Source of the DNA: Picosynechococcus sp. PCC 7117
Lineage (GTDB): Bacteria > Cyanobacteriota > Cyanobacteriia > Cyanobacteriales > MRBY01
Length of the DNA stretch: 64,000 nucleotides
Assembly: GCF_001693275.1 (NCBI RefSeq)
Contig: NZ_CP016477.1
Span: 2,604,001 to 2,668,000, forward strand
Direction: 5' to 3'
The position numbers and the translations under genes were made by a program. The notes beneath the pieces are model-generated. The model did no database searches, was not told the origin of the DNA, and saw nothing but the letters and a program-made list of their open reading frames with translations. This document shows, piece after piece, positions 1 to 64,000 of the stretch (its first letter is position 1; each line of letters begins with the position of its first letter).

Positions 1-2
1 CC

Positions 3-419
3 CAGGCTCTCAAGTTGACCTTTGTCGTGATGGTTTGTATTTGGGCCGCCGACATTGGGGCTTACTTCATGGGCAAATGGCTAGGAAAAACGAAACTCTC
101 GGCCATTAGCCCTAAAAAGACCGTCGAAGGGGCTGTATTTGGAGCCTTGGGGACTATCTTCGTGGCGATCGCCGGTGCTTGGTATTTGGATTGGTCATGG
201 TGGCCCATTACAGGCGCACTCCTGGGGCTGCTCATTAGCGTCACCACCCTGCTCGGAGATTTAACCGAATCCATCATGAAACGGGATGCAGGCTTTAAGG
301 ATTCTGGACAGTTAATTCCGGGCCACGGCGGCATCCTCGACCGCACCGATAGCTATGTCTTTACTGCGCCAGTCGTTTATTTGTTTGTGACCATTTTTCT
401 GCCGATTTTTGGCTCCTAA
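3..419 (+). CDS. cdsA: Phosphatidate cytidylyltransferase, 5'-truncated by window edge
   Basis: This is the C-terminal part of CDP-diglyceride synthase, an integral membrane enzyme that makes CDP-diacylglycerol from phosphatidate and CTP for phospholipid synthesis. The reading frame is open from base 3, so the start lies outside the window. The family signature is visible: S-I-M-K-R, then K-D-S, then P-G-H-G-G-I-L-D-R-T-D, which holds the catalytic and metal-binding Asp residues. At least three hydrophobic segments are seen, including one at the extreme C-terminus. The product ends normally at TAA. The identification is firm; only the N-terminal half is missing. Confidence 0.93.
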   Translation, partial: QALKLTFVVMVCIWAADIGAYFMGKWLGKTKLSAISPKKTVEGAVFGALGTIFVAIAGAWYLDWSWWPITGALLGLLISVTTLLGDLTESIMKRDAGFKDSGQLIPGHGGILDRTDSYVFTAPVVYLFVTIFLPIFGS

Positions 420-458
420 ACAGCAACCCTTAAAAAGTATGGGTCGTCAAGCAAAAGA

Positions 459-481
459 GATCTCCACCCATTCGGGAGATC
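459..481. terminator. Hairpin after cdsA, possible terminator
   Basis: GATCTCC and GGAGATC form a perfect 7-bp stem with a 9-base loop, 40 bases after the cdsA stop. No T-tract follows, so intrinsic termination is uncertain. It could instead be an RNA 3'-end stabilising hairpin. Confidence 0.3.
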
Positions 482-551
482 CATGGCAGTCAGTCCGAAA
501 ATTGAGGAGAAATTAAAAAATCGTTTCTAGACGAAGCAATTGAACCAGGGC

Positions 552-914
552 CTAGAGGGTGACCAAAGAGTCAGATTCAGGACGCTGGTAAGAAAATTCT
601 TTGGGCAGTTCCCGCTCGTACTTGATCATGTTGGCGAGCTCCTGGAGTTGGCTGATCGCTTCTGCGCCTTCTAGCTTCATCAGCTCCCGCTCATCACGCA
701 TTTCTGTCCAGGTGATGCCGTAATCGGAAACGAGAAAACGAATGAGATGATTTTCGCCTAGACTCACCATAAAGGAAGCGCTATTGAGTTCGGTGCCGCA
801 GGTATAGCAGGACGCGAGGTAACCACGGTTCTCAAGGGCGATCGCCAGGGCCTGTAGACTCATGACGAGGTCTTTTACGAAATCACGATGTTGTTGAGCC
901 AGTCGAATAAACAC
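552..914 (-). CDS. DUF1815-type conserved cyanobacterial protein
   Basis: A soluble protein of about 120 residues of unknown function. Its central motif (SLGENHLIRFLVSDYGITW) and the following D-E-R-E-L-M-K-L-E-G-A-E are as I remember them from the cyanobacterial DUF1815 family. The start chosen is GTG at 912-914, preceded by GGAG at 8 bases spacing and giving a product that begins V-F-I-R-L-A-Q-Q-H-R, as in the family. A GTG eight codons upstream is possible but less likely. Two Cys lie close together in an S-C-Y-T-C-G-T motif, which could bind metal or form a disulfide. No membrane segment. It is convergent with cdsA and divergent from the next gene. Confidence 0.75.
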   Translation of the reverse strand: MFIRLAQQHRDFVKDLVMSLQALAIALENRGYLASCYTCGTELNSASFMVSLGENHLIRFLVSDYGITWTEMRDERELMKLEGAEAISQLQELANMIKYERELPKEFSYQRPESDSLVTL

Positions 915-1067
915 CTTATTGTCTCCATAGTGACACACCTATTCTAAACCTTATTAATACTTTTTTAAGATTTAAATTTACCGTGTAAAGTCAGCAAGAT
1001 TGATACGCTACAGTTATCATACCCAAATGGGCCGCAAACCCTGTCTATACCGTTACTTATCAGTAAT

Positions 1068-1535
1068 ATGACGTTAGAAAACTTAGACATTGTATTTAAT
1101 CTTACAAACTTATTTGTATTGCCCTTTTGGGGATTAATGGTCATTGCCCCCCAATGGCAAGGCACCCAAAAACTCATGGATTCCCTGGTGCCCTTTGGAA
1201 TTCTGGCCGTTGTATATGTCGGTTTGTTTGCCCTTTCCCTCGATCCAGACCAAGCTGCAATCTGGTCAAATCCCACCTTGGGTGATTTAGCGGCTTTATT
1301 TTCGTTACCGCCGGTGATGGCCACTGGCTGGACGCATTTTCTCGTGATGGATTTGTTTGTCGGGCGCTGGATTTATCAACAGGGGTTAGAAAAAGGCATT
1401 TTCACCCGCCATTCCCTCGCCCTATGTCTTTTTGCGGGGCCGGCTGGGTTGTTGTCTCATATTGTGACGGCTGGGATCACTGGTATTTGGCGAAACCAAA
1501 GTAAGGTTGCGGCGACCGATGCCCCAGAATCTTAA
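1068..1535 (+). CDS. ABA4-like membrane protein (DUF4281)
   Basis: A 155-residue polytopic membrane protein of the ABA4-like family. In plants ABA4 is needed for neoxanthin formation; the role of the cyanobacterial homologues is not settled. About four hydrophobic segments are visible (residues ~8-28, ~38-58, ~85-105, ~118-140). Characteristic motifs are the N-terminal F-N-L-T-N-L-F-V-L-P-F-W, the central M-A-T-G-W-T-H-F-L-V-M-D-L-F-V-G-R-W and F-A-G-P-A-G-L-L. The next gene follows after only 12 bases, so the two are probably co-transcribed. The family call is good; substrate and reaction cannot be read from the sequence. Confidence 0.85.
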   Translation: MTLENLDIVFNLTNLFVLPFWGLMVIAPQWQGTQKLMDSLVPFGILAVVYVGLFALSLDPDQAAIWSNPTLGDLAALFSLPPVMATGWTHFLVMDLFVGRWIYQQGLEKGIFTRHSLALCLFAGPAGLLSHIVTAGITGIWRNQSKVAATDAPES

Positions 1536-1547
1536 AAACAAATAGCG

Positions 1548-1892
1548 ATGAAGAAACTACACCTCGCCCTTTCTACCGACAAAATTGCAGCAACCGTGGC
1601 GGACTATACAGCCCGTTTAGGGACAGCGCCTTACTTATTCATTCCGGGGGAATATGCCCTCTGGAGAACCAGCAGTTTAAACCTCTCAGTGCGCCAAGAT
1701 TCTACCTGCCCTCCAGGTTCCCTGAGACATTTGGGTTGGGAAGATTCTACGGCAACGGAATTTACCCAAGAAGTGGATGTGAATGGCATTATCTGGGAGC
1801 GATTTAATGCCCAGCACCAGGCCGATGAGATTAATAAAATTTGGCCAGCGGCTGATTATAAACTCAACCACAAAACTGAGGAAAAGCATTAA
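1548..1892 (+). CDS. Small VOC (glyoxalase/CadI-like) fold protein
   Basis: A 114-residue protein whose opening (M-K-K-L-H-L-A-L-S-T-D-K-I-A-A-T-V) followed by Y-T-A-R-L-G-T-A-P looks like one beta-alpha-beta-beta-beta half of the vicinal oxygen chelate superfamily, closest in style to ArsI/CadI-type proteins. His5 near the start is the usual first metal ligand of such folds. There is only one clear half-module, so a dimer would be needed to form a site. It lies 12 bases after the ABA4-like gene, probably in the same transcript. The function is unknown; the fold call is a pattern-based inference. Confidence 0.6.
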   Translation: MKKLHLALSTDKIAATVADYTARLGTAPYLFIPGEYALWRTSSLNLSVRQDSTCPPGSLRHLGWEDSTATEFTQEVDVNGIIWERFNAQHQADEINKIWPAADYKLNHKTEEKH

Positions 1893-1962
1893 AAGTATGA
1901 CTAGCGCCAAAACACTATATAAATCTGCGTTTACACCATCTCATTAGGGGGATCTACAAGCT

Positions 1963-3357
1963 ATGTCACTGGCGGCTTCTGAATCTTGGATGTGCGAGCA
2001 TGTGCCGGAGGGGGAATATTATGTGTACCAGGGCGGCAGCCATGCAGACGGGACGTTTATTCGCGTGTATGTCCCAGAGTCCGCCTCGCAACCTGGAAAA
2101 AAGCTGAATGCCATTCTTTATCTCCATGGGTTTGCCCTCTGTATGCCTTCTTTTTATGAGGCCCATCTGGTTGAGTTGGTAAAGCAGGGATACATTGTCT
2201 TTTTTCCTGATTTTCAGCGGAGTTTTTATCCGAATACAGCACCCCAAACGCCAACGCCACCCCGACAATCTCAGCCCCATATTCAGCAATGGCTAGCTGC
2301 TGCGACGCAAACTCAAAAGTCAGCCCAGAAGACCTTAGCAACAGAAGATATTCACCCTCTATTTTCAGAAATTTACGAACGGAATGATACGGGTTTAAGC
2401 CGTGGCCTATCTGCCTTTACAACGGGAGACTTGCGCCGCGTGGCCTGGGCCTTGGTCGTGATTATTTTGCTGCTGACTGTGTGTAGCTGGTTTCGGCGGG
2501 AGTATGGGAAAAATTTGATTCATCTTTTGTCTACGGTAGGTTTGAGCCTAGTGCATTCACCAACGGAATGGCTGAGTAATGCGATCGCCCTCCCAGAAGA
2601 TGCTTGGGAATATTTAACGACCCAAGAACGCTATGCCCACTGGAATCAGGAAAGCTTAGAGACCTTTGCCTTTGGTCATTCTCTGGGGGGATTAATTGCC
2701 TTAAGTCTCCCCTCTGTGCTGAAAAATTCGCCTAGCAATCGCTTTTTCCCGAAGCAAATCGTCACAGCCGATCCCGCTGCCAGTACGGAAATGGGCATCC
2801 CCAAAATTGCGATTTGGATTTTGAAGTTGTTCCGGTCTCCTTTCACGGCAGCCCCGATTTTGATTCAGGATACGGGACAAGATCTAAAGCAGCCCGTGGC
2901 AATCTTACATGGTGGTTCTGATACCTTGGTGCCGCCCAGCCAATGGGTCGATCCGATGCGGGGGCAAGCTACTTCTAATTATGAGGCGATCGCCAGTGAA
3001 AATAAGGCGATTTATTTTTCCTATTCCAACCCAGAAAACGATCCGCCCCTGGTCGCCTTTCATAATCAAGCCGTGACTTCGACGCAATATTATGACGATG
3101 CTTTATTCAAGGATTTTGGCGGCGTTAAAGATGGCCCCAATGCTTACAATACCGATTATGTTTGGCCTGGGGTTACGAAGATTTTCCAGAATATTGCCAC
3201 GCCGGAAAATCTACTTTCACATCTCTGTACGCCAAAATTTCAAGTAGAACCGACTCCCCCGGTGAAGCCTGCTTCAAATTGGAAGAAGTTTGCGTGGATT
3301 GCTGGAATTGCTCTATTGCTTGGCGTTGGCTTTTGGCTTTGGAAAACAGTTGGATAA
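1963..3357 (+). CDS. Membrane-anchored alpha/beta-hydrolase
   Basis: A 464-residue serine-hydrolase-type protein. The N-terminal part has the fold's early strand and oxyanion region (N-A-I-L-Y-L-H-G-F-A). The nucleophile elbow is F-G-H-S-L-G-G-L. A late acidic segment (V-A-I-L-H-G-G-S-D-T-L-V-P-P) supplies the likely Asp, and a His around F-H-N-Q-A may complete the triad. A hydrophobic stretch sits between the early strands and the elbow (V-A-W-A-L-V-V-I-I-L-L-L-T-V) and another ends the protein (W-I-A-G-I-A-L-L-L-G-V-G-F), so it is likely membrane-bound. Substrate unknown; lipid esters or chlorophyll-like esters are possible but nothing here decides. Confidence 0.7.
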   Translation: MSLAASESWMCEHVPEGEYYVYQGGSHADGTFIRVYVPESASQPGKKLNAILYLHGFALCMPSFYEAHLVELVKQGYIVFFPDFQRSFYPNTAPQTPTPPRQSQPHIQQWLAAATQTQKSAQKTLATEDIHPLFSEIYERNDTGLSRGLSAFTTGDLRRVAWALVVIILLLTVCSWFRREYGKNLIHLLSTVGLSLVHSPTEWLSNAIALPEDAWEYLTTQERYAHWNQESLETFAFGHSLGGLIALSLPSVLKNSPSNRFFPKQIVTADPAASTEMGIPKIAIWILKLFRSPFTAAPILIQDTGQDLKQPVAILHGGSDTLVPPSQWVDPMRGQATSNYEAIASENKAIYFSYSNPENDPPLVAFHNQAVTSTQYYDDALFKDFGGVKDGPNAYNTDYVWPGVTKIFQNIATPENLLSHLCTPKFQVEPTPPVKPASNWKKFAWIAGIALLLGVGFWLWKTVG

Positions 3358-3402
3358 GTTTTTAGAGATTCAGCAAATCAAGGCAGCAATCATCTGTTGA
3401 GG

Positions 3403-3448
3403 GGCGATCGCCACCATCCATCACTAAGGGAATACTCTCTCGATATCC
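3403..3448 (+). repeat. Left imperfect direct repeat flanking the TA remnant
   Basis: This stretch resembles 3979-4034. Both have a HIP1-like GCGATCGCCA/ACGATCGCCA core, then CATCCATCAC versus TATTCATTAC, then AAGGGAATA versus AAGGGAGTA, then CTCTCGATA. The right copy carries about 11-15 extra bases. The two copies bracket the antitoxin/toxin remnant exactly. Confidence 0.5.
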
Positions 3449-3505
3449 TTAAATGTTTGGAGTCGATGCTAGACTTAGCACAAAAATATGAGGAGGGCGA
3501 TCGCT

Positions 3506-3703
3506 GTGGCTTCTATTACCCTTGACCTTTCAGATACCCAATTCCAAAAGCTGCAAGATTTAGCAACCATGCATGGGATTGAGATTGAAGTTTTACTGAA
3601 GGCAAGCCTAGAGGATTGGCTTAATTCTCAAAAAACGGGGTTTGTTGATGCAGCCGATTATGTTCTCACAAAAAATACTGAGTTGTATCAGCGGTTAGCA
3701 TAG
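3506..3703 (+). CDS. Antitoxin of a Phd/Doc-type module
   Basis: A 65-residue protein of the kind found directly upstream of Doc/Fic toxins: a short N-terminal strand (S-I-T-L-D-L-S), a helical DNA-binding-like body and a toxin-binding tail ending Y-V-L-T-K-N-T-E-L-Y-Q-R-L-A. The start chosen is GTG at 3506 because a strong GAGGAGGG sits 8 bases upstream. An in-frame ATG at 3488 would add six residues but would place that Shine-Dalgarno inside the gene. The TAG stop shares a base with the GTG of the doc remnant, the usual translational coupling of TA pairs. The antitoxin itself looks intact although its partner is broken. Confidence 0.7.
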   Translation: MASITLDLSDTQFQKLQDLATMHGIEIEVLLKASLEDWLNSQKTGFVDAADYVLTKNTELYQRLA

Positions 3704-3959
3704 TGCGTTTTCTGACGTTAATCGAGGTACTGGCATTACACCACAGAGTCATTGAGCAATCCGGTGGGGCATTTGGCATTCGAGATTTAGGCTTGTTGGA
3801 GTCGGCGATCGCCCAACCTCGTATGACGTTTACCTGAATCACATAGAAATTAACGCCTCTGTGGATGAACAAGAGTCTGTGGTGTTGGCGATCGCATCGG
3901 GTGAGCTAGGACGAGAAGCATTAGTAGAATGGTTGAGAGAAAACACTATAGCTCGCTAA
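3703..3959 (+). pseudogene. doc: Doc-type toxin remnant with deleted Fic core
   Basis: The first 44 codons (M-R-F-L-T-L-I-E-V-L ... G-I-R-D-L-G-L-L-E-S-A-I-A-Q-P) are a normal N-terminus of a Doc-type death-on-curing protein, then TGA at 3835-3837. From about 3831 another frame encodes the usual Doc C-terminus (I-N-A-S-V-D-E-Q-E-S-V-V-L-A-I-A-S-G-E-L) ending at TAA 3957-3959. The segment that should lie between, including the catalytic H-P-F-x-D-G-N-K-R motif, is absent. By comparison with a normal Doc about 40-45 codons are missing and the frame is shifted, so the toxin cannot be active. Confidence 0.85.
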
Positions 3960-3978
3960 CAAATCATTAGTGCAATAA

Positions 3979-4034
3979 CGATCGCCACTATTCATTACAA
4001 ATCCATTACAAAGGGAGTATCCTCTCGATACCCC
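3979..4034 (+). repeat. Right imperfect direct repeat flanking the TA remnant
   Basis: Partner of 3403-3448. It also contains a small inverted repeat, GTATC-CTCTC-GATAC, around 4017-4031. It ends just before the 3' end of argH, so it may double as the transcript end region of that gene. Confidence 0.5.
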
Positions 4035-4047
4035 CTCCAGCGAAATG

Positions 4048-5439
4048 CTAGGAATTGGTCAGAAGATTTTGGGCTTCGGCGACCGCCAATTTCACCTGTT
4101 CAAAACCTGTGCCACCATAACTATTCCGGGCGGCAACCACCTGTTTGGGGGCGATCGCCTGATAAATATCTTCTTCAAAGGCAGGATGCAGTGCTTTCCA
4201 TTCGTCCATCGTCAAATCCTTGAGCAATTTGTCAGCGGCAAGACTGGTTTTCACTACTTTGCCCACGAGATTGTAAGCCTCACGGAAGGGAACTCCTTTA
4301 CTCGCTAAATAATCCGCCACATCCGTTGCATTAGAAAAGTCTTCGTTTACTGCTTCCTCAAGGCGTTGGGTGCGGAATTCAATTCCTTCACCGAGCAAAA
4401 TGGTCATTGCTTCGAGGCAACCCTGCACCGTTTTAACGGTATCAAAAAGGCCTTCCTTGTCGTCTTGCAAATCCTTGTTATAGGCGAGGGGTAAACCTTT
4501 CATCAGCACGAGTAACCCTTGGAGATGTCCGAACACGCGACCCGTTTTGCCGCGCACCAATTCCGGAATATCCGGGTTTTTCTTTTGGGGCATAATGCTC
4601 GAACCCGTCGCACAACTATCTTTTAAGCTAATAAAACTAAATTCCTTCGAGGCCCAGAAAATCATCTCTTCGGACAGACGGCTCAGATGCACCATGATCA
4701 AGCTGGCAGCGGCGGAAAACTCGATGGCAAAATCGCGATCGCTGACCCCATCGAGACTGTTTTGATAGAGGCGTTCAAAGCCGAGTAAATTCGCGCTGAA
4801 ATGGCGATCAATGGGAAAAGTTGTCCCCGCCAAAGCGCCACAGCCAAGGGGAGAAGTATTGGTGCGCTTGTAGACATCTTCAAGCCGTTCATAATCCCGT
4901 TGGGCCATCTGGAAATAGGCCATCAAGTGATGCGCCAAACTAATCGGTTGCGCCCGTTGTAGATGAGTATAACCGGGGATTAAAGTTTCTATATGGTTTT
5001 CCGCGTGATTCAATAAAACCTGTTGAAAGTCTCGCAATTGCTGTTGAATGCCGCGAATTTTGTCCCGTAGATAGAGACGAATATCCGTGCCTACCTGGTC
5101 ATTGCGCGATCGCCCGGTGTGGAGTTTTTTGCCCACATCGCCAACAATTGCCGTCAAGCGTTTTTCGACTGCGAAATGGACATCTTCATCTTCGACGCCG
5201 GGGTGAAAGTTGCCCTCGCGATATTCCTGGCGGACTTGTTCTAAACCTTGGACGAGGATTTCACCTTCTTCGGCAGAAATAATCCCAGTGTGGGCGAGCA
5301 TCTGGGCATGGGCCACTGAACCCGTAATGTCATATTCGATCAGTTCAATATCAAAGCCGATACTGGCATTAAACACGGCGATCGCCGGATGTAGCGATGT
5401 ATCAAAGCGATCGCTCCAGGTTTTTTTAGCTTCTGTCAT
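4048..5439 (-). CDS. argH: Argininosuccinate lyase
   Basis: A 463-residue cytosolic enzyme that splits argininosuccinate into arginine and fumarate, the last step of arginine synthesis. The length is normal. The fumarase/aspartase superfamily signature [12 protein letters not shown] is present around residue 280 and contains the flexible catalytic Ser loop. The upstream motifs T-G-R-S-R-N-D-Q-V and T-H-L-Q-R-A-Q-P (general-acid His) are also intact. The ATG is at 5437-5439. It stands alone, divergent from carB. Another arginine gene, argB, lies about 40 kb away, so the pathway is dispersed. Confidence 0.98.
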
Positions 5440-5694
5440 AACGGCACTAGCCCTCGCAGGAAATCACAATCAATTCTCTCGGTAAATCTTACGGCATCAA
5501 GCCATTCCCCTAAACGCCGATCTTCCCCAAAGCGGTGAGGAACTGACGATATTTTCCCCAAGGCGATCGCCACAAAACCATGGATGTCAGCTAAATCTAA
5601 CTTGGCTTACCGTTCCGCCCCAGATCGCGTTAAGAATCGGCATCAGAGCAGATAGAATGATTGAGACAATTTCGAAAGTGAACGTAGTAGCCCT

Positions 5695-8600
5695 ATGCCT
5701 CGCCGCGACGATATCAAAAAAATTCTAATCCTTGGTTCTGGCCCCATTGTGATTGGACAAGCCTGTGAGTTTGACTACTCCGGCACCCAATCCTGTAAGG
5801 CGTTGCGGGAGGAAGGCTATGAAGTGGTCTTGGTCAACTCCAACCCAGCCACGATTATGACGGATCCAGAAACCGCCGACCGCACCTACGTTGAGCCAAT
5901 CACCCCCGAAATTGTCGCTAAAGTGATTGAGAAAGAACGGCCCGATGCCCTGCTCCCCACCATGGGCGGCCAAACGGCCCTAAACACAGCGGTTTCCCTG
6001 GCGAAGAACGGCACCCTCGAAAAATTTAACGTCGAGCTGATCGGTGCGAAATTAGAAGCGATTGAGATGGCCGAGGATCGCAACCTCTTTAAAGAAGCCA
6101 TGGCCCGGATCGGTGTCCCCGTTTGTCCTTCCGGCATTGCGAGCACAATGGAAGAAGCACGGGAAGTCGCTATTGAAATCGGTAGTTACCCTCTCATTAT
6201 TCGGCCAGCCTTCACCATGGGCGGTAGTGGCGGCGGCATCGCCTATAACCAAGAAGAATACGAAAAAATCTGCAAGTCCGGTTTAGAAGCCTCCCCCGTA
6301 TCCCAGATTCTCGTGGAAAAATCCCTCCTCGGTTGGAAAGAATACGAATTGGAGGTGATGCGGGATCTCGCCGATAACGTCGTGATTATTTGCTCCATTG
6401 AAAATATTGACCCGATGGGAGTACATACAGGCGACTCGATCACCGTGGCTCCGGCCCAAACCCTGACCGATAAAGAATACCAGCGGTTGCGAGACTACTC
6501 CCTAAAAATTATTCGTGAAATTGGTGTCGAAACGGGGGGCTCGAACATTCAGTTTTCGGTGAACCCCCTCAACGGCGAAGTGATTGTCATCGAGATGAAC
6601 CCCCGTGTCTCCCGCTCCTCTGCCCTAGCCTCGAAAGCAACGGGTTTCCCGATCGCCAAATTTGCAGCAAAACTGGCGGTAGGCTACACCCTCGACGAAA
6701 TTCCGAACGACATCACGAAGCAAACTCCCGCTTCCTTTGAGCCGACCATTGACTATGTGGTCACGAAGATTCCCCGCTTTGCCTTTGAGAAATTCCCCGG
6801 TTCGGAACCGATTCTCACCACCCAAATGAAATCCGTGGGCGAAGCGATGGCGATCGGGCGCACTTTTCAGGAGTCTTTCCAAAAGGCGTTACGCTCCCTT
6901 GAAACTGGCCGCTATGGTTTTGGCTGCGATCGCCAAGAAACCCTCCCTAGTCTGAGCCATATTTCGACAAGTTTAAGAACCCCAAACCCCGACCGGATTT
7001 TTACTATTTATCAGGCGTTGAAATTGGGGATGACCGTCGAAGAAATTCATGATTTGACGGCGATTGATATCTGGTTCCTCGACAAAATGGCAGAATTGCT
7101 GGTCACGGAACGCTTTATGAAACAAACGCCCCTGACGGAAATTTCGGCGGCGGATATGCGGGTGATTAAGCAACAAGGGTTCAGCGATCGCCAAATTGCC
7201 TACGCCACCAAAACCAACGAAGATGCCGTGCGCGCCTACCGGAAGTCTATCGGTGTCTTGCCCGTGTATAAACTCGTGGACACCTGTGCGGCAGAATTTG
7301 AAGCCTTTACCCCCTACTACTACTCCACCTACGACGGTACGGAGTCTGAGGTAGTCCCCTCCGACAAACCCAAAGCGATGATCCTCGGCGGTGGCCCGAA
7401 CCGCATTGGCCAGGGGATCGAATTTGACTATTGCTGTTGCCATGCGGCGTTCTCCCTCAGTGATGCGGGTTACGAAACGATCATGGTCAACTCCAACCCC
7501 GAAACCGTTTCCACCGACTACGACACCAGCGATCGCCTGTATTTTGAACCCCTCACCAAAGAGGACGTTTTAAACATTATCGAAGCTGAAAACCCCGCAG
7601 GCGTAATCATCCAATTCGGCGGCCAAACCCCGTTAAAATTAGCCGTCCCCCTCGACAATTACCTCAACGCAGGCGATTGTCCCGTCGATACCAAAATCTG
7701 GGGCACCCAGCCCGATGCGATCGACACCGCCGAAGACCGGGAACGCTTTGAAAAAATCCTCCACGACCTTGAAATTCTCCAACCCGCCAACGGCATTGCC
7801 CGCGACTACAAAGAAGCCCAAAAGATTGCCAATCGCGTCGGTTATCCGGTAGTCGTGCGTCCCTCCTACGTGCTTGGCGGACGGGCAATGGAGATTGTCT
7901 ATTCCGACGAAGAACTCGACCACTACATGAAATACGCCGTCCAGGTCGAACCCGATCACCCGATCCTCGTCGATAAATTCCTCGAAAACGCCATCGAAGT
8001 CGATGTGGATGCCCTCTGTGATCACACTGGAAAAGTCGTGATTGGCGGCATTATGGAACACATCGAAGAAGCTGGGATCCACTCCGGCGACTCTGCTTGC
8101 TCAATCCCCCACACTTCTCTCCCCGATGAAGTGATTAATACCATCCGCGAGTGGACGGTGAAATTAGCCCAAACCCTTAAGGTTGTCGGCTTGATGAATA
8201 TTCAGTACGCCGTCAAGGATAACCAAGTCTATATCCTCGAAGCGAATCCCCGCGCCTCCCGTACTGTGCCTTATGTTTCTAAAGCGACTGGACGGCCCCT
8301 AGCGAAAATCGCGTCCTTGGTGATGTCTGGTAAAACCCTCGATGAATTAGGCATTGACGGTGAAATTACCCCGAAACACGTCGCCGTTAAAGAAGCCGTC
8401 TTACCCTTTAACAAATTTGAAGGAACCGACACTCTCCTCGGCCCCGAAATGCGCTCGACTGGGGAAGTGATGGGCATCGATGTTGATTTCGGTAAGGCTT
8501 TTGCTAAAGCGGAGATTGGTGCTGGGGTTGAACTGGCGACAGAAGGAACGGTCTTTGTCTCGATGAATGACCGCAATAAAGAAGCCGCCGTGCCTGTGGT

Positions 8601-8943
8601 TAAGGATCTCATGGAATTGGGATTCCGGATTGTGGCCACTTCTGGTACCCGTCAAGTGCTCCTAGAGAACGGTATTGAAGATGTGGAATTGGTATTAAAG
8701 CTCCATGAAGGGCGGCCCCATGTGGTCGATTGGATGAAAAATGGCTGGATTCAGTTCATTATCAATACGCCCTCTGGGGAAGAATCCCAAGCGGATGGGC
8801 GGATGATTCGTCGCACAGCCCTCGATTACAAACTGCCGATTATTACGACTTTGGCAGGAGCTAGAGCAACGGTGGCAGCGATTCGGTCTCTCCAAGAGCA
8901 TCCCCTCGATGTGAAACCACTCCAGGAATACATCAACGCTTAA
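5695..8943 (+). CDS. carB: Carbamoyl-phosphate synthase large subunit
   Basis: A full-length 1082-residue large subunit. It makes carbamoyl phosphate from bicarbonate, ATP and ammonia delivered by the CarA glutaminase, for arginine and pyrimidine synthesis. Two homologous ATP-grasp halves are seen: [17 protein letters not shown] near residue 15 and [15 protein letters not shown] around residue 565. Each half has its [10 protein letters not shown] or E-A-N-P-R-A-S-R-T motif. The last ~140 residues form the MGS-like allosteric domain. carA is 17 kb downstream rather than adjacent. A HIP1-based terminator follows. Confidence 0.99.
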
Positions 8944-8963
8944 TATTCCAGTTCTGAATTGCG

Positions 8964-8996
8964 ATCGCCTCTCGTTCATTCAAGGGGCGATTTTTT
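8964..8996 (+). terminator. Intrinsic terminator of carB built on a HIP1 site
   Basis: ATCGCCTCT pairs with AGGGGCGAT (one mismatch) across a 10-base loop and is followed by TTTTTT. The left arm is part of a GCGATCGC octamer. Confidence 0.75.
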
Positions 8997-9129
8997 GTCC
9001 TTCTGTTTGGAGGAATCAGCCTGTTTCCATGGAGCGTAATTGCTGTTTTTGTGGCCCCAAAATACGAGCCTAGACTCTACACTCGATAAAATAAGCAAAA
9101 AATTCTTATCAAAATTGGAGCGATCGCCT

Positions 9130-10314
9130 GTGTTAGATGGAGAACAGCTATCCCATATCGTGTCCCAAGCGTGCCGTCATTATCAGTTTTCTAAAGCGAT
9201 TCGCCAACGGGCCTGGGTAGAAATTGACCATCAAGCGCTGGCGGCTAATATCCGTGCCCTAAGGGGAATTCTCGCGCCCCAAACGGCATTGATGGCGGTG
9301 GTAAAAGCCGATGCCTACGGCCATGGTGCGGTCAAGGTCGCTGAAACGGTACTCAAGGCGGGGGCCAGTTGGTTGGCGATCGCCACCTTAGGGGAAGGGG
9401 TCGAACTGCGCGAAGCCGGAATTACTGCGCCGATCCTCGTTTTGGGGGCCACCAATACCACCGAAGAAATTGAGGCGATCGCCCATTGGGATTTGCAACC
9501 CACCCTCTGTAACCTGTCCCAGGTGGCTATTTTTAATGAAACCCTCGCCCGATTAGGGAAAATACTTCCTGTACACCTCAAAATCGACACCGGAATGTCC
9601 CGTCTCGGCACCCGCTGGGAGGAAGCACTACCCTTCGTTGCAGCGGTTCACCAAGCTCCGCACCTCAACATTGCCAGCATCTACTCTCACTTTGCCACCG
9701 CTGACGACCCAGACCCCACGACGATGGATCAGCAACACCAACGCTTCCAAGTGGCGATCGCCAAGCTCGAACAACAGGGAATACCGATCCCAAAACGACA
9801 TATCAGTAATTCCGCTGCCACCCTCCACAGCCGCGATCTCCACTACGATCTAGTGCGCTTGGGCCTTTCTATTTACGGTGTCTATCCAGCGCCCCACCTC
9901 AGCCCCAAAGTCCGCCTCAAACCCGTGCTCCAGGTCAAAGCCCGCATTACTCAACTTAAAACCTTGCCCCCCGATACCGGTGTCAGCTACGGTCACCGTT
10001 TTATTACCGCCACAGACACAAAAACGGCCGTGGTGGGTATTGGTTACGCCGATGGTGTGCCCCGTCGCCTCTCCAATAACTTAAAAGTCTTGGTTAATGG
10101 TGCCTTTGCCCCCCAAATTGGGGCGATTACGATGGATCAACTAATGCTTGACGTTAGTCATCTTCCGGACGTCCAAGTCGGTGATGTGGTGACGCTCATT
10201 GGTACAGATCATGACCAGCAGCTAACCGTTGACCAATGGGCGAATCAATTGGGCACGATTTCTTGGGAAATTCTCTGCGGTTTCAAGCATCGCCTGCCCC
10301 GGATTAATCTCTGA
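9130..10314 (+). CDS. alr: Alanine racemase
   Basis: A PLP enzyme that interconverts L- and D-alanine for peptidoglycan. The PLP lysine motif A-V-V-K-A-D-A-Y-G-H-G is near the N-terminus, and the second-subunit catalytic Tyr region (G-V-S-Y-G-H-R-F) and the substrate-binding segment A-I-T-M-D-Q-L-M-L-D are present. The frame is open upstream to 9040, but I choose GTG at 9130 because GGAG lies 9 bases before it and the resulting N-terminus (V-L-D-G-E-Q-L) has the length usual for cyanobacterial Alr. The product is 394 residues. It is convergent with the transglutaminase-like gene downstream. Confidence 0.95.
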   Translation: MLDGEQLSHIVSQACRHYQFSKAIRQRAWVEIDHQALAANIRALRGILAPQTALMAVVKADAYGHGAVKVAETVLKAGASWLAIATLGEGVELREAGITAPILVLGATNTTEEIEAIAHWDLQPTLCNLSQVAIFNETLARLGKILPVHLKIDTGMSRLGTRWEEALPFVAAVHQAPHLNIASIYSHFATADDPDPTTMDQQHQRFQVAIAKLEQQGIPIPKRHISNSAATLHSRDLHYDLVRLGLSIYGVYPAPHLSPKVRLKPVLQVKARITQLKTLPPDTGVSYGHRFITATDTKTAVVGIGYADGVPRRLSNNLKVLVNGAFAPQIGAITMDQLMLDVSHLPDVQVGDVVTLIGTDHDQQLTVDQWANQLGTISWEILCGFKHRLPRINL

Positions 10315-10338
10315 GATTTGCACACGCTTTCTAAACTA

Positions 10339-12042
10339 TTAAGGTTGCAATTCCTCAAGAATCGTAAACCGCACATGGTTCAGGGCCAGATCTCCTAGGG
10401 AAACTTGCTCTTTCGGGACAATTTCCCCCTGGCGGTACAACTTTTCAAAGGGGACGCCTTTCGCCATTTCTGCGTGGTACCAAGCCAGTCCCATGAAAAA
10501 GCGGGCTGGGTATGGCCCTCCCTCGCACAGATCATCGGGGTTCGATTCCATGGGCAGCCAACCATAACCCGGCAAATAAAATTCCATCCAGACATGGTTG
10601 TAATCGGGTTGGAGGGGCAGATTTCTCAGGTGGGCGTGGGCTGGACATTTGTAGCGGCCCACCGTCCGGCTGGCAATGCCATTGAGCCGAGCCAAAGCCA
10701 AGAGGACACCTAAATATTCACCACAGGAGCCGACCCCCCGCCGGAGGGCAATATCTGGGGTGTCGATGTGGGGCTTAATGCCGTAGGAGAGATGGTCATA
10801 GACATAGTTGCGGATGTTGTACATTTGGCGGAGCAGGTTGGTTTCGCTACCCACGGCATCGGTTGCGGCCCGCTGGATAATCTCTGTTTCCATGGCCAAA
10901 TTTTCGTTATCCACCAAATATTTTGCTTGGAGTGCTTCTGGAATCGGTGCGAGGTTTTCGCAGTCCGGCGGCGTAAATTGATATTTAATGCCCCACACTT
11001 TGAGAATGGCCCGCCAGCCAAAGATATGGCGGTGTCGGTCATTGAGTTGGTCGAATTTAAAGACGGCGACCTTTTGACCTTCTTTTTCTTCAATGGTGAA
11101 GGGGAGACCGACGGGTTCGATGCTAACCACTTGCTGGCGATCGGTTTCAGCAGGGAGAGCAATTTTCCATTCGAGATCCTGCAATTCAACGGGATCGAGG
11201 GGCGATAATTCTTCGACGTAGCTCATCTCCAGGAGAAAGCCATTGGAGAGGGCATATTTTGCCTCTGGATCGTAGCGGAAATAGAGGGGATGCAGAAAGG
11301 TAACGTCGCGGTATTGGAGCTCGTAGTTGGGGTCGGCGTTGGGATTATCGCGAATGTAGGGTTCCTGGGAGGCATAGGCGACATAGAGAATGTCTGGGCC
11401 TCCTTCCGGATTCGGGTAGAATGTCAGACCCGTGGGGGATTCAAAGGGGGTCAGTAGACTGAATTTTACTTCGCCAGTGGCCCGTTCCAGGCAATAAACG
11501 GTTTGTTCGAGGCTATCGGAAACCCAGAGATCTTCGCCGCGAATTACAAGATTTTCAACGCCAATGCCAGGGGCATAAAGGCTAGTGATGGAGCGGCCAT
11601 TGGTGGCATCGTAGATAAAAATTTCACCCCGTTTTTGGCAGGAAATATAAAGGCTATTGCCAGAAATTGCGACGCCATTAACGGTATCGGGAAAGCGGGT
11701 AAACAGTTCGGGGTTCCATTGGCCGTCGGTCATGGCGCATTTGTAGAGGCGATCGCCGCTGGTAAACCAAAGAATCTCGTCTTGGATCGCGAGGCCCGTC
11801 GCCCCGATAAAAGCCGACCAAGTGCGGGAATTGATAATTTGTGTTGCATCGGTTTGGGGATCGATCCGCATCAAGTAGCCATTGATATTTTCAATGGCCC
11901 AAAAATAGCCGTCGTGGAAGGCCACACCGTGGAGGGCATAGGTTGAAATGGGGCGAATGGTGCGGTGGTTTGTCGGGGTGGCAGTACTCAAAATCCCAAT
12001 TTCCGGTCGTAGGTTGTATTCTTCACTAGGATTATCACCCAT
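10339..12042 (-). CDS. Beta-propeller/transglutaminase-like fusion protein
   Basis: A 567-residue protein with two parts. Residues ~1-230 carry repeated blade-like segments (G-V-A-F-H-D-G-Y-F-W-A-I, G-L-A-I-Q-D-E-I-L-W-F, G-V-A-I-S-G-N-S-L-Y-I, N-L-V-I-R-G-E-D-L-W-V) typical of an NHL/SMP-30-like beta-propeller. Residues ~400-510 are a bacterial transglutaminase-like domain with the nucleophile in G-S-C-G-E-Y (Cys440), the His in Y-N-H-V-W-M-E-F (His483) and the acidic end around N-P-D-D (~501-504). The triad looks complete. There is no signal peptide, so it is probably cytosolic. The ATG at 12042 is preceded by AAAGGAG. Substrate unknown; protease or amidase activity is as likely as cross-linking. 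Confidence 0.75.
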   Translation of the reverse strand: MGDNPSEEYNLRPEIGILSTATPTNHRTIRPISTYALHGVAFHDGYFWAIENINGYLMRIDPQTDATQIINSRTWSAFIGATGLAIQDEILWFTSGDRLYKCAMTDGQWNPELFTRFPDTVNGVAISGNSLYISCQKRGEIFIYDATNGRSITSLYAPGIGVENLVIRGEDLWVSDSLEQTVYCLERATGEVKFSLLTPFESPTGLTFYPNPEGGPDILYVAYASQEPYIRDNPNADPNYELQYRDVTFLHPLYFRYDPEAKYALSNGFLLEMSYVEELSPLDPVELQDLEWKIALPAETDRQQVVSIEPVGLPFTIEEKEGQKVAVFKFDQLNDRHRHIFGWRAILKVWGIKYQFTPPDCENLAPIPEALQAKYLVDNENLAMETEIIQRAATDAVGSETNLLRQMYNIRNYVYDHLSYGIKPHIDTPDIALRRGVGSCGEYLGVLLALARLNGIASRTVGRYKCPAHAHLRNLPLQPDYNHVWMEFYLPGYGWLPMESNPDDLCEGGPYPARFFMGLAWYHAEMAKGVPFEKLYRQGEIVPKEQVSLGDLALNHVRFTILEELQP

Positions 12043-12129
12043 GAAACTCCTTTCGTTATCGTTTTAGTAAGGGAGATTTAGGGGGTTTTGTACAAAGATC
12101 TTGATGTTTCGTCGGAGGAGTAGGGCTGC

Positions 12130-12726
12130 ATGACACTAGATCGAGGACAGGTGATCAGTTGGTTGCAAGACAATGTTTCGCGCGATCGCCTAGAGCATAT
12201 CCTTGGAGTGGAACAAATGGCCCAAGCCTTGGCCCAACGCCACGGAACAGACCCAGACCAAGCGGCCCAGGCGGGATTATTACATGATCTCGCTAAGTTT
12301 TTTCCGCCGCCCAAATTGCTGCAAATCGCCCGACAGCACGGTTTAGAAATTGATTCGATTTGTGCCCATGTGCCCCACCTCCTCCATGCAGATGTGAGTG
12401 CAATTGTGGCGCGGACGGAGTTTGGGATTCAGGATGTGCAGATCTTACAGGCGATCGCCAACCACACCCTCGGCCACCCTGGCATGGATCAATTAAGCTG
12501 CATTATTTTTGTGGCCGATGCCCTAGAACCGAATCGAGGCGATGGTAAAAAACTGCAAAAACTGCGGCAATTGAGCGAAAAAAATCTTTATCGAGCCGTG
12601 GCGGGGGTTTGTGACTATATGTTGAAACACCTTATTAAACAGCACAAAATCATCCATCCCCGGATGATCTTGACCCGCAATTGGGCTCTGCAAACTAAAG
12701 GCGATCGCACCGAGTCAAGTCTTTAA
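12130..12726 (+). CDS. yqeK: HD-domain nucleotide hydrolase, YqeK-type
   Basis: A 198-residue HD-superfamily protein of the YqeK type; YqeK enzymes hydrolyse diadenosine tetraphosphate symmetrically. Metal ligands are visible: H of L-E-H-I-L-G-V-E, the H-D pair of G-L-L-H-D-L-A-K, H-V-P-H-L-L-H-A and H-T-L-G-H-P-G-M. The second half has D-A-L-E-P-N-R-G. The length fits the family. GGAGGAG lies 11 bases before the ATG. In many bacteria yqeK sits beside nadD and rsfS; here it does not. It is divergent from the transglutaminase gene, with 87 bases between the starts. Confidence 0.88.
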   Translation: MTLDRGQVISWLQDNVSRDRLEHILGVEQMAQALAQRHGTDPDQAAQAGLLHDLAKFFPPPKLLQIARQHGLEIDSICAHVPHLLHADVSAIVARTEFGIQDVQILQAIANHTLGHPGMDQLSCIIFVADALEPNRGDGKKLQKLRQLSEKNLYRAVAGVCDYMLKHLIKQHKIIHPRMILTRNWALQTKGDRTESSL

Positions 12727-12794
12727 AATCGCAACCCGGTGCCCCTGATCATGTTCTCAAGCTGACATTGAAACCTGTTCAGATCGCGTCTTCC

Positions 12795-13319
12795 CTAGGA
12801 AATCAACGTATGATTCTCTTTTTCTTGGGGATGACGCCGAGAACGGTGCCGCTGTGAGACGACTTGCTCCGGATCAATCCCGTCAAAGGTCGGTGGCAAC
12901 CAAACGCGAATCACCAACAGCGCCCCTAAAACCAACAGAAAAATACAAGCGACCAAAACCTGTGTCCAAGGCGTTTCTAAAACACCGCGTACAATAATTT
13001 CTCGGAGCACAGAAACAATCGACACTTCCACCGCCACACCGATAGAAACCCGGTGTTCTTGCAGGTAGATAATCAGCAAGCGAAACAACTCTACCAAAAT
13101 CAGTAAAAAGAGAATATCAGAAGTAACCGTCTGAAATTGCAGCGGCGGCAACAACGAAAGCACCATCTCCCGCAGTTGCAACACCATAAAGCTAAACAGC
13201 CCAACACACAGGCCAATCACAATCAAATCTTGAACCGTTTCTAACAGCCGCACAACATATTGGCTATTGAGCCAGCGGTACCAAGGGAGGGAGAAAGTTT
13301 GAGGCGTTTTCATTGGCAT
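12795..13319 (-). CDS. PsiE-family membrane protein
   Basis: A 174-residue membrane protein of the phosphate-starvation-inducible PsiE family. Four hydrophobic segments are visible (about residues 24-48, 65-85, 95-115 and 122-140), with the family-typical L-F-R-L-L-I-I-Y-L-Q-E-H-R-V-S-I in the second and third and a basic, His- and Arg-rich C-terminus. The molecular role of the family is unknown. No Pho box was recognised upstream, so phosphate control cannot be claimed here. Confidence 0.85.
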   Translation of the reverse strand: MPMKTPQTFSLPWYRWLNSQYVVRLLETVQDLIVIGLCVGLFSFMVLQLREMVLSLLPPLQFQTVTSDILFLLILVELFRLLIIYLQEHRVSIGVAVEVSIVSVLREIIVRGVLETPWTQVLVACIFLLVLGALLVIRVWLPPTFDGIDPEQVVSQRHRSRRHPQEKENHTLIS

Positions 13320-13526
13320 TAAATTAATTTAAAAACTACGTTGCTGGATGAACCCGCTTCGCTTGGGCTGTGCAGCGAAAAGAAGTGGAATACGCTCTGA
13401 TTGGTTTCAACTTGACCATTGATTTTTCTCGTCTTCACTATTCAGAAATCCTGGGGCAGTTCATCATCCTAAGGAGCAAACCCAGAGTTGGACTTTCAAG
13501 ATTGGCAATTTGGCCAACCTAAAGCG

Positions 13527-13856
13527 TTAGCAATAGCGACAAACTTCGCTCGGACATTTTTCGGCGAGGTAACAAAGAGCTCTAAATCGTAGGTCGATGA
13601 CTTCTTCGTAAAGGGGATTGAGCTTACACAGTGGCGGAATTTTGAAGTGAATCAGACCAGCGAAGGAAATTTCTTGTGCAAAGGGGCACTGGGCGGGCAC
13701 CAGTTGACAAATCAATCGGGCGCGATCTGGATCACAAATTTCTAGGCCATTGAGCCATTGACGGAGGGGTTGGAGCAGATCGAAAGATATCGTGGGCAAA
13801 AACCGCAGTTGCTGATTGGGATTTTTGAGAGAGGGTCGGCGGGAAAAAATAATCAT
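13527..13856 (-). CDS. Mo-dependent nitrogenase C-terminal-domain-like protein
   Basis: A 109-residue protein matching the small cyanobacterial family labelled 'Mo-dependent nitrogenase C-terminal': P-L-R-Q-W-L-N-G-L-E-I, then A-R-L-I-C-Q-L-V-P-A-Q-C-P-F, then I-P-P-L-C-K-L-N-P-L-Y-E and L-R-F-R-A-L-C-Y-L-A-E-K-C. Five or more Cys in fixed positions suggest metal or cluster binding. The label comes from fusions in other genomes; the gene is common in non-diazotrophs and does not show nitrogen fixation. No nif gene is present. Function unknown. Confidence 0.75.
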   Translation of the reverse strand: MIIFSRRPSLKNPNQQLRFLPTISFDLLQPLRQWLNGLEICDPDRARLICQLVPAQCPFAQEISFAGLIHFKIPPLCKLNPLYEEVIDLRFRALCYLAEKCPSEVCRYC

Positions 13857-14061
13857 GGCAAGTATTTTTTGGGAAGTAGGCGAAAAACCTTGTTCTTCTA
13901 CAGTCTAGTAATAAGCCCAAAGAATATAAACCCTAAAATCATATAAATCTTGTTTATGTTTAATAATGTCTGCTTAACTAAAGCCTGTATCGGGGCGTCG
14001 CAAAAAAAAGTTGTTGTTTAGCTAAGTTCATGTTCCTTTAAGCCCCAGAAAAGAAGCGGTT

Positions 14062-15354
14062 ATGATGGGGGTAAGTTTAGCCTCGGTTATCCCCTTGCCC
14101 TACTCTCTCCAACCCGATCCGGTGCAATTGTTTACGCTCCCCAATGGCCTCCAGGTGGTGCATCAGTATTTGCCGGGGACGCCTGTGGTGGTCACCGATG
14201 TGTGGGTTAAAGCGGGGGCGATCGCCGAACCGACAGAATGGGAAGGAATGGCCCATTTTTTAGAGCACATGATCTTTAAGGGATCGCACCAAGTCTGTCC
14301 CGGTGAGTTTGATCAAATTGTCGAAACTTGCGGTGGGCTGAGTAATGCCGCCACCAGTTACGATTACGCCCATTTCTACCTCAGCACTACAGGCGATCAC
14401 CTACCAGAAACCCTGCCCTATCTGAGCGATATTTTACGCAATGCCACTATTCCCGACGCCGAATTTATCCGGGAACGCCAGGTGGTACTCGAAGAAATTA
14501 GTATCAGCCAAGATGATCCCGACTGGCTCGCCTTCCAAGCCTTGAGCCGTCTGCTGTACGAAAATCACCCCTATGGCCGCTCGATTTTGGGCAATGCCGA
14601 GCAACTGTGTGGCTATACCCCCAACCAAATGCGCTGTTTTCACCGGACCCATTATCAACCCCAAAACTTGATCATCAGCATGGTTGGTAATATTCAAGTC
14701 GCCCAGGCCTTGGATCTCATTCAAAGCAACTTTAGCGATTTTCAGGTGCCCTCTGAATGCCCCCCCTTTGAGGTGGAGGCAGAACCCCCTCTGATCGAGA
14801 TTCGCCGCAATGAAATTCAAGTGCCCAATGTGGAAATGGCGCGCTTAATCTTCGGTTGGTTGGGGACGGGGGTCGAACAATTTAATGACGCAGTCGGTCT
14901 AGATTTGCTGTCGGTGATCCTGGCCGGGACAACTTCCGCTTGGCTGGTGCAAGAGCTGCGGGAAAAACGCCAGTGGGTTCTGGATATTAACAGTGGTTTC
15001 TCTTTGCAACGGGATTCTAGTTTATTTACGATTCAGGCCTGGCTCGATCCAGAACATTTAGACGATGTGGAACAGGTGATTGGCGATCGCCTCGCTGATC
15101 TGCAGACCCAATGTGTGACGGAAGCTGAACTACGCCGGGCGAAACGCATGTTGTGTAATGAGCATATTTTTTCGACGGAAAGTGCGAGTCAGTTGGCCGG
15201 ACTCTACGGCTATTACCAAACCCTCGGTAACCTTGATTATGCCCACCACTATCCCCAGATGGTCGAAACCTTTACGATTGAATCACTCCAGCGTTTAGTG
15301 CGACAATATCTTTCTCCGGAACATTACGGTATCGTCACTTTAACCGGCACCTAA
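14062..15354 (+). CDS. M16-family zinc metallopeptidase
   Basis: A 430-residue peptidase of the insulinase/PqqL/processing-peptidase family. The inverted zinc motif H-F-L-E-H is at residues 65-69 and the third ligand Glu lies in V-V-L-E-E-I about 75 residues on, so it looks catalytically competent. The second half (from ~200) is the inactive structural domain, with R-E-K-R-Q-W-V-L-D-I. There is no signal peptide. The stop codon TAA is followed with no gap by the ATG of the PNPOx-like gene, implying translational coupling. Substrate unknown. Confidence 0.9.
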   Translation: MMGVSLASVIPLPYSLQPDPVQLFTLPNGLQVVHQYLPGTPVVVTDVWVKAGAIAEPTEWEGMAHFLEHMIFKGSHQVCPGEFDQIVETCGGLSNAATSYDYAHFYLSTTGDHLPETLPYLSDILRNATIPDAEFIRERQVVLEEISISQDDPDWLAFQALSRLLYENHPYGRSILGNAEQLCGYTPNQMRCFHRTHYQPQNLIISMVGNIQVAQALDLIQSNFSDFQVPSECPPFEVEAEPPLIEIRRNEIQVPNVEMARLIFGWLGTGVEQFNDAVGLDLLSVILAGTTSAWLVQELREKRQWVLDINSGFSLQRDSSLFTIQAWLDPEHLDDVEQVIGDRLADLQTQCVTEAELRRAKRMLCNEHIFSTESASQLAGLYGYYQTLGNLDYAHHYPQMVETFTIESLQRLVRQYLSPEHYGIVTLTGT

Positions 15355-15897
15355 ATGGCACAACTTGCAACGGCAGAAAACGGCTGGATAGACACAACCA
15401 AAGCCACCGACCCAGAGGCGATCGCCCTCGTCAAAGATTTACTCGAAACGCAGATTTACTGCAACCTCAGCACCTGTTCGCCGCTTGGTTGGCCCTGGAG
15501 TAGCCCGTTACTTTTCGTTTGGGATCAGGGCTTAAACCTCTATTGGTCATCGGCGATCGCCGCCCAACATTCCCAAAATCTTTACCAAAACCAAGGCCGG
15601 GCGATGGTCACAGTTTATGATCCTCGTCGCATTAAAGCCGCCTTTTTTGCAGGAACAGCCACAGAATTAACCGCATTAGAACCCCTGCGACAAGTTTTAA
15701 GCGGATTCGACCAGCGGGCCAAACGACCCACACCCCGACAAGCCGCAGATTACCTCGGAGCTTCCCCCCGGCGGATGTACCAATTCACCGCGCAACAAGT
15801 CTGGGTCAGTGGCGATCGCCTGTTATCCCAAGGGCAACTGATTGACACCAAAATCCAGTTAGATCTCGACTGCCTCAAGGATTATTTTTCCCCGTAA
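15355..15897 (+). CDS. Pyridoxamine 5'-phosphate oxidase-like FMN-binding protein
   Basis: A 180-residue split-barrel protein of the PNPOx-like superfamily. Typical features are the substrate-entry strand C-N-L-S-T-C-S-P-L-G-W-P-W-S-S-P-L, the V-W-D-Q-G-L-N-L-Y-W-S-S turn, A-M-V-T-V-Y-D and the C-terminal R-M-Y-Q-F-T-A-Q-Q-V-W-V. Such proteins bind FMN, F420 or heme-like ligands, but the ligand cannot be told here. The gene begins directly at the end of the peptidase gene and overlaps the 3' end of the opposite-strand yjbQ by 16 bases. Confidence 0.75.
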   Translation: MAQLATAENGWIDTTKATDPEAIALVKDLLETQIYCNLSTCSPLGWPWSSPLLFVWDQGLNLYWSSAIAAQHSQNLYQNQGRAMVTVYDPRRIKAAFFAGTATELTALEPLRQVLSGFDQRAKRPTPRQAADYLGASPRRMYQFTAQQVWVSGDRLLSQGQLIDTKIQLDLDCLKDYFSP

Positions 15898-16307
15898 ATG
15901 TGCACCACCACTTCCCTGGTATGGCGATAACTGCGGTGTTCCCAGAGATAAATGCCCTGCCACGTTCCCAACACCAAGCGACCATTGGCAATGGGAATTT
16001 GTTCAGAGGTCTTGGTCAGCACTGAACGAATATGGGCAGGCATATCATCGGGGCCTTCGGCGCTGTGAATATACGAACGGCCATCTTCTGGTACCAATTT
16101 CGCCATGAAATTTTCTAAATCTAACAGCACATCTGGGTCCGCATTCTCTTGAATGATTAACGAAGCCGAAGTATGGCGCACAAACACAACACATAATCCT
16201 GCTCTAATGCCCGATTCGGCCACATAAGACTCGATTTTGGCCGTAATTTTGTGGAGAGATTTTCCTTGGGTTTGGATTTGTAAGGCGCGTTGATGTTGGT
16301 GCAGCAT
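15882..16307 (-). CDS. yjbQ: YjbQ/UPF0047 family protein
   Basis: A 141-residue protein of the YjbQ (UPF0047) family, some members of which have weak thiamin-phosphate synthase activity. The family signature is clear: F-V-R-H-T-S-A-S-L-I-I-Q-E-N-A-D-P-D-V, H-S-A-E-G-P-D-D-M-P-A-H-I-R and G-T-W-Q-G-I-Y-L-W-E-H-R. The conserved His residues build a metal site. Length is normal. It is convergent with, and slightly overlaps, the PNPOx-like gene. The physiological role is unknown. Confidence 0.92.
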   Translation of the reverse strand: MLHQHQRALQIQTQGKSLHKITAKIESYVAESGIRAGLCVVFVRHTSASLIIQENADPDVLLDLENFMAKLVPEDGRSYIHSAEGPDDMPAHIRSVLTKTSEQIPIANGRLVLGTWQGIYLWEHRSYRHTREVVVHIYGEK

Positions 16308-16372
16308 AGGGGGCAGTAAAAAAATGCGGGCTAACTCATTTTAGAATAGGGAAAAATGAGCCAACAGCCACC

Positions 16373-16885
16373 ATGTCCACCTGGTCTAATATTTCCCTTG
16401 CCACCCCTGATCTGAGCCAAGCGGCCTTTGTGGCTTCTAATGCTACCGTGATCGGCAATGTTAGCCTCGCCGAGGGATCAAGCATTTGGTACGGGGCTGT
16501 GGTGCGGGGTGACCTAGAGGCGATTCAGATTGGTCGTTTTAGCAATATCCAGGATGGAGCCGTGCTCCATGGTGATCCGGGTAAACGGACGGTGCTTGAA
16601 GATTACGTCACCATCGGCCATAAAGCGGTCATCCACAGTGCCCACATTGAGAAAGGCTGTTTGATCGGTATTGGGGCGATTGTTTTAGATGGGGTACGGG
16701 TCGGTGCGGGCAGTATTATCGGCGCGGGTTGTGTCGTCACAAAGGACGTTCCAAGGCGATCGCTCATGGTGGGCATTCCTGCCAAACGCCTCAAGGATGT
16801 GGGGGAGACCCAAGCAGCGGAATTAATTGACCATGCCAAAGCCTATTATCAGTTGGCGTTAAAACATTCAGCATTATCGGCCTGA
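16373..16885 (+). CDS. Gamma-class carbonic anhydrase-like protein
   Basis: A 170-residue left-handed beta-helix protein. Hexapeptide repeats run from about residue 18 to 140 (A-T-V-I-G-N-V, S-I-W-Y-G-A-V-V-R-G-D-L, C-L-I-G-I-G-A-I-V-L-D-G). Three zinc-ligand histidines are placed as in gamma-carbonic anhydrases: the His of V-L-H-G-D and the two of I-G-H-K-A-V-I-H. It resembles the stand-alone YrdA-type proteins, not the long CcmM. Its 3' end overlaps zur by 37 bases in convergent orientation, putting a probable zinc enzyme against the zinc-uptake operon. Enzyme activity is not certain for this subgroup. Confidence 0.88.
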   Translation: MSTWSNISLATPDLSQAAFVASNATVIGNVSLAEGSSIWYGAVVRGDLEAIQIGRFSNIQDGAVLHGDPGKRTVLEDYVTIGHKAVIHSAHIEKGCLIGIGAIVLDGVRVGAGSIIGAGCVVTKDVPRRSLMVGIPAKRLKDVGETQAAELIDHAKAYYQLALKHSALSA

Positions 16886-17271
16886 GTCTGGCAGTCGGCG
16901 CAGAGGCCAAAGAATTCGAGGGTGTGGTAATAGACCTTGAACTTCTGGGTTTGGCACCAGTCGGTAATTTTTTGACTAATGGGACAACTATCGAGGGGAT
17001 AAGATTGGCCGCAGTTGACGCAGTTTAAATGGTGGTGGTGGTGTTCGGTCATGCCAATTTTGCTATAGAACGATTCTCCTTCTGGGGTGACCCGCTCTTG
17101 GATTTTGCCCTCGACTTTCAGTAATTTCAGGGCGCGATAAACGGTGGCTAAACCGATTTTTAGGCCCGTTTGCTGCATCTCGAAATGGAGATTTTGGGCG
17201 CTGGTTTCGGTTTCTTTGGCTTGGATGAGCTGGAGAATGGTGCGTTGGTTTTTGGTGAGTTTCTTGGACAT
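16849..17271 (-). CDS. zur: Zinc uptake regulator of the Fur family
   Basis: A 140-residue Fur-family repressor. An N-terminal winged helix (K-L-T-K-N-Q-R-T-I-L-Q-L-I ... A-T-V-Y-R-A-L-K-L-L) precedes a metal-binding dimer domain with E-H-H-H-H-H-L-N-C-V-N-C and a second C-A-D-C pair (structural Zn). Position as the last gene of znuA-znuC-znuB-zur argues for zinc rather than iron sensing. Its ATG overlaps the znuB stop by one base (TAATG), so it is translationally coupled. With zinc it would bind the operator upstream of znuA and so control itself. Confidence 0.92.
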   Translation of the reverse strand: MSKKLTKNQRTILQLIQAKETETSAQNLHFEMQQTGLKIGLATVYRALKLLKVEGKIQERVTPEGESFYSKIGMTEHHHHHLNCVNCGQSYPLDSCPISQKITDWCQTQKFKVYYHTLEFFGLCADCQTQADNAECFNAN

Positions 17272-18098
17272 TAGGCTTCTGGTTGGGTGGATTGGCGATC
17301 GCCGTAGGCTTTGAGTCCGAGGCTCAGGAGATAGGCAATCCCTGAAACTAGGATAATCGTTGCCCCCGAAGTCAGATTAAAGCGATACGAGAGCCAGAGG
17401 CCCGTCGTCGTAAAGCTAATCCCTAAAAGACTGGCTAAACCCATCATCGTCGTGATTTTTTTCTGCCATTGGCTGGCGATCGCCGCCGGAATCGTTAAGA
17501 GGGCAATCACCATAATCAAACCGACAATTTGCATCACCATCACCACCGTCAGGGCAATTAAACCCACAAGGACGAGATACAGACTCCGCACGGGCAAATT
17601 GCGGGTCGTGGCAAATACTGGGTCGAAGGAAATGGCGAGGAGTTCTTTGTAAAGTAAGGCAATCAAGGCAATAATCACACAGTCAACGCCAAACATTAGC
17701 CACAGATCCGACCGGGGCACTGCCAGGATACTGCCAAATAAATAACTCTCTAAACCCGCTTTATAACCTTCGGTAAAGTCGATCAAAATGATGCCGATCG
17801 CCATGCCAATCGCCCACATCACGCCGATCAGGGTATCACCCCGTTGTTTGGTTTGTTGTTCAACCCAGCCCATTCCCAGGGCAGAGATCAAGCCAAAGGC
17901 GATCGCCCCCCAGATGGGATTAAATTGAAAAAAATAGCCCAGACCAATACCCCCATAGGCGGCATGGGCAATGCCTCCACTAATAAAAACAATGCGGTTG
18001 ACGACGACAAATGTCCCAATAATGCCACAGGCGATGCTGACGAGGATTCCCGCCATCAGGGCATTTTGCATAAAGTCAAACTGGAGGGCGTCAAGCAT
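17271..18098 (-). CDS. znuB: Zinc ABC transporter permease
   Basis: A 275-residue integral membrane permease of the ABC-3 (metal) family with about eight hydrophobic segments. The family motif G-G-I-A-H-A-A-Y-G-G-I-G-L-G-Y is near residue 40 and the coupling region is in the middle. I start it at ATG 18096-18098 because the ATG overlaps the znuC stop (ATGCTTGA) in the classical coupled way. A longer frame to 18185 would lie inside znuC. Together with ZnuA and ZnuC it imports zinc. Confidence 0.93.
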   Translation of the reverse strand: MLDALQFDFMQNALMAGILVSIACGIIGTFVVVNRIVFISGGIAHAAYGGIGLGYFFQFNPIWGAIAFGLISALGMGWVEQQTKQRGDTLIGVMWAIGMAIGIILIDFTEGYKAGLESYLFGSILAVPRSDLWLMFGVDCVIIALIALLYKELLAISFDPVFATTRNLPVRSLYLVLVGLIALTVVMVMQIVGLIMVIALLTIPAAIASQWQKKITTMMGLASLLGISFTTTGLWLSYRFNLTSGATIILVSGIAYLLSLGLKAYGDRQSTQPEA

Positions 18099-18894
18099 GG
18101 TCGCAGGATGAAGAATGGTGGTGGGTTGAGGTCTGGGAGCCATCACCGTGATCTGGAAAAACCCGGTGGGGAATGCCGTGGGCAATGAGATCCACGGGGC
18201 ATTGGTAGGTTTCTTCGATCATGGTGGGGGTGATCAGGCGATCATGATGATAATGCAAGCGGCGATTCAGGCAACCCACGGTTTTGACATAGGTAGAAAT
18301 CGCGCCAAGGTCGTGGGAGATCATCATAATCGTCATGGATTGATTGAGTTCTTTGAGCAGTTCGTAAATACTATTCTGCACCTGGGAATCAACGTTAGCG
18401 GTGGGTTCATCGAGGAGCAGAATTTTCGGTTCTGAAGCCAAGGCCCGCGCAATATAAACCCGTTGTCTTTCCCCCCCAGACAACTCCCCAATGGGGCGAT
18501 CGCCTTTATCGGCCATGCCCACTTGGACGAGGGAACGCTGGACAATTTCCCGGTCCTTGCGGTTGTAGCGGTGGAATAATTTCCGTTTCCCCAAACGCCC
18601 CATGTTTACCACATCCCGGACTTGGATCGGGAAATCCCGGTCAAGTTCTAGGATCTGGGGCACATAGCCAATGTAACGGCGGCCCTGGGTGACGGGACGC
18701 CCTAAAATTTTGACCGTCCCCCGTTGGGATTGCACCAAACCAAGCAGCACTTTCAGTAGGGTGGTTTTCCCGCCACCATTGGGGCCAATCAGACCAATAA
18801 AATCCAAGGCCTGTACCTGGAGGTTAATGTCTTCGAGGACAGGGGTCTTCGGATAGCCCGCCCAGACCCGTTCGAGGGAAATGACCGTTTCCAT
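18091..18894 (-). CDS. znuC: Zinc ABC transporter ATP-binding protein
   Basis: A 267-residue ABC ATPase. Walker A is G-P-N-G-G-G-K-T-T, the signature is L-S-G-G-E-R-Q-R and Walker B is I-L-L-L-D-E-P-T-A, followed by an H-loop in M-I-S-H-D-L-G. The C-terminus is His-rich (H-G-D-G-S-Q-T-S-T-H-H-H). The start chosen is ATG 18892-18894, with GGAG about 10 bases upstream and 7 bases after the znuA stop. A longer frame would run into znuA. It powers zinc uptake through ZnuB. Confidence 0.95.
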   Translation of the reverse strand: METVISLERVWAGYPKTPVLEDINLQVQALDFIGLIGPNGGGKTTLLKVLLGLVQSQRGTVKILGRPVTQGRRYIGYVPQILELDRDFPIQVRDVVNMGRLGKRKLFHRYNRKDREIVQRSLVQVGMADKGDRPIGELSGGERQRVYIARALASEPKILLLDEPTANVDSQVQNSIYELLKELNQSMTIMMISHDLGAISTYVKTVGCLNRRLHYHHDRLITPTMIEETYQCPVDLIAHGIPHRVFPDHGDGSQTSTHHHSSSCDHA

Positions 18895-18901
18895 GGGGGA
18901 A

Positions 18902-19873
18902 CTACTCCGTGGGATTAGGGCGACTGGCTTGGACAAATTCATCGGTCATGGCCAACATATTTTCTGACCAGTTGGGGGCGAGGGGATCGAGGGGCACCAC
19001 CTCGGCGTTAATTTCCTGGGCGATCGCCTCGGCAGCTTGGACATTGAATTGATATTGCACGAAAATGGTGCGGATTTGCTTTTCCTTCGCGGTTTGGACG
19101 AGTTGGGCGAGTTCTGCGGCACTGGGTTCCTGGCCTTCGACTTCGATGGAGATTTGCTCTAGGTCGTAGTCCGCTGCAAAATAGCCCCAGGCAGGATGAA
19201 AGACCAAGAAGGTGCGATTTTCTAGGGGCGCTAACCGCTCGCGGATGGTTTGGTCGAGTTGATCCAGTTCCCCTAAAAACTGATTGAGATTATCAGCATA
19301 GATGGTTTCGCCGTCGGGGTCGAGTTGGACGAGCAGTTGATAAATACTTTCGGCCTGCTGTTTAACCCGCTGGGGAGACAGCCAAATGTGGGGATCGAGT
19401 AGTTCGCCTTCGTGGTCATGGCTGTGGCTGTGACCGTCGTCGCCATGGTGGTGGTGATCGGCGAGGGGTAATTTTTCGATGCCCTCAGCGGTGTCTAACC
19501 AAGTCATTTCTCGATTGGCGGAGCGGAGGCGATCGCCCCACACTTCTTCAAAAAAGATGCCAATGCCAATGTAGGCGTCGGCCTCACTGAGATCCTTTAA
19601 CTGCTGGGGTTTGGGTTCATAATTTTCTGCTTCGATCCCAGGGCCAACCAAGGTTGAAACCTGGACGCGATCGCCACCAATTTTTTCGACGAAATATTGC
19701 TGGGGTAGAACACTAACGGTAATCTTCAGGGGTTCCTGCTGGGGGGTCGTTGCCTCTGGGGTTACGGGGCTAGAAGTGGATGTTTCCGTCTGGGTAGCGG
19801 GGTCTGCACCACAACCGAAGAGGAGCCCCAGACAGCTTAGGGCCGCGAGGGAAAAAGTTATTGGCGATCGCAC
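18902..19873 (-). CDS. znuA: Zinc-binding lipoprotein of the ZnuABC transporter
   Basis: A 323-residue cluster A-I solute-binding protein that captures periplasmic zinc. The signal peptide ends in a lipobox (L-L-F-G-C), so it is lipid-anchored. A histidine- and acid-rich loop, D-H-H-H-H-G-D-D-G-H-S-H-S-H-D-H, at about residues 137-153 is diagnostic of ZnuA over manganese homologues. Further ligands are H in L-D-P-H-I-W-L-S and in F-H-P-A-W-G-Y. GTG start at 19871-19873. First gene of the operon, with a Zur-like site just upstream. Confidence 0.96.
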   Translation of the reverse strand: MRSPITFSLAALSCLGLLFGCGADPATQTETSTSSPVTPEATTPQQEPLKITVSVLPQQYFVEKIGGDRVQVSTLVGPGIEAENYEPKPQQLKDLSEADAYIGIGIFFEEVWGDRLRSANREMTWLDTAEGIEKLPLADHHHHGDDGHSHSHDHEGELLDPHIWLSPQRVKQQAESIYQLLVQLDPDGETIYADNLNQFLGELDQLDQTIRERLAPLENRTFLVFHPAWGYFAADYDLEQISIEVEGQEPSAAELAQLVQTAKEKQIRTIFVQYQFNVQAAEAIAQEINAEVVPLDPLAPNWSENMLAMTDEFVQASRPNPTE

Positions 19874-19897
19874 GTTCGTTTCTCGCTTTTCTTGAAA

Positions 19898-19912
19898 TGA
19901 TAATCGTTCTTA
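19898..19912. promoter_or_regulatory. Putative Zur operator upstream of znuA
   Basis: The imperfect palindrome TGATAATCGTTCTTA lies about 25 bases before the znuA start in an AT-rich context. It resembles the Fur/Zur-type TGATAAtnaTTATCA box of cyanobacteria. Its location before a zur-containing zinc operon supports Zur as the ligand. Confidence 0.6.
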
Positions 19913-19951
19913 TTTTAAGAGAAAGGCGATCGCCCCGTAAACCCCCAAGCC

Positions 19952-20566
19952 CTAAGGAGCAAGTTTCGCCATGGTGAGATAGCCACCAATGGAGGGTAGT
20001 GCCGGTAAATAAAATTCTTTGAGGGTCTCCACCTGAAAGCCCGCCGCCTTGAGGAGCGCCCCCATCGGTCGGTTTAAATTACAGCCGCCGCCGCAACAGT
20101 TCATTACGCCATTTAGCCGATGTTGCCATTGGGCGATCGCCCCGTCCGGACTCAAGCCATGTTCTAGGGTCAAAAAGTAGCCATCTTTTTTCAGGACACG
20201 ACGAATTTCCCGGAGCACTTGGGCAGGTTCCTGCACCGTACAAAGGGTAAAAGTGCTCACTACTGTATCAAAACAGCGGTCTTCAAAGGGGAGCGCTTCT
20301 CCCCGCAGGCCATGCCACTCGACCCGTAACCCCGATTGACGAATCCGCTGCTCGACCCGTTGTTGTAGCATTCTTTCCGGCTCTACGACATGCAACGTTT
20401 CTACTCCCCCTGGGTAATGGGGAAGATTGGCCCCGGTACCAAAGCCAATTTCTAGGACGTTGCCCCGGGCCGCCTGGAGTAATGTTTGCCGTTGTTGGGC
20501 GATCGCCTGGCGATGCATCACATAATCCAGTAAAGAAGGAAGAATAAAGCGGTTGTAAATATGCAT
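19952..20566 (-). CDS. SAM-dependent class I methyltransferase
   Basis: A protein of about 204 residues with a Rossmann SAM site: V-L-E-I-G-F-G-T-G-A-N-L-P-H-Y (motif I), V-V-E-P-E (motif II acid), F-D-T-V-V-S-T-F-T-L-C-T-V (motif IV) and L-K-K-D-G-Y-F-L-T-L-E-H. It belongs to the Methyltransf_11/UbiE-like group. A cluster of Cys near M-N-C-C-G-G-G-C-N-L is unusual and could bind metal. I start at ATG 20564-20566 (M-H-I-Y-N-R-F); a GTG at 20590 would add eight residues. It lies divergently upstream of nothing obvious and 80 bases from the Zur box. Substrate unknown. Confidence 0.8.
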   Translation of the reverse strand: MHIYNRFILPSLLDYVMHRQAIAQQRQTLLQAARGNVLEIGFGTGANLPHYPGGVETLHVVEPERMLQQRVEQRIRQSGLRVEWHGLRGEALPFEDRCFDTVVSTFTLCTVQEPAQVLREIRRVLKKDGYFLTLEHGLSPDGAIAQWQHRLNGVMNCCGGGCNLNRPMGALLKAAGFQVETLKEFYLPALPSIGGYLTMAKLAP

Positions 20567-20590
20567 ATTTTTTTCCGTAGCCTTGGCCAC

Positions 20591-20954
20591 ACCCCCATGA
20601 TTTTATTGCGAGGTGGGGTGATGATCAGTATTTTTACTTAAGAAATATTTTCTTTTTTGATGATGCCATGATTAAAAATATGAACAATATGACTTTTAAA
20701 AAATTGAGAAAAGTCATACCCTAAACGCCAACATTTTCATGGTCACCATTTGAGAAAACGGCTGATTTTCGAGTCATCGACCGCTAAACTCTTTATTTTT
20801 TAAAATGTAAATTAAGTTCTATAATTCTAAAATTCCACTGTCTTAAAATGTAGGCATCTCCAACCAATCAAAAGCAGCATTACCTATTCCCCATCGATTT
20901 CTTAAAGTGAGCCTTAACCTAGGCCCCTGACCACTGCATCTAAACCCGGTATTT
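20591..20954. other. Gene-free AT-rich stretch with a perfect inverted repeat
   Basis: No convincing gene is seen here. At 20688-20718 TATGACTTTT and AAAAGTCATA form a perfect 10-bp inverted repeat with an 11-base A-rich loop. Two copies of TTAAAATGTA occur further on (about 20800 and 20845). The region probably holds the divergent promoters of the methyltransferase and the MshEN-like gene. The palindrome could be a regulator site. Confidence 0.5.
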
Positions 20955-21623
20955 ATGGAAACTCTCATTCAAACCCTAATCCAGGCGGGGCTTTTAAGTG
21001 ATACCCAAGCCCAAGTGGTGCGATATGACCGAGAGTTGCATCCAGAAATGTCCCTCGGCGAAATTCTCGCGCTCCGGGGTTGGGCAGTCGAAGAAACCAT
21101 TGATTTTTTTGAACTGCTTTGGGAAATGCGTCACACACAGCCCGAACGGAAAAATATTGGTCAATATCTGCTGGAAGCCCACCTCATTGACGAAGAACAG
21201 CTAGAGGATATTCTAGCTGCCCAAAAACATGATGCCTGGGGACGCTCTCTGCGCTTCGGGGAAATTGCGGTATTAAAGGGCTATGTCAATCAACATACGA
21301 TTCATTTTTTCATTGAACATTTGTTCCCGGATCAGTTGCACGCCACCAACAAAACCCCCTTCGCTCGGACTTCCTTGACCTCTCGTCCCGCGAAAAAGCC
21401 TACGCCGCCACGGAACAGAGCGACATCAAAAGAAACCCTGCCCCAAAAACCACCGAAACAGGCTCCCCCCAAGCCTTCCAAAAAACTTTTGAACCGCCAG
21501 GCAGCGAAAAAAACAAACCCCCAACTCAACCCACCGAAAAAGCCCGCCTTTAATCCGGAGGAAGCCTTTGCGACCAGTTTTGATTTGATGAATGCCGAAG
21601 ACTTTGACCCCAAACAGCTTTGA
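20955..21623 (+). CDS. MshEN-like protein with basic proline-rich tail
   Basis: A 222-residue protein of two regions. Residues ~1-125 hold two helical repeats with the pattern Q-A-G-L-L-S-D-T-Q, then S-L-G-E-I-L-A-L-R-G-W, and G-Q-Y-L-L-E-A-H-L-I-D-E-E-Q-L-E-D-I-L, then F-G-E-I-A-V-L-K-G-Y. This looks like the N-terminal domain of GspE/PilB/MshE secretion ATPases, which in MshE binds c-di-GMP. Residues ~135-200 are Lys-, Pro- and Gln-rich and probably disordered, and an acidic end follows. No ATPase domain is attached. A role in pilus or c-di-GMP-linked control is an inference from the fold only. Confidence 0.65.
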   Translation: METLIQTLIQAGLLSDTQAQVVRYDRELHPEMSLGEILALRGWAVEETIDFFELLWEMRHTQPERKNIGQYLLEAHLIDEEQLEDILAAQKHDAWGRSLRFGEIAVLKGYVNQHTIHFFIEHLFPDQLHATNKTPFARTSLTSRPAKKPTPPRNRATSKETLPQKPPKQAPPKPSKKLLNRQAAKKTNPQLNPPKKPAFNPEEAFATSFDLMNAEDFDPKQL

Positions 21624-21863
21624 CACAGTCGTCTCAGCCAATGCCCTCTACACCGGCATCAAAATCAGACCACGGCAGGAGATTGCTAAATTCCGTAATA
21701 GTTGTGGGAGTAAAACCTTAGCAAAGGTTACGATTAAGTTAATTTTTCTGGCAACAGAGGGTTGAGTTTAGTGGGATAGATACAGTGCGGTCTTATTTGA
21801 TGTAAATCGTCAAAGTTCTTGTTTGTCATCCAACCCTAGCCCAGAAATTACGAGCTGCAACGC

Positions 21864-23846
21864 ATGGTCAATATTCCAGTGAACTTTGCTGCCCTCAAGG
21901 CCCAGATTATTGATCCGAGTCGAATGCCAACTTTTCCGCCGACGGCGGCGATCGCCGATGTGTTGGCGGGGTTTCGACCGTGGACAGTGCCCCAGTGTGT
22001 CGGGTTGCAGATGGTGGCCCCCTGTGTGCCGATTGTGCAGGCCGATCAATTGCAGGGTTTGGTTTCGCCCCAAACGGTTTTGAAGCTGATTACGGAAGAT
22101 GTTGATTTGAGGCAGACCCTGGCACGAGATGTGATGACGGCTCCCCCCAAGGCGATCGCCCTGGCAGATCTAGAGTATCCCTGGGTCGGCCTCGACCGTA
22201 TGCACCAGGAGCAGCGGGATCTCCTGCCGGTGCAGGGAGAGAACGGATTTTGGCTTGGTTTTGTGGAACGTCTTTCCCTCCAGCGCCTCCTGTGGTCGGA
22301 GCCTCTCCTGCAAATGCGACAAGTCCAGAATGTGATGGTGACGGATTTGTCCTTGATGCCTTCCCATAGCACCCTGTTGATGGCGGCCCATCGTTTACAC
22401 CAGAAGCAACAGTCCCTCCTGATGGTTATGGAAAAAGCCAGTGCCATGACTGCTCCCTCATCCAATGGCTTGTGGGCAGTGACCCTATGGGATGTTTTGC
22501 GGGGCTATGGTAAGGGGAAAGAAGGTCTCACAACGGCGATCGCCACGGAGGGGAGCCATGATTTTCAGCGGGTCAAACCCACGGACTCTCTTTGGTCAGT
22601 GGCGGCCCATTTAGTCGAAACCAATGGCAGTTGGGCCGCTGTGGTTGACGAAGAAGAACAACTGTTGGGGAAGGTTTCTTGGCGAGAAATTTTGCAGGTC
22701 TTAGATCCCGTTGCCCTCCATTGGCAAACCCATAGCCTCCAACAACGCTTAGACCAAGTGGCCCGGCGTCCCCAAAAGGCGATCGCCCAGGTTGCGGCCC
22801 TAGAACCCCACCCACAAGGATTGCCCCAACGGGTGCTCTTGGTCGAAGGCCTTGCCACCGAGTCGGTGATCCTCCAGCATCTGTTGCACCCCCCCCTGGG
22901 CAGTACCCTAACCTTTCAAGTGACCCAGGTGGACAGTCTGCCCCAGGCGATCGCCCAATTAAAAACGGACACCTACGACCTGATTATTTTCGATGTCAAC
23001 ATCGTTTCTTCTGGCAAATTAGAAGCCTTTATGCGCTTACAAAACAGCGCCGCCCAACGACCTATTTTGTTACTCACCGATGATCGCCAAGAAGATATCC
23101 AACTGGCCCACCAATGCATCGAGCTGGGTGCCCAAGATTACCTCCTGCGGAGTCTGTGCGCGGGAGAATCCCAAACGGAGCGGGAAATTTTGATGCGTTC
23201 GGTGCGCTATGTCCTCGAAACAGCAGGAGCCAAACGTTCTCTCCAGCAGCAGGATCAACGACTGCAAAATTTAAATCAACAACTAAAGGCAGAAAAGACT
23301 GCTAAACAGGCGATCGCCCAACAACTGAAGCTGACCGATGGCCAGATGAAAGCCCTGTTTGAAGCGATCACCGACATTGTCTTTGTGATCAATCCCCAAA
23401 CTTGGAAAATCAAGCAGGTGACCGCTCCCCAGAATAACCATTGCTGTGGCCCCCTAGATCTCTGCCAAGGGACTTACCAGTTTTTACAAACGCACCAAAG
23501 CCGCCTCACGCCATACCTTCATCAGGCGATCGCCAAAGGCACCACCCCAGACCATGAACCCTTGTCAGGGGAAAGCGTGAAGTATGAATATTCCCTGCAG
23601 CCAGATCCCCACCTCGCCCCCGTGTGGTTTGTCGCCAAAATCGTCGCCATTAACCAGCAGCAAGTGGTTTGGGCCGCTCACGATGTCACCCCCTTCAAAC
23701 TCTCCCAACAAAAGCTGATCACCGATCAAGAAAACCTCACTACCATCATCCAAGAGCGCACCAGGGAACTCAAAGCCCTCAATGCAACCCTCAACACCGA
23801 AATTCAGCAACGGAAGCTCACGGAGGTAGAACTCCGCCAGGAATAG
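21864..23846 (+). CDS. N-terminal part of multi-sensor histidine kinase (CBS-receiver-PAS), ended by TAG
   Basis: This frame gives 660 residues. Domains in order: a pair or more of CBS-like modules (~1-285, with A-R-D-V-M-T-A and V-Q-N-V-M-V-T-D), a receiver-like domain (~325-455, L-I-I-F-D-V-N with the Asp kept, but V-E-G replacing the usual V-D-D acid pair and no clear K-P), a coiled coil, a PAS segment (L-F-E-A-I-T-D-I-V-F-V-I) and another coiled coil ending L-R-Q-E. It stops at TAG 23844-23846. The same frame continues immediately as the rest of a kinase, so this is most likely half of one 1427-codon gene. As it stands it has no transmitter. Confidence 0.8.
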   Translation: MVNIPVNFAALKAQIIDPSRMPTFPPTAAIADVLAGFRPWTVPQCVGLQMVAPCVPIVQADQLQGLVSPQTVLKLITEDVDLRQTLARDVMTAPPKAIALADLEYPWVGLDRMHQEQRDLLPVQGENGFWLGFVERLSLQRLLWSEPLLQMRQVQNVMVTDLSLMPSHSTLLMAAHRLHQKQQSLLMVMEKASAMTAPSSNGLWAVTLWDVLRGYGKGKEGLTTAIATEGSHDFQRVKPTDSLWSVAAHLVETNGSWAAVVDEEEQLLGKVSWREILQVLDPVALHWQTHSLQQRLDQVARRPQKAIAQVAALEPHPQGLPQRVLLVEGLATESVILQHLLHPPLGSTLTFQVTQVDSLPQAIAQLKTDTYDLIIFDVNIVSSGKLEAFMRLQNSAAQRPILLLTDDRQEDIQLAHQCIELGAQDYLLRSLCAGESQTEREILMRSVRYVLETAGAKRSLQQQDQRLQNLNQQLKAEKTAKQAIAQQLKLTDGQMKALFEAITDIVFVINPQTWKIKQVTAPQNNHCCGPLDLCQGTYQFLQTHQSRLTPYLHQAIAKGTTPDHEPLSGESVKYEYSLQPDPHLAPVWFVAKIVAINQQQVVWAAHDVTPFKLSQQKLITDQENLTTIIQERTRELKALNATLNTEIQQRKLTEVELRQE

Positions 23847-23888
23847 GATTTCCTCGAAACCCTATTTGACCTCACCCCGGCCCTATTC

Positions 23889-26147
23889 ATGGTGCTGAAC
23901 CGGGAGGGGCGCATTATCCGGTTTAACCCGGCCTGTGAGCAACTTACGGGCTATCAATTTACCGAGGTGGCCCACCAGTACCTCTGGGATCTGTTGTTAT
24001 GGGATCGTTATGATGTCGCGGAGATTGTCCAGGAATTTCAACGCCTCCTCCAACAAAAAAAGCCCCGTACCTACGAGGTAGATTGGCGCGCTAAATCGGG
24101 GAAAGTTCACCACCTGCGTTGGTCCCATGGCGTTCTTTTGGATAAACAAGGGAACGTCCATTATGTGATCGCCACGGGGATGGATATGAGCGATCGCCAA
24201 GCCTTTGAAACCACCCTCAAAACCCTCAACCAAGAGCTAGAGTTCCGGGTGGAACAGCGCACCCGTGTGCTCGAAAATATCGAACAAAATCTGCGGCGTC
24301 AGTTGGCGGCGGTGGATGCGGCGGTGGATGCGATCGCCATTTTGCAGCGGGAAGAATTCATCTCAGTCAATCCCGCTTTTTTAGAACTGTTTGACTATCC
24401 CCACCGCTTAAGTTTGACAGGGCATTCCTGGAAAGAAGTGCTGTTTGCCCCCAGTGAGCAAAAACGCTTAGAAAAAGACATTCTCCCCCACCTCAATCGC
24501 CACAAATCTTGGCAAGGAGAGGCGATCGCCCAACGCCAAAATGGTCAGACTTTCACCCAAGAAATTTCCCTGACCATCACCAGTGACGGCGACTACATTT
24601 GCGTCTGTCGAGACATCACCGCCCGGAATCGCGCCGCCCTCAAAATCCGTGAGACCGAAGCCCTCCTCCGTTCCCAATATCGCAACTTTCCCATTCCCAC
24701 CTATACCTGGCAGCACCGTCAGGGAAACTTTTACCTCATTGACTACAACAGTGCCGCCGAGATCGCCAACGATGGCTCCCTCCAGGATTTTCTCCATTGC
24801 CCCAGCCATGCCATTTACGGCGCAGACCACGCGATTCATCAGAATATTCGCCGCTGTTTCGACTTTAAAACGACCTTTGAAGAGGCGCTGCAAATTCCCT
24901 CCCCCGATGACCCTGAGGCATTTCAACGCTATTTTCTGGCCACTTATATTTATATCCAGCCGGATCTGGTGATGGTACACACCCAAGACCTCACGGAGCG
25001 CAAACGGGCCGAACGGGATCTACAACAGAGTCAAATCTTTTTGCGTCTGGTCATCGATAACAATCCCAACTTAATTTTTGTCAAAGATAAAGATGGTCGT
25101 TTTTTGTTGGTGAATCAGGCGATGGCGAATTTCTATGGCACCACGGTCAATGAATTAGTCGGGAAACGAGAATGTGATCTACATCCCGACTCTGAGGAAG
25201 CGGACTGTTTTATCCAGGCCGATCAGCAGGTGCTCCGGGAACAAAAAATCGTGGTCATTGACGAAGCGAAGGCGACGGATTTCCTGGGGGCGACCCGTTA
25301 TTTTCGGACGGTGAAACTGCCCCTCCAACTCCCTGGCGATCGCCCCCAATATCAAGTGTTGGGCGTGGCTTCAGAAATTACCCAACAGCGCCGGGCCAAA
25401 CGGGAGCTCGAAAAAGCCCTCACCCAGGAACGGGAACTCAACCACCTGAAAACCCGCTTCATTGATACCGCCTCCCACGAGTTCCGCACGCCCCTAACGG
25501 TGATCCTCGGTGCGGCCCAAATCCTCAGTGCTTACCATGACCATCTCCCCGAAGCGCGGCGATCGCAATATCTCAACAACATTGAAGATAGCGTGATCCG
25601 ACTGCGACAACTGATCGATGATCTACTGACCATGAGTCGCCTCGAAGCTGGAAAACTGGGTTGCCAACGCCAAGCGGTGGATATTGTGACCCTCTGCCAA
25701 GATCTCATCGCCGAACTCAAAATTGGCCTTGGGAAGCAGCATCATTTCAACCTTGAGACCACCGGGGCGATCGCCGCTCCCCTGGCCCTCGACCCCAATT
25801 TGTTGCAACACATCCTGAATAATCTCCTCGGTAATGCCTGTAAATATTCAGCCCCCGGCACCACGGTGACCGTCCAGTTAGGCAGCAGTGCCGAAGCGTT
25901 GACCCTAAGCATCATTGACCAAGGGGTCGGCATTCCCCCAGAAGACCAACCCCACATTTTTGAATCTTTCTACCGGGCCAGTAATACCCAAAATATCCCC
26001 GGCACAGGTCTCGGCCTCAATATCGTGAAAGAATATGTGCAACTCCACGGCGGCCAGATCGAACTCACAAGCCAACTCAGCAAAGGCAGTCAGTTTACGG
26101 TAACCATTCCCCTCGCCGAGGGCAGCCCTGAAACAGCCAGAAACTGA
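23889..26147 (+). CDS. C-terminal part of the same histidine kinase (PAS repeats, HisKA, HATPase)
   Basis: The frame is open from 23847, right after the TAG. The first possible start is ATG 23889, which falls inside a PAS domain and has no ribosome site. At least four PAS/PAC modules follow (R-I-I-R-F-N-P-A-C-E-Q-L-T-G-Y is the first; F-V-K-D-K-D-G-R-F-L-L-V-N-Q the last). Then come the HisKA H-box (S-H-E-F-R-T-P-L), the N-box (N-L-L-G-N-A-C-K-Y-S), G1 (D-Q-G-V-G-I-P), F (F-E-S-F-Y-R-A) and G2 (G-T-G-L-G-L). The kinase core is complete. Without readthrough or correction of the TAG it would be made poorly or not at all. Confidence 0.8.
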   Translation: MVLNREGRIIRFNPACEQLTGYQFTEVAHQYLWDLLLWDRYDVAEIVQEFQRLLQQKKPRTYEVDWRAKSGKVHHLRWSHGVLLDKQGNVHYVIATGMDMSDRQAFETTLKTLNQELEFRVEQRTRVLENIEQNLRRQLAAVDAAVDAIAILQREEFISVNPAFLELFDYPHRLSLTGHSWKEVLFAPSEQKRLEKDILPHLNRHKSWQGEAIAQRQNGQTFTQEISLTITSDGDYICVCRDITARNRAALKIRETEALLRSQYRNFPIPTYTWQHRQGNFYLIDYNSAAEIANDGSLQDFLHCPSHAIYGADHAIHQNIRRCFDFKTTFEEALQIPSPDDPEAFQRYFLATYIYIQPDLVMVHTQDLTERKRAERDLQQSQIFLRLVIDNNPNLIFVKDKDGRFLLVNQAMANFYGTTVNELVGKRECDLHPDSEEADCFIQADQQVLREQKIVVIDEAKATDFLGATRYFRTVKLPLQLPGDRPQYQVLGVASEITQQRRAKRELEKALTQERELNHLKTRFIDTASHEFRTPLTVILGAAQILSAYHDHLPEARRSQYLNNIEDSVIRLRQLIDDLLTMSRLEAGKLGCQRQAVDIVTLCQDLIAELKIGLGKQHHFNLETTGAIAAPLALDPNLLQHILNNLLGNACKYSAPGTTVTVQLGSSAEALTLSIIDQGVGIPPEDQPHIFESFYRASNTQNIPGTGLGLNIVKEYVQLHGGQIELTSQLSKGSQFTVTIPLAEGSPETARN

Positions 26148-26302
26148 GCAAGTTTCCCAGTCGATCCGGTTGCAAGTAGGGCAGTAGAACGCCTAGGTCA
26201 AGAAAAATTAACGGCGATCGCCCCTGGGAGCGGTAGAGAAGGGAACGGATCAAGTAAGATTGAGCAGCAGAAGTTACGCATATATCAAAGGTCAATCCGC
26301 CC

Positions 26303-27445
26303 ATGTCTCTTGTGAAAGCAAAACCCGCCCTCCTTGTTTTAGCCGATGGCACCACTTACCACGGACGGTCATTTGGCGCGACAGGTACCACCTTTGGGGA
26401 AGTCGTTTTTAATACAGGCATGACGGGCTACCAAGAAGTCCTCACCGATCCCAGTTATCGTGGTCAGATTGTGACTTTTACCTATCCGGAGCTGGGCAAT
26501 ACTGGCGTAACTCCTGAGGATGAAGAATCCAGCCGTCCCCAAGTGAAAGGGGCGATCGCCCGGAACATTGCTCCCCGACCGAGTAATTGGCGTTCTACCC
26601 AAGCCCTACCCGATTATCTCAAAGAGCACCAAGTTGTGGGCATCTATGGCATTGATACGCGGGATCTAACCCGTCGCCTGCGGGTATCTGGGGCGATGAA
26701 TGGCGCGATCTCCACAGAAATCCTTGACCCCGAAGAACTTCTCCGCCAACTCCAAGACGTCCCCTCCATGGAAGGCCAAAACCTCGTCAAGGATGTCACC
26801 ACCGCTAGCGTTTACGAATGGACTGAAATTACCGATCGCCATTGGGAATTTAGCAGTAGCGCAACCGAAGCCCAGGAACTCACCGTCGTTGCCATTGACT
26901 TTGGTGTGAAACGCAATATTCTGCGCCGTTTGGCGAGTTATGGCTGCCGGGTGATCGTTGTTCCCGCCGACACCCCCGCCGAAAAAATCCTTGCCTATAA
27001 TCCCGATGGCATTTTCCTTTCCAATGGCCCTGGGGATCCAGCCGCCGTCACCGAAGGCATCGCCACGGTTAAAGATATTCTTAAGGCTGAAAAACCCACC
27101 TTCGGCATTTGCATGGGACACCAAATTCTGGGGCTTTCGTTAGGGGCCGAAACCTTTAAACTCAAATTTGGCCACCGGGGTCTCAACCAACCCGCTGGTC
27201 TCAAGCAAAAGCAGATTGAAATTACCAGCCAAAACCATGGGTTTGCGATCGCCGAAGCCTCCCTCGCCGAAGATGTCGCCATTACCCACCTCAACCTCAA
27301 TGACCGCACCGTTGCTGGCTTAGAACATAAAACCTTGCCTTTCTTCTCGGTACAGTATCACCCTGAAGCGAGCCCCGGCCCCCACGATGCCGACTACCTC
27401 TTTGAAAAATTTGTGCGTTCCATGAAAGCCCACAAAAATACCTAA
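26303..27445 (+). CDS. carA: Carbamoyl-phosphate synthase small (glutaminase) subunit
   Basis: A 380-residue class I glutamine amidotransferase subunit that feeds ammonia to CarB. The N-terminal domain starts with [14 protein letters not shown]. The C-terminal GATase domain has the nucleophile in F-G-I-C-M-G-H-Q and the catalytic pair in [12 protein letters not shown]. Length and motifs are normal. It is transcribed alone; its end overlaps the end of dprA by 4 bases in convergent orientation. Confidence 0.98.
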
Positions 27446-28587
27446 AGGCGACGGTACCGCATCCCTGGCAGTTGGGTAATGAATCCTTCGAGTTCCCATT
27501 GCAATAGGGTCGCCGAAACCTGATCTGCCCCCATGCCAGACTGGACAACGATCAAATCAAAGGCCGTGGGTTCAGGGGCGATCGCCTGCCAAAGGGGAAG
27601 TAACTCTGGGGAAATTTGCCGAAAATCTGTGCTGGGCTGCGGGGTCGGCTCAACCACTGGCTCTGGGAATGACAAACTAAGCTGGGGAGAAGCTTCATCC
27701 AACTGGGGCAGTCCGCCCAACTCCTCGATCAGTTGTGTCTCCCCTAAAATCATGCCCGCTCCCCGCCGAATCAAGTCCAAACACCCCGTGGCCGCTTGCT
27801 GTTCGGGGGAATTGGGCAGGGCATAAACCTCACGGTTAAAATCCATCGCGTAATGGGCCGTAATGAGGGAACCAGAACGGCTGGGGGCTTCCATGACCAG
27901 GGTCGCCCTGGTCAACCCGGCAATAATCCGGTTTCGGGCGGGAAAATGGCTCCGGTCTGGTCGCGTCCCCGCCGGATATTCACTCAAAATTAAGCCCTGG
28001 GCCAGGATCTCGTTGTATAAATTGCGGTGGCTCGCGGGATAGATTTGATCAATGCCAGTTCCTAGGACGGCAATGGTGCGTCCCCCCGTTTTGAGGCAAG
28101 CACTGTGGGCAACACCATCAACGCCTTGGGCCATACCCGACACAATCGAAAAGCCCACCTGGGCGAGGGCCTGGCTAATGCGCGCTGTCCAACGTTTACC
28201 ATGCTCCGAAGGATGCCTTGTACCCACCATGGCGATCGCCGGAATTTGGCCTTGATTTTCTAACAGCTTGACTTGGCCTTGGTAATAGAGCAACGGTGGC
28301 GGACTGGGAATTTCTAACAATAACTTTGGGTACTCTGGATCCGCTGGCGTCCAAAATTGCGGATTTTTCTCAAGGTGCTCATGGTAAATACGCTCTGGAT
28401 CAAGGGGCGATCGCCCAGCCAAAATCAGGCGAATCAACTTATCCCCTAAACCATCCACTGCCCCCAACTCCTGGCCAGAAGCCTGCCAAGCTCGTTCCAT
28501 GGAGCCGAAACAGTGCCAAATTTTTTTGAGGCGACTTGGGCCGACCCCCTTGATTTGTGACCAGGCCACCCAGTAATGCTGTTCCAT
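27442..28587 (-). CDS. dprA: DNA-processing protein DprA
   Basis: A 381-residue DprA/Smf protein, which loads RecA on incoming single-stranded DNA during natural transformation. Domains: an N-terminal SAM/HhH-like part ([12 protein letters not shown]), then the Rossmann DprA core ([40 protein letters not shown]) and a C-terminal winged-helix-like domain (~315-375). All expected parts are intact, consistent with a transformable cyanobacterium. cinA, often linked to competence, is elsewhere in this window. Confidence 0.95.
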
Positions 28588-28700
28588 CTTGATGACTAAT
28601 TTAATTAAAAAATAAAAATGTATTGAGAAGAAGTTGCAGTAGCTGCTAAAATCACCATTACCTTGGAAAACATAACATCATCTCTCGATTACAACGCTTT

Positions 28701-29792
28701 ATGAAATCCCGTTCCCTGTCCCTCTGCGGACTTTTTCTTGGCTTGGCGATCGCCACCGGTTGTACCCCAGCTACCAATAACAATGGTGCCACCGATACGA
28801 CCACTGATCCTGGTACTCCCTCCAGCGAAGCAACCGGCGAAATTAACCTTTACTCTTCGCGGCACTACGACAGCGACGCAGAATTATACGAAGCATTTTC
28901 CGAAGCTACCGGCATTGAGGTGAATCTCATTGAAGGCAGTGACGACGAACTCCTAGAACGCATCAGAACCGAGGGCGAAAATAGTCCCGCCGATGTCCTG
29001 ATCACAGTAGACGTGGCGAGACTCTGGCGTGCCCAACAGGATGGTTTACTGCAACCCACAGAGTCCGAAGTGCTGACCAGTGCCATTCCCGAAAATCTGC
29101 GCAGTAGCGACAATACCTGGTTTGGTCTGACAAAACGGGCACGGATTATCGTGTACAACACCGAAACCGTTGATCCGGCTGAACTGTCCACCTACGAAGA
29201 CCTTGCTGATCCGAAATGGGAAGGTCGGGTTTGTGTCCGCAGCTCCAGCAACACCTATAACCAGTCCCTCGTGGCTGCGAAAATTGTCGAAAAAGGTGCT
29301 GAAGCCACCGAAGAATGGGTACAAGGTTTAGTGGCGAACTTCGCCCGTGAGCCGGAAGGGAACGATACCGCCCAAATTCAAGCTGTCGCTTCTGGGGTTT
29401 GTGATGTCGCCCTGGTCAATAGCTACTATGTCGCCCGTCTGCGTGCCTCTGAAGATCCCCAAGATCAAGAAATCGTGGCAAATATTGGGGCATTTTTCCC
29501 GAACCAAAACGAAGGCGAAGGTGGCACCCACATCAACATCAGTGGGGCTGGCATTATCGCCAATGCACCGAACGTCGAAGCAGCCCAAGAATTTTTGGAG
29601 TTTATGGTGACCCCAGAAGCCCAGGAAATTTTCGCCAACAATAATAATGAATATCCCGTGGTGGATACCGTTGCCCCCAATGACGTGGTGGCCCAGTTTG
29701 GCGACTGGACAGCTTCGGATCTACCCCTCGAAAGTTTTGGTGAGCAAAATGCCGAAGCCGTCATGTTGATGGATCGCGCTGGTTGGAAATAG
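28701..29792 (+). CDS. futA: Ferric iron-binding protein of the FutA type
   Basis: A 363-residue solute-binding protein for iron ABC import. The signal peptide ends A-I-A-T-G-C, a plausible lipobox, followed by a low-complexity Thr/Asn linker. The mature part starts I-N-L-Y-S-S-R-H-Y, the typical first Tyr/His region of FutA/FbpA proteins. Y-Y-V-A-R-L-R supplies further Tyr ligands. No futB/futC permease or ATPase gene is next to it. I could not identify a clear Fur box before it. A strong hairpin plus T-tract follows the gene. Confidence 0.9.
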   Translation: MKSRSLSLCGLFLGLAIATGCTPATNNNGATDTTTDPGTPSSEATGEINLYSSRHYDSDAELYEAFSEATGIEVNLIEGSDDELLERIRTEGENSPADVLITVDVARLWRAQQDGLLQPTESEVLTSAIPENLRSSDNTWFGLTKRARIIVYNTETVDPAELSTYEDLADPKWEGRVCVRSSSNTYNQSLVAAKIVEKGAEATEEWVQGLVANFAREPEGNDTAQIQAVASGVCDVALVNSYYVARLRASEDPQDQEIVANIGAFFPNQNEGEGGTHINISGAGIIANAPNVEAAQEFLEFMVTPEAQEIFANNNNEYPVVDTVAPNDVVAQFGDWTASDLPLESFGEQNAEAVMLMDRAGWK

Positions 29793-29844
29793 ATCCGGCC
29801 CCCTGCACCATTTGTTTTTCCTCTTATTGATGTACATAGCAATG

Positions 29845-29880
29845 ATCTTCCTTCAAGACCTTTGGGGGAAGATTTTTTTT
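29845..29880 (+). terminator. Intrinsic terminator of futA
   Basis: ATCTTCC and GGAAGAT form a 7-bp stem around a 15-base loop and are followed by a run of eight or more T. Confidence 0.8.
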
Positions 29881-30285
29881 GCAAGAGGCTCCATCGAGGC
29901 CCGTTCATTTCTGTTATTTTTCAGGAGATTGACTTTTTCCCATAACCGCAATGAGGCGAAGATTTGATGGCGATCGCCACCGAAAGGAAACCAAAACCGA
30001 ATCAGTTCCTCAGCAGATTATTCAGGATCACAAACATTAGCTATCCCCGGCGAAAATTGCCCCCAATCTCCAGGGCCGAGCCGCCCAAAAGCCCGCCTTA
30101 TCCCAACGCCAAGCCCGCGCAAGTCTGACAAAAAACACATCGATTTTCCCGTAAAAAAACTTAATAGCATAAACCCGTAAAACCAGTTAACCTACGAAAC
30201 TGAGCAGTCTTTTAATTTTGTTAACTTTCTTTAACAAACCTTTTAATATCTATTCATTTTCAGTAAGAACAAGGGACTTATTTCT
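29881..30285. other. Gene-free stretch upstream of heme oxygenase
   Basis: Nothing with clear homology is seen. A 53-codon frame (29967-30128) beginning at a HIP1 site is Pro/Lys-rich and is not called. The last ~140 bases are very AT-rich and end in AAGGGAC about 10 bases before the heme oxygenase ATG; the promoter of that gene must lie here. Confidence 0.4.
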
Positions 30286-31008
30286 ATGGTCGCTAACCTA
30301 GCAACAATGTTGAGAGAGGGAACGAAAACTTCCCACACGATGGCGGAAAACGTTGGCTTCGTGAAATGCTTCCTGAAGGGAGTCGTGGAGAAAAAATCCT
30401 ACCGGAAGCTTGTGGCAGACCTTTACTATGTTTACTCAGCGATGGAAGAGGAGATGGAGCGCCTCAAGGATCATCCCGTCGTCTCCCAAATTTATTTCCC
30501 TGAGTTAAACCGTAAACAAAGTCTCGAAACGGATCTACGCTATTATTTTGGCCCCAATTGGCAGGCCGAAGCAAAAATTACTCCCGCTGGTCAGGCTTAT
30601 GTGGACCGCATCCATGAAGTGGCCCAGACCGCACCGGAACTCTTAGTCAGCCATTCCTACACCCGCTACCTGGGCGATCTCTCCGGGGGACAAATCCTCA
30701 AGAAAATTGCCCAAAACGCGATGAACCTCGACGGCGAAGGGACGGCCTTCTATGAGTTTGAGAATATCTCTGACGAAAAGGCCTTTAAAGACAAGTACCG
30801 GGCGGCAATGAACAGCTTGGATGTGCCGGAAGAAACGGCAGAGCAAATTGTCCAGGAAGCTAATGATGCCTTTGGCATGAATATGAATATGTTCAAGGAG
30901 CTAGAAGGAAACCTCGTTAAGGCCATTGGTGTAATGCTTTTCAATACCTTGACCCGTCGCCGCACCAAGGGCAGCACCGACGCTGATCTATCCCCGGCGA
31001 GCAACTAA
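30286..31008 (+). CDS. ho1: Heme oxygenase
   Basis: A 240-residue soluble enzyme that opens heme to biliverdin IX-alpha using ferredoxin, supplying phycobilin and phytochrome chromophores. The proximal heme His is in G-T-K-T-S-H-T-M-A-E-N near residue 17. The distal helix glycines are in Y-L-G-D-L-S-G-G-Q-I-L. Length and sequence fit cyanobacterial HO1. It stands alone with its own terminator; no pcyA or hemN is adjacent. Confidence 0.97.
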   Translation: MVANLATMLREGTKTSHTMAENVGFVKCFLKGVVEKKSYRKLVADLYYVYSAMEEEMERLKDHPVVSQIYFPELNRKQSLETDLRYYFGPNWQAEAKITPAGQAYVDRIHEVAQTAPELLVSHSYTRYLGDLSGGQILKKIAQNAMNLDGEGTAFYEFENISDEKAFKDKYRAAMNSLDVPEETAEQIVQEANDAFGMNMNMFKELEGNLVKAIGVMLFNTLTRRRTKGSTDADLSPASN

Positions 31009-31035
31009 CAAGTTTCGTCTAAACCTCAAACAATG

Positions 31036-31073
31036 AATTCCTCAGTCGCGGTTGTGATTGGGGAATTTTTTTT
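31036..31073. terminator. Terminator between heme oxygenase and the SLH-lipoprotein gene
   Basis: AATTCCTC...GGGGAATT with a further pairing inner part (CAGTCGC/GTGATTG with wobbles) is followed by a run of T on the plus strand. It sits between convergent genes. Confidence 0.75.
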
Positions 31074-31075
31074 AG

Positions 31076-32287
31076 CTATGGGTTTTGGGAAGCGGGAGGA
31101 TTGGTCTCTGTATCAGTGGTTTGGTTACTTTGGTTTTGGTTCGAGGTTTGGCGATCGCCACGGGCAGTGGCAGCAGATAGACCCTCGCCTTGGTAGCCGA
31201 AATACCACAGGGCGATCGCCGCTTCCTGTTGAGTGACCGTTTTTTGGGGTTGGAAGAGGGTGGTATAGCCAAATACCCGCCGCACATTGGCTTGGTCACC
31301 GTTTTGAAAGTCCACGTAGAGGGCTTGGAGGGCTCTGGTGTCAATTTTGGCGGCATCCTGAAAGCCCCAGGTTTCGGCGATATTATCGAGGCTGGTTTGG
31401 GGCAGAGCCTGGCGACGGTCGAGGGGCACTTTCCAGGCGATCAGGCTTTCCCGGGTGAGGGGGGCATCGGGGCGAAAGGTGGTAATGGTGTCGTTGGTGA
31501 GGCTTGAGGGAATAATGCCGGCTTCGGCCAAGCCTTGAATGAACGGAAAGTCGGGGTCGTTGGCCGGTACATCGGTGAAGATGGGTTTACTGCTGGCATT
31601 GGCGCGGCGAATTTGTTGGTTTTGGCGATCGCCATAGATCGCGTTGTGGGCCTTGAAGAGCCAGCGGGCAAATTGGCGTCTGGTGATCACCGTATCGGCC
31701 TGAAAATCCGCAGCGGTAAAAACCTGGAGGGCAACGAGATCTTGTACCTGGGTAGGAAGTTCCGCATTTGCGTTATCGGTCGGTACTGGATCGTTAGTCC
31801 CGGTGGTGCTTAAAGTTCGGTAACTGAGGACGAAGGTGGTGCCTACAACGGCTTGGTCAGAGTTATTCGCTGTGGGAGAAGTGGCTTCTGACAAAGACAG
31901 GGTTACTTCTAGGTCGCTGGTGCGGGCGACAATTTCTAAAAGGTTATCCGTCGCGGCAGTGGGGGACGCGACAATTTCCCAGGGAGCTTCGCCAAAGGCT
32001 TTACGGTAAAAGGCTTCGAGGCTCTGGACATTATCGGCGATCGCCCAGACGGTGGTCTTGTCTTCTGCTTGAATGAGGGTTGCTTCGGGATAGAGGGGAA
32101 TTTCTGCCGGAAAATCAGTCGGTAAGGACGAATCTGCTGGGGGGTCGGTTTCAGCGGCCTGTTCCTGTTGTTCTACGAGGCGCGGATCGGGGGCTAGACT
32201 CTCTTCTAAATTGCCCAACTGGGCACAGCCCCCCAAGAGAACCAATAACCCACCCAAAAGTCCAAATTTTTGCCAACTGTACTGCAC
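31076..32287 (-). CDS. Lipoprotein with S-layer-homology-like domains
   Basis: A 403-residue secreted protein. The signal peptide ends in L-V-L-L-G-G-C, a lipobox. Residues ~40-150 are a small alpha/beta domain (P-L-Y-P-E-A-T-L-I). From ~195 on, SLH-like motifs appear (I-T-R-R-Q-F-A-R-W-L-F, F-T-D-V-P-A-N-D-P-D-F-P-F-I-Q-G-L-A-E-A-G-I-I, F-R-P-D-A-P-L-T-R-E-S-L). The tail is Gln/Asn/Thr-rich. SLH modules bind cell-wall polymers, so the protein may link outer membrane and peptidoglycan. GTG start. Exact role unknown. Confidence 0.8.
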   Translation of the reverse strand: MQYSWQKFGLLGGLLVLLGGCAQLGNLEESLAPDPRLVEQQEQAAETDPPADSSLPTDFPAEIPLYPEATLIQAEDKTTVWAIADNVQSLEAFYRKAFGEAPWEIVASPTAATDNLLEIVARTSDLEVTLSLSEATSPTANNSDQAVVGTTFVLSYRTLSTTGTNDPVPTDNANAELPTQVQDLVALQVFTAADFQADTVITRRQFARWLFKAHNAIYGDRQNQQIRRANASSKPIFTDVPANDPDFPFIQGLAEAGIIPSSLTNDTITTFRPDAPLTRESLIAWKVPLDRRQALPQTSLDNIAETWGFQDAAKIDTRALQALYVDFQNGDQANVRRVFGYTTLFQPQKTVTQQEAAIALWYFGYQGEGLSAATARGDRQTSNQNQSNQTTDTETNPPASQNP

Positions 32288-32392
32288 GCCTGGTTTGCCG
32301 CTAAATTCACATCGTTTGTGATCGTAGCGTATTCCCTCGCTCGGTTGGCGATCGCCTTTTTGGAAAATCGAGTTTTAAAATCCCTGAAAAAA

Positions 32393-34366
32393 TTATGCCC
32401 CTTCAGAATCTTTTGCCTCCTTGGGCAGCGGGACAAAAGTAGTGGGTAGCGGCGAGGTTTCAGAGGATGTTGTCGTTGTCTTTTTCTCCTTTAACTCAGC
32501 CAGGAGAGTTTCCACATTTTGCAACACCTCGTTATTGCTGGTGTCTGCATCGTTATCCTGCAACAGGCTTTTCACCTGGGCCAACAGCGTCCCCAGCTTA
32601 CCGTCTTCTAAAAGACCATTGACCAACGACAAACCGCTCGTCGAGAGCAACAATTTATTAATCTCCCCCAGGCCAGCCCCATCGCCATTGGTGCCCGGAA
32701 AGGCAAATACTTTTGCATCGCCCAGGACGCCGGGTTGGGGAGCGAGGGACTTCATAATGTCTGGCAGTTGGTCGGCGAGGGTCGGTAAAAAGAGCTTCAT
32801 CAATTCCGCAGTGCGGTTGGCATTGCTCAGGGCATTTTCTGCTTCGATTAGAGCCTGTTTCCCCTGGGCCTCGGCGAGGGCTTGGTAGCGGTTGGCATCG
32901 GCCAGGGTGCGGATCGATTCGGCCTCTAGTTCCGCCGCTTGACGGGCAATTTCTGCTTGACGTCGCCGCCGGAACACATCAATTTCCACCACGTTTTGGT
33001 CAGCGATGCGTTTTTGATCGGCTTCTTTTTCGGCATCAATAATTGCCAGGCGTTGTTCCCGGTTGGCCTGTTCGACGGCCTTGGAGGTGGCCACAGCTTC
33101 TTCGGCCCGGGTGCGTTCGGCCTCGGCGGCGAGGCGTTCTTTTTCTTTATTGGCAATGGCGATCGCCGCCTGTTGTTGAGCAATTTTTGCTTCTTCTTCC
33201 GCCTCCGCCATGGCAATTTTGAGGGCTTTATTTTGCTGCTCTAGGGAAATATCGGCGGCAATTTGGTTTTGCTGAATTGAGAGTTTCTGTTGAATTTTTT
33301 CCTCTTCGACGGCCTTTTCCTGGAGGATACGATTTCGTTCAATCTTGGCTAGCTCTTGATCCTGGGATGCCTGAATTTCCTGGGCCTGTTGCGCCTTGAG
33401 AAACTCAATTTCCTTCGCCTGATTTAACTTAGCTTCTTCCTTCGCCTTCGCAAGCTTCAGGGATTTTTGTTCGGCGGCCAATTCCTGTTCTTCGATTTCT
33501 ACCTTGGTGTTGAGTTCTAGCTCCCGCTTTTCCTTCAGCACCGTTAACTCAACGTCGAGTTTTTGTTTAATGGATTTTTGGATTGTTTCCGTGCGGAGGC
33601 GGACCCCTTGGGCATCGAAGAAATTATTTTCATCGTAGGTGTCGCTTTCTTCGATTTCAGAAATGGCAATATTGTTGAGGGTCAGCCCTACTTTCTTGAG
33701 ATCCTGCTGAATTAGATTCAAAACCTCGTCAGCAAATCCCAGTTTGTCAGAATCAATTTCGGCAATGCTTTTGCGTTTAGCGGCGGCCCGAATTGCGTCA
33801 TCGGCTCGTTTCTCCAGGGCTTCTTTGATATCTGCTTCGGAAATGCGTCCCTGCTTGGATAACCGGGCGGCGGCGACTAAAACATCTTCTTCATTGGCAT
33901 TGATACAAACGTAAAATGTGACTCGCATATTTGCCCGCAAGTAATCTTGGGTGCGGACAGCGAGGTTTCCAGTACGTTCGACATCGATGGAAATTTCCCG
34001 CAGCGGTACGCGAGTTAACTCGTGGAACCCCGGTAGAACAATGCAGCCCCCGTTGAGAATAACCGTTTTCTTTTTGCGAATGACGCCCCCGGTACGGACA
34101 AAGGCTTCGTTGTTGGGGGTAATGACATAGACCCTGGTGTAGGCCCAAATGCTCATCAAAAAGAGCACAATCAGGGTGACGATAATGCCTGGAAAGATCA
34201 ACGCGCCACTAACGGGGAGTTGGGCGGGGGTCAGGGTGGCCGAGGCCGGGGAGGTGGGATGCGGATCAAGCCGCAGTGCCTGGGTGTCGATTTCGGAATC
34301 GAGTAACTCTACATCCATGGTGCTCAGTTCAGGCAGAGATTGGAGCAGGGTAAACCAAAACTTCAT
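32393..34366 (-). CDS. Flotillin-like SPFH protein
   Basis: A 657-residue protein. A single membrane segment (I-F-P-G-I-I-V-T-L-I-V-L-F-L-M-S, ~55-75) is followed by an SPFH/band-7 domain (Y-V-I-T-P-N-N-E-A-F-V-R-T-G-G ... R-V-T-F-Y-V-C) and then a very long Glu/Lys/Ala/Gln-rich coiled coil (~270-500). The C-terminal ~100 residues are hydrophilic. This is flotillin/YuaF-YqiK architecture, expected to oligomerise in lipid microdomains. The Met at 34366 is used; other Mets follow at residue 17. No NfeD-like partner is adjacent. Confidence 0.88.
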   Translation of the reverse strand: MKFWFTLLQSLPELSTMDVELLDSEIDTQALRLDPHPTSPASATLTPAQLPVSGALIFPGIIVTLIVLFLMSIWAYTRVYVITPNNEAFVRTGGVIRKKKTVILNGGCIVLPGFHELTRVPLREISIDVERTGNLAVRTQDYLRANMRVTFYVCINANEEDVLVAAARLSKQGRISEADIKEALEKRADDAIRAAAKRKSIAEIDSDKLGFADEVLNLIQQDLKKVGLTLNNIAISEIEESDTYDENNFFDAQGVRLRTETIQKSIKQKLDVELTVLKEKRELELNTKVEIEEQELAAEQKSLKLAKAKEEAKLNQAKEIEFLKAQQAQEIQASQDQELAKIERNRILQEKAVEEEKIQQKLSIQQNQIAADISLEQQNKALKIAMAEAEEEAKIAQQQAAIAIANKEKERLAAEAERTRAEEAVATSKAVEQANREQRLAIIDAEKEADQKRIADQNVVEIDVFRRRRQAEIARQAAELEAESIRTLADANRYQALAEAQGKQALIEAENALSNANRTAELMKLFLPTLADQLPDIMKSLAPQPGVLGDAKVFAFPGTNGDGAGLGEINKLLLSTSGLSLVNGLLEDGKLGTLLAQVKSLLQDNDADTSNNEVLQNVETLLAELKEKKTTTTSSETSPLPTTFVPLPKEAKDSEGA

Positions 34367-34597
34367 GGGGCACGCATCCTTTGGTAACGGGCATTCTGTT
34401 TTTATTTTGCCCGTGTCCCCTGGGAATCAAGCGATTCACGCAACAATATTTACATCTGTCCGATGAATGGGCTTTTTGCGATCGCCAGTTCCAAAAAAAC
34501 AGTGCGGTAGGGAGCCCATGGCTATGTACAATGGAAAAACTGTTTGCTCTCCAGAGAGCTTTAGAGATATTTGTACGAGAGAGGACAAGAAAGGTTT

Positions 34598-34807
34598 ATG
34601 AACGTTGGCGATCGCATCCGTGTTACGGCATCTGTCATTGTGTACAACCACCCCCAAAACCGGAAAAAAGCCTTTGATCTAAAAGGTATGGAAGGGACCA
34701 TCGAAACGATTATCGGCCGCCCGATCACCGCAACGTTACCAATCAAAGTCCGGTTCGACCCGAAATATGCGGCCCACCTCCGGGAAGAGGAAATCGAAGT
34801 CATCTAA
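34598..34807 (+). CDS. ftrV: Ferredoxin-thioredoxin reductase variable subunit
   Basis: A 69-residue SH3-like subunit that pairs with the catalytic FeS subunit FtrC to pass electrons from ferredoxin to thioredoxin. The family start M-N-V-G-D-R-I-R-V-T-A-S-V-I-V-Y-N-H-P and the end F-D-P-K-Y-A-A-H-L-R-E-E-E-I are clear. I start at ATG 34598, preceded by AAGAAAGG, rather than at an upstream in-frame ATG. The subunit protects and shapes the catalytic chain and has no redox Cys itself. ftrC is not in the window. Confidence 0.93.
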   Translation: MNVGDRIRVTASVIVYNHPQNRKKAFDLKGMEGTIETIIGRPITATLPIKVRFDPKYAAHLREEEIEVI

Positions 34808-34854
34808 AACTCAGTCAGGGGCGATCGCCATGACGAGCAACTATCATTATCCAA

Positions 34855-34885
34855 AAACATCAAGAAGATTCTTGGTGTTTTTTTC
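34855..34885 (+). terminator. Intrinsic terminator of ftrV
   Basis: AAACATCAAGAA pairs with TTCTTGGTGTTT (one wobble) across a 3-base loop, followed by T residues. On the minus strand it could also serve the glycosyltransferase gene that ends at 34899. Confidence 0.78.
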
Positions 34886-34898
34886 TTTAAACCAAATC

Positions 34899-36821
34899 CT
34901 AAAACTGCTTAATACCATTTAGATCATAGGCATTTTTAATTTTTCCAATTTCTGTGCTAAGTCTGCCTATATGTCTACATACAATAGCATCGAAAAAAGC
35001 CGCAAAGTAACCGTGTTCAACAAATCGTTCACCATACTCTAGCTCAAAGTTTCCTGGCTGTTCTATAAACTTTCCAATGTGCTGTAAAACTTTTGTTTTC
35101 ATCATGAAAGGCCGAAAAGAAAAGTGAGGCCAAAAGCAGTTAGTTAGTGAACCTTTAGGATATTTTTGTAAAAAATAATTGACATTTATTGAGTTTCTGC
35201 CGCCAGGAACATATTCATGGATAATATGCCTGATTGGTTCTTTGTTTAAGATTCCTCCTACAATATGTTGTTCATTTAGTAATTCCGTATAGTTTCGATT
35301 AAACATGACTTGGGCAAGATTCTCTTGGCTTTCTAAGATTGAAATCGCTTTTTCTATATAAGGCATGGATACTATAAATTCCCAGTCATCTTCGAGGTGT
35401 AACCAATAGTTACTATCTATCAAGTCAAATAAAAGATTCATACTTTGGGCATGACCTTTTTGCTTTTCGTCCTTGAAGATAAATTCAAAAAAAGGATATA
35501 GCTTTTGCATTTCGTTTCTATTTTCAGGAGATGAATTATCATCAATGCATATGAATTTATTGATTTTATATAAATCTTGACAGCAGTTTAGAAACGAATT
35601 TATTGTTCTTTTAAATAAATCAAGTCTTTTACATGAAGTAACAGTCAAAGTTACTGTACTTGATTTATTAAATCGAATTGCTTGACTAAGACTATTAAGT
35701 AGAAGTGATTCAATAATATCTTCGGGATATTTTGTTTTGATTTCTGCAATAACATCAACACAAAATGAGGCATTTTTTTCAACTCGTTGCCTATCTTTTT
35801 CTGGCAATAAATCCCCCAGTAAAAGTTTCTGACAAAGATTAAATGATTGTTTTTTATCACCAGTCCAAAATGCAGCAATGGCCGCTTCATCCATTGCTCT
35901 ATAACGATAAGCCGAGTTTTCGAGAAACAAAGTATCATTTGGTTTCTTGATTTTTAGCGCTTGTTGAGCAAAGATATTTGCGAGGTGATATTTTTGTTTT
36001 TCTCGATAAAATCGAGCTAACTCTACTAATGGTTCTGCGCGACTGGGTCTAAACTGATAAGCAGCTAAATAAGCATTACATATTTTCTCTTCTGGCTCAT
36101 CTAGGCGCTCATTTAATTTTGCAATTTGATATAGCGAATACCAGATTTCTTCGTTCCATCCGCCAATTTCTATACGTTTTCTGTATGTTTCTCTAGATTT
36201 TAATAAATTATTATTGTCTCTATAACTTTGAGCCAGATAAAATAAACTCCTCGAATTATTAGGATTTTGTTTTAGATCTTCGAGCAATAAGTCAATATCT
36301 CTCTGGAATTTTCCAGCCCGGTTAAAACCTGATGCATGATCGATAAACCACAATTCCTTTAGTTGTTTTGGCAGACACGATATTGACAAATATTCATGGG
36401 TTACACCTATATATTGAGCTTCTAAATTGGCTTGTATTAGTCTTGTATTGTAATACCATAGTTGGTTTCTTTGTTGGATACTGTAAGCTGGCTCGCAGAG
36501 TCTAGACTTAAAATTTATATCGTCAACAACCAGCTCCATATCTGCATCAGCAAATAAAATATAATCTTGAATAACGTGAGAGTTTTTTGCCTTTTTTAGT
36601 GCTTCATTTCGTGCCTGTTCCCAATTAATAAAGGGGAATTCATGTATTGTTCCAGGTATTTTGTTACTGTTGAAAATATTTTGGATTTTTTGTATTGTAT
36701 CGTCGGTCGATCCTGTATCACAGATAACATATGAGTCAATCCAAGATAACATTGAATTTAAGCAGCGTTCAATGTTTTCTGATTCATTTTTAACGATCAT
36801 ATTTAAACATATTGTCGCCAT
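34899..36821 (-). CDS. Two-domain family 2 glycosyltransferase with TPR-like middle
   Basis: A 640-residue protein. Residues 1-110 are a GT-A domain (C-L-N-M-I-V-K-N-E-S-E-N-I, D-T-G-S-T-D-D-T, L-F-A-D-A-D-M-E-L with the D-x-D-type metal site). Residues ~170-360 are helical repeats of TPR style (S-L-F-Y-L-A-Q-S-Y-R, P-L-V-E-L-A-R-F-Y-R). Residues ~390-600 are a second GT-A-like domain (T-V-T-S-C-K-R-L-D-L-F, C-I-D-D-N-S-S, W-L-H-L-E-D-D-W-E-F). Two active sites may add two sugars. TPR-linked GT2 enzymes often act on proteins. It lies 126 bases downstream of the collagen-like gene, same strand, in AT-rich DNA without HIP1 sites. The acceptor is inferred, not shown. Confidence 0.85.
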   Translation of the reverse strand: MATICLNMIVKNESENIERCLNSMLSWIDSYVICDTGSTDDTIQKIQNIFNSNKIPGTIHEFPFINWEQARNEALKKAKNSHVIQDYILFADADMELVVDDINFKSRLCEPAYSIQQRNQLWYYNTRLIQANLEAQYIGVTHEYLSISCLPKQLKELWFIDHASGFNRAGKFQRDIDLLLEDLKQNPNNSRSLFYLAQSYRDNNNLLKSRETYRKRIEIGGWNEEIWYSLYQIAKLNERLDEPEEKICNAYLAAYQFRPSRAEPLVELARFYREKQKYHLANIFAQQALKIKKPNDTLFLENSAYRYRAMDEAAIAAFWTGDKKQSFNLCQKLLLGDLLPEKDRQRVEKNASFCVDVIAEIKTKYPEDIIESLLLNSLSQAIRFNKSSTVTLTVTSCKRLDLFKRTINSFLNCCQDLYKINKFICIDDNSSPENRNEMQKLYPFFEFIFKDEKQKGHAQSMNLLFDLIDSNYWLHLEDDWEFIVSMPYIEKAISILESQENLAQVMFNRNYTELLNEQHIVGGILNKEPIRHIIHEYVPGGRNSINVNYFLQKYPKGSLTNCFWPHFSFRPFMMKTKVLQHIGKFIEQPGNFELEYGERFVEHGYFAAFFDAIVCRHIGRLSTEIGKIKNAYDLNGIKQF

Positions 36822-36892
36822 CAGAAGCTCCTCAGAATACTTTTAGATATTTCTATATATTATTTCAAAGCTACCATTTGTCAATTATCAAA

Positions 36893-36922
36893 TAAAAAAG
36901 CCTGTCCTTCAAAGACAGACTT
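36893..36922 (-). terminator. Intrinsic terminator of the collagen-like gene
   Basis: Read on the minus strand, AAGTCTGTC-TTTGAAG-GACAGGCTT is a 9-bp stem (one G-T) followed by TTTTTATTTG. It separates the surface-protein gene from the glycosyltransferase gene. Confidence 0.82.
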
Positions 36923-36947
36923 GCTGAGTTCGTAAAAATTTAGACTT

Positions 36948-38264
36948 TTAATCGAATTCAAGTTGTAAGCCAGCACCAAAACCAAAGGTATTTCGATTGA
37001 TCCCCCAACCTGCCGTAACACTAAAATCAATAACTGTTTTTTCTAGCGCTTCGTCGGGATCTGTAAAACGAAAGATTGCGCCAGCCGCAACAGCAGACTC
37101 TCCTTCAAAATTACCAAATCCCATGCCGAAAGAATATTTCTTGCCATAACTTAAACCACGAGTAGCATTGATCATGGCATAACCCATGGCAATACCGGAA
37201 CGATTATCCAGGATTTCCTGTCTGTTCTGCTCAATTTGGTCTCTGTTGTTTTCAATCTTGCCATAGATGTTGTTAAGTGTTTCTTGATCGACTGCACCAG
37301 TCGCACCTGTAGGGCCAGTGGGGCCAGTATCGCCAGTGGTACCGGTCGCACCCGTAGCACCTTGAATACCCTGTTCACCTTGTTGACCTTGAGGGCCAGT
37401 GGGGCCAGTATCGCCAGTGGCACCGGTCGCACCCGTAGCACCTTGAATACCCTGTTCACCTTGTTGACCTTGAGGGCCAGTGGGGCCAGTATCGCCAGTG
37501 GCACCGGTCGCACCCGTAGCACCTTGAATACCCTGTTCACCTTGTTGACCCTGGGGGCCAGTGGGGCCAGTATCGCCAGTGGTACCGGTCGCACCCGTAG
37601 CACCTTGAATACCCTGTTCACCTTGTTGACCTTGAGGGCCAGTGGGGCCAGTATCGCCAGTGGCACCGGTCGCACCCGTAGCACCTTGAATACCCTGTTC
37701 ACCTTGTTGACCTTGAGGGCCAGTGGGGCCAGTATCGCCAGTGGCACCGGTCGCACCCGTAGCACCTTGAATACCCTGTTCACCTTGTTGACCTTGAGGG
37801 CCAGTGGGGCCAGTATCGCCAGTGGCACCGGTCGCACCCGTAGCACCTTGAATACCCTGTTCACCTTGTTGACCTTGAGGGCCAGTGGGGCCAGTATCGC
37901 CAGTGGCACCGGTCGCACCCGTAGCACCTTGAATACCCTGTTCACCTTGTTGACCTTGAGGGCCAGTGGGGCCAGTATCGCCAGTGGCACCGGTCGCACC
38001 CGTAGCACCATCGAGATCACAAAAAGCTTGTCCTTGAATATTCCCAGCTTGATTGGGTTGTTCAACTTGAGTTACTTCAAAAACCCCATCATTATCTGTA
38101 TCTGCGACATCGAAACACGTTGCTTCTTGACCTATTGTCTGTGCCATTATTGAGGATCTTTCTCGAAACGTTCCAGGAAGCAATGACTGTACAAAGTTTA
38201 AAACTACACCTGCAGAGGCATATAAAACAATTAATGAAAGCTTAGATTTTTTTGTAGACTGCAT
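36948..38264 (-). CDS. Collagen-like surface protein with YadA-type C-terminal anchor
   Basis: A 438-residue putative outer-membrane fibre. Residues 1-~40 are a long signal-like N-terminus. Residues 46-85 form a small head with two Cys (50, 82) and a D-T-D-N-D-G calcium-loop-like motif. Residues 86-325 are an unbroken Gly-X-Y run of 80 triplets: eight copies of a 27-residue unit (three GAT, then [18 protein letters not shown]) plus a partial ninth. Residues ~345-365 are three heptads with Ile at a and Asn at d (I-E-N-N, I-E-Q-N, I-L-D-N). The last ~75 residues are Gly/Phe-rich beta-strands (M-G-F-G-N-F, F-R-F-T-D-P, T-A-G-W-G-I-N) ending L-E-F-D. The layout matches trimeric autotransporters. 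Function (adhesion, sheath) is inferred. Confidence 0.82.
37290..38009 (-). repeat. Tandem 81-bp repeats encoding the collagen stalk
   Basis: Eight full 81-bp units (37362-38009) plus a partial unit encode the Gly-X-Y region. Copies are nearly identical at DNA level; differences are a GCA/GTA swap that turns one GAT into GTT (two units) and a CTTGAG/CTGGGG variant. Such arrays can change copy number by slippage or recombination in steps of 27 residues. Confidence 0.95.
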
Positions 38265-38747
38265 ATTATCTAAAAGTGTTTATGGCTTTAATGGTTTGGC
38301 AAAACTGCTTAAGTTCTCGTGCTTTTAAATCCTCTAAATAATATTAATTTAAATCAATATTGCAACCCTGTGTAAATTTATATAAAGCACTCCATAAAAC
38401 ACGATAATGCTCGAATTCTTCATGGTTTCTTCATATAAGCTTTATGTGTTTTTTATATAGTCAAGAAAACTGATAGAGACTTTATGGACTTTATGACTTC
38501 TGGGATTAAAAATTATGGTACATGGCAAAAAAAACGGAGTTTTTTTCTAAATGCATTTTGTCAATGCGTTATTTGTCGCGATTTTAGGGTGCTCAGTGTA
38601 AGCTTTAAATTGCCAATTTTTGATCTCATGCATACAGTTTTGCTATTTACTAGCCAATATCTACGATGTGATATGACAAAGTCATTTCGCGTACCCCAAG
38701 CTTGAAATCAGGTTTAATAGAAAGGCTTCAGCTATTTCACGGAAATT
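38265..38747. other. Gene-free AT-rich stretch upstream of the collagen-like gene
   Basis: No supportable gene. A 73-codon plus-strand frame at 38484-38705 has no recognisable features. The stretch is AT-rich and lacks HIP1. It must contain the promoter of the collagen-like gene (minus strand) and of the oxoprolinase gene (plus strand). Confidence 0.45.
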
Positions 38748-41700
38748 ATGGGCGCAAGTAACCTTCCACAACAATCGCGCTGGCAATTTTGGATTGATCG
38801 AGGTGGCACCTTTACGGATATCGTCGCAAAACGCCCCGATGGCGGGCTGGTTACCCATAAGTTGCTGTCAGAAAATCCAGAATGTTACCCCGATGCGCCG
38901 GTGCAGGGTATCCGGAATTTATTGGGTCTCAGTCCGGATCAATCGATCCCCACTGAAAATATTGAAGTGATCAAAATGGGGACGACGGTGGCGACCAATG
39001 CCCTCCTGGAACGGAAAGGCGATCGCCTAGTTCTCGTGATCACCCAGGGCTTTCGGGATGCGTTGCGTATTGGTTATCAACATCGCCCGGATATTTTTGC
39101 CCTAGAGATTAAACTGCCGGAGATGCTCTATGAACAGGTGATCGAAGCGCCGGAACGAGTCGATGCCCAAGGCAATATTTTGCAGCCATTGGATCTCGAT
39201 CAAGTACGGCAGGATTTACAAAACGCTTTTGATGCGGGGATTCGCAGTTGTGGCGTGGTGTTGATGCATGGCTACCGTTACCCTGACCACGAACGAAAAA
39301 TTGGGGCGATCGCCAAAGAAATTGGGTTTACGCAAATTTCCCTATCCCATGCAGTCAGCCCGTTGATGAAGCTGGTCAGTCGGGGCGATACGACGATGGT
39401 AGATGGTTATTTATCGCCAATTTTGCGCCGCTATGTGGATCAGGTGGCGGGTTATCTCCAAGCCGAGAGCCAGGGGCCAAAGCTGATGTTTATGCAGTCC
39501 AATGGGGGATTAGCCGAGGCGACGCAATTTCAAGGGAAAGACAGCATTCTCTCCGGGCCAGCGGGGGGCATTGTCGGCGCGGTAAAAACCTGTGCGATCG
39601 CCGGCTTTGAGAAAATTATCACTTTTGACATGGGGGGCACCTCCACCGATGTTGCCCACTACGATGGTAGCTACGAACGCAGCTTTGAAACGGAAATTGC
39701 TGGGGTACGTTTGAAAACACCGATGATGGCGATCCACACTGTCGCGGCGGGGGGCGGTTCCCTAGTGCAATACGACGGCGCACGGTTTCGGGTCGGGCCA
39801 GAATCTGCCGGGGCGCATCCGGGGCCAGCCTGTTACGGCAAAGGGGGGCCACTGACGGTCACCGATTGCAATGTGCTGTTGGGAAAAATTCAGCCAGCTT
39901 TCTTTCCGCAGGTTTTTGGCTCAGACGGCAAAGCCCCCCTAGATCGCGTCATTGTTACAGAGAAGTTCCAAGCCCTCGCTGAAAATTTAGCGCAAGAGCC
40001 CGCCGAGATTGCCGCTGGTTTTTTGGCGATCGCCGTGGAGAATATGAGTAACGCAATCAAGCAAATTTCCCTGCAACGGGGCCACGATGTGAGTGACTAT
40101 GCCCTCTGCTGTTTTGGTGGGGCTGGGGGACAACACGCCTGTGCGATCGCCGACACCTTGGGGATTAAAACCATCGTGATCCATCCCTTTGCGGGGGTAC
40201 TGTCCGCCTATGGCATTGGTTTGGCCGAAATTCGCATCTTAAAGGAAAAAGCCATTGAAAAGGTTTTAGCAGTAGATCTTTTCCCTGAACTAGAAGCAGA
40301 ATTCCGGCAACTTAAGCACCAGGCCACCGGGGAACTTAGTCAGCAACATCCCCCAAGCCAAGCCGAAATTTTTGAGGAACGGAAAGCCCATCTCAAATAC
40401 CAGGGCACCGACTCGACGTTAATTGTCACCTTCGCTGATCAAAAAACCATGGTGGCAGAGTTTTCCGCCCTCCACCAACAACGCTATGGGTTTACTCTGC
40501 CCGACAAGGCACTGATCGTCGAATCCATTAGCCTAGAACTCATTTGCGAAACCCAAGCCGCGACGGAAACGCCCCATCCCCAACGCACTGCTGGCCCTGT
40601 AAAACCGATGGAAACAATTGCGATGTACAGCGGTGGTCAATGGCAACAAACCCCCGTTTATGACCGCGCGACCCTCCAGCCCGGTGATGTTATTCCCAGT
40701 CCTGCCCTAATCATCGAAAAAACTGGCACAAACGTCATTGAACCCGGTTGGCAAGGCCGCTTAAATGAATACAATCACTTGATCCTCGAAAAAGTCAGTG
40801 ACATCTCTCAGGAAATTACACTTGTAGCCACAGATTTCCGTCAACCAGATCCCGTCACCCTCGAAATTTTTAATAATCTCTTCCGGGCGATCGCCGAACA
40901 GATGGGCGTGACCCTGCAAAACACCAGTTACTCGGTCAATATCAAAGAACGCCTCGATTTTTCCTGCGCGATTTTCGATCCCCAGGGTCACCTCGTCGCC
41001 AACGCCCCTCACATTCCTGTCCACCTCGGCTCCATGAGTGAGAGCGTTTACAGCTTGATCCAGGCCCACGGAACGCACCTCCAACCCGGAGATGTGTATA
41101 TGTCGAATAACCCCTACAATGGCGGCACCCATTTACCCGACGTGACGGTGATTACGCCTGTTTTCGCGCCGGGACAAGGGGAAAATACTCAGGCTAAACC
41201 TTTATTTTTCGTTGCGTCTCGCGGTCACCATGCCGATCTAGGGGGGATTACACCGGGGTCGATGCCGCCCCAAAGCACCCAGATCCAGGAAGAAGGGATT
41301 TTAATCGACAATGTTTGCCTTGTGAAACAGGGGAAATTCCAAACGGAAACTGTGGCGCAATTGTTCACGGACGCGGTTTATCCCGTGCGCAATTTAACGC
41401 AGAATTTAGCGGATCTCCAGGCGCAAATTGCCGCCAACGAAAAAGGACTCCAGGAACTGCAACGGCTGGTGCGCCATTACGGTCAGGGGATGGTTTTGGC
41501 CTATATGCAGCACGTGCAAGATAACGCCGAACAAGCGGTCAAACAGCAGCTTCAACGACTCCGGGATGGAGAATTTACCGTCAATCTAGACAATGGCGAT
41601 CGCCTCCAGGTCAGCATCCAAATTAATCACGAGCAGCAAACGGCCACGGTGGATTTTACCGGCACTGCCCCCCAATCGAAGACGAATTTTAACGCCCCGA

Positions 41701-42392
41701 AAGCCGTAACCCAAGCGGCGGTGTTGTACGTTTTTCGGAGCCTAGTACAGGACGATATCCCGCTAAATTATGGTTGTCTAAAGCCGATCAAAGTCATTAT
41801 TCCTCCAGGCTGTCTGCTCAATCCCCAATATCCGGCAGCGGTGGTGGCGGGCAATGTGGAGGTATCCCAGAATATTACCGATTGTTTGTATGGCGCTTTG
41901 GGGGTGATGGCGGCTTCCCAGGGAACAATGAACAACTTCACCTTTGGGAATGCCCAGTATCAATATTACGAAACCATCTGCGGCGGCTCCGGCGCTGGCC
42001 CAAATTTCCACGGGACGGATGCGGTGCAAACCCACATGACCAATTCTCGCCTGACGGATCCAGAGGTCTTGGAATGGCGTTTCCCGGTGCTCCTAGAAGA
42101 ATTTTCCATCCGTAAAAATAGTGGTGGCCCAGGAGAATTTCATGGCGGCAATGGCATGATCCGTCGCTTGCAATTTCGGAAACCAATGACCGCAGCGATC
42201 TTGTCCAGTCGGCGATTAGTAGAACCCTTTGGGCTAGAGGGGGGCTTACCGGGCGCTTGTGGGGAAAATAAAGTGATCCGCAGCGATGGCACTGAAACAA
42301 TATTGCCCAGTACCGTTGAAGTGGCGATGGAAAAAGGCGATCGCCTAGAAATCCAGACCCCTGGGGGGGGTGGCTATGGCTCCCCTAGTTAA
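38748..42392 (+). CDS. 5-oxoprolinase / hydantoinase A-B fusion
   Basis: A 1214-residue fused protein of the HyuA-HyuB type. The first ~690 residues are the ATP-dependent hydantoinase A/oxoprolinase part ([12 protein letters not shown] at the start, [19 protein letters not shown]). The remainder is the B part ([32 protein letters not shown]). Eukaryote-like 5-oxoprolinases have the same fusion and length. It would recycle 5-oxoproline to glutamate with ATP. It overlaps the 3' end of the opposite gene by 4 bases. Substrate not proven by sequence. Confidence 0.9.
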
Positions 42393-43930
42393 ATGCCCTT
42401 CGCCCCGGTAATTTTCGTCTGATCGTTCACGTAGGCAAAATAAAACTTTGTGCCACTGAGATCGGTTTCGCGTAGGTTACTCCCCAGAAAGCTGGTGTTG
42501 TGGAGCACCGCATCCTGGAAATTACTGCCACTGAGGTCTGCCTGGTCGAAATTGGTATTTTGCAGGCGGGTATTGCTGAAATTTGACTTGGGAAAAACCG
42601 TTTCGATGCAGGTGGCACAGGACAAATCTGCCCCAGAAAAATCAATGCTGCCCTGGTAATAGGGATATTTTTTGCTGCCTTGGGTGGCACTGCCATTGAG
42701 GTTCGTGCCGCAGAGCCGCGCGCCGATAAATTTAACGTTCGACAAATTGGCATTGGCCAACTCCATTCGCTCCAGATTCCCCTGGGAAAAGTCCGCATCT
42801 ACCAACACCGCTCCTTCCCATTGACTGTTAGTAAATGTCGTTGCCGTAAAGTTGCCTTTTTTGCCGTTGGTTTGGTTGAGGATCGCCCCCGCAAAGCTCG
42901 CCTGGAGACAGTTGGTTTCTCCCAGATTGCCCCCGCACCAATGCACATTCTGGAGATTTGCCCCCTGAAAGTTGGCGCGGTAAGCATTGGCCTGATTGAG
43001 GGTTGCAGCGGTTAAATTGGCTTGGTTGAAATCAGCGTTCACTAGACAGCTATCCGTTAAGTTAGCTTCTGTCAGATCTGCTTGGCTAAAGTTAGCCAAC
43101 TCACCGTTGATACCTGTTAAATTCGCTTGCATCAGTTGGGCCTGGCTTAAATTTGTGCCTCCTAGGTTCGCCTGACTCAGATCGGCCCCTCGTAAATTGA
43201 CCCCCTGCAAATTGGTCTGACTGAGATCCATGCCGCTCAAATCAGCACCGGCGAGGTCGGGTAAATAGGTTTCATATTCCCGGAATTGGTTCCAGGCTTT
43301 GATGCCAGCTTCCCCGGCTTTGAGGAGTTGGATCGCGCGCTTAGTGCTGATCAGGTTAGATGACTCCTGGGGCGCTTCACTATCGGGCGGATGTTGGGTA
43401 GTCTTTTTTTGTTTGGCTGTTTTTTCAAAGTGAGCAAGAAGTTGTTGGATCTGCTGTTTGATACGGGGTGAGTGCACCACCGATAGGGCTAATTCGAGAT
43501 AGGTTTTAATTTCTGGGGCGATCGCCACCGGATTATTGTCGAGCAACTGGCGGCTGTAGAGCATTAAAACTTCGCCATAGAGATCGGCGCATTGGGGATC
43601 GGTAGGAAATTGCCCGTAGAGACCCTGGGCCTGGGCGATCGCCGCCTGGAAATTTTGTTGATCCCGGAGTTGCCGGACTGTGCGCAATCGATCTGCTTTT
43701 TCAGTGCCTTGGAGGTCTTGGTTATATTTTTGTCGCTGTTCTGGATTAGATAAAATTTCGTAAATCTGATTGAGTTCCTTAAAGTCTTCCTCCGCTTGTT
43801 TCCGTTGGTCGGCGGGGGTATTGATCGTCAGGGTGTCTGGGTGGAGGGCGATCGCCTTGCGTCGGTAGGCCGTTTTAATTTCCCGTTGGTTGGCCGTAAT
43901 CTGAATCCCCAAAATCTCGTAATAATTCAT
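42389..43930 (-). CDS. J-domain/pentapeptide-repeat fusion protein
   Basis: A 513-residue protein. Residues 1-70 are a DnaJ J-domain (Y-Y-E-I-L-G-I, A-L-H-P-D-T with the HPD motif, [11 protein letters not shown]). A helical linker (~75-190) with a Lys/Gln-rich part follows. From ~220 to the end more than fifty pentapeptide A-[DN]-L-x-x repeats occur ([15 protein letters not shown]), forming a right-handed quadrilateral beta-helix. J-domains recruit DnaK, so the repeat domain may be a client-binding or structural arm. Such fusions are seen in cyanobacteria; function unknown. Confidence 0.88.
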
Positions 43931-44123
43931 AAGTGCCCTGCTGCGACCGATGATTTTCTATCCTAGTGCCCACCCTTTAACCCGTCGCAACGGTGCCGTG
44001 ATTTATCAACTAAACGTTAAAAATATTTATGCTTGGATACGCAATCGTTATGATCTGAAGGAGTGACAAATAACCCAATCTTTTTTGAATCACCTCATTT
44101 TTACTGCTGTTCCGTAGCCCCCG

Positions 44124-45305
44124 ATGCCCCACCAACCCCTACCGATCCAAACCGAAAAACCCGTTTATTCTTGGGCTGGCCATGATTTAGCCTCCCAGGA
44201 ACTGCAAATGGCGAAAAATGTGGCCTCGCTGCCGTTTGTGTTTAAACACGTTTCCCTGATGCCCGACGTTCACCTAGGGAAAGGAGCCTTGGTGGGTTCT
44301 GTCATTGCCACAAAAGATGCCATCATTCCTGCGGCGGTGGGGGTCGATATTGGTTGTGGCATGGCCGCCCTCAAATTGCCCTTTAAAGGCGATCGCCTCG
44401 ACGGCAAACTTAAGCAAATCCGCAAAGACCTCGAAGCCATTATTCCCGTTGGTTTTGAAGAAAACAAAGACGTTGATAAAACGGTGAGTAATTGGGGCGG
44501 CTGGCAAAACTTTAAAGATCTCCACCGGGGCGTGAAAAACCTCGAAAGCAAAGCCCTCAAACAAATGGGTTCCCTCGGTGGCGGCAATCATTTCATTGAG
44601 GTGTGCCTCGATGAAGAAAATAATGTGTGGTTAATGCTCCACTCCGGTTCGCGGCATATTGGCAACAAACTTGCCCAATGTCACATTGGCACCGCCAAGG
44701 ATCTTCTGAAACTCGCGGAAACTAAAGTACCAGATCCCGATCTCGCTTATTTCGTGAAAGGTACGCCGGAATTTGAAGCCTATTGGCGCGATCTCCAATG
44801 GGCTCAAAATTATGCTCATTTCAATCGCGATGTGATGCTGGCGCGGTTTAAAAAGGTCATCGAAAAACATCTCGCTGGTGGCAAACCAACAAAAGCCTTG
44901 ATGGTTGTGAATTGCCATCACAACTATGCCGAACAAGAAACCCATTTCGACGAAGAGATTTACGTCACCCGTAAAGGGGCAGTGCGGGCACGCCAGGAAG
45001 ACTACGGTATTATTCCCGGTTCCATGGGCGCAAAATCCTACATCGTTAAGGGCAAAGGCAACGTGATGAGCTATTGTTCCTGTAGCCACGGTGCGGGCCG
45101 TTTAATGTCGCGGGCCAAAGCTAAAAAAACCTTTACCTTAGATGACTTGGTGGCCCAAACGGCTGGGGTTGAATGTCGCAAAGATACCGGCATCATCGAC
45201 GAAATTCCCGCCGCCTACAAACCCATCGAACAGGTGATGGCGAAACAGGCAGATTTGGTGGAAGTTGTCGCCACCCTGAAACAAGTGATTTGCATCAAGG
45301 GCTAG
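44124..45305 (+). CDS. rtcB: RtcB-family RNA ligase
   Basis: A 393-residue RtcB protein, which ligates 3'-phosphate (or 2',3'-cyclic phosphate) and 5'-OH RNA ends with GTP and Mn. Metal-site and GMP motifs are present: [19 protein letters not shown] with the Mn-binding Cys, [26 protein letters not shown] and C-S-H-G-A-G-R. It belongs to the shorter bacterial branch. No RtcA or RtcR is adjacent. Its role is probably RNA repair. Confidence 0.93.
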
Positions 45306-46213
45306 TGAAAAGGCGACATCGGAAACTGACTGAGGTAGTCCGACGCGACGATCATCGAGCCAATGCCATCGTTGGTAAAGATTTCAAGGAGGAGAGCATG
45401 GGGGATCCGCCCGTCGATAATGTGGGCTGCTTTAACGCCTTGGGCCAGCGATCGCACACAACAGGTCACCTTGGGAATCATTCCCCCGGACACAACACCT
45501 TGATCAATTAACTCCCGCGCCTGCTGCAGATTCAAGCGGGGAATCAAGGTTGCGGGATTATGGTAATCCTCTAGAATGCCAGGGGTATCGGTGAGTAGGA
45601 TCAGCTTTTCAGCACTAAGGGCGGCGGCTAGCTCCCCGGCGACGGTATCGGCATTGATATTGTGGGCTTGACCTGTTTCATCGGCAGCCACGCTGGAAAT
45701 GACGGGCACATAGCCATTTTCCACGAGGGATTGAATCAATTTGGTATCAATGGTGGTCACTTCCCCGACAAAACCAACCCCTTCTTTCCCGACATGGCGG
45801 GCTTGGATCATATTGCCATCTTTGCCACAGAGGCCCACGGCAGCGCCACCTTCTTGGTTGATTAAGGAAACAATTTCTTTATTCACCCGACCGACGAGCA
45901 CCATTTCCACCACATCCATGGTGTCGGCATCGGTAACTCGCAGGCCATCTTTAAACTGGGGTTCGATGTTTAATTTAGCCAGCCAGGTATTAATCTCTGG
46001 GCCACCGCCATGGACAACAATCGGCCGCATACCGATACAAGAGAGAAAGACAATGTCGCGAATCACTTTATCTTTGAGGGTGCTGTCTTTCATCGCGGCG
46101 CCACCATATTTCACCACAATGGTACGCCCCGCAAATTGTTGCATATAAGGGAGGGCTTCGCTGAGGATGCGGACGCGGGTGGCTTCGACTTCTCTGATGT
46201 ATTCGCTTTCCAT
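45302..46213 (-). CDS. argB: Acetylglutamate kinase
   Basis: A 303-residue amino-acid kinase catalysing the second, usually controlling step of arginine synthesis. V-V-K-Y-G-G-A-A-M is the ATP/Lys motif, V-H-G-G-G-P-E-I-N the substrate loop, and D-T-P-G-I-L-E-D follows. The N-terminal helix ([14 protein letters not shown]) is the type found in arginine-feedback-sensitive, PII-binding cyanobacterial NAGK. The end overlaps rtcB by 4 bases, convergent. Confidence 0.98.
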
Positions 46214-46348
46214 GAATTGTTGTCGTTTCTAGGGATGGACTGAGCCCGGTGATGTGGCTCGACATGGGTCGGTATTGTACGGGATCGGCGATCGCCCCAT
46301 TTGTTCCCGATTAGCATTTTTAACGAATTTTTAGGTTTGGGTCTTAAT

Positions 46349-46909
46349 TCAAGGGCGATCGCCAATAAATTCTGGCGGTTTCCGCAGCACCGAAGGAATT
46401 TGGGCGATGATGTCCTCTGCCACGGCCCGGGGGGGACGATTGCCGGGAATTTGGATATGTAAATCTGCCTCCGCATAACGCGATCGCCGCTGTTGGAGCA
46501 GTTGCGTTAATTTGCGCTCAAGATCAACATTTTGCAAAAGGGGGCGCGACGTATCACTCCGCAGCCGTTCTACCAAGATTGGCACTGGCACATCCAGCCA
46601 AATGGTCAAACCCTGGCGCAGATAATACCAATTGGCCTGGGACACCACAATACCGCCCCCCGTCGCCACCACCGTCCGGGTTTGTACCGCGATTTGCTTG
46701 AGGACTTGGGTTTCGAGTTTGCGAAATTCCGCCTCTCCCATCTCGGCAAAAATCTCACTGATCGACTGCTTTGCTAGGGTTTCAATGATGCTGTCCGAAT
46801 CCAAACTGCGGTAATTCATCAACTCCGCAATAATTTCTGCGAGGGTACTTTTCCCCGTGCCCATCATGCCGATGAGATAAATATTTAAACCTTTGAGCAA
46901 ATCATCCAT
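46349..46909 (-). CDS. aroK: Shikimate kinase
   Basis: A 186-residue P-loop kinase that phosphorylates shikimate for aromatic synthesis. Walker A is G-M-M-G-T-G-K-S-T, the substrate site is D-S-D (S-L-D-S-D) and the G-G-G motif is in V-A-T-G-G-G-I-V. The LID has the R-P-L-L element. Length is normal. aroQ, another shikimate-pathway gene, lies about 6 kb away. Confidence 0.96.
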   Translation of the reverse strand: MDDLLKGLNIYLIGMMGTGKSTLAEIIAELMNYRSLDSDSIIETLAKQSISEIFAEMGEAEFRKLETQVLKQIAVQTRTVVATGGGIVVSQANWYYLRQGLTIWLDVPVPILVERLRSDTSRPLLQNVDLERKLTQLLQQRRSRYAEADLHIQIPGNRPPRAVAEDIIAQIPSVLRKPPEFIGDRP

Positions 46910-46965
46910 GGATTAGCGAGTCCAAACCGACAGACAACCATCATAAAGGGTTTTTTCCCACTGCC

Positions 46966-47175
46966 CTAACGACGAGAGCCGAGGGGAATTAAACTGCCCA
47001 AAATCAGACCCAGCCCGACCCCAATGGCGAGTAAGATGCCGAAGGGTAAACGCACCGATTGCCACAGAAGAAAGCGGATCGACACCAGTTCAATATTTTG
47101 GATTGACACCACCGCCACCACCACCATCACAGCGGCAAGGAGAGACATGGCAATCAAGCGGCCTAGGGTCTGCAT
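46966..47175 (-). CDS. Small LapA-domain membrane protein
   Basis: A 69-residue protein with two hydrophobic segments (~8-25 and ~43-62) separated by V-S-I-Q-N-I-E-L-V-S-I-R-F-L, the hallmark of LapA-domain (DUF1049) proteins. In Proteobacteria LapA takes part in lipopolysaccharide assembly control; in cyanobacteria the role is unknown. The start lies 3 bases after the stop of the desaturase/dehydrogenase gene, so they share a transcript. Confidence 0.75.
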   Translation of the reverse strand: MQTLGRLIAMSLLAAVMVVVAVVSIQNIELVSIRFLLWQSVRLPFGILLAIGVGLGLILGSLIPLGSRR

Positions 47176-47178
47176 GGG

Positions 47179-48411
47179 TTATGCTCCGCGACTAAACAGC
47201 TTGAAATAGCTTGCCACAAAAAATTCCTTGATGGGAAACAACAGATAGGTGAAGGGGTTGATGGTGACAATGATATTGCGAAAATCTCGCCTAGCCCCAC
47301 CGACGATCCCCTTTGCGACCCAGCGGGCTGACATCACGCCCACGGGATTTAAGGCACTCTTGAATGGCCCTAAAATTAGCTTGCGGATCACGATGGGAGA
47401 ATCCAACCGCTGTAAAGTAACGAGATCGCCTAAGGCCCGCTTACTCAGTTCATAGAGAGGACTGACGGCGGGACTGACTTCCGCTTCGGAGGTGTTTACC
47501 CAAATTTCTTTGCGTACCCGGTCTTGGTTGGTTTCCACGGTGCTAAGGAACAGCTCAATTAAACGCTGCTGGGAAAAGGTATTGATCGCGTAGGATTTGT
47601 GGATTGCTGCGGGGGTGCGATCACCATGGACATTGATCCCGTGGTTCAGGACAAGAATGTCAACTTTTTTTAAGGTTTCTAATAAATCTGCTTCTGCGCC
47701 GATCTGCCAAGGCACCGTTTGCAGGGGGATTTCTTGATTCTTAATTGTCAGGGAAATGGTTTCTTGGCTCGAAGTGAGGGCGATCGCCTTGGCTCCAGCC
47801 TGGTGTAGTTCCGTGAGGAGAGCATGGCCCAGGGTCCCCGAAGCACCGGTTACAGCGATTCGTTTACCTTTGAGAGAAAGTGCCGTGCCCATTAGTTTAT
47901 CCACGAGGGTAAAGGTGCCACAATAATAGGCCTCCTGGTTATCAAAATGGTGCCGCCAGTGGTAGGGGCGATTCACAAACCAATCCCCTGGTAACTCGGT
48001 AAAGTCTCCGGGACGGTGGGTCAGATCCGTCAGTTCATCCACGTAGGGTAAACCCAAACCCCTAGCGATCGCCGCCCCCAAAAACGAGAGCGTATACAAG
48101 CAGCCCGCCAATCCCAGCCAAGCCGTCGGCACTGCCAGCGCAACCAATAGCCCCCAAAGCAGTAGCCCAAAACTGAGCATCACCAGCGCCTCTGGCACAT
48201 CATTGTACCAATGGGCTTTTCGGTAAATTTCCGCGTTGACTGGCGTTAGATCCCGCCGGAAAACCCGATGGTGCCATCCATGGAGGCGGCCCACTGGTTC
48301 CCAAACATGGGCAAGGACATGGTACAAATCCCGCACCAGTTCCACCCAAAAGACAGACCCAAAAACCAGACCACTACCGAGAACAAGTTGGCTACTGCTG
48401 ATCATGCCCAA
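47179..48411 (-). CDS. Bifunctional sterol-desaturase-like / short-chain dehydrogenase fusion
   Basis: A 410-residue protein. The first ~185 residues are a membrane di-iron hydroxylase-like domain with H-boxes (Y-H-V-L-A-H, H-G-W-H-H, R-P-Y-H-W-R-H-H). The rest is an SDR Rossmann domain (G-K-R-I-A-V-T-G-A-S-G-T-L-G-H-A, I-L-V-L-N-H-G, Y-E-L-S-K-R with the catalytic Y-x-x-x-K-like pair). The fusion is known as a cyanobacterial family. Substrate is not known; a membrane lipid, carotenoid or wax-like aldehyde/alcohol is possible. Confidence 0.85.
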   Translation of the reverse strand: MGMISSSQLVLGSGLVFGSVFWVELVRDLYHVLAHVWEPVGRLHGWHHRVFRRDLTPVNAEIYRKAHWYNDVPEALVMLSFGLLLWGLLVALAVPTAWLGLAGCLYTLSFLGAAIARGLGLPYVDELTDLTHRPGDFTELPGDWFVNRPYHWRHHFDNQEAYYCGTFTLVDKLMGTALSLKGKRIAVTGASGTLGHALLTELHQAGAKAIALTSSQETISLTIKNQEIPLQTVPWQIGAEADLLETLKKVDILVLNHGINVHGDRTPAAIHKSYAINTFSQQRLIELFLSTVETNQDRVRKEIWVNTSEAEVSPAVSPLYELSKRALGDLVTLQRLDSPIVIRKLILGPFKSALNPVGVMSARWVAKGIVGGARRDFRNIIVTINPFTYLLFPIKEFFVASYFKLFSRGA

Positions 48412-48757
48412 AGAATTACAAAAGAATTATCGAGAGTTTTTGCTACCCAATTGTTGTAGCATTGTTTCTTTTTCTTGGGAACTTCAGACGTTGCCCAACC
48501 TTCCCAGGCTAACAACCCAATCCCCCCCTTTGGCGATCGCCTTAAACCCCACCACACCCTAAACTTGATGTCTGCCAATTTATACTTGACAAAAATAAAA
48601 ATCAGTGGATTTTAAAGTTGTTTTTGATGGCGATCCCCGCAAGCTTCGACAAAATAAGGCTTTAGGCAGCCCCGCAAATCTTAAGACACCCTGAATTTTT
48701 CCCGCTGATTTGCAAGACAATGTATTAGAATGGAGCTAAGTTAACAAAAATTAAAAT
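48412..48757. other. Intergenic stretch with a promoter-like TTGACA
   Basis: No gene recognised. At 48586-48591 TTGACA is followed 17 bases later by ATTTTA, a weak -10. The strand would be plus, giving a long leader for the small membrane protein gene at 48758. A leader RNA or sRNA cannot be excluded. Confidence 0.4.
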
Positions 48758-48946
48758 ATGCTGGTTCCAATTCTCATCTTTGATGTTGCCTTAGTTGCGT
48801 GGTCACTCCACCTGATGCAACAGGCATTTGACCAACAGGAGTTTTCTCTGATGTTGGCAGGAACCTTAGTTGCCGCCGCCGCCGCTGCCATGATGGTTGT
48901 GTACTTTTTGATGAACAACTGTCTCCATCATTTGTTGTTGTCCTGA
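48758..48946 (+). CDS. Small two-helix membrane protein
   Basis: A 62-residue protein with hydrophobic segments at ~2-20 and ~33-55 (the second rich in Ala and Met) joined by Q-Q-A-F-D-Q-Q-E-F. I do not recognise a family, though it looks like the small conserved membrane proteins of cyanobacteria. It has its own promoter-containing upstream region and a strong terminator 21 bases after the stop, supporting a real gene. It might be an accessory subunit of a membrane complex. Confidence 0.65.
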   Translation: MLVPILIFDVALVAWSLHLMQQAFDQQEFSLMLAGTLVAAAAAAMMVVYFLMNNCLHHLLLS

Positions 48947-48967
48947 GAAGCAAGAAATAAAACTCCC

Positions 48968-49007
48968 AAAATAAAGCCCCCCATGCACGATGGAGGGTTT
49001 TATTTTG
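48968..49007. terminator. Bidirectional terminator
   Basis: AAAATAAAGCCCCCCAT and ATGGAGGGTTTTATTTT form a long stem with few mismatches around a 5-base loop. A- and T-tracts on both sides let it serve both the small membrane protein gene and the convergent DUF561 gene. Confidence 0.85.
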
Positions 49008-49036
49008 GCCTCAACCGAAACTGTTGGCACGAAATT

Positions 49037-49777
49037 TTAAGCTTCTACGCCCACAACGGCACCATCGAGGGCCTCGACTAATTGGCGCACCGTTGCCACC
49101 ATCGCCAGGGGATCATTGAGTTTATTGATTGCAGAGCCGACGCCAATCCCAGCAGCACCAGCGGCGATCGCCATGGGAGCTGTCACATCAGACAACCCAG
49201 ACGCACACATCACAGGGACATCTACCGCGCGGGAAATGGCATGGGCTGCAGCCAAGGTGGGCGCTGCCTTTTCGATTAAACCAAGGGTTCCAGCGCTGGT
49301 GGGACGGCTGGAAGTGCCCCCTTCTGTTTGGATAATATCTGCACCCGCTGCCACGAGTTGTTCGGCGAGGGCAACCTGCTCATCGAGGGCAAGGATATGG
49401 GGAACCGTTACCGAAAGGGTTACGTTAGGTAATAACGCACGGGTTTCTTTAGTGATTGCCAGCACTTCTTCTGCCTCAAAGCGAATCCCCTGGGCGTAGA
49501 ATGCATCAAAGTTTCCAATTTCCACAAGATCAGCCCCCGCTTCAACCGCATCAGCTAAAACTTGAGCATCAACCCCAGACACGCATACAGGCAGAGAAAT
49601 GACTTCTTTCACCTGACGAATCAAATCTGCATCGGCGGCAATATCGACGAATGTTGCGCCACCGGCTTCGGCTGCCCGGGCCACAGCGAGAACATTGGTC
49701 GCATCAAAGTTATTCAAACCACTAATGACTTTTAATGCCCGACGTTGAGCAAAGGCATCTTTGAGCATGGGATCCAT
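49037..49777 (-). CDS. DUF561 / Ycf23-like TIM-barrel protein
   Basis: A 246-residue protein of the DUF561 family, which includes plastid Ycf23. The sequence has the rhythm of a phosphate-binding TIM barrel: A-L-K-V-I-S-G-L-N-N-F, A-G-G-A-T-F-V-D-I-A-A-D, A-G-A-D-L-V-E-I-G-N, A-G-A-D-I-I-Q-T-E-G-G-T and A-A-G-A-A-G-I-G-V-G-S. Function remains unknown, but the fold and conserved phosphate loop suggest a small-molecule enzyme. ATG 49777; a second Met at residue 4 is possible. Confidence 0.88.
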   Translation of the reverse strand: MDPMLKDAFAQRRALKVISGLNNFDATNVLAVARAAEAGGATFVDIAADADLIRQVKEVISLPVCVSGVDAQVLADAVEAGADLVEIGNFDAFYAQGIRFEAEEVLAITKETRALLPNVTLSVTVPHILALDEQVALAEQLVAAGADIIQTEGGTSSRPTSAGTLGLIEKAAPTLAAAHAISRAVDVPVMCASGLSDVTAPMAIAAGAAGIGVGSAINKLNDPLAMVATVRQLVEALDGAVVGVEA

Positions 49778-49898
49778 AGAATCAAACAGTTATTCAAAAT
49801 TTTTGCTTCCCTCTAGTGTATCCTTCAATGTTCCTTCCTTCGCCGCCGGATCGCCTGACTCGCTAAAATTGTTCGCGTCCCCCTAGAGAATCTTGGTA

Positions 49899-50315
49899 AT
49901 GCCAGAACAATGTGATGCAAGTTTGAAAGTCTGTGCGCAAAATCTTGGCCTCGACCGAATTGATCGCCATGTGTTTATCTGTGCCGATCAAACGAAGCCC
50001 AAATGTTGTGATAAGCAGGCCAGCATTGACGCTTGGAATTATCTCAAAAAACGCCTCAAAGAATTGGGATTAGACGCTCCCAGTGACGCTTTACCCCACA
50101 TTTTCCGCACGAAAGCGAACTGTCTCCGGGTCTGTAGTCAGGGGCCGATTTTGGTGGTTTATCCCGATGGCATTTGGTATCACAGTGCCACACCAGCGGT
50201 CATTGAACGGATTATTCAGGAGCATTTAATCGGCGATCGCCCCGTCCAAGATTATGTATTTATGGCCCATCCCCTACCCGAACCATCGCCAGTAAACCCC
50301 GTCCCAAATCCCTAA
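49899..50315 (+). CDS. Thioredoxin-like [2Fe-2S] ferredoxin
   Basis: A 138-residue protein with the pattern [14 protein letters not shown] and later [23 protein letters not shown], the cluster motif of thioredoxin-like [2Fe-2S] ferredoxins. Four of the Cys would ligate the cluster. Downstream Y-H-S-A-T-P and E-H-L-I are typical of the cyanobacterial sub-family. A TTG two codons earlier is possible; ATG 49899 is preferred. Redox partner unknown. It is divergent from the DUF561 gene. Confidence 0.88.
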
Positions 50316-50378
50316 TCCCAGCCAAAATTCCTTTGCTAAGATTTGGCTAACCCTGATCTTTGCGACCCTATTCCTGCC

Positions 50379-51023
50379 ATGAGCGATTTTCCTAATCCCC
50401 AAGGTACGACTCTACTCCTGATTGACGACGATCCCAATCTCATTTTGTTAGTGCGCGATTATCTCGAATTTCGCGGCTATGACATGTTGACCGCGGCCAA
50501 TGGTGTCGAAGGCCTGCAAATCCTCGAAGAGACAACCCCTGACTTAATCATTTGTGATGTGATGATGCCAGAAATGGATGGTTATACCTTTATCCAAAAT
50601 GTCCGTCAAAATTCGCAAATTAGCTGGATCCCTGTAATTTTCCTCTCGGCAAAAGGGCAAACCCGCGATCGCATCGAGGGCCTGAACCAAGGGGCGGATG
50701 TGTACCTTGTGAAGCCTTTTGAACCAGAAGAATTAGTCGCCCAGGTGGAATCGTCGTTAAACCAGGCCCGGCGTATCCTGAGTCATTCTGGGGCGACAAC
50801 CTCGTCCATGGCCTTTCAGGTGCCGAGTCATGTGGAGCTTACCCCCACGGAAACTAAGGTTGTGAGCTTTGTGGCCCAGGGACTTTCTAACCGGGAAATT
50901 GCCGAGAAGCTCAATGTAAGCCAGCGCACCATCGAAAGTCATGTGTCGAATATGTTGAACAAAACCAGCTTAAATAACCGCACGGAACTGGCGCGGTGGG
51001 CCATGGACAGTCGATTGGTGTAA
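50379..51023 (+). CDS. NarL/LuxR-family response regulator, Ycf29/Rre1-like
   Basis: A 214-residue regulator. Receiver residues: acidic pair in L-I-D-D-D-P, phosphoryl Asp in L-I-I-C-D-V-M-M-P-E-M-D-G and Lys in L-V-K-P-F. The C-terminal HTH is L-T-P-T-E-T-K-V-V-S-F-V-A-Q-G-L-S-N-R-E-I-A-E-K-L. Sequence style matches plastid Ycf29 and cyanobacterial Rre1, a partner of Hik2 and Hik34 in stress signalling. I start at ATG 50379; a TTG at 50343 would add 12 residues. The tRNA-Thr gene follows closely. Confidence 0.85.
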   Translation: MSDFPNPQGTTLLLIDDDPNLILLVRDYLEFRGYDMLTAANGVEGLQILEETTPDLIICDVMMPEMDGYTFIQNVRQNSQISWIPVIFLSAKGQTRDRIEGLNQGADVYLVKPFEPEELVAQVESSLNQARRILSHSGATTSSMAFQVPSHVELTPTETKVVSFVAQGLSNREIAEKLNVSQRTIESHVSNMLNKTSLNNRTELARWAMDSRLV

Positions 51024-51028
51024 AAAGC

Positions 51029-51059
51029 TTGACAATTTCCGGTGCGCTTTTGCTATACT
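51029..51059 (+). promoter_or_regulatory. Promoter of the tRNA-Thr gene
   Basis: TTGACA (51029-51034) and TATACT (51054-51059) lie 23 bases before the tRNA. The spacing of 19 is long, but the -10 carries an upstream TG (TGCTATACT), an extended -10. Confidence 0.7.
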
Positions 51060-51081
51060 TGCATACGGTTTAGAGACCAAT

Positions 51082-51154
51082 GCCCACGTAGCTCAGTTGG
51101 TAGAGCAGCTGATTTGTAATCAGCCGGTCGCAGGTTCAAGTCCTGTTGTGGGCT
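51082..51154 (+). tRNA. trnT: tRNA-Thr (TGT anticodon)
   Basis: The cloverleaf is complete: acceptor GCCCACG/TGTGGGC, D-arm with AGCTCAGTTGGTAGAGC, anticodon arm GCTGA-TTTGTAA-TCAGC with anticodon TGT, and T-arm CAGGTTCAAGTCCTG. CCA is not encoded. It reads ACA threonine codons. A good promoter precedes it, and cinA starts 64 bases on. Confidence 0.97.
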
Positions 51155-51217
51155 TTTAAAATTGAATGTTTACCAAACAAATGAGGAAAGGCGATCGCCT
51201 TTTACTGAAGGAGCACC

Positions 51218-52477
51218 ATGGCGGCGGAAATTATCTGTGTTGGCACTGAGATTCTTTTGGGAGATATCGTCAATAGCAATAGCCAGTACCTTGCCCAGGA
51301 GTTCGCAAAGCTTGGCATCAGCCATTATTTTCAGTCTGTGGTGGGAGACAATATTGCTCGCATCCATTCCCTCCTAGAGATTGCCGTGCAACGGGGGACA
51401 GAAATTATTGTCTTTACGGGTGGCCTTGGCCCCACCCCCGACGATCTCACCACCGAGGCGATCGCCGCCTATTTCCAAACGCCCCTCGTCGAGCGACCAG
51501 AGATTGTCGCCGATATCACCACAAAATTTGCCCAACGGGGGCGCATCATGACCCCCAACAACCGTAAACAAGCCCTTTTGCCGGAGGGAGCGGAGATTCT
51601 CCCAAATCCGACGGGAACTGCCCCTGGTCTGATTTGGCAACCCATTGAGGGACTAACAATTTTTACCTTTCCGGGCGTCCCTGGGGAAATGAAGCGGATG
51701 TGGCAAGAAACTGCTGTCCCCTACCTCAAGGCCCAAGGCTACGGTCAGATTGTGATTCACAGTGAAATGATGCGCTTCCGGGGTATTGGTGAATCGAGTC
51801 TGGCCGCTAAAGTGAATCATCTTTTTGCATTGACGAACCCGACCGTAGCTCCCTATGCCTCTAAGGGAGAAGTCAAGTTACGGGTGGCAGCCCGGGCAGA
51901 ATCCGTTGCCGCAGCTAAAAAATTAATGGATCCGGTGGTTGCAGAAATTAAGGCGATCGCCGGATTGGATTATTTCGGTTCCGATGGGGCCAGTCTCCCC
52001 CTAGTCATCGGCGACTTACTGCGGACGCGCCAGGAAACCCTAGCCGTTGCCGAATCTTGCACTGGCGGCGGCCTAGGCGCACTAATTACAAGCGTTTCCG
52101 GCAGCTCCGACTACTTTTTGGGGGGTATTGCCGCTTATGCTAATGCCGTAAAAATAAACCTTCTCGGCGTGAATTCCGCCGACCTGCAAAACCAGGGGGC
52201 CGTCAGTGAAACCGTGGCCCAACAAATGGCGCTGGGGGCCAAACAAGCCCTCGGTAGCGATTGGGGCATTGGCATTACCGGCATTGCTGGCCCGAAGAGT
52301 GATGACTCCGCCAAACCCATCGGCTTGGTTTGTATCGCCTGGGCCGATCCCCAAAATCACGTATTTAGCCACACCTACCGCTACGGTACAGACCGAGACC
52401 GGGAATTAATTCGTTACCTGAGTGCCTGTGATGCCCTCGATGGCCTCAGGCGATATTTAAAGAACGACAAATCTTAA
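51218..52477 (+). CDS. cinA: CinA-family nicotinamide-nucleotide amidase
   Basis: A 419-residue protein with the two CinA domains. The N-terminal MoaB/MogA-like COG1058 part has I-C-V-G-T-E-I-L-L-G-D-I-V-N-S-N and F-T-G-G-L-G-P-T-P-D-D-L-T. The C-terminal amidase part has A-E-S-C-T-G-G-G-L-G-A-L-I-T and G-I-A-G-P. The enzyme deamidates NMN and/or hydrolyses ADP-ribose in NAD recycling; it is also linked to competence in some bacteria. Length is full. A GAAGGAG ribosome site precedes the ATG. Confidence 0.95.
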   Translation: MAAEIICVGTEILLGDIVNSNSQYLAQEFAKLGISHYFQSVVGDNIARIHSLLEIAVQRGTEIIVFTGGLGPTPDDLTTEAIAAYFQTPLVERPEIVADITTKFAQRGRIMTPNNRKQALLPEGAEILPNPTGTAPGLIWQPIEGLTIFTFPGVPGEMKRMWQETAVPYLKAQGYGQIVIHSEMMRFRGIGESSLAAKVNHLFALTNPTVAPYASKGEVKLRVAARAESVAAAKKLMDPVVAEIKAIAGLDYFGSDGASLPLVIGDLLRTRQETLAVAESCTGGGLGALITSVSGSSDYFLGGIAAYANAVKINLLGVNSADLQNQGAVSETVAQQMALGAKQALGSDWGIGITGIAGPKSDDSAKPIGLVCIAWADPQNHVFSHTYRYGTDRDRELIRYLSACDALDGLRRYLKNDKS

Positions 52478-52562
52478 AGTTTTGTTACGAAATATTATGG
52501 TTTCTGAGGAAAAAGTCTAAGCCCTAACTAAGGATTCGGCGATCGCGCCCCGAAAAGCTTGT

Positions 52563-52591
52563 GTTATTCTTAATATATCTATAAGAACAAC
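52563..52591. promoter_or_regulatory. Inverted repeat in the leader of the 46-codon gene
   Basis: GTTATTCTTA and TAAGAACAAC (one mismatch) flank ATATATCTA. The AT-rich centre could include a -10 element, making this a candidate operator. No known consensus was recognised. Confidence 0.35.
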
Positions 52592-52665
52592 GTACCAAAG
52601 ACGCCAAGATTTATGATGAATAAATTAGAGCGTGGTACATCGAGTTTACAGGAGTCGTCTTTTTG

Positions 52666-52806
52666 ATGGGCTATATCGAAAAAGTACTGGAAAAACTCAG
52701 AGAGTGGGCGGGCAAAGTCATTGAAACCCTCCTTGGGCCAGCGGCCGAACCTGAGCCTGAACTCATCCCGATCCCTGTCCACGACCGTCAACGTCGCCGC
52801 TACTAA
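52666..52806 (+). CDS. Small 46-residue protein with acidic-proline hinge
   Basis: ATG 52666 is preceded by AGGAG at about 11 bases. The product has an amphipathic N-terminal helix (Y-I-E-K-V-L-E-K-L-R-E-W-A-G-K-V-I), then L-L-G-P-A-A-E-P-E-P-E-L-I-P-I-P-V and a basic end (D-R-Q-R-R-R-Y). The strong charge pattern, ribosome site and lack of other genes in this gap support a real gene, although it is short. I do not recognise a function. It lies 58 bases before aroQ on the same strand. Confidence 0.6.
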   Translation: MGYIEKVLEKLREWAGKVIETLLGPAAEPEPELIPIPVHDRQRRRY

Positions 52807-52864
52807 AGGCCTCGGACGTTGGGATGCTAACCTTATTAGTTAATCTGCGTTAGGTTCACCACCG

Positions 52865-53311
52865 TTGTCCACCCTGAATATCCTTGTGCTCCACGGGCCC
52901 AATTTAAATTTGTTGGGCTTACGGGAGCCTGAAATCTACGGCGCCACAACCCTCAAAGACATCAATGCCCGCCTCGAAAAGGAGGCAAAAGCTCTTGATG
53001 CCTCTCTGCACTGTTTTCAATCCAACCATGAGGGCGCGTTAGTCGATCAGATCCAGGCCGCCCTCGGTAAATTTTCTGGCATTTTGATTAATCCGGCGGC
53101 CTACACCCACACCAGTGTCGCCCTTAGGGATGCTTTAGCGGCGGTAAATTTACCCACCATAGAGGTGCATCTCAGCAATATTCACCAGCGCGAAACCTTC
53201 CGTCACCATTCCTATATCGCGCCCATTGCAGTGGGTCAAATCTGCGGCTTTGGGGCGGAAAGTTACTATCTCGGTTTACGGGCTTTGGTAAACCATATCC
53301 GCGCTAGATAA
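52865..53311 (+). CDS. aroQ: Type II 3-dehydroquinate dehydratase
   Basis: A 148-residue enzyme converting 3-dehydroquinate to 3-dehydroshikimate. Motifs: [13 protein letters not shown] with the catalytic Arg/Tyr region (E-I-Y-G), [19 protein letters not shown] and [10 protein letters not shown]. The apparent start is TTG at 52865; no ATG fits better. The DUF4340-type gene follows 8 bases later, so they are probably an operon. Confidence 0.95.
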
Positions 53312-53319
53312 AAATCGCC

Positions 53320-53871
53320 ATGGTGCAGCGGAGTACAGGAATTTGGCTGGTGATCGCCTTAGGACTTGGGGGAATCACCTGGGCTGTTACGCAACGACAA
53401 AATACCTTAACACCCTCAGAATCAGGTTTCGTTGCCGCAGATGCTGAGGTGCTTCTTCCCATTCAGGAAGCGGAGATCCAGACTTTATCTTTAGACATTC
53501 AAGGGGAAACCCTCAACTTTGAACAACGCTTTGCACCCGTCCCTCAATGGTGGCTGACTAGTCCCGTTGAAAAACCGGCAAATCGGGGGGCGATCGCCTA
53601 TTTGCTCAATTTACTCATCGAACCCCAGGGTTACGCTAGTTTTTCTGTGGCCTCTGAGGAACTGGCCGATTATGGCCTCCTTGAACCCAAAGCTGTGGTC
53701 ACGCTCCAAACAGCGGCAACTCAACCCTCTCAACTCAGCCTCGGCACTGAAAATTTTGACCAAACCAAAATCTATGGTCGCCTAAATGATGAAAATATTG
53801 TTTTAGTCTTGCCGCTGGAATTTCGTCATGCTGTAACCCGGCAGTTGTCGGAATGGGTGGATGAAAGTTAA
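53320..53871 (+). CDS. Membrane-anchored DUF4340-type protein
   Basis: A 183-residue protein with one N-terminal hydrophobic segment (~6-22, signal anchor). The rest has the DUF4340 pattern: a beta-rich body, W-W-L-T-S-P-V, then A-D-Y-G-L-L-E-P-K-A-V-V-T-L and a weak L-S-L-G-T-E-N. Such domains are found in gliding and transport-associated proteins as well as many cyanobacterial unknowns. It lies right after aroQ, but no functional link to the shikimate pathway is evident. Confidence 0.65.
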   Translation: MVQRSTGIWLVIALGLGGITWAVTQRQNTLTPSESGFVAADAEVLLPIQEAEIQTLSLDIQGETLNFEQRFAPVPQWWLTSPVEKPANRGAIAYLLNLLIEPQGYASFSVASEELADYGLLEPKAVVTLQTAATQPSQLSLGTENFDQTKIYGRLNDENIVLVLPLEFRHAVTRQLSEWVDES

Positions 53872-53961
53872 GCGTCAACATTCTAAAGAAATTGTTAGGA
53901 TCAAATTCCTTTTGTGGTGTATGTTAAGGGTTTCTAACGTGAACGTTCGGGCAATGAGAAG

Positions 53962-54588
53962 ATGGTGAATATTGCGGTTGTTGACTACGACATGGGGAAT
54001 CTCCACTCCGCCTGCAAAGCCCTAGAAAAAGCGGGGGCAACTCCCACAATCACGGATCAATCGGAACAAATCCTGGGGGCCGATGCGGTCGTTTTACCGG
54101 GGGTTGGGGCGTTTGATCCGGCGATGCAACATCTCCGCGATCGCCACCTCGAAGCTTCCATTCACCAGGCGATCGCCAGTGGCAAACCCTTCCTCGGCAT
54201 TTGTTTGGGGATGCAAATTTTATTTGACAGTTCCGCCGAAGGCACAGAAAAAGGTTTAGGCATTATTCCCGGCAGCGTGAAACGATTTCAGCCAGAGCCA
54301 GAGATTACCATTCCCCACATGGGCTGGAACCAACTGCAACTAACCCAACCGGATCATCCCATTTGGCAGGATTTACCGAAAGATCCCTTTGTTTATTTTG
54401 TGCATTCTTTTTATGTGGCCCCGACAGATCCTGAAGTAAATGCCGCCACCGTCACCCACGGCCAGCAAACCGTCACAGCGGCGATCGCCAAAGATAATTT
54501 AGTTGCGATGCAATTTCACCCCGAAAAATTCTCAGCAATTGGCCTAAAAATCCTCGAAAATTTTGTGCACTGGGTTAAGCAGCAATGA
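53962..54588 (+). CDS. hisH: Imidazole glycerol phosphate synthase glutaminase subunit
   Basis: A 208-residue class I amidotransferase. HisH gives ammonia to HisF to make IGP and AICAR in histidine synthesis. The start V-D-Y-D-M-G-N-L-H-S, the nucleophile G-I-C-L-G-M-Q-I-L-F, V-H-S-F-Y and Q-F-H-P-E-K-F-S are all present. hisF is not adjacent. Length is normal. Confidence 0.97.
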   Translation: MVNIAVVDYDMGNLHSACKALEKAGATPTITDQSEQILGADAVVLPGVGAFDPAMQHLRDRHLEASIHQAIASGKPFLGICLGMQILFDSSAEGTEKGLGIIPGSVKRFQPEPEITIPHMGWNQLQLTQPDHPIWQDLPKDPFVYFVHSFYVAPTDPEVNAATVTHGQQTVTAAIAKDNLVAMQFHPEKFSAIGLKILENFVHWVKQQ

Positions 54589-54713
54589 AATTCTTCAAGT
54601 CTCTTGTAGAAAAATGATTTAGAGATTTATTAAAGTCTCCCTTCCGAAGAGAGATTTAGAGGGATATCCCCCTTCCCAATCAACTTTCTTTACCTTTACC
54701 GTTTTCCTTTACC

Positions 54714-55172
54714 ATGGCCCAAATCAAACTGATGCACGCGAAACTCCACCATTTGCGGGTGACCCAGGCTGAGCTAGATTATGTGGGCAGCATCACCATC
54801 GACCAAGCCCTGATCGAGAAAGTGGGAATTTTGCCCCTCGAAGAAGTCAATATCTGGAACGTAGAAAATGGTAACCGCCTGACCACCTACGTTTTGCCTG
54901 GTGAGCGAGATAGTGGTGTCGTCTGTCTCAATGGTGCGGCGGCCCATCTTTGTAGCCCAGGCGATCGCCTGATTGTCGCAGCCTATGAATTACGCGATCG
55001 CGCCAGTGTTTTAGCGCAAGGTCATACAGCAAAAGTGATCCTGGCCGATGAGCAAAACCGCTGCCAGACGTTTTTTGAGCAACGCCTCAATCCCCAAGGC
55101 CAACCAGGGGCTAACTTACAGGTAACAGATCAATCCTCAGTGACGACGGACGCACCGATGCTAATTTGCTAA
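54714..55172 (+). CDS. panD: Aspartate 1-decarboxylase
   Basis: A 152-residue pyruvoyl enzyme that makes beta-alanine for pantothenate. The self-cleavage site is Y-V-G-S (Gly-Ser, residues ~24-25), giving the pyruvoyl beta-alpha processing. Other conserved parts are [18 protein letters not shown] and D-R-L-I-V-A-A-Y. The C-terminus is about 25 residues longer than in Escherichia coli; such tails are common in cyanobacterial PanD and their role is unknown. Confidence 0.93.
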
Positions 55173-55263
55173 CGATCCCTACAAATAGGGTGATAAGCAT
55201 TGGTTGAATTTTCGCGGTAGGATAACAGTTAGCTCTAAGCGTGCTTTGTTATACCGAAAAACT

Positions 55264-55677
55264 ATGTTAAAGAAATTTTTATCTCGCCTTGTGGCGATCG
55301 CCCTGGTGATTATGGTGAGCGTAACCGGGCTAACAGCCTGTAGCGGCACCAGTGCCAGTGGCCTAACCGGGAAATATGTAGATGATACTTTGCTCGTCGT
55401 CGAAAATCTGACTGAAGCCATTCAACTACCTGGCGATGCCCCTAACCGTAGCGAAGTGCAGGCAGCGGCCCGCTTGCAGATGAATGAATACATGTCCCGC
55501 TATCGTCGTGACCCCAAAACCTCTGGGTTGCGTTCTTTCACTACCATGCAAACTGCATTGAATGCTTTGGCTGGCTATTACAGTTCCTTTGGTAGTCGCC
55601 CCTTACCTGAAAAATTAAAAACACGTTTAGCGACAGAATTTGAAAAAGCGAATATTGCTGTTAAACGTGGAATTTAA
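55264..55677 (+). CDS. psb27: Photosystem II assembly lipoprotein Psb27
   Basis: A 137-residue protein. The signal peptide with lipobox (G-L-T-A-C) anchors it to the thylakoid lumen face. The mature part is a four-helix bundle (Y-V-D-D-T-L-L-V-V-E-N-L, R-S-E-V-Q-A-A-A-R-L-Q-M-N-E-Y-M-S-R-Y-R-R, L-N-A-L-A-G-Y-Y). Psb27 binds CP43 in assembly intermediates and keeps the Mn cluster from binding too early. ATG 55264 is preferred over an in-frame ATG 20 codons upstream because it gives a normal signal peptide. A terminator follows. Confidence 0.97.
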   Translation: MLKKFLSRLVAIALVIMVSVTGLTACSGTSASGLTGKYVDDTLLVVENLTEAIQLPGDAPNRSEVQAAARLQMNEYMSRYRRDPKTSGLRSFTTMQTALNALAGYYSSFGSRPLPEKLKTRLATEFEKANIAVKRGI

Positions 55678-55699
55678 TTAATCATCTCCAAAGATATTT

Positions 55700-55735
55700 A
55701 AGGAATTGACAAATAGTTATGTTAATTCCTTTTTT
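55700..55735 (+). terminator. Intrinsic terminator of psb27
   Basis: AAGGAATTGAC and GTTAATTCCTT form a long stem (one mismatch) with a 10-base loop, followed by TTTTT. Confidence 0.85.
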
Positions 55736-55861
55736 ATTTCTTTGCAAACCAAAAGAGAAAAAAATGCTCTGTTTAAGCAATATGAATTCATAGATTTTTT
55801 TATACTTCTACTTTTAACCAATGAAGCCGATCAATGCTCTAAGAGAATCAATAAATAAGCA

Positions 55862-57037
55862 ATGAAAAAAATCAAAATTGGATTTATCATTTCTAAGTAC
55901 AAAGGACTAGCCACCAAATATAATTATGGGCTAGAACAAAACACTTATTTTCTGGTGCAGTTATTTCGCTCTATTCCAGAATTTGATGTTTCCTATGTCA
56001 TTTGTGAGGAAAATGTCCTGGAGGAATCTCTAAAAAATCGTGTGGAAGTTGGAGAAGATACGCCATTAGTTGAACAAAAAGATCTCAACCCAGATTTAGA
56101 TAGCCACTTAATCTATGATGTATTGATCACGACAGAGGCTTATCTTGCGCCTAACTTAATGAAAAAAATCAAGGAAAAGTACTCCACTAAAATTGTTGAA
56201 TTTCATGCTGGGATCATCATGTGGGGGTTGATTGAAGATGTTATTTACAATATTGAAAATCGTTTTAGCGGTGCACTTCTTCAACGTGAACCCGGCATGG
56301 TTGATGAAATCTGGATATCACCTCATCATGCCTATCACAAATCCTATGTCGAGACAGTCTCTAAATCTCGAGTGACGATTAGTCCTTATTTATATGAACC
56401 TTGGTTTTTGCAAAAATTAGAAGTTGATCGAATAACTATCAATCCTAATTTTAACCCACGCTATCAAAAGAATAATAGTAAGCATATTGGCATATTAGAA
56501 CCCAATATCAATCTTGTAAAAAATTTTGTGATTCCGACAACAATTGTAGAATCTTTATATTCCCAAGATTCGTCTATTTTTGGACGCAAGAATGCTCGAA
56601 TTTATTGCTCCAATCATATTATTGAACGTCAGGCTTTTAAGCATTTTTATAGCTATCTGAGTTGCCAAAAGATTTTATCTTCTGAAAAACGCTATCCAGT
56701 AATTGATATTTTTCACTCTGACTGCAGTCTAGTTATCAGCCACCAACATCTCTGTGAACTAAACTATCTTTATCTTGATGCTTTGTATTACGATATTCCT
56801 CTAGTCCATAACTCTCCTTTCTTGCAAGATTGCGGTTACTACTATCCGGAATTCGATGTCAAAAAAGGTGCACTAGCTCTTAAACAGGCCTTAACGGAGC
56901 ATGATCTGAAGTTAGACGAGTATAGAGATCAAGCTCAAAAGACTTTGTATCGGTACAGTACTAAGAATCCAGACAATATTCGTGGTTACCGAAGCATTAT
57001 CCAAAATTTGGTTAATGATCAACTTGAACAAGCATAA
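55862..57037 (+). CDS. DUF2827-like putative glycosyltransferase
   Basis: A 391-residue protein resembling DUF2827 proteins, which look like GT-B glycosyltransferases. Features are the N-terminal Rossmann start (K-I-G-F-I-I-S-K-Y-K-G-L), E-Q-N-T-Y-F-L-V-Q-L-F-R, Y-D-V-L-I-T-T-E-A-Y-L, the middle V-E-F-H-A-G-I-I-M-W, W-I-S-P-H-H and a C-terminal sugar-nucleotide-like part (D-A-L-Y-Y-D-I-P-L-V-H-N-S). It is AT-rich and lies directly upstream of the second surface protein, with 366 bases between. A role in modifying that protein is inferred from position. Confidence 0.65.
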   Translation: MKKIKIGFIISKYKGLATKYNYGLEQNTYFLVQLFRSIPEFDVSYVICEENVLEESLKNRVEVGEDTPLVEQKDLNPDLDSHLIYDVLITTEAYLAPNLMKKIKEKYSTKIVEFHAGIIMWGLIEDVIYNIENRFSGALLQREPGMVDEIWISPHHAYHKSYVETVSKSRVTISPYLYEPWFLQKLEVDRITINPNFNPRYQKNNSKHIGILEPNINLVKNFVIPTTIVESLYSQDSSIFGRKNARIYCSNHIIERQAFKHFYSYLSCQKILSSEKRYPVIDIFHSDCSLVISHQHLCELNYLYLDALYYDIPLVHNSPFLQDCGYYYPEFDVKKGALALKQALTEHDLKLDEYRDQAQKTLYRYSTKNPDNIRGYRSIIQNLVNDQLEQA

Positions 57038-57402
57038 GCACTACGGCTACATTTCTTATGTGCTTCAAAAAGTGGATTGAATTCATGATGACCAGTATCA
57101 GAAAGTCATAAAAGTCACATTGATTAATACATGAGATATAGTCATGTATTACGCAAAAGACTTAAGAAAAACAAATACTGCAACACAAAGACATTTGCTG
57201 TTTTTCGGAAGGTTTCGAGGTATATTTTGGAAGCAATCAGTTCACACACCTGTTTCGTCTCCTCAAAACGGCACTCTCTTAGACTAGTTTGCTAAACCTA
57301 AATTCTTGACAAACGCAATAAGTTAAAATCTGGGCTTTGCAATCCAGGAAAGATTTTTAAGGTGACTAGTCTAAACAGTACAACTAGGGAAACAATTCTC
57401 CA
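57038..57402. other. Gene-free leader upstream of the heptad surface protein with perfect inverted repeat
   Basis: No gene seen. At 57125-57151 TAATACATGA and TCATGTATTA form a perfect 10-bp inverted repeat around GATATAG. TTGACA at 57306-57311 is a -35-like element without a clear -10 at the right spacing. The stretch lacks HIP1 and is AT-rich. It could hold an operator and the promoter of the surface protein gene. Confidence 0.5.
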
Positions 57403-58212
57403 ATGAAAATCAAAAATTATAGCCTCTTATTCAACAACATCCTTGGACTTGCTGTCCTCCTCAGTGGTTGGTCTTTTGCATCGCCTCGTGCAGCAGCACA
57501 AGCTTGTCCTGCCCAAACAATTGATGGTGTTACTGTAATTAGCTCTGTCTCTTTTCAGAACTTCCAATTGAACATCACTACTGCGGAAGTGGCAACTGAA
57601 GGTTCTACTCAAAATGCTGTTGATAATTTAGTTAGTTGCAACAATGCTAACTCCACCAACATCGTGAGTAACGCTAACGATATCGCGACCAACTCCACCA
57701 ACATTGTGAGCAACGCTAACGATATCGCGACCAACTCCACCAACATTGTGAGCAACGCTAACGATATTGCGACCAACTCCACCAACATTGTGAGCAACGC
57801 TAACGATATTGCGACCAACTCCACCAACATTGTGAGCAACGCTAACGATATCGCGACCAACTCCACCAACATTGTGAGCAACGCTAACGATATTGCGACC
57901 AACTCCACCAACATTGCGACCAACGCTGCTGACATTGCTGATCTTAAGCAAGATGTCAAGGAGCTCAGAGCTGGTGTAGCTAGTGTTATTGCAATGGATA
58001 ATGCAGAACCTGAACTACGTCCTGGCCACCGCTTTGGTATTGGTGTTGGTTTTGGTACTTTCCAAGACGAAACGGCCCTCGGTGCCGCCGCAAAATTCCT
58101 CTTCACTGATCCAAACAGTACCGGTACGGCTGTGACTTTTAAAGGTAGTGCCGGATGGGGATTGAATGAAGATACATTCTCAGCAGGTGCTGGTCTCGGT
58201 ATTAGTTTCTAA
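57403..58212 (+). CDS. YadA-type surface protein with Ile/Asn heptad stalk
   Basis: A 269-residue putative trimeric autotransporter-like protein. The signal peptide ends A-A-A-Q-A near residue 34. A short head with two Cys (35, 79) follows. Residues 87-170 are six exact copies of a 14-residue unit (I-V-S-N-A-N-D-I-A-T-N-S-T-N), two heptads with Ile at a and Asn at d. Heptads I-A-T-N, I-A-D-L and V-K-E-L continue to ~190. The last ~75 residues (G-F-G-T-F, F-L-F-T-D-P, S-A-G-W-G-L-N, ending I-S-F) match the C-terminus of the collagen-like protein and look like the YadA anchor. Function inferred: surface fibre or adhesin. Confidence 0.85.
   Translation: MKIKNYSLLFNNILGLAVLLSGWSFASPRAAAQACPAQTIDGVTVISSVSFQNFQLNITTAEVATEGSTQNAVDNLVSCNNANSTNIVSNANDIATNSTNIVSNANDIATNSTNIVSNANDIATNSTNIVSNANDIATNSTNIVSNANDIATNSTNIVSNANDIATNSTNIATNAADIADLKQDVKELRAGVASVIAMDNAEPELRPGHRFGIGVGFGTFQDETALGAAAKFLFTDPNSTGTAVTFKGSAGWGLNEDTFSAGAGLGISF
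57661..57912 (+). repeat. Six tandem 42-bp repeats encoding N@d heptads
   Basis: Six 42-bp units, nearly identical (GATATC/GATATT and ATC/ATT changes are silent), encode the 14-residue double heptad. Copy-number change would lengthen the stalk in steps of two heptads. Confidence 0.95.
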
Positions 58213-58261
58213 GATCACATCCTATTGATTGGGTAGAATTTTTTTCTCTACTTTAAGTAAG

Positions 58262-58305
58262 ATAAACCTCGTACTTTATATCTTTAGGTATGAGGTTTAT
58301 TTTTT
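58262..58305 (+). terminator. Intrinsic terminator of the heptad surface protein gene
   Basis: ATAAACCTCGTAC pairs with GTATGAGGTTTAT (one mismatch), then TTTTTTAT. It parallels the terminator after the collagen-like gene. Confidence 0.82.
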
Positions 58306-58391
58306 ATAAAAAAATGACTTACGACACTAATGCCAAGTGTAGACTAAGGTGATTTAGCCTATCTACTCAAAAAAACTTTCATTTGCAATAT

Positions 58392-59105
58392 ATGATGAAT
58401 AAATATCAAAATCAAATTATCCAATTTAAAATCTTTGGAGAGCGCCACACTGCAACAAATGCGATCGCGAGATTACTGATACAAAACTTTGATTTAGATT
58501 ATCCTTACTATGATTTCCTCGGTTGGAAACATCGCAAAGCTCCTAATGCAGAGGAATTGCAAAATAAGCCCTTGGTTGCTCGCACATTATTTATTATCAC
58601 AGTACGTCATCCCTATGAATGGGCGGCAGCAATGCACCGTTGGCCGTACTGCGATTCTGATGCAGTCATTCACCGGTACAGTTTCAAGCGATTCTTAGAC
58701 TATCCCATTGAAGACTACGCAAGTATTTTAGATATGTGGAATCAAAAATATGCTAGCTATCAAAAGTTCATCGAACTGGTGCCCTATGTAAAAGTTATTC
58801 GATATGAAGATTTCAAAAAAGATCAATTAGCTGTTCTTCAGGATTTATATCAATGGATACCTCAACCAGAAAAGCCGGAAATTTTTAACCAATATATGCA
58901 TGGTGGCGTTGGTTGGAATTTAACTTTAACGAATCGCACTATTGAAAAACTTATCTATCAACATTGGCTACAATTTCCAGTGGATGCTAGTAATTCTAGT
59001 GCCCCTCAAAAACCTCTGGAACCAATTACTGATGACATTGCTAGCATGATTGATAAGCAGATAGATGATTCAGTTTTACGTTATTATTACCCGACGCTTG
59101 CTTAA
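58392..59105 (+). CDS. Sulfotransferase-like P-loop protein
   Basis: A 237-residue protein. The N-terminal I-F-G-E-R-H-T-A-T-N-A-I-A-R-L-L fits a 5'-PAPS loop of the sulfotransferase superfamily, and F-I-I-T-V-R-H-P-Y-E-W-A-A-A-M has the R-x-P of the 3'-phosphate-binding segment. V-I-R-Y-E-D-F follows. No membrane segment. ATG 58392 is chosen over TTG 58383. It lies after the terminator of the heptad surface protein, so it mirrors the GT2 gene at the other locus. Sulfation of a glycan on the fibre is an inference. Confidence 0.65.
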   Translation: MMNKYQNQIIQFKIFGERHTATNAIARLLIQNFDLDYPYYDFLGWKHRKAPNAEELQNKPLVARTLFIITVRHPYEWAAAMHRWPYCDSDAVIHRYSFKRFLDYPIEDYASILDMWNQKYASYQKFIELVPYVKVIRYEDFKKDQLAVLQDLYQWIPQPEKPEIFNQYMHGGVGWNLTLTNRTIEKLIYQHWLQFPVDASNSSAPQKPLEPITDDIASMIDKQIDDSVLRYYYPTLA

Positions 59106-59142
59106 CTAAATTTTTCACAATTATTTGCCAAAAGCACTGATC

Positions 59143-60336
59143 CTAGCGGAGATATTTTTGCAGTGCTTTAAGCAGTTCGTCTGGTGTACCTGTCTTTGAA
59201 ATAAAGTCTGTGACCCCAGTTAAGCGCCCTTTAACGCGATCAAAAAGACGATTATTATCGGTCATGAGCAAGACTGGTGTTTGACGAAATAGTGATAGTT
59301 TTTTCAATTGGGTACAAAATTCAAGGCCATTTGTGTTGCCATCAAGTTCTAGATCTAAAAGGATGAGATTCGGTTTTTCTGTTAAGAGATCCGGCAGTGC
59401 CTTGGTGAGATCGGCGATCGCCAAATAACGATAACGCTGTTGCTTGAGGATTTGACGGAGGTGCTGATGTTGTTTGGAGTCTAGGCTTAGATAGGCGATG
59501 AGTGGCTGATTCTCAGCAATCACTGGTTTTGAAGCCGTCGGCTGGGGGGGAGCATTCGTCAGCGGTGACGACAGATCATCTAACATCTTGACATCAATAA
59601 ACCCTAACTTCATGTAGGGCATCAAGAGTCGGGCGACCTGGGGCACATCCTGTTTGAGACGGATCGATAAATCCCAAAAGGTTCGCCGTCCCGTGACCAA
59701 ACTCGTTAGTAACTGGTAATTGGCTTCCGAAGAGCGCGCCTGTAACAGATCTGGTTTAACAATAACAGGGGCAACCTGGGGCGACAGGTGGGCAATCTCT
59801 AGATTATTCCACTGTTCAAAGAGTCGCCAAGCTCGCAAAATACTTTGGGCTGGGTCAATTAAAATCAGCGGATCTTCCTGCTGCTCTGTGACGGGGTCGA
59901 AATGGTAGGTGACTTGCGTACTCTGGCTGACTTCAAAAAAAATCTCGGTGGCGATCGCCTCAATCATGCGACGAATTTGATCACGCGTAATCCGTTGTTG
60001 CCCATGCCAAGTTTGAATCAAATCATATTCCCAATGCAGTTTAATCGCCTGGGATGTAATGGCCGATAAACCCTGTTGCAATAGTTGCGTATTGGCCGCG
60101 ATGTGGGGCATTTGAGCCGTCAGATGACGCCGCCAACGCCGTACCGAGTGGGTTCCCCCCGAAGCATAGATCAGACGACCAAAATACAGGAAAAAAGACC
60201 ATTGATGCGATCGCGGATCCGTCAAGATCAAGCGACCTGTGAACTGCGGCATTTTGAGGGTCTGAAAAAGGGTTGTTTGCTTCGCTGCATCAAAATTGCG
60301 AATCGGAATTTCCGGGGGCAAGTTGGCATTTGTCAT
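59143..60336 (-). CDS. PATAN-domain response regulator
   Basis: A 397-residue protein. Residues ~10-250 are the cyanobacterial PATAN (PatA N-terminal, DUF4388-type) region: L-K-M-P-Q-F-T-G-R-L-I-L-T-D, F-F-L-Y-F-G-R-L-I-Y-A-S-G-G and S-V-R-R-W-R-R-H-L. The C-terminal ~115 residues are a receiver (L-I-L-L-D-L-E-L-D-G with the Asp, V-L-L-M-T-D, F-I-S-K-T-G). PATAN regulators such as PixG and PilG control motility, pattern and type IV pili. Start at ATG 60336 with AAGGG upstream; a TTG seven codons earlier is less likely. Confidence 0.85.
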   Translation of the reverse strand: MTNANLPPEIPIRNFDAAKQTTLFQTLKMPQFTGRLILTDPRSHQWSFFLYFGRLIYASGGTHSVRRWRRHLTAQMPHIAANTQLLQQGLSAITSQAIKLHWEYDLIQTWHGQQRITRDQIRRMIEAIATEIFFEVSQSTQVTYHFDPVTEQQEDPLILIDPAQSILRAWRLFEQWNNLEIAHLSPQVAPVIVKPDLLQARSSEANYQLLTSLVTGRRTFWDLSIRLKQDVPQVARLLMPYMKLGFIDVKMLDDLSSPLTNAPPQPTASKPVIAENQPLIAYLSLDSKQHQHLRQILKQQRYRYLAIADLTKALPDLLTEKPNLILLDLELDGNTNGLEFCTQLKKLSLFRQTPVLLMTDNNRLFDRVKGRLTGVTDFISKTGTPDELLKALQKYLR

Positions 60337-60456
60337 CGCATAACCCTTAAGCTTCAAAATAGAAACACCACTGCAACATTAATTGACAAACAAACCGCAG
60401 TGATTGCCTACACTAATACTCAATACTAAGTCATTTATTCTGTTCCTATCATCACC

Positions 60457-60774
60457 ATGACACACCAAAGTACAGATTTTTCCCGTTTAGCCAAACACCT
60501 CGAAGCCTATACCCGTAAGTATGCCCATGAAGTGCTGCTACTTCACCTAGGCCACGGGGAAATAGAAGACCAAATTATTATTTTTAAAGGCTTTTCTAGT
60601 TCTTTGATGCAGCCAACAGACTATAATCCCGATAACCCAGTTCTAGCAGAAATGCCAATTCTCAGGATTGATCGTCTCCAAAGTCCCTACAATCCAAACC
60701 AGCCTATTTTCCTCGAACAAAACCTTTCCCTAGAACAGATGCAGCAATACCTGAGCGATGCCGACATCTGTTAA
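60457..60774 (+). CDS. Conserved cyanobacterial hypothetical protein
   Basis: A 105-residue soluble acidic protein. Y-A-H-E-V-L-L-L-H-L-G-H-G-E-I-E-D-Q-I-I-I-F-K-G-F-S-S-S-L and the closing L-S-L-E-Q-M-Q-Q-Y-L look like a conserved cyanobacterial family that I cannot name with certainty. No membrane or signal segment. It is divergent from the PATAN gene, 120 bases apart. Function unknown. Confidence 0.7.
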   Translation: MTHQSTDFSRLAKHLEAYTRKYAHEVLLLHLGHGEIEDQIIIFKGFSSSLMQPTDYNPDNPVLAEMPILRIDRLQSPYNPNQPIFLEQNLSLEQMQQYLSDADIC

Positions 60775-60795
60775 AGGCTAATTTCTCTAACCGAC

Positions 60796-60824
60796 AAAAA
60801 AAGGAGAGCCACCTTGTGACTCCC
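60796..60824 (-). terminator. Intrinsic terminator of gatB
   Basis: On the minus strand GGGAGTCAC-AAG-GTGGCTCTCC is a stem with one mismatch followed by TTTTTTT. It is 80 bases after the gatB stop. Confidence 0.75.
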
Positions 60825-60904
60825 CCAATCATCAGGGTGCATCTACTATCTTTAATATAGCCCAGTCTACCTGGGGGGACAATCCCCTCACCCCAAGAAA
60901 ATTT

Positions 60905-62395
60905 CTAGCCCCGCAGTTTCTGGGCCAGGATTTGGTTGAGCAGTTTCGGATCAGCACGGCCGCTGGTTTTCTTCATCAGTTGCCCCACAAAAAAGCCCTG
61001 TAACTTTGTTTTTCCGGCGCGGAATTGTTCTACTTTCTCAGGATTGGCGGCCAAAACTTCGTCCACCATGGCCTCTAGGGCACCTGTGTCTGAAATTTGG
61101 GTCAAGCCGCGACTATCAACAATTGCCTTGGGCGAACCGCCTTGCTCTAACAGTTCCGGGAGAATTTCTTTGGCAATTTTGCCGCTAATGGTGCCATCGT
61201 GAATTAAATTGACGAGTTCAGCTAATTGCGTTGCCTTTAGGGGAAGCTCAACAATCGTTAGACCGACATTTTTATTGAGGTGGGCAGCGATGTCTTGGGT
61301 CACCCAGTTGGTCACTTGTTTGGGATCTGCCCCAGCCGCCACAGCCGCTTCAAAGTATTCAGCTACGTCGCGGTCATCGGTTAAAACTCTCGTGTCATAG
61401 GAAGACAGACCATACTCAGTTTCGTAACGCTCTCGTTTTTGGGCGGGGGTTTCGGGGAGTTCGGCAGCCCATTTTTCTAGTTGTGCTGGGGTCACTTCAA
61501 TGGGGGGCAGGTCTGGCTCTGGAAAATAACGGTAATCGCTGGAGCCTTCTTTTTTCCGCATACTAAAGGTGCGTTGGCTACTTTCATCCCAGAGGCGCGT
61601 TTCTTGGTAGATGGGTTCCCCTGTTTCGACGGCTTTGATTTGTCGCTCGATTTCGTAGTCGATCGCCTTTTGGATCGCACTGAAAGAGTTCATATTTTTG
61701 ATTTCGACTTTGGTACCGAATTCTTCTTGGCCGACGGGGCGAATGGAAATGTTTACGTCACAGCGGAGAGAGCCTTCTTGCATGTTGCCATCGCCGATGC
61801 CGAGATAGCGGACGAGGCGGCGCAATTCCTGGGCGTATTCAGCAGCTTCTTTCCCAGAACGAATATCGGGTTCGGAGACAATCTCCAGGAGCGGAATCCC
61901 GGTACGATTGAAATCCACTTTAGAGTAGGTAGAACCCGCGAGGCGATCGCTCCCGGCATGGACTAATTTTCCGGCGTCTTCTTCCATGTGGAGGCGGGTC
62001 ACGCCAATGGTTTTTTTGACGGGGGGGTCACTGGGTTTGTCGGCGATTTCAATTTCTAGGTGACCATGCTCAACAATGGGCAGATCGAATTGGGAGATTT
62101 GATAGTTTTTGGGTAGGTCTGGATAAAAATATTGTTTTCGGTCAAATTTGCTGTAGGGGCTGATTTTTGCATTGAGGGCCAGGCCCATTTTCACCGCCGA
62201 TTCCAGCACCTTTTCGTTTAAAACGGGCAAAACTCCAGGATAGCCTAGGCAGACGGGACAGACATTGCTGTTGGGGTCGCTGTCAAATTTAGTAGAACAA
62301 TGACAAAAAATTTTGCTGGCGGTATTGAGCTGACAATGGGTTTCGAGCCCAATAATCGCTTCATACTCGGTTTTGCGGGGTGCTGCAACTGCCAT
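60905..62395 (-). CDS. gatB: Asp/Glu-tRNA amidotransferase subunit B
   Basis: A 496-residue subunit of the GatCAB complex that converts Glu-tRNA-Gln (and Asp-tRNA-Asn) to the amide form. Motifs: [31 protein letters not shown] (zinc site), [19 protein letters not shown] and the C-terminal YqeY-like helical domain. I start at ATG 62395 (M-A-V-A-A-P), not at 62431. Cyanobacteria lack GlnRS, so the gene is essential. Confidence 0.97.
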
Positions 62396-62512
62396 AGGAC
62401 TTTTTTTATTTAGGAAACGTACAAAAATCAATAGCCTCTATTCTATCCTTGGCTGGTTGAGTTACTGTGCTCGGTTAGGGTGATACCAAGGAAAAAGCAT
62501 TGTTATTACAGC

Positions 62513-63070
62513 TCAGAGAGCAAAGAGATCCTGTGGGGTCAGGGTCAATTCAGGAAACTGTTTTGAAACCAGCTTCTCTTCTTGTGTGAAAATCCTTTCA
62601 TCGTATAGACCTTCATTAAAAGTCAGAATTGTAATTTTTTCGGCGCTCGGATCAATGAGCCAATATTCCGGAACGGCGATCGCCGCATATTCAGAGCGCT
62701 TATAACGGTAATCTCGAATCACCGACTCTGGATTGACAATTTCCACGACCAAGTTGGGTGTCGATTGATAGATGCCAGCTTGATCCACCGCAGCGGCAAC
62801 CTTTTGTTGATCAACCACCATCAAATCGGCAATCCGTGATTTTGCGTAACCAACCCGCAACCCTGTTTCCCGGAGGCAGTACAGGGGGAGATTTAAGCGC
62901 GTGATTTCTTGTTTCAGGCGATCGCCCAATTTTTCCGCAAGTAAAATATGGCGAAAGGTGGGGGGCGTCATTGCAACTAAATTGCCATCTTCAAGTTCGT
63001 AGCGGGTATCGGTGCCGTCATCATGGCAATACGCTTCAAAGCTATAACGGTTTGTCGAGGTGGCAACCAT
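62513..63070 (-). CDS. Uma2-family (DUF820) putative nuclease
   Basis: A 185-residue protein of the Uma2 family, a PD-(D/E)XK-like fold abundant in cyanobacteria. Motifs: R-Y-E-L-E-D-G-N-L-V, A-D-L-M-V-V, P-N-L-V-V-E-I-V-N-P-E-S (catalytic acids) and G-V-P-E-Y-W-L-I-type A-V-P-E-Y-W-L-I-D-P. I start at M of M-V-A-T-S-T (63070), the common family start. An ATG at 63112 would add 14 residues. Many paralogues occur per genome and their function is unknown. Confidence 0.85.
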   Translation of the reverse strand: MVATSTNRYSFEAYCHDDGTDTRYELEDGNLVAMTPPTFRHILLAEKLGDRLKQEITRLNLPLYCLRETGLRVGYAKSRIADLMVVDQQKVAAAVDQAGIYQSTPNLVVEIVNPESVIRDYRYKRSEYAAIAVPEYWLIDPSAEKITILTFNEGLYDERIFTQEEKLVSKQFPELTLTPQDLFAL

Positions 63071-63146
63071 GGGCGGAAGTTTCTTTAGGGAAATAACTTC
63101 ATTGCTTCCCATTGTACTGGACTGTTTTTCCAGACATCGTTAAACG

Positions 63147-63563
63147 TTAACGGCTCGCAATTTGGGCGAGGTGCCAATCGGGGCGGAGGTTTTGGGCGTG
63201 GCGCAGGTAAGAGTGGTAAATCTCCGCCTGGGGTTTGGGGGTATTGAGGTGAATTAAGACGCGAATACAACGCTCCAGGCTTCCTTGGACAGCCATTTGC
63301 TGCACATCGAGGAGGGGCACATTATCCCAGTTGGGCCGTTGCCGGGCGATCGCCGCCGGAAAAATAGCGTCCAAATCGGCAGTGGCAGTGAACACCACAC
63401 TGATAATTTCTTCGGGGTCTAGTTGGTTGCGGACTTCAATGTCATCGAGTAGTTCCCGCACCGCATCGGCGATCGCCTCCTTGGTATTGGCCGTTGCTGT
63501 AATTGCGCCTCGAATAGCCCGCACCTTCCAGTCCACGTTGGTTTCCTCCGCCTCAAGCATCAA
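63147..63563 (-). CDS. aroH: Chorismate mutase, AroH class
   Basis: A 138-residue enzyme of the Bacillus-type AroH fold converting chorismate to prephenate. R-A-I-R-G-A-I-T-A, then T-A-T-A-D-L-D-A-I-F-P-A-A-I-A-R and Q-Q-M-A-V-Q-G-S-L-E-R-C-I-R-V-L carry the substrate-binding Arg residues. It begins 12 bases after sppA, same strand, and likely shares its transcript. Confidence 0.93.
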   Translation of the reverse strand: MMLEAEETNVDWKVRAIRGAITATANTKEAIADAVRELLDDIEVRNQLDPEEIISVVFTATADLDAIFPAAIARQRPNWDNVPLLDVQQMAVQGSLERCIRVLIHLNTPKPQAEIYHSYLRHAQNLRPDWHLAQIASR

Positions 63564-63575
63564 AAATTTTCGAAA

Positions 63576-64000
63576 TTAGGGTCGATAGAGCCACAGGGGG
63601 TGTCCCGCCGTTGCCAGTTCAAATTCTACCCAATTAAGGGCGTTCCCCACGGGCGAACTCAGTTGATTGCGACTCAAAAGGCGAGTAATCAGGGGTTTGG
63701 GTTCCTCAATGGTGCGACATTCTGCCTTATCTGGATCTAAGCCCGCTAATTTTGCGGCCCAAATACGTGCATCTTCTTCAGTGCCGAGGCGATCAACGAC
63801 ACCAAGCTCCTGCGCTTGTTCTCCGGTAAAAATGCGACCATCGGCAAAGGTTTTCACTGTTTCCACATCCAGATTGCGGGCTTCGGCGACGGTTTTGACA
63901 AATTGGCCGTAGCTGACATCGATCATTTCCTGGAGAATATTTTCTTCCGCTTCGGTCAACTCCCGGTCAAAGGACAAAATATCCTTGTAGGGGCCAGACT
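63576..64000 (-). CDS. sppA: Signal peptide peptidase SppA, truncated by window edge
   Basis: The C-terminal ~140 residues of a serine protease of the SppA/S49 family, which cleaves remnant signal peptides and, in cyanobacteria (SppA1), has been linked to phycobilisome turnover. The frame is open to the window end. S-G-P-Y-K-D, then V-K-T-F-A-D-G-R-I-F-T-G-E-Q-A-Q-E-L-G-V-V-D-R-L-G are family motifs. The catalytic Ser and Lys would lie outside. Normal stop at 63576. Confidence 0.9.
   Translation of the reverse strand, partial: SGPYKDILSFDRELTEAEENILQEMIDVSYGQFVKTVAEARNLDVETVKTFADGRIFTGEQAQELGVVDRLGTEEDARIWAAKLAGLDPDKAECRTIEEPKPLITRLLSRNQLSSPVGNALNWVEFELATAGHPLWLYRP

Follow-up and report, generated by a model that had tools for sequence, protein, structure and literature searches.

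A small predicted trimeric autotransporter with an N@d stalk in Picosynechococcus and its linkage to DUF2827, a putative glycosyltransferase

The locus

The DNA analysed here (the window) is a stretch of 64,000 nucleotides from Picosynechococcus sp. PCC 7117. At 57403-58212 on the + strand it carries a single open reading frame of 269 residues, the gene of a trimeric autotransporter adhesin (TAA); these coordinates cover the entire gene, including signal peptide and membrane anchor, beyond the stalk alone. A search of this genome found the gene once. A DUF2827 gene lies upstream and a sulfotransferase-like gene downstream, and a second TAA gene is present elsewhere in the window. The features are as follows.

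34899-36821 (-): family-2 glycosyltransferase with TPR-like repeats, adjoining the collagen-like TAA (Pfam Glycos_transf_2, 62.2 bits)
36948-38264 (-): second TAA of this genome, with a collagen-like (GXY) stalk on the same anchor type (Pfam Collagen, 133.4 bits; YadA_anchor, 26.4 bits, over cut-off)
55862-57037 (+): DUF2827 protein, predicted GT-B glycosyltransferase (Pfam PF10933, 226.6 bits; AlphaFold2 model; neighbourhood test)
57403-57504 (+): signal peptide, residues 1-34, read by eye, with cleavage estimated between ...ASPRAAAQA and C
57505-57660 (+): short N-terminal 'head', residues 35-86, with two Cys and without YadA_head repeats (Pfam)
57661-57912 (+): six exact 14-residue units IVSNANDIATNSTN, equal to 12 N@d heptads (tandem array and heptad count)
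57913-57933 (+): 13th N@d heptad, IATNAAD (heptad count)
57934-58005 (+): canonical coiled coil that keeps this register (IADLKQD VKELRAG VASVIAM) and runs into the anchor (heptad count; model)
58009-58209 (+): YadA-like outer-membrane anchor of four beta strands with a C-terminal Phe (PF03895; model; PDB fold matches)
58392-59105 (+): sulfotransferase-like protein (Sulfotransfer_3, 19.6 bits, below the cut-off of 27; distribution)

The repeat array encodes an uninterrupted run of N@d heptads

A tandem array with a period of 42 bp and 97% matches occupies positions 57649-57927 of the TAA gene. Its translation bears out the six exact 14-residue units that the earlier note had read; they lie at 57661-57912, and the only differences between their DNA copies are synonymous ones scattered over third positions. 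According to the same note, every heptad begins with Ile and has Asn as its fourth residue, and this holds for position a (Ile, 13/13) and position d (Asn, 13/13). Its count fell short by one, as 13 consecutive Ile-x-x-Asn heptads are found at residues 87-177 instead of 12, and the run continues into IADLKQD-VKELRAG-VASVIAM, a canonical coiled coil with Leu/Val at the core positions, with no break of register. In 5000 shuffles of the stalk region the longest Ile-x-x-Asn run was 4, against 13 in the actual protein. Because the number of heptads is odd and the units of a relative, genome G004, are mixed, the true period is the heptad and not the 14-mer.

The residue following the Asn (position e) is Ala in 7 heptads and Ser in 6, and Thr in this position (the NT motif) is absent from all 13. 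Thr is reportedly frequent after the Asn in N@d stalks, being common but not obligatory, and the longest run in Hartmann et al. 2009 reportedly comprised 19 consecutive heptads. Throughout the stalk, position a is occupied by Ile and position d by Asn, which is the N@d pattern that had been proposed for it, and its best PDB sequence matches are the TAA fragments 2wpr and 2wpq. Two long antisense open reading frames over the array, at 57609-58106 (-) and 57628-57951 (-), are by-products of the 42-bp period.

Anchor and predicted fold place the protein among the TAAs

A signal peptide, a passenger and a coiled-coil stalk running into an anchor are all present in the window TAA. Pfam detected no family in residues 1-86, YadA_head included, whereas the homologue in genome G005 has a YadA_head found at 90.2 bits. 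Residues 203-269 match YadA_anchor (PF03895) at 26.5 bits, over the cut-off of 22.7. A single-chain model covering residues 143-269, for which anchors of other bacteria and that of the window's second TAA were also used, predicts a helix (5-59) followed by four strands, the N@d part and the canonical coil forming one continuous helix. The quality of this model is modest (pLDDT 71, pTM 0.53) and the N@d part reaches a pLDDT of 51-66 only, a low value, as would be expected of a rod that depends on two partner chains. The four best PDB fold matches found with Foldseek were Hia (3emo, 2gr7 and 2gr8) and AtaA (9vnj), and no other PDB match fell within E 0.05. The protein also matched the Rv1893, talin and SMC families; these matches were discounted as artefacts of repeats or coiled coils.

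Since the anchor exceeds the Pfam cut-off and its predicted fold matches TAA anchors, the protein is assigned to the TAAs, the class to which the earlier note had pointed. Judged from its sequence and model, it belongs to type Vc secretion and combines an N@d stalk with a head of only about 50 residues, so that it is small and nearly headless; it would be a homotrimer. Both its motif and its family are known. Like the membrane anchors of Hia and AtaA, the window anchor is predicted to contribute a helix and four strands per chain; unlike them, it comes with a far smaller passenger, and its sequence is only 17-24% identical to theirs. For the N@d layers of SadA and other TAAs, PMC4786415 cites Hartmann et al. 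2009. The window TAA shares with these stalks the Asn at d and the Ile at a; it differs in having Ala or Ser after the Asn in place of the frequent Thr, and in being a cyanobacterial stalk with 13 such heptads in an unbroken row, for which anion binding would be assumed by analogy.

Stalk length varies widely within the genus

The YadA-type anchor is uncommon in cyanobacteria: YadA_anchor was found in 19 of 386 genomes, and five of the six genomes of the genus carry the anchor. N@d stalk length across the genus is 13 heptads in the window, 17 in G002 and 259 in G004. The TAA of G002 has 298 residues, and its 17 heptads are built from a different unit, IVSNATDIATNSTN. Array units are 97% identical within each of these two arrays (window species and G002) and 86% identical between the species, with the two ends of the gene 90-92% identical; the arrays have therefore been homogenised since the species split. 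The comparison agrees with the recent expansion that had been suggested from the near-identical 42-bp copies. The G005 TAA combines a YadA head with an N@d stalk whose sequence includes an unread stretch of 100 N.

In G004, 259 successive N@d heptads (97, 112 and 50) lie in three abutting frames (L046, 3469-9393), with Ile at a in 258/259, Asn at d in 259/259 and the unit types mixed. As deposited, this gene is split by two frameshifts. These are either real, in which case they disrupt a TAA stalk that would measure about 270 nm, or errors made in sequencing the repeat. The words 'minimal' and 'clean', which the earlier note used for the window stalk, suit this gene, but a relative with 259 such heptads is the more extreme case. 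Stalks of 13, 17 and ~259 heptads on the same anchor and motif make a natural test series for export, stability and fibre length. Near-identical DNA repeats also underlie the varying length of Periscope proteins, single-chain rods of the cell surface; the review of that class leaves out TAAs by definition (PMC9704523). The window TAA has such repeats and a varying rod length in common with them and differs in being a TAA.

Directly 3' of the TAA gene, G003 (L045, 9225-9764) and G004 (L046, 9392-9925) encode a small secreted-looking protein of ~178 residues, in which no Pfam family exceeded its cut-off. Near the TAA gene of G003 there is also a protein of 2428 residues (L045, 1590-8876) that combines TPR repeats and several glycosyltransferase-9-like parts with a group-1 glycosyltransferase and an FkbM methyltransferase. 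Proteins similar to its TPR-glycosyltransferase units lie near TAAs in B. ambifaria.

DUF2827 and sulfotransferase-like genes accompany the TAA in cyanobacteria

DUF2827 occurs in 3 of the 386 cyanobacterial genomes, each time beside an N@d TAA. The sulfotransferase-like protein is convincing in the same three, again beside the N@d TAA, and a fourth match is weak. The gene order of the window is kept in G002, and in G005 the order is TAA, two DUF2827 genes and the sulfotransferase-like gene. In G001, which has no TAA, the outer flanks are about 90 bases apart, and the TAA, DUF2827 and sulfotransferase-like genes are all missing between them. G003 and G004 possess the TAA and lack DUF2827, which is thus not needed to make such a TAA. 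A transposon-associated-like gene, recognised by eye, lies between Pbs27 and DUF2827 in G002 (L043, 11847-13211) and in that genome only.

The protein encoded at 58392-59105 does not reach the cut-off of the sulfotransferase family profile (Sulfotransfer_3, 19.6 versus 27 bits) and gives a weak PDB profile match to the CurM sulfotransferase (E 0.052); it may nevertheless be a distant relative of sulfotransferases. No relatives of it were found in a scan of viral contigs.

DUF2827 is linked to TAA genes outside cyanobacteria

A scan of genome contigs with the cyanobacterial DUF2827 alone as query found no relatives; with Burkholderia DUF2827 sequences added, 242 were retrieved, and the best 80 of the 242 by query similarity were taken as the loci for study. 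They belong to Burkholderia, Caballeronia, Paraburkholderia, Variovorax, Polaromonas and others, and many come from closely related species, so that they do not stand for 80 independent events. On Burkholderia plasmids, DUF2827 is found a few genes downstream of a YadA-like protein. Among the best 80, a YadA-type anchor was present at 57 loci, on the same strand in 57/57, with the TAA upstream of DUF2827 at 54 of the 57 and the two within 3 kb at 55 (median gap 1064 bp). As background, about 106 anchors were counted in 20 of these genomes, which together span about 131 Mb (~0.8 per Mb), and well under one chance match is therefore expected in 80 neighbourhoods. It is common for a single TAA to be followed by several copies of DUF2827.

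No YadA-type anchor was found at 23 of the 80 loci, at some of which the contig or the stretch examined ends. At least two of the 23, both from Caballeronia, contain giant ORFs of more than 2800 residues with ISSLSTG-type heptads downstream of DUF2827 (L138, 12566-21100; L151, 12641-21106). These repetitive ORFs extend past the end of the stretch and are probably large TAAs.

The N@d stalk was considered as the target of DUF2827 and rejected, the TAAs at the 80 loci being without long N@d runs; DUF2827 is for the same reason tied to TAAs and not to N@d. A TPR-glycosyltransferase, as seen in G003 and in B. ambifaria, was dropped as a second constant partner of the TAA, since only 4 of the 80 loci have one.

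Predicted function of the neighbours

The AlphaFold2 model of DUF2827, computed from 37 sequences, has a pLDDT of 84.6 and a pTM of 0.86, and predicts a two-domain GT-B fold. It matches GT4-type GT-B glycosyltransferases over almost its full length, with BshA first (Z 25.1, rmsd 3.8, 331 residues), then TarM (Z 23.7) and MshA (Z 23.2). A shared GT-B fold leaves the sugar and the acceptor unspecified; the linkage of the genes makes the TAA the likeliest acceptor. On balance we lean towards DUF2827 glycosylating the TAA. That the sulfotransferase-like protein sulfates the TAA or its glycan is a weaker proposal, which we think less likely than not.

The two neighbours might instead act on a surface polysaccharide, the TAA adjoining them because surface genes cluster or because it binds that polysaccharide. 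GT4-type GT-B enzymes do mostly target small molecules, lipids or glycans, and the closest folds are BshA, MshA and TarM, with protein glycosyltransferases like SdgB and OGT ranking lower. However, the neighbour is specifically a TAA at 57 of the best 80 loci, on the same strand and at a median of 1.06 kb, one TAA is often followed by several DUF2827 copies, and in cyanobacteria the linkage persists despite the altered gene order in G005. We consider action on a polysaccharide rather unlikely, while taking it seriously.

Glycosylation of the TAA by DUF2827 would have a functional parallel in the cytoplasmic NGT/HMW1C enzymes, which glycosylate TAAs (PMC5303269). Like them, DUF2827 would be a putative cytoplasmic glycosyltransferase serving an autotransporter adhesin; unlike them, it belongs to a different family with a GT4-like fold, and its gene shows a linkage with that of the TAA which is absent for ngt of A. 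pleuropneumoniae. For the conserved pairing of TAA and DUF2827 with a predicted glycosyltransferase fold we found no precedent, and in a full-text search of an open-access library a single paper mentioned DUF2827. Neighbourhood and predicted fold both indicate TAA glycosylation and so provide a testable function for DUF2827, a larger gain than the stalk itself. A tentative generalization is that DUF2827 proteins may be a hitherto unrecognised family of dedicated TAA protein glycosyltransferases in proteobacteria and in one cyanobacterial genus, where the sulfotransferase would join them in coating an N@d rod with sulfated glycan.

A model for the window TAA

Taken as a whole, the locus quite probably encodes a small type Vc N@d autotransporter modified by the DUF2827 glycosyltransferase and the sulfotransferase-like neighbour. 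The cytoplasmic GT-B enzyme would modify the TAA before export, most likely on outward Ser/Thr, and the sulfotransferase-like protein would add a further modification. Ser/Thr at outward positions are likelier acceptors than the core Asn because the latter should face inward; N-linked glycosylation of these Asn (NST sequons) was for this reason judged unlikely. The TAA would pass the inner membrane by means of its signal peptide, and three copies would form a 12-stranded outer-membrane anchor, displaying the passenger as a short trimeric coiled-coil rod of ~17 nm (residues 87-200, at 0.148 nm per residue). In the core of this rod, Ile (a) would alternate with Asn (d), and, if SadA is a guide, these polar layers of Asn may fold around bound anions and leave the chain loose enough for export. 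With hardly any head present, the working surface would be either the stalk or the small tip with its Cys residues, and stalk length would change by recombination between the 42-bp repeats. Trimerisation, anion binding and an adhesive role are what we infer for this protein.

Two other structures for the stalk were weighed against the coiled coil. The 14-residue repeats could form a left-handed parallel beta-roll of the YadA head or ice-binding type, as the unit length is that of YadA head repeats, an ice-binding beta-roll is matched weakly (PDB 3ult, E 0.074; LbR_Ice_bind, E 0.84) and BpaC shows that hydrophilic cores can occur in TAA beta-rolls (PMC9543794). Against it stand the strict 7-residue sub-period with an odd number of heptads (13), the register shared with the Leu/Val coiled coil, the free mixing of heptad types in relatives, the missing YadA_head match where the real head of the G005 homologue scores 90.2 bits, and the helix of the predicted model; a beta-roll is very improbable. 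Scarcely to be expected either is a disordered Asn/Ser/Thr-rich spacer in place of a folded rod: the N@d stretches are polar and their single-chain pLDDT is 51-66, but a spacer would not conserve the a/d pattern in 13/13 heptads here and in 258/259 (Ile) and 259/259 (Asn) in G004, and known N@d stalks are folded (PMC4786415).

A second, collagen-like TAA in the window

The second TAA contains 80 GXY triplets in one long block, encoded by 81-bp repeats that are 98% alike. The adjoining GT2-TPR protein (34899-36821) has no full-length homologue among the five other genomes of the genus. In G001 and G002, ~0.2-0.4 kb joins the flanks in place of the 3.9-kb pair (window 34899-38264). As both genes are absent at the same site in these genomes, the collagen-like TAA and the GT2-TPR gene have been gained or lost together. 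TAAs with collagen-like repeats are known as VtaA in Haemophilus parasuis (PMC6755704). The second TAA of the window resembles them in its repeats, and differs in having one long GXY block, set on a short stalk, and an adjoining GT2-TPR gene.
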